A stretch of DNA of 34,332 nt, from assembly GCA_009841165.1 (NCBI GenBank), contig VXMI01000160.1, forward strand, positions 1-34,332, written 5' to 3'. Shown piece after piece: positions 1 to 34,332 of this stretch (its first letter is position 1; every line of letters begins with the position of its first letter). The stretch comes from Gemmatimonadota bacterium. GTDB lineage: Bacteria > Gemmatimonadota > Gemmatimonadetes > Longimicrobiales > Gaopeijiaceae. The notes below the pieces were generated by a model. It saw nothing but the letters and a program-made list of their open reading frames with translations. It was not told where the DNA came from and did no database searches. Position numbers and translations under genes: made by a program.

Positions 1-1385
1 GCGTCGATCTCATCAAAGACCAGGATGGGCAGTTCGTCGATGCCGGCCAGGATCGACTTCAGGGTGAGCATCACGCGTGACAGCTCCCCGCCGGAGGCGA
101 TGCGCGCCAGGGGTGCCGGGGGGAATCCCGGGTTCATGGACGCCAGGAAGCGGATGCGTTCGCGTCCCCGTGCAGCGGGCTCGGGCAGCGGCTCGAAACC
201 GACTCGGAACCGTCCGCCTTCGAGGCCGAGGCCGGGAAACGCGGCTTCGGCCGCACCCGCCAGGCGGTCCGCCGCTTCGCGACGCCGCCGGGACAGCTCG
301 TTCGCGGCCTTTGCCCAACTCTCTTGTGCATGTGCGACTTCCTTGCGCAATTCGCTCGCGTCGAGTTCGGCCGTTTCGAGTTCGTCCAGCTCCCTCGCCA
401 GGGTCTTCCCGGTTTCGATCACCGCCGCGAGGGTGGGGCCGTACTTCCGCATCAGCGCCTGGAGGAGGGCCTGGCGTTCGTGCAGGCGTTCGAGCCGCGT
501 GGGGTCGTGGTCGATGGCGTCGCCGTATGACCGCAGTTCAGCGGCCGCGTCGGCCACGGTGTGGTAGGCGTCGTCGAGCGCCGCCGCGCGGGCCTCCAGC
601 GCCGGATCGATCTCGGCCAGCCGGCGCAGGCGCGCAGCCGCGTCCGAGAGGCGGTCCGCGACGGCGTCCTCGTCGTCGTGGAGCAGCGCCTGCAGGGCCA
701 TGGTCTCGCGCAGCAGCAGGTCGGCGTTGGCGAGGCGGCTCGTCTCGACGCGCAGCTCGTCGTCCTCGCCCGCGCGCAGCTTCGCGTTGCGGATCTCGCC
801 GAGCCGGAAGCGGATGAAGTCGGCGCGGACCTCCAGGCCACGCCGCCGGTCCGAGAGCGCCGCCAGGCGCGCCTCCAGCTCGGCGGCCCGCCGGAAGTGC
901 GCGGCCACGGACGCCGCGAGTTCGGTGCATTCGCCAAAGGCGTCCAGCACGTGCTGCTGGAAGTCGGCCGACATGAGGCGCTGGTGTTCGTGCTGCCCGT
1001 GGATATCCACCAGCAACGAGCCGATTCGCCGCAGCACCCCGGCCGTCGCCGGGGAACCGTTGACCCAGGCGCGGCTGCGTCCCCCGCTCCGGATCTCGCG
1101 CCTCAGCACCAGGTGATCGTCGTCCGCCTCCAGTCCCAGTTCGTCTAGCGCAGCCCGGACGCCGGCGACGCCCTTCACATCCACCACTCCCTCCAACACC
1201 GCGCGCGCTTCCCCGCTACGCACGGCACCCGAGGACGCGCGGCCGCCAACGAGCATTTCCAGCGCGTCGACGACGATAGACTTGCCCGCGCCCGTCTCGC
1301 CCGAGATCACGGTCAGGCCTGGCTCGAGGCGCAGCCTGCAGTCCCTGAGGACGGCGAAGTTCCGGATCCACAGCTCAACGATCAT
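1..1385 (-). CDS. recN: DNA repair protein RecN, C-terminus cut by window edge
   Basis: SMC-like ATPase that acts at double-strand breaks during recombinational repair in the cytoplasm. I translated the frame from the ATG at 1385 to the left edge and found it open for 461 codons. It starts MIVELWIRNFAVL and has a Walker A (GETGAGKS, residues 29-36). A long Arg/Glu/Leu-rich coiled-coil middle follows, then an ABC signature (ASGGELSRVML, near 61-110 in the DNA), and a Walker B (LVFDEID) at the very edge. The family is usually about 550 residues, so roughly 90 residues, including the D-loop and switch histidine, lie outside the window. It follows nadK after 62 bp with only a weak ribosome binding site, and is probably the last gene of the rny-to-recN run. 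NadK-RecN adjacency is common in bacteria. Confidence 0.96.
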   Translation of the reverse strand, partial: MIVELWIRNFAVLRDCRLRLEPGLTVISGETGAGKSIVVDALEMLVGGRASSGAVRSGEARAVLEGVVDVKGVAGVRAALDELGLEADDDHLVLRREIRSGGRSRAWVNGSPATAGVLRRIGSLLVDIHGQHEHQRLMSADFQQHVLDAFGECTELAASVAAHFRRAAELEARLAALSDRRRGLEVRADFIRFRLGEIRNAKLRAGEDDELRVETSRLANADLLLRETMALQALLHDDEDAVADRLSDAAARLRRLAEIDPALEARAAALDDAYHTVADAAAELRSYGDAIDHDPTRLERLHERQALLQALMRKYGPTLAAVIETGKTLARELDELETAELDASELRKEVAHAQESWAKAANELSRRRREAADRLAGAAEAAFPGLGLEGGRFRVGFEPLPEPAARGRERIRFLASMNPGFPPAPLARIASGGELSRVMLTLKSILAGIDELPILVFDEID

Positions 1386-1447
1386 GGCGCTTCAATTGTC
1401 GGGATTTGCCGGGGGCGCGGCCATGGCTGAATGGGCAGCGATCCGGC

Positions 1448-2365
1448 TCACCCTCCGGGCAGGGGGCTGGCGGCCCAGCTCAGCTTGCGGCGCAGGGTGG
1501 CGAAGAAGGAGTGTCCGGGGAGCCGGACCAGGGCGACCCTGAAGGTGCCCATGCCCACGACGACGCGTTCGTCGTCGCCCACCGGACCGCCCTCCTGCCC
1601 GTCCACGGTCAGGAAGAGGCGTTCGCGGCGGTCGAGCGCCTTGACGGTGATCTCGTCGTCGCCCGGCACCACCACGGGGCGCAGCGCGAGGGTGTGGGGA
1701 AGGATGGGGGTGACGAGGAAGCAGTTCAGGTGGGGCACGATCACCGGGCCGCCCGCCGAGAGCGAATAGGCGGTGGATCCGGTCGGGGTGGAGAGAATCA
1801 CGCCGTCGCCCGAGAAGCTGCCGATCTCCTCCAGGTCGTCCTGGGGCCCCACGCACAGGTCCAGGCGCACCACCTGTGCGGCGCCGGCCTTGTGCACCAC
1901 CGCGTCGTTCAGAACGGTGAAGGTGTCGCGGACTTCGCCCCGCGCGGTGCGGATCTCGGCGCGCAGCGTCCGGCGCTCCTCGATCGAGGCATCGCCGCCC
2001 AGCACGCTGCGAAGGCCCTCGTCGATCCCGTCGGCCGAGACCGAGGTGAGAAAACCGAGGTTGCCGAGGTTGATCCCGAGGACCGGGATGTTGCGCCCGA
2101 AGACCAGGCGCGCCGTGCGCAGCAGCGTCCCGTCGCCGCCCAGCGAGATGACCAGATCGACGTCCGCGCCATCCAGCGACACCGTGTCGAGACCGGGAGC
2201 GGCATCCGCCAGCCCCGGTTCCACAGCCACCGAGGCGCCGAACCCCGCAGCCACCGACGCGATCCTGCGGCAGGCCTCGCCGATGCGCCCGTTGGGCCCT
2301 CCCTCCGCGGCCCGCCCGACTACGGCGATGCGCTGGAAGCGATGTCGAGGATTCATGTCGGTCAC
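1448..2365 (-). CDS. nadK: NAD kinase
   Basis: ATP-dependent phosphorylation of NAD to NADP in the cytoplasm. The 305-residue product has the family hallmarks in order: the GGDGTLL motif, NLGNLGFL after it, and the substrate-binding stretch DGVILSTPTGSTAYSLSAGGP. The length fits the family (about 290-310). The first start is GTG at 2365, which overlaps the ispA stop as GTGA. An ATG three codons later (2356) is a possible alternative that would shorten it to 302 residues. It lies in the same direction as ispA and recN and is very likely co-transcribed. Nothing is odd apart from the GTG start. Confidence 0.96.
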   Translation of the reverse strand: MTDMNPRHRFQRIAVVGRAAEGGPNGRIGEACRRIASVAAGFGASVAVEPGLADAAPGLDTVSLDGADVDLVISLGGDGTLLRTARLVFGRNIPVLGINLGNLGFLTSVSADGIDEGLRSVLGGDASIEERRTLRAEIRTARGEVRDTFTVLNDAVVHKAGAAQVVRLDLCVGPQDDLEEIGSFSGDGVILSTPTGSTAYSLSAGGPVIVPHLNCFLVTPILPHTLALRPVVVPGDDEITVKALDRRERLFLTVDGQEGGPVGDDERVVVGMGTFRVALVRLPGHSFFATLRRKLSWAASPLPGG

Positions 2366-3264
2366 CGGCTGCGTTCGATCACGAAGGAAGCGAGGCTGCG
2401 TAGCATGGGTGCGGCGAGCCCGGCGGCATCCAGCGCCGCGAGTCCCCTGTCCACCAGCGATGCCGCGCGCTCCCGCGCTCCATCCACGCCCAGAAGCAAA
2501 ACATAGGTCGATTTCCCGAAGTCCGCGTCGGAGGGCAGCTTCCCCAGCACCTCCGCCGACCCCGTGGCGTCGAGCACGTCGTCCATCACCTGAAACGCCA
2601 GCCCCAGGTGCCTGCCAAATTCGCCGACCGCCGCCAACTCCTCTGCGGAAGCTCCCGCGGCCATCGCCCCCATCTCCAGCGACGCGGCCAGCAGAGCACC
2701 GGTCTTGAGCCCGTGCACACCCGCGAGCTCACCCTCCGTAAGCGACGCCCCCTCGGCCAGGAGGTCCAGCGCCTGTCCGCCGATCATCCCTCCGGCGCCC
2801 GCAGCCTCCAGCAGCGTCGCCACGATGCGCCTCGCCTCGTCGTCGGTCCGGGCCAAACGCATCGCCGCCTCCAACGCCCACGCCGCCGCCCACGGAATCA
2901 GCGCCGCCCCCGCGGCCGTAGCGACCGCGACCCCGTGCGACACATGCACGGTCGGACGCCCCCGCCGCAGCTCCGCGTCGTCCATGCACGGCAGGTCGTC
3001 GTGGACGAGCGAATAGGCGTGAATCACCTCGATGGAGGCCGCCAGATCATACAATGCGGGCCGCGGCACCCCGCCCAGTTCCTCACAGGCCGTCACGCAG
3101 AGGAGCGGCCTCAGGCGCTTTCCCCCGCTCAGCACCGCCGCCGCAGCCGCCGCGTGCACCGGCTTTGGCACCACCTCGGCAAGCCCGTCCAGACACCGCC
3201 GCAACGACGCCTCCACCTGCGCAGAGTGGCCCCGCGTCAGCGCCGTGAAACCCTGTTCAGCCAT
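2362..3264 (-). CDS. ispA: (2E,6E)-farnesyl diphosphate synthase
   Basis: Condenses IPP with DMAPP and GPP to make farnesyl diphosphate, the precursor for undecaprenyl-PP and quinone side chains. Start chosen at the ATG at 3264 (MAEQGFTALTRG). The frame is open 23 codons further upstream, but that stretch is Arg/Ser-rich and lies inside xseB. Product about 300 residues. The first Asp-rich motif reads HAYSLVHDDLPCMDD: two extra residues between the aspartates and a Tyr five positions before, the pattern of bacterial type II FPP synthases such as E. coli IspA. The second motif is QVMDDVLDATG. The start overlaps the end of xseB by 8 bp and the stop overlaps nadK. xseB-ispA adjacency is conserved in many bacteria. 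Confidence 0.95.
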   Translation of the reverse strand: MAEQGFTALTRGHSAQVEASLRRCLDGLAEVVPKPVHAAAAAAVLSGGKRLRPLLCVTACEELGGVPRPALYDLAASIEVIHAYSLVHDDLPCMDDAELRRGRPTVHVSHGVAVATAAGAALIPWAAAWALEAAMRLARTDDEARRIVATLLEAAGAGGMIGGQALDLLAEGASLTEGELAGVHGLKTGALLAASLEMGAMAAGASAEELAAVGEFGRHLGLAFQVMDDVLDATGSAEVLGKLPSDADFGKSTYVLLLGVDGARERAASLVDRGLAALDAAGLAAPMLRSLASFVIERSR

Positions 3265-3511
3265 CCTCGGCGTCGTCGCCGCCCCCGTCGCCGGCCGGCT
3301 CGAACTCGCGCACCTCCTCGTCCTCCTCCCCAATCAGCTCCTCGACCCTGAGTTCCGTCCGCGCAAGCACCTCCCGCGCCCGCCGGATGTGCCCGACCCC
3401 CTCTTCAAACAGTGCCAGCGCCTCGTCCAGCCCGAGCGAGTCCGAGTCCAGCAGCCGCACGATCTCCTCGATGCGCTCGAGTCTGCGGTCCAGCCCCGCG
3501 TCAGATTCCAT
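3257..3511 (-). CDS. xseB: Exodeoxyribonuclease VII small subunit
   Basis: Small subunit of exonuclease VII; several copies wrap the XseA C-terminal helix to form the active single-strand nuclease. The 84-residue product begins MESDAGLDRRLERIEEIV and carries the family core LGLDEALALFEEGVGHIRRAREVL in a two-helix arrangement, followed by a very acidic, Gly/Asp-rich tail (about 20 residues). The start is the ATG at 3511, with a GGGAG ribosome binding site that overlaps the xseA stop codon; 11 bp separate the two genes. The frame stays open far upstream (to about 4240), but that is antisense-style readthrough of xseA in another frame, not an N-terminal extension. Confidence 0.93.
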   Translation of the reverse strand: MESDAGLDRRLERIEEIVRLLDSDSLGLDEALALFEEGVGHIRRAREVLARTELRVEELIGEEDEEVREFEPAGDGGGDDAEDG

Positions 3512-3522
3512 GATCGATCTCC

Positions 3523-4782
3523 CTACGATTCGCGGGTGGGCCGGTCCGCCACCTCGCACGGCACATTCCCGTCCACGACGCGCAACCGGAATCTCTCGGC
3601 GGGAACAAAGTCGCCGACGCCCCGCAGCAGGCGGCCATTCGCGTCCAGCGGCACGGCATATCCGCGGGCCAGGGTGGACAGGGGGGAAAGCGCCTCCATG
3701 GCCGCCGCGGCTTCCTTCAGTCGCGCGCTGCGGCGCCGGATCCGTCCCTGCATCGCCTGCGAGATGCCCACGCGCCCGCCCTGCAGCCGTTGCCGATACG
3801 CACTCGTCAGCCGGCGCGCACCGCCGAACAGCCGCTCCCGGGCCCGGTCGAGACGCCAGCGCCTGGCACGCGCCTGACCCGACAGCGCCCTGCCAAGCCG
3901 CTGCCCGAGCACCGCCAATCGTCGCCCCAGTGCCCGGCCATCCGGTGCGACCGCCTCGGCGGCCGCCGACGGGGTCGCCGCACGCAGATCCGCCACCAGG
4001 TCGCAGATCGTGACGTCCGTCTCGTGCCCCACCCCCGAAACCACCGGCACGGGACAGGCCGCGACGGCGCGCGCCACCGGCTCCTCGTTGAATCCCCACA
4101 GGTCCTCGATCGAGCCGCCCCCGCGCGCGACGATCACGACGTCGACGCCCCGGGCCGCCACGGTGTCGATCGCGGCGGCGATCTGCCTCCCGGCGCCCGG
4201 CCCCTGGACGCCCGTGCCGCGCACCAGCACTCGCACCCACGGCGCCCGCCGGGCCGTCACCGCGAGAATGTCACGCAGCGCCGCGCTGGTGGCCGAGGTC
4301 ACCACCCCGACCGTGCGCGGGAAGTCGGGCAGGGGTCGCTTGCGGGCGGGATCGGTGAGACCCTCGGTGTCGAGCCGCTGCCGCAGACGCTCGAAGGCGA
4401 GCTTCCACATCCCCTCGGCGCTCTCCGCTTCGAGCCTGGACACCACGAACTGGTAGCTGCCCCTGGCTTCGTAGAGCGTGAGGCCGCCGAACACGCGCAG
4501 CGTCATCCCCTCTTCCGGGTCGGTCGGCAGCGTGGCGGCCTCGCGCCGGAACATCACGCAGCGGATCTGGGCCGACCTGTCCTTCAGGGTGAAGTAGCAG
4601 TGCCCGGACCGGTGCCGGTTGAAGTTCGCGACCTCGCCCGTGACCCACAGCTGCGGGAGCGTCTCCTCGAGCAGGCGCCTCACGGCGCGGTTCACCTGGG
4701 AAACCGTCCACACCTTCGGTGCCGGCGGGCCGGCCGGCTCCGTGGACCGGTCCGCGAAGAGATCCAGGTTGCGTGCCTTCAA
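3523..4782 (-). CDS. xseA: Exodeoxyribonuclease VII large subunit
   Basis: Catalytic subunit of exonuclease VII, which degrades single-stranded DNA from both ends in repair and mismatch correction. I place the start at a TTG at 4782, because it overlaps the folD stop as TTGA and has a purine-rich GGGGAAGG about 10 nt upstream. The product is then 419 residues. An N-terminal OB-fold (KVWTVSQVNRAVRRLLEETLPQLWVTGEVANFNRHRSGHCYFTLKD) precedes the catalytic block with PLPDFPRTVGVVTSATSAALRDI and the VIVARGGGSIEDLWGFN segment. The frame is open upstream to 5028, but that part is inside folD, Gly/Arg/His-rich and unlike XseA. xseA and xseB are adjacent, as expected for a two-subunit enzyme. Confidence 0.95.
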   Translation of the reverse strand: MKARNLDLFADRSTEPAGPPAPKVWTVSQVNRAVRRLLEETLPQLWVTGEVANFNRHRSGHCYFTLKDRSAQIRCVMFRREAATLPTDPEEGMTLRVFGGLTLYEARGSYQFVVSRLEAESAEGMWKLAFERLRQRLDTEGLTDPARKRPLPDFPRTVGVVTSATSAALRDILAVTARRAPWVRVLVRGTGVQGPGAGRQIAAAIDTVAARGVDVVIVARGGGSIEDLWGFNEEPVARAVAACPVPVVSGVGHETDVTICDLVADLRAATPSAAAEAVAPDGRALGRRLAVLGQRLGRALSGQARARRWRLDRARERLFGGARRLTSAYRQRLQGGRVGISQAMQGRIRRRSARLKEAAAAMEALSPLSTLARGYAVPLDANGRLLRGVGDFVPAERFRLRVVDGNVPCEVADRPTRES

Positions 4783-5672
4783 CCGCCGGCCTTCCCCAGT
4801 CTGATTGCGGCCTCGACCGTGTTGGCCAGCAGCATCGCGATGGTCATGGGCCCGACGCCCCCGGGCACGGGGGTGATCGCCGACGCCACCTGGCTGACCC
4901 CTTCGAAGTCCACATCGCCAACCACGCGGTATCCGCGGGGACGGGTCGGGTCGTCGACCCGGTTGGTGCCGACATCGATGACGGTCACGCCCGGCTTCAC
5001 CATGTCCCGGGTGACCGTGTTCGGCCACCCCACCGCGACGACCAGGATGTCGGCGGTGCGGGTGATCGCGCCCAGATCCGGGGTGCGGCTGTGGGCTACG
5101 GTGACCGTGGCGTTCCCGCCCGCGGCCTTGCGGAGCAACAGGAGCGCCATCGGCTTGCCGACGATGTTCGACCGACCCACGACCACCACGTGCTTGCCCG
5201 AAGGATCGGCGCCGCTCCTCAGCAGCATCTCGATGACCCCCCGGGGGGTACAGGGTGCGAGCACGTTCGGATCGCCGGTGGCGAGCCGCCCCACGTTCAC
5301 GGGGTGGAAGCCGTCCACGTCCTTGTCGGGATGGATCGCCAGCAGGACCTTGGACTCGTCGATCTGGCGAGGAAGGGGGAGCTGAACCAGTATCCCGTGG
5401 ATCTGCGGGTCGGTGTTCAGGTCGTGAATCACGCCCAGCAGCTCGGTCTCGCTCGCCGACTCGGACAGCGTGACCTGGCGAGAGTGGATCCCGGCCTCGG
5501 CGGCGGCCTTGTTCTTCATTCCGACGTAGAGGCGGCTGGCGGGGTTCTCGCCGACCAGCACCGTGGCCAGGCCGGGCACCAGTCCGTCCTTTGCGAGCGA
5601 TGCGACCCGTTCGTTGAGTTCGTCCCGGATCTCCCGGGCAATGTCCTTTCCTGAGATGATCCTGGCGGCCAT
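4779..5672 (-). CDS. folD: Bifunctional methylene-THF dehydrogenase/methenyl-THF cyclohydrolase
   Basis: Interconverts 5,10-methylene-, methenyl- and 10-formyl-tetrahydrofolate with NADP, supplying formyl groups for purines and initiator tRNA. The 297-residue length is typical. Visible signatures: the catalytic YVGMKNKAAAEAGI segment (Tyr...Lys pair), QLPLPRQID, the nucleotide-binding VVVVGRSNIVGKPMALLL, and the terminal PVPGGVGPMTIAML. The start is the ATG at 5672 with AGGA about 7 nt upstream. It lies 54 bp downstream of rny and overlaps the xseA TTG start, so all three are probably on one transcript. Confidence 0.97.
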   Translation of the reverse strand: MAARIISGKDIAREIRDELNERVASLAKDGLVPGLATVLVGENPASRLYVGMKNKAAAEAGIHSRQVTLSESASETELLGVIHDLNTDPQIHGILVQLPLPRQIDESKVLLAIHPDKDVDGFHPVNVGRLATGDPNVLAPCTPRGVIEMLLRSGADPSGKHVVVVGRSNIVGKPMALLLLRKAAGGNATVTVAHSRTPDLGAITRTADILVVAVGWPNTVTRDMVKPGVTVIDVGTNRVDDPTRPRGYRVVGDVDFEGVSQVASAITPVPGGVGPMTIAMLLANTVEAAIRLGKAGG

Positions 5673-5726
5673 TCGATTCCTGTCAGGTGGAGTTGGGGGG
5701 TTCAGGCTGGGTGCTGCACCACGCGA

Positions 5727-7319
5727 TCAGCGGGCGAAGTCGACGGTTCGGGTCTCGCGGATGACGACGATCTTGATCTGTCCCGGGTACTGCAGCTCGT
5801 TCTCAATCTTGCGCGCCACCGCCTCGGATATCCGGGCCATGCCTTCGTCGTTGACGCGATTGGGCTCGACCATGACCCGGAGTTCGCGCCCGGCCTGGAT
5901 CGCGAAGCAGCGCTCCACACCGGGTTGATCGGTGGCGATTTCCTCGAGCTTCTCAAGGCGCTTCACGTAGCCCTCGAACATCTCGCGCCGAGCCCCGGGG
6001 CGGGAGCCGCTGATCGCGTCGGCCGCCGTTACGAGCCAGGCCTCGGGGTAGCGGTGGGGCTCCTCGTCGTGATGGGCCTTGATCGAATTGAGCACGAGGT
6101 CGGGTTCCTTGTAGCGCTTGCACAGGCGGTATCCGAGTTCCACGTGCGTTAGCTCCTGCTCGTGCGTAAGCCCCTTTCCGACATCGTGCAGCAGTCCCGC
6201 GCGACGGGTGAGCTGGACGTTGAGTCCCATTTCAGCGGCCATGTTCCCCGCCAGCAACGCCACCTCGCGGGCGTGGGCCAACTGGTTCTGGCCGAACGAA
6301 GTCCGGAACTTGAGCCTCCCGAGTACCTTGATGATCTCGGGGTGGACGCTGTGGATGCCCAGCCCGTAGAGCGCTTCCTCGGCGGCCTCGCGCATCTCGG
6401 TCTCCACGTCCTGCTCGCTCTTGGCCACCACCTCCTCGATCCGTCCCGGATGAATGCGCCCGTCCTCGATCAGCCGGGACAGGGCGAGGCGTGCCACCTC
6501 GCGGCGAACGGGGTTGTAGCCCGAGAGCACGACCGCCTCGGGCGTGTCGTCGATGATCACGTCGATTCCGGTGGCCTGCTCGAAGGCGCGGATGTTCCGA
6601 CCTTCCCGGCCGATGATCCGTCCCTTCATCTCGTCCGACGGAAGCTGCACCACCGAAACGGTCAGCTGGGCGGTCTCGTCGGCGGCCATCCGCTGGATGG
6701 ACATCGCCAGCACCTTCTTGGCCTCGCGGTCGGCCGTTCGCTGCGCCTCCTCCTTGATCTCGCGCAGCTGGTTGGCGGCCTCGGCACGGGCCTGGTCGGC
6801 CATCTCGGCGACGAGTTCCTCCTTCGCCTCGTCGGCGGTGATCCCGGCCAGTCCCTCCAAGCGCTCCCGCGCCACGGCCAGGGCCCGGGTCACGTCCTCG
6901 CGCTTCTCGGCAACCTCCCGCTCCCCCGCCTTCAGCGTCAGCGCACGGTCTTCCAGCCCGCGGGCACGGTCATCCAGAGCATCCTGCCGCCGGTCGAGCT
7001 GGTCGGACTTGCGGTCGGCCGCCTCGGCGCGCTCGACGAGCCTGCGCTCGCCCCGCTCGACCTCTTCCCTGCGGCGACTCTCTTCCTGCTCCCAGGATTC
7101 CCTGAGACGCAGGCTCTGTTCCCTGCCCTGCAATTCGGCGGTGCGGCGAAGATTGAGGACTTCTTCCTCTGCCGCCTTGCGAATACGCGACGCATCATCC
7201 CGCGCCGCTTCTGTTTCCCTGCGCTGTCGCGCGCGCTCCCGGCCCCTGCCCAGGAGGTATGCCACAACCGCGGCAAGCACCGCCGCGCCGACCGCCAGGG
7301 ACAAACCCAGCGGACTCAT
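5727..7319 (-). CDS. rny: Ribonuclease Y
   Basis: Membrane-anchored endoribonuclease that initiates mRNA decay. The 530-residue product has one N-terminal transmembrane helix (about residues 5-24). A long charged coiled coil follows (about 28-200), then a KH RNA-binding domain (GRIIGREGRN, 233-242) and an HD phosphohydrolase domain with the catalytic HDVGK at 378-382. The RNase Y C-terminal domain ends it (QYPGQIKIVVIRETR). The length matches the family. The start ATG at 7319 is preceded by GGAGAGA with good spacing. It appears to be the first gene of the rny-to-recN run, with a promoter at 7418-7445. Genes for RNase Y and FolD are neighbours here, separated by 54 bp. Confidence 0.97.
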   Translation of the reverse strand: MSPLGLSLAVGAAVLAAVVAYLLGRGRERARQRRETEAARDDASRIRKAAEEEVLNLRRTAELQGREQSLRLRESWEQEESRRREEVERGERRLVERAEAADRKSDQLDRRQDALDDRARGLEDRALTLKAGEREVAEKREDVTRALAVARERLEGLAGITADEAKEELVAEMADQARAEAANQLREIKEEAQRTADREAKKVLAMSIQRMAADETAQLTVSVVQLPSDEMKGRIIGREGRNIRAFEQATGIDVIIDDTPEAVVLSGYNPVRREVARLALSRLIEDGRIHPGRIEEVVAKSEQDVETEMREAAEEALYGLGIHSVHPEIIKVLGRLKFRTSFGQNQLAHAREVALLAGNMAAEMGLNVQLTRRAGLLHDVGKGLTHEQELTHVELGYRLCKRYKEPDLVLNSIKAHHDEEPHRYPEAWLVTAADAISGSRPGARREMFEGYVKRLEKLEEIATDQPGVERCFAIQAGRELRVMVEPNRVNDEGMARISEAVARKIENELQYPGQIKIVVIRETRTVDFAR

Positions 7320-7417
7320 GTATTCTCTCCAAGACCGAACAGCGTCCGGTCACAAGATTCGACTTGGAAACCCGGGCGCGGGCACTCCGACCCCGGCTTC
7401 CTGATTCAGCCAACTAC

Positions 7418-7445
7418 ATTAGACCAAGGCTCCAACGGTGCGCAA
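7418..7445 (-). promoter_or_regulatory. Candidate sigma-70-type promoter for rny
   Basis: On the minus strand TTGCGC (7440-7445, four of six to the -35 consensus) and TCTAAT (7418-7423, five of six to the -10) are separated by 16 bp. The start site would be near 7411, giving a leader of about 92 nt. That leader holds a small hairpin (GACCG...CGGTC) just before the ribosome binding site. The rest of the 7320-7480 gap shows no other convincing element. A weak stem just after the cytochrome gene (AGCCG/CGGCT) lacks a T-run. This is inference from sequence match only. Confidence 0.45.
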
Positions 7446-7480
7446 CCCGAGAGCTGACGGCGCGCTGACAGCCGGTTCGG

Positions 7481-8086
7481 CTACCTGATTTCCGGACCCC
7501 CTGCACGGTCGTCCGGAACGAAACGGTCACGCGCGGGCATCTCGATCGCTGCGAGAGACTCGGCGTCGAGCACCGCGTCGGCGGCGAGGAGCCCGTTCAA
7601 GTGCAGCACATAGGCCACGACGGCGTACACTTCGTCGTCGGACATGGTGCCGGGCGTCAGCTGCGGCATCGCCCTGCGGGTGTAGTCGAAAAACGTCGTC
7701 GCGTACGGCCAGAAGGCGCCGAAGGCCCGCCCCGGCGGCCACTGTTCCCAATCGCCCGCCACCACGAGGCGGTCGTTCGGGCCCTCGGTGCCGGTCGGTC
7801 CGTGGCACTGCATGCATGACAGCTCGTAGACGCGCCGGCCTTCCTCGACCGAGCCGCTGCCGGGCGGGAGACCCTCGCCGTCAGGCTTGACGTCGATGTC
7901 CCACCGCGCGATGCGGTCCTCGGACGCATGGGCACCGAAGCCGAACTGCTCCGGGGCGCCCGCCGGCATCGCGGCCACGGCTTCCCCGCCCGGGCCGGTC
8001 GCGTCCGATGCGGCCGGGGTTGCGGGGGCGTCGGGGGTACAGGCGGCAAGCACGGCGGCCAGCATTCCCACCACGGGGCGATTCAT
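7481..8086 (-). CDS. Mono-haem c-type cytochrome lipoprotein, SoxD-like partner of sulfite dehydrogenase
   Basis: Likely electron acceptor for the molybdoenzyme encoded just upstream. The 201-residue product starts at the ATG at 8086, which overlaps that gene's stop (ATGA). It begins with a signal peptide ending in a lipobox (AVLAAC, Cys16), so it is probably a membrane-tethered lipoprotein. A Pro/Ala-rich linker follows. The cytochrome domain has one haem site, CMQCH at 91-95, and a WPYATTFFDYTRRAMP segment that resembles the C-terminal haem domain of SoxD; the Met there is a likely axial ligand. SoxD normally has two haems and SorB one small domain, so this is intermediate. No soxAXYZB genes are seen. 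The open frame upstream of 8086 is a shadow of the molybdoenzyme gene. Confidence 0.85.
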   Translation of the reverse strand: MNRPVVGMLAAVLAACTPDAPATPAASDATGPGGEAVAAMPAGAPEQFGFGAHASEDRIARWDIDVKPDGEGLPPGSGSVEEGRRVYELSCMQCHGPTGTEGPNDRLVVAGDWEQWPPGRAFGAFWPYATTFFDYTRRAMPQLTPGTMSDDEVYAVVAYVLHLNGLLAADAVLDAESLAAIEMPARDRFVPDDRAGGPEIR

Positions 8087-9348
8087 ACCAGGTCTCCCAG
8101 GCCGAAGGTCACGCTTCCGTCCGACGCGACCTTCCACGCGCGCTGGTGGTTGTGGTGATACGACGTGCCTTCGCCGCGCGCGTCCCAGAGCTGTTGCACG
8201 GTCGGCTGGACGTAGCCGGTCTCGTCGGTCGCGCGGCTCAGGATCACCGTGTCGCGCCCGTCCCAGTTCCAGAGGTGCCGGAAGCGCACGGTCGACTTGG
8301 ACAGGATCGGCGGCTGCAAGACCGCATCGGCCCACGAGCGGCCGCCGTCGGTGCTGACCTCGACCCGGGTGATGCGTCCCCTTCCCGTCCACGCCAGCCC
8401 CTCGATCTCCCACCAGCCCCGATCCGGAAGGACATAGGGATACGATGGGAAGGTGATGATCGACTTGGCGTCCATCACGAAGCTGAACTGGCGCGCGGTG
8501 CCGTCCTTCAGGGGGTCGGTATAGCGGGAGGTCTCGTCTCGGGTCATGGTCGGGCGGTCGCTGACCTCGATCCGCCGCAGCCACTTGACCTGGGCGTTGC
8601 CCTCCCAGCCCGGGAGCAGCAGCCGCACCGGATACCCCTGTTCGGGCCGGATCGCCTCGCCGTTTTGACCGTAGGCGAGCATCGAGTCGTCCATCGCCTT
8701 GTCGAGGGGAACGCTCCGCGCCATCACGGCTGCGTCGCGGCCCTCGGCCAGGATCCAGCTCGCCCCGGGGCGCACTCCGACCTCGCGCAGGATCGTCGAG
8801 AGCATGACCCCGGTCCACTCGCTCGTACTGAGCAGCCCGTCGAGTTGCTGGGGCGAGATCGCGGTCGGCATGCGGTTGCGGTTGTACGCGCCGCCTCCGT
8901 TGCCGGAACACTCGATGAAGCAGATGCGCGAGGCCTGCGGATAGCGGCGCAGGTCGGACATGCGAAAGACCATCGGGCGTTCCACCATTCCGTGAACGAG
9001 CAGCTCGTGCTCCTCGGCCACGATGTCTGGCACGCCCGCGTGGTGGCGCTCGAAGTGCAGGTCGGAGGGCGTTATCGTGCCCTGCAGATCCTGGAGCGGG
9101 GTACGCGACGAACTCGAAAGCGCCAGCGTGCGCACCAGCCGGCGCGGCTGTTCACCCGGCGCCCGCCGACCGACCTCCGACACGAAGCGCCCCGGCACCC
9201 TGGTGGGATCGACACTCTGGGCCGGCACTTCCTGCACCGTGGCCTTGACGGCGTCGAACCGTGTCATGACCAGTCCGCTCGCCGCCGTGCCGGAAGCCGC
9301 AGTGAGCCAGGCCCGGCGTGAGAACTGTTTTCGTGGTCCCGTTGCCAT
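8083..9348 (-). CDS. Tat-exported sulfite dehydrogenase, molybdopterin subunit (SoxC/SorA family)
   Basis: Probable periplasmic sulfite oxidation with a molybdopterin cofactor, passing electrons to the adjacent cytochrome c. The start is the ATG at 9348 (MATGPRKQF), with GGAAGG about 10 nt upstream. The 421-residue product opens with a twin-arginine signal (SRRAWLTAASG, residues 10-20). The family core shows LHFERHHAGVPDI near residue 100 and the molybdenum-ligand cysteine at 147 in FIECSGNGGGAYNR. Further blocks are GYPVRLLLPGWEGNAQVKWLRRIEV and a C-terminal Mo-co dimerisation domain (ITRVEVSTDGGRSWADA, QRAWKV). Substrate is inferred: some family members oxidise sulfane sulfur in the Sox cycle, others free sulfite. 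It sits 68 bp after zapA and may be cotranscribed with it by chance. Confidence 0.88.
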   Translation of the reverse strand: MATGPRKQFSRRAWLTAASGTAASGLVMTRFDAVKATVQEVPAQSVDPTRVPGRFVSEVGRRAPGEQPRRLVRTLALSSSSRTPLQDLQGTITPSDLHFERHHAGVPDIVAEEHELLVHGMVERPMVFRMSDLRRYPQASRICFIECSGNGGGAYNRNRMPTAISPQQLDGLLSTSEWTGVMLSTILREVGVRPGASWILAEGRDAAVMARSVPLDKAMDDSMLAYGQNGEAIRPEQGYPVRLLLPGWEGNAQVKWLRRIEVSDRPTMTRDETSRYTDPLKDGTARQFSFVMDAKSIITFPSYPYVLPDRGWWEIEGLAWTGRGRITRVEVSTDGGRSWADAVLQPPILSKSTVRFRHLWNWDGRDTVILSRATDETGYVQPTVQQLWDARGEGTSYHHNHQRAWKVASDGSVTFGLGDLV

Positions 9349-9416
9349 GTGGTCGGTCCTTCCCGTCTCGTGTGGGTGTGCGGCTGACTCACGGCCCTGT
9401 CCGGCCGGATCGCTGG

Positions 9417-9698
9417 CTAGTCCAGTCCCTCCAACTCCGCCTCGATCCGCGCGGTCAGGGCCCGCAGACGATCTTCTACCCTCGACTGCTGGCGGAGCAA
9501 CTCGTCGGAGAGCGACAGTGCTGCCAGAATGGCCGCATTCTTGGCGGTCACGCCAGCCTGCTCGGACACGGCGCTCATGCGCTCGTCGACCAGCGCGGCG
9601 CAGCGACGCGTGTATTCCTCGTCGGCGTCCGCGCGCAGGGTGTACCACTCCCCGGCGATCTCGACGCGAATCGACGTGCGTGGTGCTTCCTCACTCAT
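9417..9698 (-). CDS. zapA: Cell division protein ZapA
   Basis: Small Z-ring-associated protein that bundles FtsZ filaments at midcell. The 93-residue product starts MSEEAPRTSIRVEIAGEWYTLRADADEEYTRRCAALVDERM, the classic ZapA beta-hairpin plus first helix, then a long C-terminal coiled-coil helix (LSLSDELLRQQSRVEDRLRAL). The length is typical for ZapA. The start ATG overlaps the stop of the upstream coiled-coil gene as ATGA, so the two are probably translated together. zapA next to pheT is a common arrangement in several phyla. I see no 6S RNA next to it. Confidence 0.9.
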   Translation of the reverse strand: MSEEAPRTSIRVEIAGEWYTLRADADEEYTRRCAALVDERMSAVSEQAGVTAKNAAILAALSLSDELLRQQSRVEDRLRALTARIEAELEGLD

Positions 9699-10006
9699 CG
9701 CCGGTCCTCCAGAAAGCGGATGCTCGCGAGAATCTGGTCGATTCGCTCGCGTCCCCGTTCGATGCGGCCACGCAGGTCGTCGTTCTCGGCCTCCACCTTC
9801 TCCATGCGGAGCGAGAGCGTGGCCGGATCCTGGCGGCCCTCGGCGAAGTCACGCAGAAGCGCTTCGCTGCGCTCGGCCCGCTCCCGTGCCTCCTCCGCGG
9901 CCCCGCGAAGATCGCGCAACTCGCCGACCAGCCGGCGGATCGCCGACTCCAGCGGCGCGACGCCCGCGATCTCCGCGACGGCCGCGTCAGCTTCTCGGTT
10001 CGACAC
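9695..10006 (-). CDS. Small coiled-coil protein coupled to ZapA, possible ZapB-like factor
   Basis: I do not recognise a named family with certainty. The 103-residue product starts at a GTG (10006) preceded by AAGGGGG with 6-nt spacing. It is almost wholly charged and helical with heptad-like leucines: ESAIRRLVGELRDL, then LRMEKVEAENDDLRGRIERGRERIDQIL. There is no signal peptide or membrane segment. The 'VEAENDDLRGRI' stretch resembles bacterial coiled-coil division proteins such as ZapB or FtsB-type helices. Its first 20 bp overlap the end of pheT and its stop overlaps zapA. Position and structure suggest a Z-ring partner, but this is inference. Confidence 0.7.
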   Translation of the reverse strand: MSNREADAAVAEIAGVAPLESAIRRLVGELRDLRGAAEEARERAERSEALLRDFAEGRQDPATLSLRMEKVEAENDDLRGRIERGRERIDQILASIRFLEDRR

Positions 10007-12437
10007 CGGTCGCCCCCTTCACCTTCTTGAGCACTCGCCGACAGGATCTGTCGACCTCCTTGTCGGTCAGGGTCCGTCCGCGAGCGCGAAAACGCAAGCG
10101 AATGGCCACCGAGCGGGCGCCGGGCGGAAGATCATCGCCCTCGTACAGGTCGAAGATCTCGGCCTCCTCCAGCAGCCTCCCGCCCCCCGCGCGGGCGGCC
10201 TCGAGTACATCGCCCGCCCCTGTCCCCGCTGGCAGCAGGAAGGCCACGTCGCGCTGTGACGCGGGCTGATCCGGCAACTCCCGCGCCGTGACGGCGATCC
10301 CGGGGGCCGGCGACGACGGCAACACCACTTCGGCACCCACGACCGTTCCCGCCCACGGAGGCAGGTCCATCGCCCCGGCGCGGATCTCGCCCCCCCATCC
10401 CACGACCGCACCCATAGCATCCACCAGCTGGTAGCAGCGTTCAGGCACGAGCAGCGGCGCACCGTCCAGCACCGGCCCGCGCCACCCGCCGGCACCTGCT
10501 TCCGCCGGCACCACGCGCCCGCCCGGGCAGGCCTCGCCCGCGATCAACTCCACGACCCGCGCGATGTCGTGGGCGTCGAAGCGGCCGCCTGCGCCCGACC
10601 ACTGCAGGGGCGCGCACCGTCCGTGCAGAACCACCGCCACGCGCGCCGACTCGCGTGGGATCGTGGCCACGTTTTCGCCAGGCGCAAAAGCCGTTCCGAG
10701 TTCGAAGAGCCGCACATCCCGCACGCCCCGGGCAAGGTTGCGCTCCAGATGAGTGAGCAGCCCCGGCAGCCGGTCGCGGCGAAGGTGACTCTCGTCGGCG
10801 GACATCGGGTTGAGGAGGGGGACATCGCCATGGCGGGGGGGACCGAGAGCAGGGGTCTGCGCCTCGCTGATTCCGTCGCCGGCGAGCCGCACCCGCAGCC
10901 GGTCCTCGAGCTGGAACACGGGGTCGTCCGGGACGGTGCCCGGACGGAAAGCGGACAGTGCGGAGGGGAAGGTGTCGTAGCCGTAGGTGCGCGCCACCTC
11001 CTCGATCAGATCGACCTCGCGGAGCGTGTCGTAGCTCCGGTGTCCTGGTATCACGAAGTCCACCACGTCCGAGCCGGTTCGGGCCTCCCGGTAACCGAGC
11101 GGCGCGAGCAGCGCGACGAGCTCCGCGCTCGAAAACTCGACGCCGAGCAGATGGCGCACGCGCGACGGGCGCAGCGACACCACCGGAGCCTCCCAGGGCG
11201 CCGGACATGCGTCGATCACCTCCCCGTCGGGTTCGCCGCCCGCAACGGCCAGCACGAGTTCGACGGCGCGCAGCACCGCCGTCTCCATCGTCGCGGGATC
11301 CACCCAGCGCTCGAAGCGGTAGCTCGCGTCGGTGGACATGCCCAGCGCTCGGCGGGTCGCCCTCACCTGCTTCGGCTCGAAGTGGGCACACTCCAGCAGG
11401 ATGTCGGTCGACTCGCTCGAGACCTCGGAGTCCCGCCCCCCCATCACCCCCGCAATGGCGACCGGCCGGTCGGCGTCGCGGATCATCAGCATCTCGGACG
11501 TGATCGGCCGGGCCTCTCCGTCGAGCGTGACCAGCGTCTCCCCCGGACGCGCCCGCCCCACGACGATCGTCGCGTCGGCCAGCCTGTGCAGGTCGAAGGC
11601 GTGCAGCGGCTGCCCCAGCTCCAGCATGACGTAGTTTGTGGCATCCACGACGTTGTTGATCGGCCGCTGCCCCGCCGCTCTCAACCGGTTCGCCAGCCAC
11701 CGCGGCGACGGGCCCACCGTCACACCGCGGATAACCGCGCCCAGGTAGCGCGAGCAGAGCTCCGGATCCTCGATACGGATGCGAACTCCGGCGGAAGCGC
11801 TATCGGAACTGCCCCGGGCGAACGAACTCTCCAGCCCGACGCCCGCGCCCGCACCCGTGGGAAACGCCGGCAGCACGATCCCACCCTGTCCGACGGGGTG
11901 CAGTTCGCGCGCGATCCCCACATGCGATAGCAGGTCGCCGCGATTGGGCGTGACCTCGACATCGAGGCGGTGGTCGTCCAGCTCCGCCGCCGGCGCAAAG
12001 GGCGCTCCGGCCTCGTAGTCGCCCTTCAGCAGCATGATCCCCGCCTGATCGTCGCCGAGTTCCAGCTCCCGCTCCGAGCACAGCATCCCCTGGCTGAAGT
12101 GCCCGCGGATCTTGCGCTTCCCGATCCTGAACCCACCGGGCAGCTTCGCTCCCACCGGCGCGAAGGGATAGAAGGAACCAGAGCGGACATCCGGCGCCCC
12201 GCAAACGACCGGAACCTCGCCGTCGGGCCCCAGCACGCGGCAGAGGGTGAGACGGTCGGCGTTCGGATGAGGTCTCGCATCGAGCACCTGGCCCACGACG
12301 ATATCCCGCAACCCCGCGGCGAGATCCTCGACCTCCTCCACCGGGGCGCCCCTGAGCGCCAGCCGCGCCATCGCCTCGTCGACCGTGAGCCCGATTCCGG
12401 GCGCCACGTCGCACAGCCAGCGGTACGAGACCTTCAC
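9987..12437 (-). CDS. pheT: Phenylalanyl-tRNA synthetase beta subunit
   Basis: Forms the alpha2-beta2 enzyme that charges tRNA-Phe; the beta chain binds tRNA and edits Tyr-tRNA-Phe. I start it at a GTG (12437) that overlaps the pheS stop as GTGA, giving 816 residues, close to the usual 790-820. Domains in order: N-terminal VKVSYRWLCDV segment, a tRNA-binding OB domain (about 40-150, with HPNADRLTLCRV and GMLCSERELEL), and the B3/B4 editing region (about 210-390, with YVMLELGQPLHAFD). A B5 domain (about 400-480) and the pseudo-catalytic core come next, and a C-terminal anticodon-binding FDX-ACB domain ends near RTLTDKEVDRSCRRVLKKV. The frame extends upstream through pheS as a shadow and is not part of the gene. 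Confidence 0.96.
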   Translation of the reverse strand: MKVSYRWLCDVAPGIGLTVDEAMARLALRGAPVEEVEDLAAGLRDIVVGQVLDARPHPNADRLTLCRVLGPDGEVPVVCGAPDVRSGSFYPFAPVGAKLPGGFRIGKRKIRGHFSQGMLCSERELELGDDQAGIMLLKGDYEAGAPFAPAAELDDHRLDVEVTPNRGDLLSHVGIARELHPVGQGGIVLPAFPTGAGAGVGLESSFARGSSDSASAGVRIRIEDPELCSRYLGAVIRGVTVGPSPRWLANRLRAAGQRPINNVVDATNYVMLELGQPLHAFDLHRLADATIVVGRARPGETLVTLDGEARPITSEMLMIRDADRPVAIAGVMGGRDSEVSSESTDILLECAHFEPKQVRATRRALGMSTDASYRFERWVDPATMETAVLRAVELVLAVAGGEPDGEVIDACPAPWEAPVVSLRPSRVRHLLGVEFSSAELVALLAPLGYREARTGSDVVDFVIPGHRSYDTLREVDLIEEVARTYGYDTFPSALSAFRPGTVPDDPVFQLEDRLRVRLAGDGISEAQTPALGPPRHGDVPLLNPMSADESHLRRDRLPGLLTHLERNLARGVRDVRLFELGTAFAPGENVATIPRESARVAVVLHGRCAPLQWSGAGGRFDAHDIARVVELIAGEACPGGRVVPAEAGAGGWRGPVLDGAPLLVPERCYQLVDAMGAVVGWGGEIRAGAMDLPPWAGTVVGAEVVLPSSPAPGIAVTARELPDQPASQRDVAFLLPAGTGAGDVLEAARAGGGRLLEEAEIFDLYEGDDLPPGARSVAIRLRFRARGRTLTDKEVDRSCRRVLKKVKGATGVEPRS

Positions 12438-13444
12438 GTGAACTGCCCCAGGAAACGCATGTCGTTCTCGTAGAAGAGCCTGAGGTCCCTCACCCCGTGC
12501 CGCAGCATCGCCACCCGGGCCGGTCCCATCCCGAACGCCCAGCCGGTGTAGCGCTCCGAATCGTAGCCCACGTTGTCGAGCACGGCCGGGTCGACCATCC
12601 CCGCGCCCATGATCTCGATCCAGTCGGTCTCTTCCTCCCGGCCGTTCTCGCGCACGATCACCCGCTTCACGTCCACCTCCGCCGACGGTTCCGTGAACGG
12701 GAAGAACGACGGCCGGAAGCGCACCTGCGTTCCCGGCCCCCAGAACCGCCGTGCGAACTCGGCGAGCGTCGCCTTGAAGTCGACGAAGGTCACGCCCTCG
12801 TCCACGACAAGCCCCTCGATCTGCGCGAAGGCGGGCGTGTGGGTCGCGTCGTAGGTGTCGCGCCGGTACACCATGCCCGGCGCCATGATCCGGATCGGCG
12901 GAGGATACCGCTCCATGGTGCGGATCTGCACCGGCGACGTGTGGCTCCTGAGCAATAGCCCCGGCGCCAGGTACAGCGTGTCCTGCTCGTCGGCGGCCGG
13001 ATGGTCGAGCGGCGTGTTGAGCGCAACGAAGTTGTACCACTCGGTGTCGACCTCGGGGCCCCGGGCGCGCGCAAAGCCCAGACCCTGGAAGATCCTCCAG
13101 ATGTCGTCGATCACCTGGCTCACGGGGTGAATGGTCCCGCGCCACTTGCGGCGTGGCGGCAGAGTGAGATCGAGCGCCCGTTCAGTCGCCGACCGCGCAG
13201 CCGTGACCTCGCCCAACCGGTCCTGCAGCGCCTCGGCGAGCAGCTTCTTCGCCCGGTTCGCGGCCGCCCCGACGCTCGGCCGCTCCTGCGGGTTCAGCGA
13301 TCCCAGACGGCGCAGCACCCCCGAGATCAGCCCGTCCTTCCGCCCCAGATAGCGGACCCGGAGCCGCTCGAGCTCCCCGGCGTCGCGCGCCTTGGCAAAC
13401 GCGTCGAGCGCCTCCTCCCGTAGCCTGCGGAGCTCGTCGATCAA
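12434..13444 (-). CDS. pheS: Phenylalanyl-tRNA synthetase alpha subunit
   Basis: Catalytic subunit of phenylalanyl-tRNA synthetase. The 336-residue product has an N-terminal coiled coil (MIDELRRLREEALDAF...VRYLGRKDGLISG). The class II core follows: HPVSQVIDDIWRIFQGLGF, GPEVDTEWYNFVALNTPLDHPAAD, motif 2 near LLLRSHTSPVQIRTME, and motif 3 in GMGPARVAMLRHGVRDLR. The start is a TTG at 13444 with only a poor ribosome binding site. No ATG or GTG upstream or nearby gives a better start, and the N-terminus aligns well with the family. It lies 34 bp after rplT, the common infC-rpmI-rplT-pheS-pheT order. Confidence 0.95.
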   Translation of the reverse strand: MIDELRRLREEALDAFAKARDAGELERLRVRYLGRKDGLISGVLRRLGSLNPQERPSVGAAANRAKKLLAEALQDRLGEVTAARSATERALDLTLPPRRKWRGTIHPVSQVIDDIWRIFQGLGFARARGPEVDTEWYNFVALNTPLDHPAADEQDTLYLAPGLLLRSHTSPVQIRTMERYPPPIRIMAPGMVYRRDTYDATHTPAFAQIEGLVVDEGVTFVDFKATLAEFARRFWGPGTQVRFRPSFFPFTEPSAEVDVKRVIVRENGREEETDWIEIMGAGMVDPAVLDNVGYDSERYTGWAFGMGPARVAMLRHGVRDLRLFYENDMRFLGQFT

Positions 13445-13478
13445 GATCCGTGCAACGGTTGGCGGAAGCCTGCGGGGG

Positions 13479-13838
13479 TCAGTTGCTCAGCGCGGACTTC
13501 GCGCGCTCGGCGAGCGAAGCGAAGGTGTCCGGGCTGCGGATCGCCAGATCGGCGAGCGCCTTGCGGTCGAGTTCGATGCCCGCGCGCTGCAGGCCGTTCA
13601 TGAAGCGGGAATAGGAAATGTCATTCTGGCGGGCCGCGGCGTTGATCCTGGTGATCCAGAGCCGGCGGAAGTTCCGCTTCTTCTTCTTGCGGTCACGGTA
13701 CGCATGCTCCCATCCCTTTTCCACCGCGTCCTTGGCGGTCCGGTACAGGTTCTTGCGGCCCCCGAAGTACCCCTTTGCCGCGCGCAGGATCTTCTTCTTG
13801 CGCTTCTTGCGCGCGACCGAATGCGTGGAACGCGCCAT
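13479..13838 (-). CDS. rplT: 50S ribosomal protein L20
   Basis: Assembly protein of the large ribosomal subunit and, in several bacteria, a repressor of its own operon. The 119-residue product is highly basic at the N-terminus (MARSTHSVARKKRKKKILRAAKGYFGGRKNL). It has the conserved WITRINAAARQNDISYSRFMNGL block and ends at residue 119, the normal length. It sits 43 bp after rpmI. The leader upstream of infC has features that could be an L20-responsive attenuator. Confidence 0.97.
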   Translation of the reverse strand: MARSTHSVARKKRKKKILRAAKGYFGGRKNLYRTAKDAVEKGWEHAYRDRKKKKRNFRRLWITRINAAARQNDISYSRFMNGLQRAGIELDRKALADLAIRSPDTFASLAERAKSALSN

Positions 13839-13881
13839 CTATGGTCTCCTTGGCAATTCTGTCTGCTTGCGGTTCCCGGCG

Positions 13882-14079
13882 CTATGTGCCCGGCAACATC
13901 CGGCGCACGCGTTTCACGTCGGCGTCGGCCGCCACCGTGCCCGTACGCAGCCGCCGTTTCCGCTTGCGGTTCTTCTTGGTCAGGATATGGGACTTGTAGG
14001 CCCGCATCCTCGCGAGTTTGCCCGATCCGGTCTTGCGGAAGCGCTTCGCGGCTCCCCTGTTCGATTTCATCTTCGGCAT
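13882..14079 (-). CDS. rpmI: 50S ribosomal protein L35
   Basis: Small basic ribosomal protein, 65 residues: [22 protein letters not shown], then [15 protein letters not shown], the normal L35 pattern. The start ATG at 14079 is 25 bp after infC. Its gene lies between infC and rplT, the standard order, and is surely co-transcribed with both. Confidence 0.97.
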
Positions 14080-14104
14080 CGGATTCTCCGAAATCCTCTC
14101 TGGC

Positions 14105-14620
14105 CTAAGTCTTGAGCGGACTCAGGATCATGGTCATCTGGTTCCGCTCGAAATTGGGATACTGTTCGACCTTGGCGTGTTCGCTGAGGTCCCTGGTAGC
14201 GCGCAGCAGCACCTCCCGTCCGAGTTCGGGGTGCGTCACCTGACGGCCCCTGAACATCATCGTGAGCTTGACCTTGTTGCCTTCCGACAGGAAGCGCCGC
14301 GCGTGGCGCAACTTGAAATCGTAGTCGTGATCCTCGATTCCCGGACGGAACTTGACCTCCTTGAGCTGCACGGTATGCTGCTTCTTGCGGGCTTCCCGCG
14401 CTGCGCGTGCCGCCTTGTACTTGTACTTGCCGTAGTCCATCAGGCGGACCACCGGCGGTCTGGAATCCGGCGCGACTTCCACGAGATCGAGGCCCCGCTG
14501 GGCGGCCCGGGCACGCGCGTCGTCCAACGACACGATCCCGATCTGCCCGCCCTTCTCGTCGATCAGTCGAATCGGGCTGATTCGGATCTGTTCGTTCACC
14601 CGGACGCGTTTTTCTGCGAT
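14105..14620 (-). CDS. infC: Translation initiation factor IF-3, probable ATC start
   Basis: Binds the 30S subunit, prevents premature 50S joining and proofreads the initiator codon. The core starts with [21 protein letters not shown], includes [22 protein letters not shown] and ends in the C-terminal domain [19 protein letters not shown] at 14599 would give 164 residues but has no ribosome binding site. Reading upstream in frame gives IAEKRVR, starting at an ATC (14618-14620), with AGGGAG at good spacing upstream (9 nt from GGAG). infC of E. coli and B. subtilis uses AUU, and IF-3 represses its own non-canonical start, so an AUC start giving 171 residues is the better model. It is inferred from sequence, not proven. 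Confidence 0.93.
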
Positions 14621-14641
14621 CTTGGCACTCTCCCTGGTTTC

Positions 14642-14661
14642 GGGACGGCCGCGGCCGTCCC
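14642..14661. promoter_or_regulatory. 20-bp perfect palindrome (hairpin) in the infC leader
   Basis: Positions 14642-14661 form a perfect palindrome, GGGACGGCC-GC-GGCCGTCCC, able to fold as an 8-9 bp GC stem. In the infC transcript it ends 11 nt before the AGGGAG ribosome binding site, so it could control access to that site or protect the leader. On the plus strand it is followed by CGGTTTTTG and would look like an intrinsic terminator, but no plus-strand gene ends here. Role unknown. Confidence 0.5.
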
Positions 14662-14707
14662 CGGTTTTTGCGTGCTCTTCCCTTGCCGCGCCCCCGCCGG
14701 CCTGTAC

Positions 14708-14728
14708 AAAAGCCCGGATTATCCGGGC
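14708..14728 (-). terminator. Intrinsic terminator (attenuator) in the infC leader
   Basis: On the minus strand GCCCGGA-TAA-TCCGGGC (7-bp stem, 3-nt loop; 14712-14728) is followed by TTTTGT (14706-14711). It lies about 140-165 nt into the predicted infC leader, downstream of the promoter at 14877-14906, so it would act as an attenuator rather than as the thrS terminator. A TCCGGGT segment at 14774-14780 (minus strand) can pair with the GCCCGGA arm and so form a competing antiterminator. Between them lies a small GGGTG-CTT-CACCC hairpin (14746-14758). Confidence 0.6.
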
Positions 14729-14876
14729 CGTTCGACCTGCCGGCCGGGTGAAGCACCCGCCGCCGACCTGAAGACCCGGAAGCTCGTCAGCTACGAGGGT
14801 GAGAGGCGGTCAGTCCTCTTCTTCCTGATTTTCGTTTGGCCGATGAGAAAACGCCGGCCAAGGGGCACAGACTTTT

Positions 14877-14906
14877 ATTATCGACAATTCATGGGTCGAG
14901 TGTCAA
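14877..14906 (-). promoter_or_regulatory. Strong sigma-70-type promoter for infC-rpmI-rplT
   Basis: On the minus strand a perfect -35 TTGACA (14901-14906) and a -10 GATAAT (14877-14882, five of six) are 18 bp apart. The local region is AT-rich against the GC-rich background. A start near 14870 gives a leader of about 250 nt before the ATC start of infC. It lies directly after the thrS stop, so infC has its own promoter as well as any readthrough from thrS. Confidence 0.7.
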
Positions 14907-14925
14907 GGAAGCCGGTCGAGTGTCA
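14894..14925. repeat. Tandem 12-bp direct repeat at the thrS end and infC promoter
   Basis: GGTCGAGTGTCA occurs at 14894-14905 and again at 14914-14925, exactly 20 bp apart (about two helical turns). The first copy contains part of the infC -35; the second overlaps the thrS stop codon and carries a CTGACA, a -35-like variant. It could be a regulator site or a duplicated promoter half. No regulator gene is linked. Confidence 0.5.
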
Positions 14926-16860
14926 GGGGGCTGCAATCGGTTCAAGGGCCCTGGCCGCGGCCTCGTCCTTCAGACGCCGCACGAAGTCCGCCCGATCCAT
15001 CGTCACCTGCTTCCTGCCCGCGCCCCGCATCCGCACCGAAACCGTCCCGGCCTCCGCCTCGCGCTGGCCGACGATCCCCATGTAGGGAATCTTCTGCATC
15101 TCGGCGGCGCGGATCCGGTATCCCAGCGTGTCCCGGTCGTCCAGTGCCACGCGCAGCCCTTCCGCTGCGAGCGCGCCGGCCAGCTCGGCCGCCGACCCGG
15201 TCCACTGCTCCGACACCGGCAGGATCCGCACCTGCTCCGGCGCGAGCCACAGCGGAAACGCGCCCCCGTAGTGCTCGATCAGCCCGCCGATGAAGCGCTC
15301 CATCGACCCGAGCAGCGTGCGGTGGATCACCACGGCCTGGTGGCGATGGTTGTCGGCGCCCACGTACTCCAGCCCGAAACGCTCGGGCATCAGGAAGTCC
15401 AGCTGGAAGGTGCCCCCCTGCCACTCGCGTCCCAGGGCGTCGGTGACCAGGACATCGACCTTGGGTCCGTAGAAGGCGCCGCCTCCCTCGTCGAGCTCGA
15501 AGTCGAGCCCGCGGTCGCGCAGCACGCCGGCCAACCGGTCGGAGGCGGCGTCATAGACCGCCGGGTCGCCGATGGCCTTCTCGGGACGGGTGGAGAGCGC
15601 CGTCCGGTACTCGTAGCCGAACACCTTCAGCAGGTAGTCGCCCAGGTCCAGGAGGCGGTCGTACTCCTCCTCGATCTGATCCTCGCGGATGAAGATGTGC
15701 GCGTCGTCCTGGGTGAACGAGCGGACCCGCAGCATCCCGTGCAACGCGCCGGAGCGCTCGTAGCGGTAGCAGGTCCCCAGCTCCGCGAAACGCAGCGGCA
15801 GGTCCCGGTAGGACCGCACGTGAGAGCGGTAGATCATGAAGTGGTGGGGACAGTTCATCGGCTTCATGCGGAACCGGTCCCCATCGTCGTCCATCGCCGG
15901 GAACATGTCGTCGGCGAAGACGTCCAAGTGCCCCGAGATGCGGTACAATTCCTCGCTCGCGACGTGCGGCGTGTAGACGATCTCGTAGCCGTGCTCGACC
16001 AGCGTGTCGCGCAGAAAGTCCTCGACGATGCGCCGCACGCGCCCGCCGTTGGGATGCCAGAGCACCAGACCGGGACCCACCTCTTCCTGGATCGAGAAGA
16101 GGTCGAGGCGCTTGCCGAGCACGCGGTGGTCGCGCTTCTTCGCCTCTTCCAGCCGGTGGAGGTGCTTTCGCATATCCTTCCGTTGGAAGAAGGCGGTGCC
16201 GTAAATCCGCTGCAGCATCTGTCGGCGCTCGTCGCCGCGCCAGTAGGCGCCCGCCGCGCTCAGGAGCTTGAAGTGCCTGAGCCGGCCCGTGCTGGGGATG
16301 TGGGGCCCGCGGCAAAGGTCCAGGAAGGGCCCGTCGCGGTAGACGGTGATCACCTCGCCGTCGTCGAACTCGTCGAGCCGTTCGAGCTTGAGGTGGTCGT
16401 CGGAGAAGAGCTCGCGGGCCTCCTCTCGGCTCACAATGCGCCGCTCGAAGGGGTGGTCGGCCTCGACGACCGCCTCCATGCGCGCCTCGATCGCCTCGAT
16501 CTGGTCCGGGGTGAAGGGCTCGGGGACGTCGAAGTCGTAGTAGAAGCCGTCGTCGATCGCGGGACCGAAGCCGATGCCGGCGCCGGGCACGAGTTCGCGC
16601 ACCGCGGTGGCCAGCACGTGCGCCGCCGAGTGGCGCAGCACGCCAAGCGCCTCGGGGTCCCGGTCGGTCAGCAGGCGGACCGACGCGCCATCGGCGAGCG
16701 GCCGGTTCAGGTCGACGATCTCGCCGTCGACGACCGCGGCCAGCGCCGCCCGCGCGAGGCCCGGACCGATCGCGGTGGCCACGTCGGCGGCGCTCGATCC
16801 GGCAGGCAGGGTGAGGGTGCGGCCGTCGGGCAGACGGATGATGATGTCGGGTGTGTTCAT
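14923..16860 (-). CDS. thrS: Threonyl-tRNA synthetase
   Basis: Charges tRNA-Thr and edits Ser-tRNA-Thr. The 645-residue product has all usual domains in order: TGS (about 3-62), the editing/SAD domain (about 65-235, with RHSAAHVLATAV and CRGPHIPSTG), the class II core (about 240-540), and the anticodon-binding domain (about 545-640). Zinc ligands are visible in MNCPHHFMIYRS, DDAHIFI and VVIHRTLLGS. The start ATG at 16860 has no ribosome binding site; a TAGCTT lies 7 nt before it, suggesting leaderless initiation. It lies 34 bp after the cyanophycinase-like gene but looks independently transcribed. The stop overlaps a 12-bp repeat. Confidence 0.97.
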   Translation of the reverse strand: MNTPDIIIRLPDGRTLTLPAGSSAADVATAIGPGLARAALAAVVDGEIVDLNRPLADGASVRLLTDRDPEALGVLRHSAAHVLATAVRELVPGAGIGFGPAIDDGFYYDFDVPEPFTPDQIEAIEARMEAVVEADHPFERRIVSREEARELFSDDHLKLERLDEFDDGEVITVYRDGPFLDLCRGPHIPSTGRLRHFKLLSAAGAYWRGDERRQMLQRIYGTAFFQRKDMRKHLHRLEEAKKRDHRVLGKRLDLFSIQEEVGPGLVLWHPNGGRVRRIVEDFLRDTLVEHGYEIVYTPHVASEELYRISGHLDVFADDMFPAMDDDGDRFRMKPMNCPHHFMIYRSHVRSYRDLPLRFAELGTCYRYERSGALHGMLRVRSFTQDDAHIFIREDQIEEEYDRLLDLGDYLLKVFGYEYRTALSTRPEKAIGDPAVYDAASDRLAGVLRDRGLDFELDEGGGAFYGPKVDVLVTDALGREWQGGTFQLDFLMPERFGLEYVGADNHRHQAVVIHRTLLGSMERFIGGLIEHYGGAFPLWLAPEQVRILPVSEQWTGSAAELAGALAAEGLRVALDDRDTLGYRIRAAEMQKIPYMGIVGQREAEAGTVSVRMRGAGRKQVTMDRADFVRRLKDEAAARALEPIAAP

Positions 16861-16867
16861 GCCGGTA

Positions 16868-16873
16868 AAGCTA
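16868..16873 (-). promoter_or_regulatory. Candidate -10 box for leaderless thrS transcript
   Basis: TAGCTT on the minus strand sits 7 nt before the thrS ATG, where a -10 box would place the transcription start at the initiation codon. No Shine-Dalgarno precedes the ATG. The upstream -35 region is poor (TAGGGA). The layout closely resembles the one before the gene at 32266. Confidence 0.4.
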
Positions 16874-16894
16874 ACCCGGTCTGGCGCCCGGTCC

Positions 16895-17797
16895 CTACCT
16901 CCCCGGCGGCCAGGGCGTGCCGGTGACCCGCTGCATGGCCGACTCGCCGCGCGACGGCCGGAACGCCTGTCGGGCAGCCATGTCGTAGCGGTCGCCGGGC
17001 GCCAGGAAGTAGAAGAGTCCGCCGCTGTCCAGCGTCGCGTTCGCGTCGTAGATGACGGCGTAGCTCTGCCCCACCACCTCGAAGCGGTCGCCCTGCACCA
17101 CGATCGCCGTGTTCTCGTCGATCCCGATCCCCAGGAGCTCGGGCTTCGCGCGGATCACCTCGATCAGGTCGAATTGCCGGTTCCGCCTGAGCAGGTGCTG
17201 ATCGATGCCGACGCCCTTCAGGAACCCCAGCCCCTCTTCGTGGTCGCCCATCATGATCGTGTTGGTTCTCGTGTCCCCGCGGACCAGGTAGGACCCCTGA
17301 ATCGAAGCGCCCGCCGACGACCCGCCGATCACGCCGCCGCGGTCGAGCACGTCCCACAGCGCGTCGTGCACCTTCGTGCCGAGGTAGGAATCCGCAAGCC
17401 GCCACTGCCGTCCCCCGGTGAACCACACGCCGCGGGCGTCGAGCAGCGGCTCGACGAAGGCGTCCGTGTCGGCCTCGGCCGGGTCGTAGGTGTGCAGGAT
17501 CGTGATGTCGGTCGCCCCCGCGGCCTCGAACGGACGCCGCCCGCGAAAATACTGGTCGTAGGAGTCGCCACCGCCGGCCGTCGGGATGACCACGATCGGC
17601 GCCGAGGGCCCGCCGGCCAGTTCGACGAAGCGCGCGAACACGGCCGGATCGGACAGCGCGCCGCCGGCGACGATCAGGCTGCCGTTCGCGGGACCGACCT
17701 GCTGGGCCGAAGCGAAGGGAACCGCCACGACGGACGAGACGAGCAAGGCGGAGAGTGAGAGGAGGAGTGAAGGGCGACGGTGTCTGGTGCTGTTCAC
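16895..17797 (-). CDS. Secreted cyanophycinase-like peptidase (S51 family)
   Basis: Serine exopeptidase of the S51/cyanophycinase type; it may cleave beta-Asp-Arg or other acidic dipeptides outside the cytoplasm. The start is a GTG at 17797, 8 nt after AGGA. The 300-residue product begins with a signal peptide (LLLSLSALLVSSVVAVPFASAQQ, cleavage near residue 32). The fold shows GSLIVAGGALSDPAVFARFVELAG, IVVIPTAGGGDSY, FTGGRQ (127-131) and the nucleophile motif GGSSAGAS with Ser161. Then DHEEGLGFL and GIGIDENTAIVVQGD follow as in cyanophycinases. No cyanophycin synthetase gene is visible. The ORF is open 130 codons upstream, but that sequence is Arg/Pro-rich and not part of the family. The 17798-17990 spacer to the divergent gene shows no strong promoter. 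Confidence 0.86.
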   Translation of the reverse strand: MNSTRHRRPSLLLSLSALLVSSVVAVPFASAQQVGPANGSLIVAGGALSDPAVFARFVELAGGPSAPIVVIPTAGGGDSYDQYFRGRRPFEAAGATDITILHTYDPAEADTDAFVEPLLDARGVWFTGGRQWRLADSYLGTKVHDALWDVLDRGGVIGGSSAGASIQGSYLVRGDTRTNTIMMGDHEEGLGFLKGVGIDQHLLRRNRQFDLIEVIRAKPELLGIGIDENTAIVVQGDRFEVVGQSYAVIYDANATLDSGGLFYFLAPGDRYDMAARQAFRPSRGESAMQRVTGTPWPPGR

Positions 17798-17990
17798 GGT
17801 TCTAATCCTCGCGAAGCGGTTGATACGGTCGGCGGAGTGACGCCGAAGTTGGGGGCGCGGAGAGCGTGTCGCCAGTGGCGCCGCCCGTCGGTCCGGCTGG
17901 CCTTCGCCGCTTGGACGCGGCATCTTGGGGTCTCTCGATTGCAGCCGGGTGCTGCCCCGCAGAGCGCACCAGCCAGGAGATGTCGCCACG

Positions 17991-18779
17991 ATGCCCAGGA
18001 GCTCGCCCGCGCTGGCCTTCTCAGGCTGCCGCAGGCTCACCGTGGCCGCCATCCCGGTCGCGTTCGGCCTTCTCGCCTGCGCCGGGGAGCAGGCACCCTC
18101 CGGTCCACCCACCACCGGCCCCGAGCTTCTCGAGGCGGCGATCCGGTACCACGACCCCGACGCTCGATGGCCGCGCCTTCGGCACACGCTCGTGATCGAC
18201 CAGTCCAGGCCCGACGGAAGCGAACGCCGTGCGGCGATATTCGTCGACGCCGCCTCCAGCGACTACCGCTACGAGGAGGACACCGCGGACGGGCACCTGG
18301 TCAAGGGGACCGACGGAGACGACTGCTTCTCCAGCGTCGATGGCGCAGCGCCCACCGAGGACCAGGCGGCCAGGCTGCGGCTGGACTGCGCGAACGTGCG
18401 GCGTATGCGGAACTACTACCTGTACCTCTGGGGCCTGCCGATGAAGCTGCGTGATCCGGGGACCAACATCGACCCGGCCATCGGCGACGCCGAGTTCGAC
18501 GGCATGGCGACGAAGACGCTGAGGGTCACCTACGACCCCGGCGTGGGCAGCGACACCTGGTACTTCCACTTCGACCCCGGCACCTATCGGATGGTGGGCT
18601 ACCGGTTCTACCACGATGAGGCCGCCGGGGACGGCGAGTACATCCTGCTCGACGGCGAGCGCGAGGTCACAGGGATGCGGATTCCCGTGGAGCGGCGCTG
18701 GTTCACCAACGCCGAGGATCGGTACCTGGGAACCGACGTGCTGGTGGACGACTATCCGGGGGCACGACCGGGCGCGTGA
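17991..18779 (+). CDS. Lipoprotein resembling DUF6503
   Basis: No function is known. The start is the ATG at 17991 with AGGAG about 11 nt upstream; a longer in-frame start at 17925 is less likely because it lacks a signal. The 262-residue product has a signal peptide with a lipobox (GLLAC, Cys30), so it is anchored in the envelope. The mature part opens with ELLEAAIRYHDPDARWPRLRHTLVI, which I match from memory to the DUF6503 type of Bacteroidota and Gemmatimonadota. Two cysteines lie in DDCFSS and RLDCANV. A beta-rich region with SDTWYFHFDPGTYRMVGYRFYHDE follows. It is translationally coupled to the next gene by a GTGA overlap, suggesting a joint role at the envelope. Confidence 0.72.
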   Translation: MPRSSPALAFSGCRRLTVAAIPVAFGLLACAGEQAPSGPPTTGPELLEAAIRYHDPDARWPRLRHTLVIDQSRPDGSERRAAIFVDAASSDYRYEEDTADGHLVKGTDGDDCFSSVDGAAPTEDQAARLRLDCANVRRMRNYYLYLWGLPMKLRDPGTNIDPAIGDAEFDGMATKTLRVTYDPGVGSDTWYFHFDPGTYRMVGYRFYHDEAAGDGEYILLDGEREVTGMRIPVERRWFTNAEDRYLGTDVLVDDYPGARPGA

Positions 18780-20005
18780 GGCGCTTGACCCATCCCGGCA
18801 CCGAGTCCGTGCGGCCAGCACACCCGATCCGAAGGACGCGGCATGCGTGGGCCATCGTCGCGGCGGTCTGTGTCCCGGCCTGCGGCGATTCGGACGCCGG
18901 GGGCATAGGCGCGGACGATCACGTACAACCCGAATCGCTCGGCCCGCCCGACGCCGTCTTTCCCGGTGACTTCGGCTATGTGCATACCGCAGTCGAACTT
19001 CCGGACGGTCATGTCCTTGTGGCCGACCCGCTCGGCAAGGCGCTCTACCGCGTGGATATGGAAGACGGTACGCGCGCCGTCATCGGAAGCCTGGGCCAGG
19101 GGCCGGGCGAATACCTGCAACCCGACGCCGTCTGGCCCTTCCGGGGCGACTCCATTCTCCTCGTGGACCTGGGCAATGCGCGGCTGGTGCGGATCGGGCC
19201 GGATCTAGTGTTCGGCGCGAGTCGCCCGATCGCCACGTTCGCCGGGGACGATGCACCGATAATGGTGCTGCCCGACGCCGTCGATGGCGAAGGCAACGCC
19301 TTCGTATCCGTGTTGGGAGGCTATCCGCCACCGGACAGCGGCGCGATTCTGCGGTTGGGTCTGACCACCGCGGCGGTGGACACCGTAGCCAGATACAAGC
19401 TGCGCGAGTACGAAATCACCGAAACCGACGACGGCACCTACGTCATTCCGATTCGACTGTCACCCCAGGACGCATGGGGCGTGGCCCCCGACGGATCGGT
19501 CGTCATTGCCCGTGCCGGACACTACGGCGTGAACTGGTTCGGGCCGAACGGTGCCGTGACCTACGGCGACACGATCCCCTACGCACCAGTGCCCGTTACC
19601 AGGGCGGATATGGCGGAGGACCTGCGGGCCGCAGAGCGGCACGGCGGGGTTTCCATCGATTCCGGAGTGAGCGAGGACGGCACCAGGACCACCAACTTCT
19701 CGCGCGGCGGATTCGGGTCACCCGACGAAGAGGTCGATTACGACGACTACACGTGGCACGACGTTAAACCGGCCTTTCACAACGCGGTGGTGCGCGTGGA
19801 CCCGCTCGGTCGGGCCTGGGTTCGCCGGCACCTGCCTGCGGACAGCGGAACCCGTTACGACCTGTTCAGCCGCGGGGGGCAACTGGTCAAGGCGCTGACC
19901 CTTGAAGGCGACCGGATCGTGGCGGCCTTCGGCCCTTCGCACGTCTACATCGTCGCCTTCGACGAATTGGATCTGGCCTATCTGGAGCGGTACGAGCTGC
20001 CGTAG
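18776..20005 (+). CDS. Six-bladed beta-propeller lipoprotein
   Basis: Likely envelope-associated beta-propeller with an unknown ligand. The start is a GTG at 18776 overlapping the stop of the DUF6503-like gene. The 409-residue product has a long basic N-terminus, a hydrophobic stretch and a lipobox (CVPAC, Cys36). Propeller blades are visible as repeated units, for example LPDGHVLVADPLGKALYRVD, FRGDSILLVDLGNARLVRI, APDGSVVIARAGHYGVNWF and DPLGRAWVRRHL, with a GQGPGEYLQP turn typical of the '6-bladed beta-propeller' proteins of Gemmatimonadota and Bacteroidota. No enzymatic motif is evident. A hairpin terminator follows 31 bp after the stop. Confidence 0.78.
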   Translation: MRRLTHPGTESVRPAHPIRRTRHAWAIVAAVCVPACGDSDAGGIGADDHVQPESLGPPDAVFPGDFGYVHTAVELPDGHVLVADPLGKALYRVDMEDGTRAVIGSLGQGPGEYLQPDAVWPFRGDSILLVDLGNARLVRIGPDLVFGASRPIATFAGDDAPIMVLPDAVDGEGNAFVSVLGGYPPPDSGAILRLGLTTAAVDTVARYKLREYEITETDDGTYVIPIRLSPQDAWGVAPDGSVVIARAGHYGVNWFGPNGAVTYGDTIPYAPVPVTRADMAEDLRAAERHGGVSIDSGVSEDGTRTTNFSRGGFGSPDEEVDYDDYTWHDVKPAFHNAVVRVDPLGRAWVRRHLPADSGTRYDLFSRGGQLVKALTLEGDRIVAAFGPSHVYIVAFDELDLAYLERYELP

Positions 20006-20036
20006 CGGATAGCGGCGCTTTCTCTCGCCAATGCCA

Positions 20037-20070
20037 AAGGGGCCCGGACGCTGCCGCGCCCGGACCCCTT
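20037..20070. terminator. Bidirectional hairpin terminator between convergent genes
   Basis: AAGGGGCCCGGACGC (20037-20051) pairs with GCGCCCGGACCCCTT (20056-20070) in a 15-position stem with two mismatches and a TGCC loop. It separates the plus-strand propeller gene from the minus-strand groEL stop. T-runs are short on both sides (TTT on the minus strand; CGT follows on the plus strand). The strong GC stem and position support a shared terminator. Confidence 0.75.
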
Positions 20071-20109
20071 CGTATCAACGGCCCTGTTTGTGCCGCTTGG
20101 GGGGTTTGG

Positions 20110-21741
<1,632 letters not shown>

Positions 21742-21802
21742 TTCGTTTTCTCCTGGTGTGTTCCCGGGCGGCCCCCGGGAGGGGCGCCGCCGGATGAGTG
21801 TG

Positions 21803-22102
21803 CTAGTTGACCCTGGCGAGAATGTCGGATTCGCGAAGGATCAGGAAATCCTCCCCGTCGATCTTGACCTCGGTGCCGCTGTACTTGCCGTACAGCACGC
21901 GGTCGCCAGCCTTCACCTCCATGGGAATCCGGTCTCCGTCCTCGTCGAGCTTGCCGGGTCCCACGGCGACGACCTCGCCCTCCTGGGGCTTTTCCTTGGC
22001 GGTGTCGGGGATGTAGAGGCCGCCCCGCATCTGCTCGGCCTCTTCCAGGGCCCTCAGCACCACGCGATCCGCCAGGGGCTGGATCCTTTCTGCAGCTGAC
22101 AT
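21803..22102 (-). CDS. groES: Co-chaperonin GroES
   Basis: Heptameric lid of the GroEL chamber. The 99-residue product has [44 protein letters not shown], including the mobile loop around residues 20-35, and [29 protein letters not shown]. The start ATG has a strong AAGGAG site about 7 nt upstream. Transcription starts upstream of the CIRCE element at 22177-22203, so the operon is expected to be induced when HrcA repression is lifted by heat or misfolded protein. Confidence 0.98.
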
Positions 22103-22176
22103 GCGCTACTCCTTGGAAAATGGGTGTTGATTGGGGTCTCTTTGCGGGCAGGGGATCGAGACCCGTGCCCACGGTA

Positions 22177-22203
22177 TTAGCACTCGTGTTTGTCGAGTGC
22201 TAA
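22177..22203. promoter_or_regulatory. CIRCE operator (HrcA binding site)
   Basis: TTAGCACTC (22177-22185), a 9-nt spacer (22186-22194) and GAGTGCTAA (22195-22203) match the CIRCE consensus at every arm position. It lies 75 bp upstream of groES and just downstream of the predicted promoter, the classic place for HrcA repression. hrcA itself is not in the window. Confidence 0.96.
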
Positions 22204-22217
22204 TAAGTCAGCGAAGG

Positions 22218-22246
22218 AGTCTCGCAGGAGCAGGCCGGAGTGTCAA
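22218..22246 (-). promoter_or_regulatory. Candidate promoter for groES-groEL
   Basis: On the minus strand a perfect -35 TTGACA (22241-22246) lies 17 bp from GAGACT (22218-22223), a weak -10 (three of six). The start near 22211 would place CIRCE in the initial transcribed region. The -35 is flanked by CT (TTGACACT), as at the infC and secD promoters. Confidence 0.5.
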
Positions 22247-22264
22247 GCCGGAACGTCGGATCGC

Positions 22265-23053
22265 TCAGCCAGCCCCGGCGAGGTGCGCTCCGGCGATCCC
22301 GAGACCCTGCAGCGTGAGGTATGGCTCCACCCGTTCCACCGACGCCGCGTGCGGCCCGATCACGGGGGCGAAGCCGCCCGTGGCGACCACCAGCAGGTTC
22401 TCGGGCCTCCAGCTCGCCCGGATGCGTGCCACGATGCCGTCGACCGCGTCGACGGCCGAGTAGAAGACACCACTCTGAATGCACGTTTCCGTCCGCCGTC
22501 CGATCACGGCCTCCGGGGGCACGAGGTCGACCCGCGGCAGCTTGGCGGTGCTGCGGGCGAGCCAGTCCAGACCGGCGCTCAGGCCGGGAGCGATCACTCC
22601 CCCGCGGAACACTCCCTCCGCCGTGATGCAGTCAAAGGTGGTGGCCGTGCCCAGGTCCACCGCGACGGTGTCGCGCCCGAAGCGGGTCTTGGCGGCCAGG
22701 GTATTCACGATACGGTCGGCGCCGACGGTGAGCGGCTCTTCCACGTCCAGCTCGATCGGCAGCCCGGAGGTCGCGTTCACCTCGAAGACGGCGCCGTCCA
22801 CGACCGACGCCATCGCGTCCGCGACCGTGCGCGTGACCGAGGGCACCACGGAGCCGATGACACCTCTGCGAATCGTGGACCCCGGCACAGGCTGCATGGC
22901 GAGGAGCGCGTTGAGGAGGACCCTGTACTCGGCGGGTGTACGGGGCGCGCGCGTGCTGACCCTCCAGGTCTCCATGACCTCGTCTCCGGAAAGGTCAAGG
23001 AGGCCGAACACGGTCTCGGTGTTCCCCACGTCGGCGACCAGTTGACAATCCAT
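22265..23053 (-). CDS. coaX: Type III pantothenate kinase
   Basis: First step of coenzyme A synthesis (pantothenate to 4'-phosphopantothenate), with the CoaX fold. The 262-residue product has the family motifs: DVGNTETVFGL (ATP-binding Asp), GADRIVNTLAA, DLGTATTFDCI and GGVIAPGLSAGLDWLA. The length matches. It follows birA after 3 bp, a common coaX-birA pairing. It ends about 20 bp upstream of the groES promoter. Confidence 0.95.
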   Translation of the reverse strand: MDCQLVADVGNTETVFGLLDLSGDEVMETWRVSTRAPRTPAEYRVLLNALLAMQPVPGSTIRRGVIGSVVPSVTRTVADAMASVVDGAVFEVNATSGLPIELDVEEPLTVGADRIVNTLAAKTRFGRDTVAVDLGTATTFDCITAEGVFRGGVIAPGLSAGLDWLARSTAKLPRVDLVPPEAVIGRRTETCIQSGVFYSAVDAVDGIVARIRASWRPENLLVVATGGFAPVIGPHAASVERVEPYLTLQGLGIAGAHLAGAG

Positions 23054-23056
23054 GGT

Positions 23057-23869
23057 TCAGCTCCGGAATGCGACGGATCCGGCGATCACGTGCAGGCGGA
23101 CCCCGGTGTCGTCTCGTATCTCAAGGGCCCCGTCGGCGAGGACGGCTCCGCCCGTTGCGGAGAGCGCCTCGACCTTGCGGGGGGGTCGGGAAGAATGGCG
23201 AACGACACCGCTCACGGACAACCGCCGTCCCCGCAGGGCCGAGCGGGCGTCGAGTTCCTCCAGGTCACCGGCGGGGATCTCCGGGGCGGACGCGTCCCAC
23301 ACCGCCGCGAGCTCGTCGGCGAGCCGTTGGAGCACGAAGGCTCTCCGCGCCGGGCGGCCGGTGTGGAGCAACAGCGAGGTCGCTGGCGGAACGAGTCCTG
23401 GCGGAAGCTCCTCTGGCGGCTGATTCAGGTTGATGCCGAGGCCGACCAGAACGGCACCACGTACATGCTCGCACAGGATGCCGCCCACCTTGCTGCCCGC
23501 GAGCATGACGTCGTTGGGCCACTTGACCTCCGTCCTGATCCCGGGGGCGGCCGCGTCGAGGGCCCGGGCGACCGCGAGCCCGGTGCGCAACGGCAGCGTG
23601 GACACGGCGTTGCCGGATCCGGGGCGGGCCATGGTGAACCAGAGTCCCCGCGCGGTATCGGAGGCCCACTTCCTTCCCTGCCGCCCCCTGCCTGCAAGCT
23701 GACGGTCGGCCAACACGATCGCGGGGAGCGGCCGCCCTTCCTCCACCAACTCCCTTGCGCGGTCGCTCGTCGAGCCGATGCGCGCGTGGAACTCGGCCGT
23801 CAGCACCCCCAGCCGGTCGGCCCAGATGCGGGTGGAGCGGCCCTCCCAGCTGCCAAGGGGCGGCTTCAT
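23057..23869 (-). CDS. birA: Biotin--[acetyl-CoA-carboxylase] ligase
   Basis: Makes biotinyl-AMP and attaches biotin to carrier proteins. The start is the ATG at 23869 overlapping the uppP stop (ATGA); the open frame further upstream is a shadow. The 270-residue product has the adenylate motif RQLAGRGRQGRKWASD, KWPNDVMLAGSKVGGILCE and VLVGLGINLNQPPEELP. A DNA-binding HTH at the N-terminus is absent (the catalytic block begins near residue 30), so this is a class I enzyme without repressor function. The C-terminal domain ends with LRGRRLSVSG. Confidence 0.93.
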   Translation of the reverse strand: MKPPLGSWEGRSTRIWADRLGVLTAEFHARIGSTSDRARELVEEGRPLPAIVLADRQLAGRGRQGRKWASDTARGLWFTMARPGSGNAVSTLPLRTGLAVARALDAAAPGIRTEVKWPNDVMLAGSKVGGILCEHVRGAVLVGLGINLNQPPEELPPGLVPPATSLLLHTGRPARRAFVLQRLADELAAVWDASAPEIPAGDLEELDARSALRGRRLSVSGVVRHSSRPPRKVEALSATGGAVLADGALEIRDDTGVRLHVIAGSVAFRS

Positions 23870-24645
23870 GGGATCGCGAACCAGAGGAAGAGTGCGCCCA
23901 CAACCCAGAGGTAGGGGGCGAAGACATGGAACGAGCGGTTGGCGAGCATCGCCTGGAAGATGCGGATCGCCGCCACACCGGTGACACATGCGGCCGCGGC
24001 CGACAGGAGGAGGGCGGGTGGCGCAACGCCGCCGGAGGAGATGGCGTCGGGGAGCCTGAGGAGTGCGGCGCCACCGACCGCCGGGAGCGACATGAGAAAG
24101 GAGAACGCGGCGGCTTCCGACGGACTCACCCCGCGCCACAGGGCCGCGACGACGGTGCTGCCCGAACGCGAGATGCCGGGCACGATCGCCACGGCCTGGG
24201 CGAGGCCCATGACCAGCGCGGAGGGAGCGCCGATCCCGCCCGCGGGTCTCCGGACCAGCGCGCGCTTCGCGCTCCAGACCACGCAACCGGTGACGATCAG
24301 GGCCACGGCGGTGACGGCAGGGCGGTCGAAGAGCGACTCGAGGAAGTCTCCGAATCCGAGGCCGGCGATGGCCGCCGGGACCGACGCGAGAACCAGCAGT
24401 CCCGCGTAGGCGAGTTGCTCGCGGTCACCGCGGACCGTGCCCGCCACCAGCGCCCCCAGCCTCGAGCGGTAGACGATGACGACGGAAAGGAGCGTCGCCG
24501 CGTGAAGGGCGACCTCGAGGCCCGCGCCGGGAACCTGGACGCCGAGGAGCGCCTGGCCCATGACGAGATGTCCGGAGCTGGAGACGGGCAGGAACTCCGT
24601 CGCCCCCTGGACGAAGCCGAGAAGGAGCCCCTCGTACCAGGTCAC
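23866..24645 (-). CDS. uppP: Undecaprenyl-diphosphatase UppP
   Basis: Integral membrane phosphatase that recycles undecaprenyl diphosphate for peptidoglycan synthesis. The start is a GTG at 24645 overlapping the stop of the glycosyltransferase gene (GTGA). The 259-residue product is slightly short of the usual 265-275. It shows VQGATEFLPVSSSGHL near the N-terminus and PGISRSGSTVVAALWRGV in the middle, the two active-site motifs, plus about seven hydrophobic segments. It is coupled to birA. The link with ispA elsewhere in the window is functional only. Confidence 0.94.
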   Translation of the reverse strand: MTWYEGLLLGFVQGATEFLPVSSSGHLVMGQALLGVQVPGAGLEVALHAATLLSVVIVYRSRLGALVAGTVRGDREQLAYAGLLVLASVPAAIAGLGFGDFLESLFDRPAVTAVALIVTGCVVWSAKRALVRRPAGGIGAPSALVMGLAQAVAIVPGISRSGSTVVAALWRGVSPSEAAAFSFLMSLPAVGGAALLRLPDAISSGGVAPPALLLSAAAACVTGVAAIRIFQAMLANRSFHVFAPYLWVVGALFLWFAIP

Positions 24646-25766
24646 CGCAGCAGGGACCGGTAGAAGTCCTCGTACCTGGGAAGCACCGTCGCGGTGGCGA
24701 ACCGCTCGAGCGCCGCCGCTCTCCCGGTCTCGCTGAAGCGTCTCCAGACCGCAGGATCCCGTAGCAGGAAGGTGCCCGCCTCGGCGGCTTCGTCCACGGC
24801 GCCGACCGGCACGAGGAGGCCGTTCTCGCCGTGGGAGATCACCTCTGGCAAGCCTCCCGCCCGGTATCCGACGACGGGCACGCCGCAGGAGATGGCCTCC
24901 AGCGCGGCCAACCCGAACGATTCGCTGTCGCTGGTCAGCAGGAAGAGGTCCGCCAGACCGAGGAGTTCCTCTACCGAGGCGTGCTTGCCGAGAAAGACCA
25001 CGTCGCGCTCCAGCTCCAGCTCTCCGACGCGCTGGGCCGCGCGGGGGCGGTCGGGTCCGTCGCCTACCATCACCAGGCGGGCCGGGATCGTCTTTCTGAT
25101 CCGCGCGAACACCTCGATCACGTCCTGAACCCGCTTCACGGGGCGGAAGTTCGAAATGTGCATGACGATCTTCTCTCCCGCGGGCGCGAAGATCCCGCGG
25201 TGGCGCGGGTCGGAGGCGGGACGGAAGACGTCGGTGTTGACGAAGTTGGGAATCACGCGCACCCGGTCCGCCGGCACGTCGAAATCGCGCACCGTCACGT
25301 CCTTCAGGAACTCCGAGACGGCGGTGACGCCCTGTGACCGCAGGATCGAGAAGCGCGTGATGGGCTTGAACGACGGCTGCGTGCCGACCAGCGTCACGTC
25401 GGTGCCGTGCAGGGTGGTGACCAGCGGGGGGGCCGCCTCGCCGTTCAGCATCTCGCCGGCGATCCAGGCGGAGGTCGCGTGCGGGATTGCGTAGTGCACG
25501 TGCACGAGGTCGAGCCCCTCGCGCAGTGTGGTGTCGTGGATGGTGGCTGCGAGCGCAAGGGTGTAGTGGTTGTGTTCGAAGAGCGGGTAGCGTTCGATCT
25601 CGACCTCGTGGAAGTACACCCGCTCGTGGAAGCCGGACAGGCGAAACGGCTGTGCGTAGGAGATGAAGTGCACTTCGTGCCCCCGTGCGGCCAGCCCGAT
25701 TCCGAGCTCCGTCGCGACGGCGCCCGAACCGCCGTACGTCGGGTAGCAGGTGATCCCGATCTTCAT
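24642..25766 (-). CDS. bshA: GT4 glycosyltransferase, BshA-type (N-acetyl-alpha-D-glucosaminyl L-malate synthase)
   Basis: By family, transfers GlcNAc from UDP-GlcNAc to L-malate, the first step of bacillithiol synthesis. The start is the ATG at 25766 (MKIGITCYPTYGGSGAVATELG), overlapping the miaA stop as ATGA. The 374-residue product matches the BshA pattern: GGSGAVATELGIGLAARGHEVHFIS, HVHYAIPHATSAW, VTTLHGTDVTLVG, the linker VIPNFVNTDVFRP and the GT4 C-terminal DSESFGLAALEAISCGVPVV. bshB and bshC are not in the window, so bacillithiol production is inferred only. The N-terminal 39 codons of the longer frame are not used. Confidence 0.87.
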   Translation of the reverse strand: MKIGITCYPTYGGSGAVATELGIGLAARGHEVHFISYAQPFRLSGFHERVYFHEVEIERYPLFEHNHYTLALAATIHDTTLREGLDLVHVHYAIPHATSAWIAGEMLNGEAAPPLVTTLHGTDVTLVGTQPSFKPITRFSILRSQGVTAVSEFLKDVTVRDFDVPADRVRVIPNFVNTDVFRPASDPRHRGIFAPAGEKIVMHISNFRPVKRVQDVIEVFARIRKTIPARLVMVGDGPDRPRAAQRVGELELERDVVFLGKHASVEELLGLADLFLLTSDSESFGLAALEAISCGVPVVGYRAGGLPEVISHGENGLLVPVGAVDEAAEAGTFLLRDPAVWRRFSETGRAAALERFATATVLPRYEDFYRSLLR

Positions 25767-26746
25767 GTCGCCCCTCGAGCCATGCAGGATCGCCATGCAC
25801 CCACCACGGCCGCGCACTGCGCTTCCACCGGCTCCGTGCCATCGACCCCGAAGGTCCGCGGCCCCAGCTGGTGGCGGAACCACGTTCGCTGTCTGCGGGC
25901 GTATTGCCGGGTGGCCACCCGGGTGCGCTCGACCGCTTCGTCCAGGCTGATCGCGCCTGCCAGATGATCCGCCATCTCACGGTACCCCACGCCGTCCAGC
26001 CCCGGATCGGCGCGGTTGTGGCCAGCTGCCAGGAGGCGGTCCACTTCCTCGACGAAGCCCTCCTCCACCATGGTGCGCACGCGCTGACGGATCCGTGCAT
26101 CGAGGACGTCCGGCGGCACCTCGAGCAGGCACACCAGGGCAAGGAGGGGAGTGGCCTCGGTCGGCTGGCGGCGGTGCCACGCGGACAGGGGCCTGCCGGT
26201 CAGAAGAGCGACCGAGATCGTGCGAACCATGCGCTGCCTGCCCCCTTGTGCCGTGACCCGGGCCCGGGCGGGATCGAGAAGTCGGACCCAGCGTTCGAGT
26301 TCGGATCCCGGCAGATTGCCCAGGAACTCCTCCAGGGTTGTGCGGCGCCCGGAATCGAGCGGCGGCTCCCGGAAGATCGGGTCGGTCAGGACTTTGAGAA
26401 AGAAGCCGGTACCCCCGACGAGCAGCGCGACCCTGCCCCGTCCCCTGATTTCCCGGATCCAGCGGCGCGCGTCCCGGCCGAACTGGCCGGCGCTGTACCG
26501 TTCCCCGGGGTCCCGTATGTCCAGGCCGTGGTGCGGGACGACCGCCCGCTCGTCCGGGTTCGCCTTGGCCGTGCCGACATCCATGCCGCGGTAGATCTGC
26601 CGCGAGTCCATCGAGATGATCTCGCCGCCGATCTGTGTGGCCACGCGGAGCGAGAGCGCCGTCTTCCCTGTGCCGGTGGGACCCACGATGGCCAGGAAGT
26701 CGGGCTCTGCCGACTCACGTGCGCCCGAAGCTCCGCCGGAGTTCAT
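25763..26746 (-). CDS. miaA: tRNA dimethylallyltransferase
   Basis: Adds the isopentenyl group to A37 of tRNAs that read U-starting codons. The 327-residue product has the P-loop GPTGTGKTALS (about 22-32), SMDSRQIYRGMDVGTAK, HHGLDIRDPGERYSAGQF, VGGTGFF and the region LDGVGYREMADHLAG, then the RQRTWFR segment. The start ATG at 26746 overlaps the end of mutL by 32 bp. A shorter start would lose only the variable N-terminal Ser/Gly/Glu-rich tail. The length is within the family range. Confidence 0.95.
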   Translation of the reverse strand: MNSGGASGARESAEPDFLAIVGPTGTGKTALSLRVATQIGGEIISMDSRQIYRGMDVGTAKANPDERAVVPHHGLDIRDPGERYSAGQFGRDARRWIREIRGRGRVALLVGGTGFFLKVLTDPIFREPPLDSGRRTTLEEFLGNLPGSELERWVRLLDPARARVTAQGGRQRMVRTISVALLTGRPLSAWHRRQPTEATPLLALVCLLEVPPDVLDARIRQRVRTMVEEGFVEEVDRLLAAGHNRADPGLDGVGYREMADHLAGAISLDEAVERTRVATRQYARRQRTWFRHQLGPRTFGVDGTEPVEAQCAAVVGAWRSCMARGAT

Positions 26747-28496
26747 CGAGTCTGAGGTTCACGGTCGTGGGCCGGCCGTGGATGTCGTGATAGGGCAGCT
26801 CGGTCGCGAAGAGCTGGTCGAACAGTTCCTGCATCTCCTCGTCGGACAGCTTCTGCCCCGCCTTGATGGCTGCCTTGCAGGCAAAGCTCATCGCTACCCG
26901 CTCGTTCTGGTTTCGCGCGCCCTTCATCAGTTCCGAGCCGTGGACGAGCTCGTCGATCATCTCGCGCATGCACCTTTCGGCGTCGAAGTAGGCGTGCGGA
27001 CTCGGCACGGCCTGGACCAGAAGCGCGCCGTCGCCGAAGCGCTCGAACTCGAAGCCTAGCCGCGTCAACGGCGCACGCACCGACTCGACTACATCCATTT
27101 CCGGCCCGGAAAGGCGGATCGTGAAGGGAAAGAGCAGTCGCTGTCCCTGCCCGTCCCTGCGCTCGAAGCCCGCGATGATCCGCTCGTAGAGGACTCGTTC
27201 GTGCGCCGCGTGCTGGTCCACGATGATCACGCCGTCCCGTGTTTCGGCCAGGATGAAGCTGTTGTGGACCTGCAGGAGCGCCGGGCGGGGTGCGCGCTGT
27301 GTCGACGCCTCGTCCCCGACGTCTTCAACACCGCTCGCGGCGCCGCGGAACAGCTGCATCTGCCCGCGATCGCCATCGCCCGATTCGGCCGCGGCGTCCG
27401 TGCGGTCGGTCCGGCCCGCACCGGGTACGGGCCCACTCCCGCGGGTGCCGGTACCCTCCCGGACCATCTCCGGGCCGGTGTCCCACCTGGCCGCCGATTC
27501 GATCCCCTCGAGCGTCTCGCGCACCGCAGCCTCGACGAAGCCCTCGACTTGGCGGCGGCTCCGGAACCTTACCTCGGCCTTGCCAGGATGGACGTTCACG
27601 TCGACCTCGACCCGAGGCATGCCAAGGAACAGAAAAAGCCAGGGACGGGTGCCCTCCGGCACCGTGGTGCGGTAGCCGCGATCGGCGGCCGCGACGAGGC
27701 GCCCGTCGCGGAAGGGGCGCCCGTTGACGAACAGGTGGCTGCGCCGAAACCCGGGCCGGGCGAGATCGGGCCGCTGGATCACGCCCACCAGGCGCAGATC
27801 GCCCTGCCCTGTGGAGAGGTCGATCAGGCCGGCCTTTTCGGCGTCCTTCCAGATGGCCTCGACGCGGGATCGCAACCCCCGCTCCGCCGGCAGGTCGAGC
27901 ACCGTGCGACCCCCGGATTCGAAGACGAAGCGGGTACCCTGGTGGGCCAGTGCCAGAGAGTGGATCACGTCGCTCACCGCCCTCGTCTCGGCAGGTACGC
28001 TGGCCAGGAACCTCGCCCGCACCGGCGTGTTGAGGAAGAGATTCGCGACATCGACGGTCGTGCCGCGGCGCCGGGCCACGTCCTCGACCCCCTGCATGCG
28101 TCCGGCCAGCACTCGGAGCCGCGTCCCGACCTCCTCACCCTCGGCGGCCGTCTCGATCGTCAGGCGGGATACAGCTGCAATCGACGGGAGCGCTTCGCCC
28201 CGGAAACCCAGCGTGTGAATCTCCCGGAGCTCCTCGGCGCGGCGGATCTTGCTGGTGGCGTGGCGGTCCAGACAGACCAGGGCATCCTCCCGCGTCATGC
28301 CGCACCCGTCGTCCGACACGCGGATGCGTCCCTTGCCGCCCCGTTCGATCGAGACGCGCACCGTCCGCGCCCCGGCATCCAGCGCGTTTTCCAGGAGCTC
28401 CTTGACGACCGAGGCGGGCCGCTCCACCACCTCTCCGGCCGCGATCTGGTTGGCCACGTGGTCGGGGAGGACCCGGATTCGCGGGCGCGCCACCAT
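26715..28496 (-). CDS. mutL: DNA mismatch repair protein MutL
   Basis: Couples mismatch recognition by MutS to strand incision. The 593-residue product has the GHKL ATPase at the N-terminus (ELLENALDAG at 33-42, DDGCGM at 62-67, TLGFRGEALPSI at 95-106). The transducer domain ends near 330, then comes a Gly/Asp/Arg-rich linker (about 335-405) and the dimerisation domain. The DQHAAHERVLYE motif at 427-438 fits the endonuclease metal site (DQHA-x2-E-x4-E). The SFACKAAIKAG motif is present, but the usual CPHGRP appears as DIHGRP, so one metal-binding cysteine is missing. It is followed closely by miaA and preceded by tatD. Confidence 0.96.
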   Translation of the reverse strand: MVARPRIRVLPDHVANQIAAGEVVERPASVVKELLENALDAGARTVRVSIERGGKGRIRVSDDGCGMTREDALVCLDRHATSKIRRAEELREIHTLGFRGEALPSIAAVSRLTIETAAEGEEVGTRLRVLAGRMQGVEDVARRRGTTVDVANLFLNTPVRARFLASVPAETRAVSDVIHSLALAHQGTRFVFESGGRTVLDLPAERGLRSRVEAIWKDAEKAGLIDLSTGQGDLRLVGVIQRPDLARPGFRRSHLFVNGRPFRDGRLVAAADRGYRTTVPEGTRPWLFLFLGMPRVEVDVNVHPGKAEVRFRSRRQVEGFVEAAVRETLEGIESAARWDTGPEMVREGTGTRGSGPVPGAGRTDRTDAAAESGDGDRGQMQLFRGAASGVEDVGDEASTQRAPRPALLQVHNSFILAETRDGVIIVDQHAAHERVLYERIIAGFERRDGQGQRLLFPFTIRLSGPEMDVVESVRAPLTRLGFEFERFGDGALLVQAVPSPHAYFDAERCMREMIDELVHGSELMKGARNQNERVAMSFACKAAIKAGQKLSDEEMQELFDQLFATELPYHDIHGRPTTVNLRLDELRRSFGRT

Positions 28497-28504
28497 GGAG
28501 GCCC

Positions 28505-29284
28505 TCAGTTCTTCGGGCTGTCTCCCGGCAGCCCGAAGAAGCGCTCCGTGTTGGCCCAGCTGTCCCCGGCCACTTTCTCCAGCGTCTCGTCACGCAGCCG
28601 GGCCAATGCTTCGGCGACATGGACGACGAACGCGGGCTCGTTGCGCCGACCCCGTTTCGGAACCGGGGCAAGATAGGGGCAATCCGTCTCGATCATGTAT
28701 CGGTCCGAGGGCACCATCCGGGCCAACGCGGCGTCGAAGCTCCTGAAGCTCGCTATTCCCGTGAACGAAACAAACCACCCCGCTTCCATGGCCACCTCCA
28801 GAAGCCAGGCAGGGCCCGTGAAGCAGTGCAGCACCCCGGTCACGCGTCCGGCGCATTCCCGCAGGACTGCTGCCGTATCGTCCGCGGCCTCGCGGGAGTG
28901 GACGACCAGGGGCAACCCCAGTTCCTCGGCAAGGCGGACGTGCCGCGCAAAGCTCTGCCGCTGCGCCTCGCGGGGTGCGTTGTCGTAGTAGTAGTCCAGC
29001 CCGGTCTCGCCGATCGCCACACACCGCCTGTGAGACGCCACGTCACGGACCGTCCCGGTTTCCGGGGTGGGCCAGGACGCGACCGAGTGGGGATGGATTC
29101 CGGCGGAACACCACACGTCGTCGTGGCGGCAGGCGAGTGCGAGGGCGTCCAGCGAATCCTCCTGGTTCGAGGCGATCGAGACGATGCGGGCAACGGATGC
29201 CTCGCGAGCCCTCTCGAGGACCGCCTTGCGGTCCGGAAGGAAGGCGGGGTCGGTCAGATGGCAGTGGGAGTCCGCAAACCTCAC
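28505..29284 (-). CDS. tatD: TatD-family metal-dependent DNase
   Basis: Metallohydrolase of the TIM-barrel TatD family (DNase or D-Tyr-tRNA-related hydrolase in different species). The 259-residue product has the metal ligands in DSHCHLTD (His7, His9), GETGLDYYYD, VVHSRE, GVLHCFTGP and ETDCPYLAPVP. The GTG start at 29284 overlaps the secF stop (GTGA), and the gene ends 8 bp before mutL. The exact substrate in this organism is not known. Confidence 0.94.
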   Translation of the reverse strand: MRFADSHCHLTDPAFLPDRKAVLERAREASVARIVSIASNQEDSLDALALACRHDDVWCSAGIHPHSVASWPTPETGTVRDVASHRRCVAIGETGLDYYYDNAPREAQRQSFARHVRLAEELGLPLVVHSREAADDTAAVLRECAGRVTGVLHCFTGPAWLLEVAMEAGWFVSFTGIASFRSFDAALARMVPSDRYMIETDCPYLAPVPKRGRRNEPAFVVHVAEALARLRDETLEKVAGDSWANTERFFGLPGDSPKN

Positions 29285-30243
29285 ACCGCGGCTGCTCTCC
29301 TCGCCTTGGCCTTCTGTTTGTCGCGAACATCCCCGGTACCGTACCGCTTCTGGATTTCGAGGAGCGCGGGAGACGCGATGAATATGGACGAGTAGGTCCC
29401 GATCAGCACGCCGAGGATCAGCACCATGGTGAAGTCCCGGATGACGGCCCCTCCCAACACCAGCAGGGAGAAAAGCACGCCCAGCGTGGTGCCCGAGGTG
29501 AGGACCGTTCGGGGCAGGGTCTCGTTGATCGATCGGTTCACCAGCTTGTAGGGGTCCTCGCGGCGTCCCCCGCGCGCATTGAGGTTCTCACGGATGCGGT
29601 CGAACACGACGATCGTGTCGTTCAACGAGTACCCCACGATCGTCAGCAGCGCCGCGACGGTCGGCAGCGAGATCTCGACGCGGAAGAGCGCGAGAAGTCC
29701 CAGGACGATGAGGATGTCGTGCGTGGTCGCGATCACCGAGGCCACGCCGAAGCGGAACTCGAAGCGGATGGCGATATACAGAAGCGTCAGGAAGAGGGAG
29801 AAGATGATCGCCAGCGCGGCCCTGCCCTGCAGTTCCTCGCCGATCTTGGCGCCTACCGACTCCGTGCGCACGACCTCGAAGCGGTCCTCGCCGTAACTCG
29901 CGGCGATCTGCTCCGAGAGGCCCGCAGCTACAACGTCGATGCTCACTCCCTCCTCCACGGCCGCGCGGATCACATAGTCGCCTTCACCGCCGAAGCTCGT
30001 GATGGTCGGGGCCTGCGTGCCCCCCAGCGCGTCGCGCAACTCGGTGTCGTCCGTGGGAGGATCGAAGGCCACCTGCACCAGAACCCCCCCGGTGAAGTCG
30101 ACTCCGTAGTTCTGCCAGTTGCCGATGGTGGCGAAGTTGACCACCATGGCCACCATCCCGGCCGCGAGAACGCTGGCCGAGACCACGTATGCCTTGCGGC
30201 GCATGTCGATGAAACCGTACTTCGCGTCGTGAAAAAGCCACAT
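29281..30243 (-). CDS. secF: Protein translocase subunit SecF
   Basis: With SecD forms the membrane complex that uses the proton gradient to assist SecYEG export. The 320-residue product has six predicted transmembrane segments, the conserved VDFTGG near residue 50, a periplasmic domain to about 140, and the C-terminal core with IRFEFRFGVASVIATTHDI and GYSLNDTIVVFDRIREN. The C-terminal tail is basic. It is 49 bp after secD. Confidence 0.96.
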   Translation of the reverse strand: MWLFHDAKYGFIDMRRKAYVVSASVLAAGMVAMVVNFATIGNWQNYGVDFTGGVLVQVAFDPPTDDTELRDALGGTQAPTITSFGGEGDYVIRAAVEEGVSIDVVAAGLSEQIAASYGEDRFEVVRTESVGAKIGEELQGRAALAIIFSLFLTLLYIAIRFEFRFGVASVIATTHDILIVLGLLALFRVEISLPTVAALLTIVGYSLNDTIVVFDRIRENLNARGGRREDPYKLVNRSINETLPRTVLTSGTTLGVLFSLLVLGGAVIRDFTMVLILGVLIGTYSSIFIASPALLEIQKRYGTGDVRDKQKAKARRAAAV

Positions 30244-30292
30244 GGCTGGTCTGTCCCCGATTGCTGGCTGATGCCGTTCCCGAGTGCCGATC

Positions 30293-31975
30293 CTAGATGC
30301 TGATGGGGTCCGAACCGCGTTTCCTGGTCAGGTAGATCAGGAAGAGCGTGCGGGTCACATAGAGCGCCGAGAAGAACGAGGCCACGATTCCGATACAAAG
30401 CGTGACCGCGAACCCCCGCACCGGTCCGGTCCCGAACTGGAAGAGGATCAGACCTGTGATGAGCGTGGTGATGTTGGCGTCCACGATTGCGGACAATGCG
30501 TTGCCGAAGCCTTCGTCGACCGCTGTCCGGGGTGCGCGCCGGCGTTCCAGTTCCTCCCGAATGCGCTCGAAGATCAGGACGTTGGCGTCGACCGCCATCC
30601 CGATGGACAGGATCAGCCCCGCGATCCCCGGCAGTGTAAGCGTGGCGTTCAGCGCGGACAGGCCTCCCAGGACCAGCATGAGGTAGATCGCGAGCGCAGC
30701 GACGGCCAGGATCCCGGCCATCCTGTAGTAGACCATCATGATCACGAGGACCGCGATCACGCCCACGATGCCTGCCATCTGCCCCTGCTCGATCGAGTCC
30801 GCACCCAGCGACGGGCCGACGGTTCGCTCTTCCATGATGCTCAGCGGCGCCGGCAACGCACCGGCGCGCAGCACCAGCGCCAGGTCGGTGGCCTCGGACA
30901 TGTCCGCGGAACCCAGGTCGATCGTCCCGCGGGCCCCGATGCGGTCGCGCACCACCGGCGCGCTCACTACCTCGCCGTCGAGGACGATCGCGATCCGATT
31001 GCCGATGTTCGCCGCCGTCAACCGCTGAAAATCCCGGCCGCCGCGCCGGTTCAGCTCGAAGAGCACCTGCGGCTGGTTGAACTGCTGGTCCCGGTTCGCG
31101 GTCGCGTCATCGAGTTGGTCGCCGGTGAGGAAGGCGTCTTCCTCGAGCACGTAGAGTTCGCGGTAGAACCTGCCGGCGCGCGGAATCGAGTCCCACCCCC
31201 ACTGGAGGCTGACACCTCGCGGAAGCGCCCGCTGGAACTCGGGCAGGGCCATGAACGCCGTCGCATCATCGATGTCCTCGGCGTCGACGAGGTAGGTCCC
31301 CACCTCGCCGGTGTTGAGGAGTCCCGAGAAGGGGCGGAAGTTGACCTCGCCCATTTCGTCGCCGGACTCGTCCTCGGCCGTCGCCTCCTCTTCGGGCGTT
31401 GCGGTCGCGGGGTCCGCCGCCGCATCGGGGTCGGAGGCAGCCACGCTGTCTTCCGCCGACGCCGAGTCGGAAGGGGTGTTGAAAAGCAGCTGTTCGATCG
31501 AGGAGGCGCCGGCCTCCCCCGCTTCGGTGTCCCGCCCCATCTCGCGCAGCGTCTCCGCGCCCAGGGCGACCACGACGGCCCGGTCCAACCTCTCCAGAGC
31601 CTGGTCGACATCGGTGTTCGGGAGCACCAGCTTCCATTCGAGGAACGCCTGCTGGTTGATGATCTCCTTGGCCCGCGACTCGTCATCCAGCCCCGCAAGC
31701 TCGACGATGATGCGGTCGGAGCCGCTCCTCTGGATCAGCGGCTCCTCGACACCGAACTCATCAACGCGCGTGCGAATGATCCGCTCCGCGCGTTCGATGG
31801 CGCTTGCCTTCGCCTCCGGCGTGAGCGTGCCGTCGGGGTCGTCGATCTCGAGCACGAGGTGCATGCCCCCCTGCAGATCGAGGCCCAGCTTGAGGCCCTC
31901 GGTGACGTAGTATCCGATCGCAATGCCCAGCGCCGCCAGTATGACAATCAGCCGGACACGAAATGACTTCAGCAT
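30293..31975 (-). CDS. secD: Protein translocase subunit SecD, with acidic insertion
   Basis: Partner of SecF. The 560-residue product has an N-terminal transmembrane helix, LGLDLQGGMHLVLEI (30-44), then the P1 periplasmic domain, and a C-terminal five-helix part with DANVLIFERIREEL. Between residues about 150 and 210 there is an Asp/Glu/Ala/Ser-rich, low-complexity insertion that most SecD proteins lack. yajC, often next to secD, is absent from the sequence upstream. The ATG has a GGGAGCACC site before it. It appears to be the first gene of the long run down to coaX. Confidence 0.96.
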   Translation of the reverse strand: MLKSFRVRLIVILAALGIAIGYYVTEGLKLGLDLQGGMHLVLEIDDPDGTLTPEAKASAIERAERIIRTRVDEFGVEEPLIQRSGSDRIIVELAGLDDESRAKEIINQQAFLEWKLVLPNTDVDQALERLDRAVVVALGAETLREMGRDTEAGEAGASSIEQLLFNTPSDSASAEDSVAASDPDAAADPATATPEEEATAEDESGDEMGEVNFRPFSGLLNTGEVGTYLVDAEDIDDATAFMALPEFQRALPRGVSLQWGWDSIPRAGRFYRELYVLEEDAFLTGDQLDDATANRDQQFNQPQVLFELNRRGGRDFQRLTAANIGNRIAIVLDGEVVSAPVVRDRIGARGTIDLGSADMSEATDLALVLRAGALPAPLSIMEERTVGPSLGADSIEQGQMAGIVGVIAVLVIMMVYYRMAGILAVAALAIYLMLVLGGLSALNATLTLPGIAGLILSIGMAVDANVLIFERIREELERRRAPRTAVDEGFGNALSAIVDANITTLITGLILFQFGTGPVRGFAVTLCIGIVASFFSALYVTRTLFLIYLTRKRGSDPISI

Positions 31976-32026
31976 GGTGCTCCCTTGACTCCTCCTGAAC
32001 CCCTGGCCGCCGCGCGGTAGATTCGG

Positions 32027-32055
32027 AACTTCGCCCGGCCCGGAAATAGTGTCAA
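32027..32055 (-). promoter_or_regulatory. Candidate promoter for the secD-to-coaX run
   Basis: On the minus strand TTGACA (32050-32055) is followed 17 bp later by GAAGTT (32027-32032), a poor -10. The perfect -35 with the following CT (TTGACACT) matches those at infC and groES. The leader would be about 45 nt. The rest of the 290-bp gap 31976-32265 has no further recognisable element apart from the plus-strand promoter described separately. Confidence 0.4.
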
Positions 32056-32229
32056 TCGCCTACGGGCGGTATGGGCGTTCGCTTCATTCCCGTTTGGGCC
32101 CGCAGGCGTCGCCGCGGGCGTGCGCGTGGTCTGCTTGCGCGGCCGTCCGATTCGACCAATCGGTTGTCACGTCAGTGTTTGGCCGCCATTTCGACTTCTT
32201 TTAGCCAGCCGACGGCAATCGCGGGCGTC

Positions 32230-32259
32230 TTGTCACTGCGCCGGGTCAACCGGTAGCAT
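32230..32259 (+). promoter_or_regulatory. Candidate promoter for leaderless metallo-beta-lactamase gene
   Basis: TTGTCA (32230-32235, five of six) and TAGCAT (32254-32259, four of six) are 18 bp apart on the plus strand. The ATG at 32266 lies 6 nt after the -10 box, so the transcript would start at or next to the initiation codon, and no Shine-Dalgarno is seen. This fits leaderless initiation. Confidence 0.5.
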
Positions 32260-32265
32260 TCCCGC

Positions 32266-33654
32266 ATGTCCCAACGGAGCATGCCAGCGCCCCGAAGTGC
32301 TGCGCCCCGCGCGATCGCGCTTGTCGCGGCCGGGTTGGCCACGTGCGCGCTTCTCGCCGTGGCTGTCGGCGCGGTGTTTCCGCAGGCTCCCCGCGACGGA
32401 CACCCGGACGGTCTCCACGCCTCGGAGGCCGCAATCGGCAGCGCCGCCCTCTCCCCTCCCTCGGACACCGTCCTGCGCGTGACCTTCCTGGATGTGGGCC
32501 AGGGGGATGCCGTGCTGCTCCAGGCGCCCGAGGGGCAGACCGCGCTCGTCGATGCGGGGCGGCACGATGTGGTGCCGCTGTTGAGGGAGCTGGGCGTGGA
32601 GCGGATCGATCTGCTGGTGGCGACGCATCCGCATGCGGATCACATCGGGGGGATGGCGCGCGTGATCGAGTCGATGCCCGTGCGCTTCTACATGGACAAC
32701 GGCGATCCGCATTCGACGGCGACCTACCGGCGGCTGCTGGCTGCCCTCGATGCGCGGCCGGAGATCACGTACCTGGAAGCGCTGCCGAGGACGATCTCGC
32801 TGGGGAGCGCGGAGATCGAGGTGCTGCCGCTGTTGCCGCGCGGGACGATGGACCACAACGATCGGTCGGTAACGCTTGTGGTGCGTTTCGGAAGCTTCAC
32901 CGCGTTCCTGAGCGGCGATTCGGAGATCCGGCAGCTGACGGATCTGGTGGGCCGCGGTGTCGTTCCCCGGATGACGCTGCTGAAGGCGCCACATCACGGA
33001 AGCGACAACGGCTTTACGCCGGGTTTCCTGCAGGCCGGACGGCCCGAGGTGGTCGTGATCTCGGTGGGCAGGAACAGCTATGGGCACCCCAGGGCAGCTG
33101 CGCTGAGCGCGTATGCGGGGATCGGGGCCAGGGTGTTTCGTACGGACATCGACGGGCATGTGGCCATACACGGGTACCGGGATGGCGGGTACGGGGTGGC
33201 ACGCGGGCAGCAGGTGGCATGGCTGGCGACAGTAAGCACGGGCGACCGGGACCGGATTCGGTTGGGGGAGGCGTTTGGCCCGGCGGCGGTCGTCGGTGGG
33301 GGCGCGGCCGCGGCCGCGGCGACCGGTGCCAGGGTGCGGGTGAGCGTGCACGCCGACGCGCCCGGTGACGACCACCGGAACCTCAACGGGGAATACGCGG
33401 TATTGCAGAATCAGGAGGACCGGGACCTGGCCATCGCCGGGTGGACGCTCTGCGACGACGCCAACCATTGCTTCCGGTTTCCGGCGGGGGCGGTTCTGGC
33501 GACCGGCGGCACGGTTGTCGTCTACACCGGTCCGGGACGGCCCGATGGCGAGCGCTACTACATGGGCATGGGGAGGGCGGTGTGGAACAACAACGGCGAT
33601 ACGGCGACACTGCGCGACGGAACGGGCGCGACGGTGGTCGTGTTCCGGTACTGA
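32266..33654 (+). CDS. Exported metallo-beta-lactamase/lamin-tail domain protein (ComEC C-terminal-like)
   Basis: Predicted extracytoplasmic metallohydrolase. The 462-residue product has an N-terminal membrane or signal segment (about 15-38), then a metallo-beta-lactamase domain like the C-terminal part of ComEC/Rec2: VTFLDVGQGDAVLL, HPHADHIGG at 121-129 (HxHxDH), FLSGDSE and APHHGSDNGF. It lacks the ComEC membrane channel. A Gly/Ala linker (about 335-355) leads to a lamin-tail/LTD beta-sandwich (about 357-462: LNGEYAVLQNQEDRDLAIAGWTLCDD...NNNGDTATLRDGTGATV). Some nucleases in this group act on extracellular DNA, but the substrate here is inferred. It is followed by a DUF3006-like gene, a common pairing. 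Confidence 0.87.
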   Translation: MSQRSMPAPRSAAPRAIALVAAGLATCALLAVAVGAVFPQAPRDGHPDGLHASEAAIGSAALSPPSDTVLRVTFLDVGQGDAVLLQAPEGQTALVDAGRHDVVPLLRELGVERIDLLVATHPHADHIGGMARVIESMPVRFYMDNGDPHSTATYRRLLAALDARPEITYLEALPRTISLGSAEIEVLPLLPRGTMDHNDRSVTLVVRFGSFTAFLSGDSEIRQLTDLVGRGVVPRMTLLKAPHHGSDNGFTPGFLQAGRPEVVVISVGRNSYGHPRAAALSAYAGIGARVFRTDIDGHVAIHGYRDGGYGVARGQQVAWLATVSTGDRDRIRLGEAFGPAAVVGGGAAAAAATGARVRVSVHADAPGDDHRNLNGEYAVLQNQEDRDLAIAGWTLCDDANHCFRFPAGAVLATGGTVVVYTGPGRPDGERYYMGMGRAVWNNNGDTATLRDGTGATVVVFRY

Positions 33655-33665
33655 GGCGTCGGTAC

Positions 33666-33962
33666 GTGGACAGGGATCCGGGCAGCAGGCGGCCAGAGAG
33701 CGTCTGGGTGGTCGACCGTGTCGAAGGTGCCGTGGCGGTACTGGTTCGGGATGAGGACGCGCATCATGAGGACGTGCCCGTGACGCTCCTGCCTGCCGGC
33801 GTCGGAGAGGGCGCCGTGCTGCGGGTTCCGGAGTTCGGGGACAGCCCGGCTTGGGCGCACGCAACAGTCGACGAGGAGTTGCGCATGGCCAGACTGCGCG
33901 AGGCGGAAGAGGTGCTGGACCGCCTCCGGAGGCGTGATCCCGGGGGGGACGTGGTCCTCTAG
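33666..33962 (+). CDS. Small DUF3006-like protein
   Basis: Function unknown. The start is a GTG at 33666 with GAGG 9 nt upstream, overlapping the stop region of the preceding gene. The 98-residue product contains VWVVDRVEGAVAVLVRDED, VPVTLLPAGVGEGAVLRVPEF and a C-terminal helix RLREAEEVLDRLRRR, the pattern of DUF3006 proteins often encoded next to ComEC-like metallohydrolases. A second GTG 17 codons on (VVDRVEG) is possible. No signal peptide is seen, so it is probably cytoplasmic. Confidence 0.75.
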   Translation: MDRDPGSRRPESVWVVDRVEGAVAVLVRDEDAHHEDVPVTLLPAGVGEGAVLRVPEFGDSPAWAHATVDEELRMARLREAEEVLDRLRRRDPGGDVVL

Positions 33963-33964
33963 CC

Positions 33965-34332
33965 ATGACAGCACGAGGCTGGGACCGGATCACCATGAGG
34001 TGCACGAGCGCGGTTGTTGCGCTCGTGCTGCTGCCGTCCATTGCGCCCGACCTGTTCGACCTGGGGTGTCCCCACCACCTCGGGCATGCGGATGCCGAGG
34101 AGCATGCTCACGAAGCGGTTCACCACGGCGGCGCTGCGGCGGACCACGCCAGCGCCGGTGAGCATATCCCGGCGCTCGCCGCGAGCCACGACGCCCACGA
34201 CGGCACCTTGCCTCCGCCCTGCACATGCGTCGGCAGCTGCCCGACATCCGCCGGGCCCTCCCTTCCCGCGGGTCCCGCGCCGACCACCCCGGCGGTCCAG
34301 GCCAACGTCTCGGCCCGGGCCACCCCCACCCT
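33965..34332 (+). CDS. His-rich secreted hypothetical protein, C-terminus cut by window edge
   Basis: Not recognised. The frame is open from ATG 33965 (2 bp after the DUF3006-like stop) to the right edge, 122 codons. An internal Met (residue 11) starts a hydrophobic segment (RCTSAVVALVLLPSIAPDLFDLG) that looks like a signal peptide. The mature part is rich in His (about 17 in 122) with clusters such as CPHHLGHADAEEHAHEAVHHG, and has Cys in CTCVGSC. A metal-binding exported role (for example near a copper or zinc transporter) is a guess. The partner genes would lie to the right. Confidence 0.6.
   Translation, partial: MTARGWDRITMRCTSAVVALVLLPSIAPDLFDLGCPHHLGHADAEEHAHEAVHHGGAAADHASAGEHIPALAASHDAHDGTLPPPCTCVGSCPTSAGPSLPAGPAPTTPAVQANVSARATPT

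What the first reader, a model, noticed from the sequence alone, without database searches (positions are those of the whole stretch)
14708..14780. Terminator-antiterminator pair in the infC-rpmI-rplT leader
In the predicted 250-nt leader an intrinsic terminator (GCCCGGA-TAA-TCCGGGC-TTTT) is preceded by TCCGGGT (14774-14780), which can pair with the first arm of the terminator, with a small hairpin (14746-14758) between. This is the architecture of an attenuator. The L20 leader of Firmicutes is regulated this way, but this sequence differs, so it could be a new leader class.
Basis: partly seen in the sequence, partly recalled or inferred. Interest (0 to 1): 0.55.

Follow-up and report, generated by a model that had tools for sequence, protein, structure and literature searches.

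The report
L20-type attenuator before infC-rpmI-rplT
The start of this ribosomal-gene message carries an RNA switch that most likely shuts the genes off when ribosomal protein L20 is in excess, a control reported so far mainly from Firmicutes but found here in most examined Gemmatimonadota and many Actinomycetota.

Summary
The minus-strand leader of infC-rpmI-rplT has a terminator (14729-14708), an upstream strand able to pair with its first arm (14780-14773), and a hairpin between. 96 of 101 gemmatimonadotal infC leaders have its AAG-P1-C[A/G]CC; in 62 aligned cores the invariant columns are AAG, CC and GG, matching the AA dimer and G-C pairs published for L20-binding leaders, and 7 of 7 P1 pairs change on both sides. 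A covariance model finds infC leaders in whole genomes (95 of 95 hits examined). In 16 genomes with several infC copies the motif precedes 16 of 16 copies followed by rpmI-rplT and 0 of 18 solo copies: it tracks L20/L35, not IF3. Rfam's L20_leader model, over its cut-off in 0 of 101 class genomes, still has its best matches in infC leaders (46.8 bits, E 2.5e-7). Folding predicts the antiterminator first and the terminator once complete. Best reading: an L20-responsive transcription attenuator, a divergent relative of the Firmicutes L20 leader; the core also occurs in 21 of 28 sampled Actinomycetota. L20 binding and truncated transcripts are untested.

The parts
14877..14906 (-). promoter-like site TTGACA-18-GATAAT
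   Evidence: consensus scan, 11 of 12; similar TTGACA...TATAAT-like sequences at this place in the genus by eye
14821..14823 (-). AAG, conserved unpaired element (AA dimer)
   Evidence: invariant in 62 of 62 aligned cores
14802..14819 (-). hairpin P1, AGAGG-ACTGACCG-CCTCT
   Evidence: 7 of 7 model pairs change on both sides across 62 sequences
14774..14801 (-). CACCC ... GGGT with hairpin P2 (14796-14784); CC and GG invariant
   Evidence: fold
14773..14780 (-). switching strand TCCGGGTC: partner of CACCC in P2 or of the terminator's first arm
   Evidence: predicted fold; sequence and length vary in relatives
14708..14729 (-). intrinsic terminator with TTTT
   Evidence: equivalent hairpin plus T-run detected by script in 91 of the 96 leaders with a core
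14105..14620 (-). infC (IF3), probable AUC start at 14620-14618
13882..14079 (-). rpmI (L35)
   Evidence: ORF; name recalled; homologues in the order infC-rpmI-rplT in relatives
13479..13838 (-). rplT (L20), proposed source of the regulator
   Evidence: ORF; name recalled; homologues in relatives

Best explanation
It is an L20-responsive transcription attenuator. RNA polymerase starts near 14870 and makes AAG-P1-CACC-P2, then P3, then the terminator. With little free L20, the strand UCCGGGUC leaves P2 and pairs with the first arm of the terminator, so polymerase reads into infC-rpmI-rplT. With L20 in excess over rRNA, L20 binds the AAG and the CC/GG pairs at the P1-P2 junction, holds GGGU in P2 and so frees the terminator, and transcription stops near 14708. 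Shown by sequence and computation here: the conserved and covarying sensor, its link to rpmI-rplT rather than to infC as such, the competing predicted folds, and the resemblance to the Firmicutes L20 leader. Inferred: that L20 is the ligand, the direction of control, and that termination happens in cells.
For: 96 of 101 infC leaders carry the core; strict rule 95 of 101 against 0 of 101 on the reverse complement. Invariant AAG, CC, GG fit the two features given for L20 leaders, an AA dimer and two consecutive G-C pairs (PMC7247131, passages). P1 covaries. Model R1: 95 of 95 examined class hits at E<=1e-3 lie just upstream of infC. Several-copy test: 16 of 16 infC copies with rpmI-rplT have the motif, 0 of 18 solo copies (R1 agrees). 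RF00558 hits infC leaders of families f8 and f5 at 46.8, 33.0 and 31.9 bits. Folding: antiterminator -47.4 against P2 -41.0 before the second arm is made; terminator -51.6 against antiterminator -49.8 when complete. Switching strand fits its own terminator arm better than arms of other families, 17.1 against 13.3, best of 200 swaps 14.1. B. subtilis precedent: L20 binding at the H1-H2 junction favours a terminator before infC (PMC6097659 section 5).
Against: No binding or transcript data. The window scores only 13.0 bits with RF00558 (cut-off 58.7), and 0 of 101 class genomes pass it. Folding z-scores are modest and the window's T-run is short. The antiterminator appears in minimum-energy folds of 68 of 91 leaders, but also in 328 of 910 trials with the strand shuffled; the terminator in 63 of 91; both in 48 of 91. 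In 47 of 91 leaders some other segment fits the arm as well; the fit is weaker in f6, f7, f9 and f10. RNAalifold on its own predicts P1 only, and one covariation measure (number of pairs with a two-sided change) does not exceed shuffles. L023 and L026, of genera with infC close to the window's, lack the sensor.
Confidence: 0.8

Rival explanations
1. The leader senses L35 (rpmI product), alone or together with L20, rather than L20.
For: rpmI always accompanies rplT in the copies examined, so the copy test cannot separate them.
Against: The invariant bases match the published L20 signature and the Firmicutes homologue is controlled by L20.
Confidence: 0.08
2. The leader senses IF3, the product of the first gene, and feeds back on infC.
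For: The leader stands directly before infC, and infC seems to start with AUC, AUU or AUA in most leaders, a known hallmark of IF3 feedback on translation in E. coli (recalled).
Against: 0 of 18 infC copies without rpmI-rplT have the motif, 16 of 16 with them do.
Confidence: 0.04
3. The terminator is a plain stop for readthrough from thrS or a constitutive damper, and the rest of the leader has another role such as stability.
For: thrS lies directly upstream in the window; the antiterminator is not predicted in 23 of 91 leaders.
Against: A promoter-like site lies between thrS and the leader; the sensor is conserved and covaries; the switching strand tracks the terminator arm.
Confidence: 0.06
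4. The leader is a riboswitch or T-box type attenuator for a small molecule or tRNA.
For: The attenuator layout alone would allow it.
Against: No Rfam family passes its threshold in the window or in 20 relatives; the motif goes with a ribosomal-protein operon in many lineages.
Confidence: 0.02

Closest known systems
L20_leader of Firmicutes (Rfam RF00558; B. subtilis infC-rpmI-rplT leader)
   Same: Same operon; same order AAG, hairpin, C[A/G]CC, second hairpin, GG, optional third hairpin, terminator; L20 site at the junction of the first two helices; transcription attenuation.
   Different: Sequence has drifted far below the Rfam cut-off (13.0 bits in the window, 0 of 101 class genomes over it); P1 loop and P2 length differ; the papers seen place the L20 leader in Firmicutes, or Firmicutes and Thermotogales.
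E. coli rpmI-rplT translational operator for L20
   Same: Controlled by L20 and based on likeness to the 23S rRNA site (PMC10931766, passages).
   Different: Acts on translation through a long-range pseudoknot and an irregular hairpin; infC is not under L20 control there.
Deltaproteobacterial L20 r-leader candidate
   Same: Proposed to keep the AA dimer and two G-C pairs (PMC7247131, passages).
   Different: Another structural scaffold and lineage; not compared by sequence here.
B. subtilis rplJL leader (L10(L12)4)
   Same: Ribosomal protein stabilises an anti-antiterminator so that a terminator forms (PMC10931766, passages).
   Different: Different protein, operon and RNA; likeness of mechanism only.

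Membership tests
L20_leader (RF00558) | located upstream of infC-rpmI-rplT | tested here: met
L20_leader (RF00558) | AAG, first hairpin, C[A/G]CC, second hairpin, GG: the conserved site at the H1-H2 junction | tested here: met
   end-to-end alignment to the model; invariant columns
L20_leader (RF00558) | intrinsic terminator downstream of the sensor | tested here: met
   91 of 96 leaders with a core
L20_leader (RF00558) | alternative structure excluding the terminator | tested here: met
   predicted in the window; 68 of 91 leaders against 328 of 910 shuffled trials
L20_leader (RF00558) | score at or above Rfam's gathering cut-off (58.7 bits) | tested here: not met
   window 13.0 bits; 0 of 101 class genomes over it; best 46.8 bits
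L20 r-leader in the wider sense | AA dimer and two consecutive G-C pairs | tested here: met
L20 r-leader in the wider sense | likeness to the H40/H41 site of 23S rRNA | tested here: inconclusive
   genus 23S has CUAAGUGAG, like AAGUGAG of many family leaders, but the f7 23S reads CUGAGUAUAG there; which AA L20 touches was not available
L20 r-leader in the wider sense | binding of L20 and L20-dependent termination | not testable with these tools
   needs protein and transcription assays

The most novel reading that the evidence does not exclude
The Firmicutes L20 attenuator is one branch of an old, cross-phylum regulator: the same AAG-P1-C[A/G]CC-P2-GG sensor with a terminator lets L20 control infC-rpmI-rplT across Gemmatimonadota, Actinomycetota (mycobacteria included) and at least one Eisenbacteria lineage, and was missed because it drifts below the Rfam cut-off.
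Probability: 0.65. Interest if true: 0.7.

Novelty: new variant of a known kind. Interest (0 to 1): 0.6.

Why it matters
Papers seen here call the L20 leader narrowly distributed to Firmicutes (PMC6097659) or found in Firmicutes and Thermotogales, and suggest re-examining lineages that seem to lack it (PMC3766115, passages). This finding is such a case: an attenuator found in nearly all gemmatimonadotal infC leaders examined, with about a hundred natural variants of the switch in hand, and a motif simple enough to find it in Actinomycetota. There, a 326-nt infC 5' UTR richer in reads than the gene (2.6-fold exponential, 4.9-fold stationary) was reported for M. tuberculosis (PMC3207917, passages), with only an analogy to B. 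subtilis L20 offered. It makes the evolution of a ribosomal-protein feedback loop, and its use in slow growers, directly testable.

Tried and rejected
Rfam at gathering threshold gives nothing for the window or for 20 relatives. Low-threshold hits other than L20_leader (anti-hemB, suhB, SorY, miRNAs and others) look like stem-plus-U-run or GC-rich look-alikes and were dropped. Of 20 relatives none gave L20_leader at E<=1; of 14 one did at E<=10 (L017, 20.5 bits).

Direct 23S mimicry by sequence: inconclusive (pattern failed, shown by eye). P1-loop pseudoknot in the window's genus: 13.8 against 12.2 (sd 0.55) for shuffled loops, but the loops are near-identical copies, so not claimed. A joint hit of R1 (25.4 bits) and RF00558 (20.8 bits) in G125:C57 lies inside an open frame without infC, rpmI or rplT nearby and is taken as chance.

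Papers: two DOIs that I tried from memory for the B. subtilis L20 work and a Firmicutes survey are not held, so B. subtilis details come from passages and section 5 of PMC6097659 and passages of PMC10931766. PMC2965389 has no mention of L20 or rplT in the text searched, PMC13236596 none of infC or L20. That this leader has not been described in Gemmatimonadota or Actinomycetota rests only on the searches in an open-access library; subscription papers were not seen.

Full report
What is there. The window is a Gemmatimonadota contig (infC 99% identical to that of MAG SB0664_bin_10). On the minus strand lie thrS (16860-14923), a promoter-like site (14906-14877), a leader of about 250 nt, infC, and the ORFs read as rpmI and rplT (gene names recalled, order supported by tblastn in relatives). 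Single-sequence folding is not remarkable: z -1.4, -2.0, -1.1, -1.2. Rfam finds nothing at its thresholds; at low threshold L20_leader aligns end to end over 14829-14700 with 13.0 bits.

Conservation. The leader DNA matches 11 of 96 family genomes: the window's own, 7 of 7 others of the genus, and weak short matches in 3 other genera. In the genus the long matches all cover about query 95-214, reaching from about 14835 to 14708. Regions upstream of infC were fetched for 40 family loci and 60 more loci: 10 of the genus, 10 of the order, 40 of other families of the class. With the window, 96 of 101 have AAG, one base, hairpin P1, then C[A/G]CC. Missing: L023 and L026, L160 (an infC copy of a genome that has the motif before another copy), L170, and L039 (cut by a contig end). 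A strict form of the rule finds 95 of 101 and 0 of 101 on the reverse complement; a looser CACC-only form found 94 and 1.

Structure. Alignment A1 of 62 cores has seven invariant columns: A, A, G, C, C, G, G. On the structure that I named, 80.1% of cells are paired (shuffled 64.2%, slid at most 52.0%); cells with two-sided change 213 (shuffled 94); covariation score 0.471 (shuffled 0.218); the number of pairs with any two-sided change, 15, does not exceed shuffles (14.9). P1 has two-sided change at 7 of 7 pairs. In P2 the outer pairs are constant or change on one side, and the inner pairs are paired in about half to three quarters of cells. RNAalifold alone proposes P1 only.

Specificity. Model R1 gives the window 42.0 bits. 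At E<=0.1 it matches 109 of 149 class genomes and 100 of 150 in a phylum draw that largely overlaps it; both runs used stricter filters that lose weak matches. Of 103 class hits at E<=1e-3, 87 are in genomes with a listed infC place and 86 lie 95-182 nt upstream on its strand. The exception (G145) and 8 of the other 16 were fetched, and 9 of 9 have infC downstream; 8 were not examined.

Which protein. 17 family genomes have two or three infC matches. 16 were examined (G094, with two infC fragments, was not): 16 of 16 copies followed by rpmI and rplT carry the motif, 0 of 18 solo copies do, and R1 at E<=0.1 agrees, hitting 16 of 16 and 0 of 18. Some regions are cut by contig ends (L247, L269, L274) but hold the parts needed or most of them (L269 has 258 nt upstream). 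So the leader goes with rpmI-rplT. The invariant AA and CC/GG fit what PMC7247131 gives as shared features of L20 leaders (passages). RF00558 searched in 101 class genomes is over its cut-off in 0, has a match at E<=1 in 11, and its three best (46.8, 33.0, 31.9 bits) are in infC leaders of families f8 and f5. Of the 11, 7 are at infC leaders (G105, G098, G108, G111, G077, G137, G148), G123 lies between an R1 hit and infC, and 3 (G127, G109, G125) are elsewhere. R1 also hits L231, L232 and L235 of the f5 lineage, but not L230 (f8). As a control, RF00558 is over its cut-off in 2 of 14 named genomes.

Switch. With RNA ending at the terminator's first arm, the window folds into the antiterminator (-47.4 kcal/mol) rather than P2 (-41.0); when complete, the terminator (-51.6) narrowly beats the antiterminator (-49.8). 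Over 91 leaders the switching strand fits its own arm better than arms from other families (17.1 against 13.3, best of 200 swaps 14.1) or when shuffled (11.4). Pairing is kept while letters change: CCGGGUC/GGCCCGG in the window's genus, GGGUCGC/GCGGCCC and CCGGGUC/GACCCGG elsewhere in the family, GGAGUUC/GGACUCC in f7. The fit is weaker in f6, f7, f9 and f10, and in 47 of 91 leaders some other segment does as well. Minimum-energy folds show the antiterminator in 68 of 91 (328 of 910 shuffled trials), the terminator in 63 of 91, and both in 48 of 91.

Beyond the phylum. Of 62 usable infC loci of other phyla, 31 have the motif (30 Actinomycetota, 1 Eisenbacteria) and 1 on the reverse complement; the others, among them the loci of Alphaproteobacteria, Acidobacteriota, Rokubacteriota, Planctomycetota, Chloroflexi and Solirubrobacterales, do not meet the rule. 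R1 places hits just upstream of infC in 13 of these loci at E<=1. In 60 Actinomycetota genomes, 60 have infC; 30 loci were returned (those most like the query), 28 were long enough, 21 have the motif and 0 on the reverse complement. The terminator and antiterminator were not tested in Actinomycetota. In M. tuberculosis the infC 5' UTR is 326 nt and richer in reads than the gene, 2.6-fold in exponential and 4.9-fold in stationary phase (PMC3207917, passages); I did not check that species' sequence, only other mycobacteria (L119, L120, L128).

Judgement. It works like, and is very probably homologous to, the Firmicutes L20 leader, where L20 binding favours the terminator (PMC6097659 section 5; PMC10931766 passages). 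It is not filed as a member of RF00558 as now defined, because it fails the curated cut-off. It is a new variant of a known kind, with a wider distribution than the papers seen here state. L20 binding, direction of control and termination in cells are inferred.

Noticed in passing
14618-14620 (minus strand), and infC starts in L017-L056, L137-L196: infC appears to start at a non-canonical codon: by a crude ribosome-site rule AUC 59, AUU 15, AUA 8 of 101 leaders (CUG 11, GUG 6, UUG 1, AUG 1). That would add an IF3-sensitive start to the L20-type attenuator.
   Followed up: partly
L174, L175, L176, L194 (family f9): The P1 loop holds GATGGAC (GATGG plus AC in L175), complementary to GTCCATC or CTCCATC just before the T-run, so P1 could take part in a long-range terminator. 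The sequences are nearly identical, so there is no covariation.
   Followed up: partly
L023, L026 (genera g26, g23): Two genera with infC 82-84% identical to the window's lack the sensor; L023 goes from a TCTGTAC start-like sequence almost directly to the ribosome site. Apparent loss of the attenuator.
   Followed up: no
L200-L229 and L078-L135: The AAG-P1-C[A/G]CC core stands before infC in many Actinomycetota: 21 of 28 in a phylum sample, and 30 of the 31 positives among other-phyla loci.
   Followed up: partly
L247, L248, L250, L252, L254, L256, L258, L260, L262, L264, L266, L268, L269, L271, L273, L275, L277, L279: Many genomes of the family carry one or two extra solo infC copies, 48-57% identical to the window's, without rpmI-rplT.
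   Followed up: partly
14642-14661: A near-perfect 8-pair hairpin lies between attenuator and infC ribosome site; on the plus strand it is followed by a T-run and looks like a terminator for antisense transcripts.
   Followed up: no
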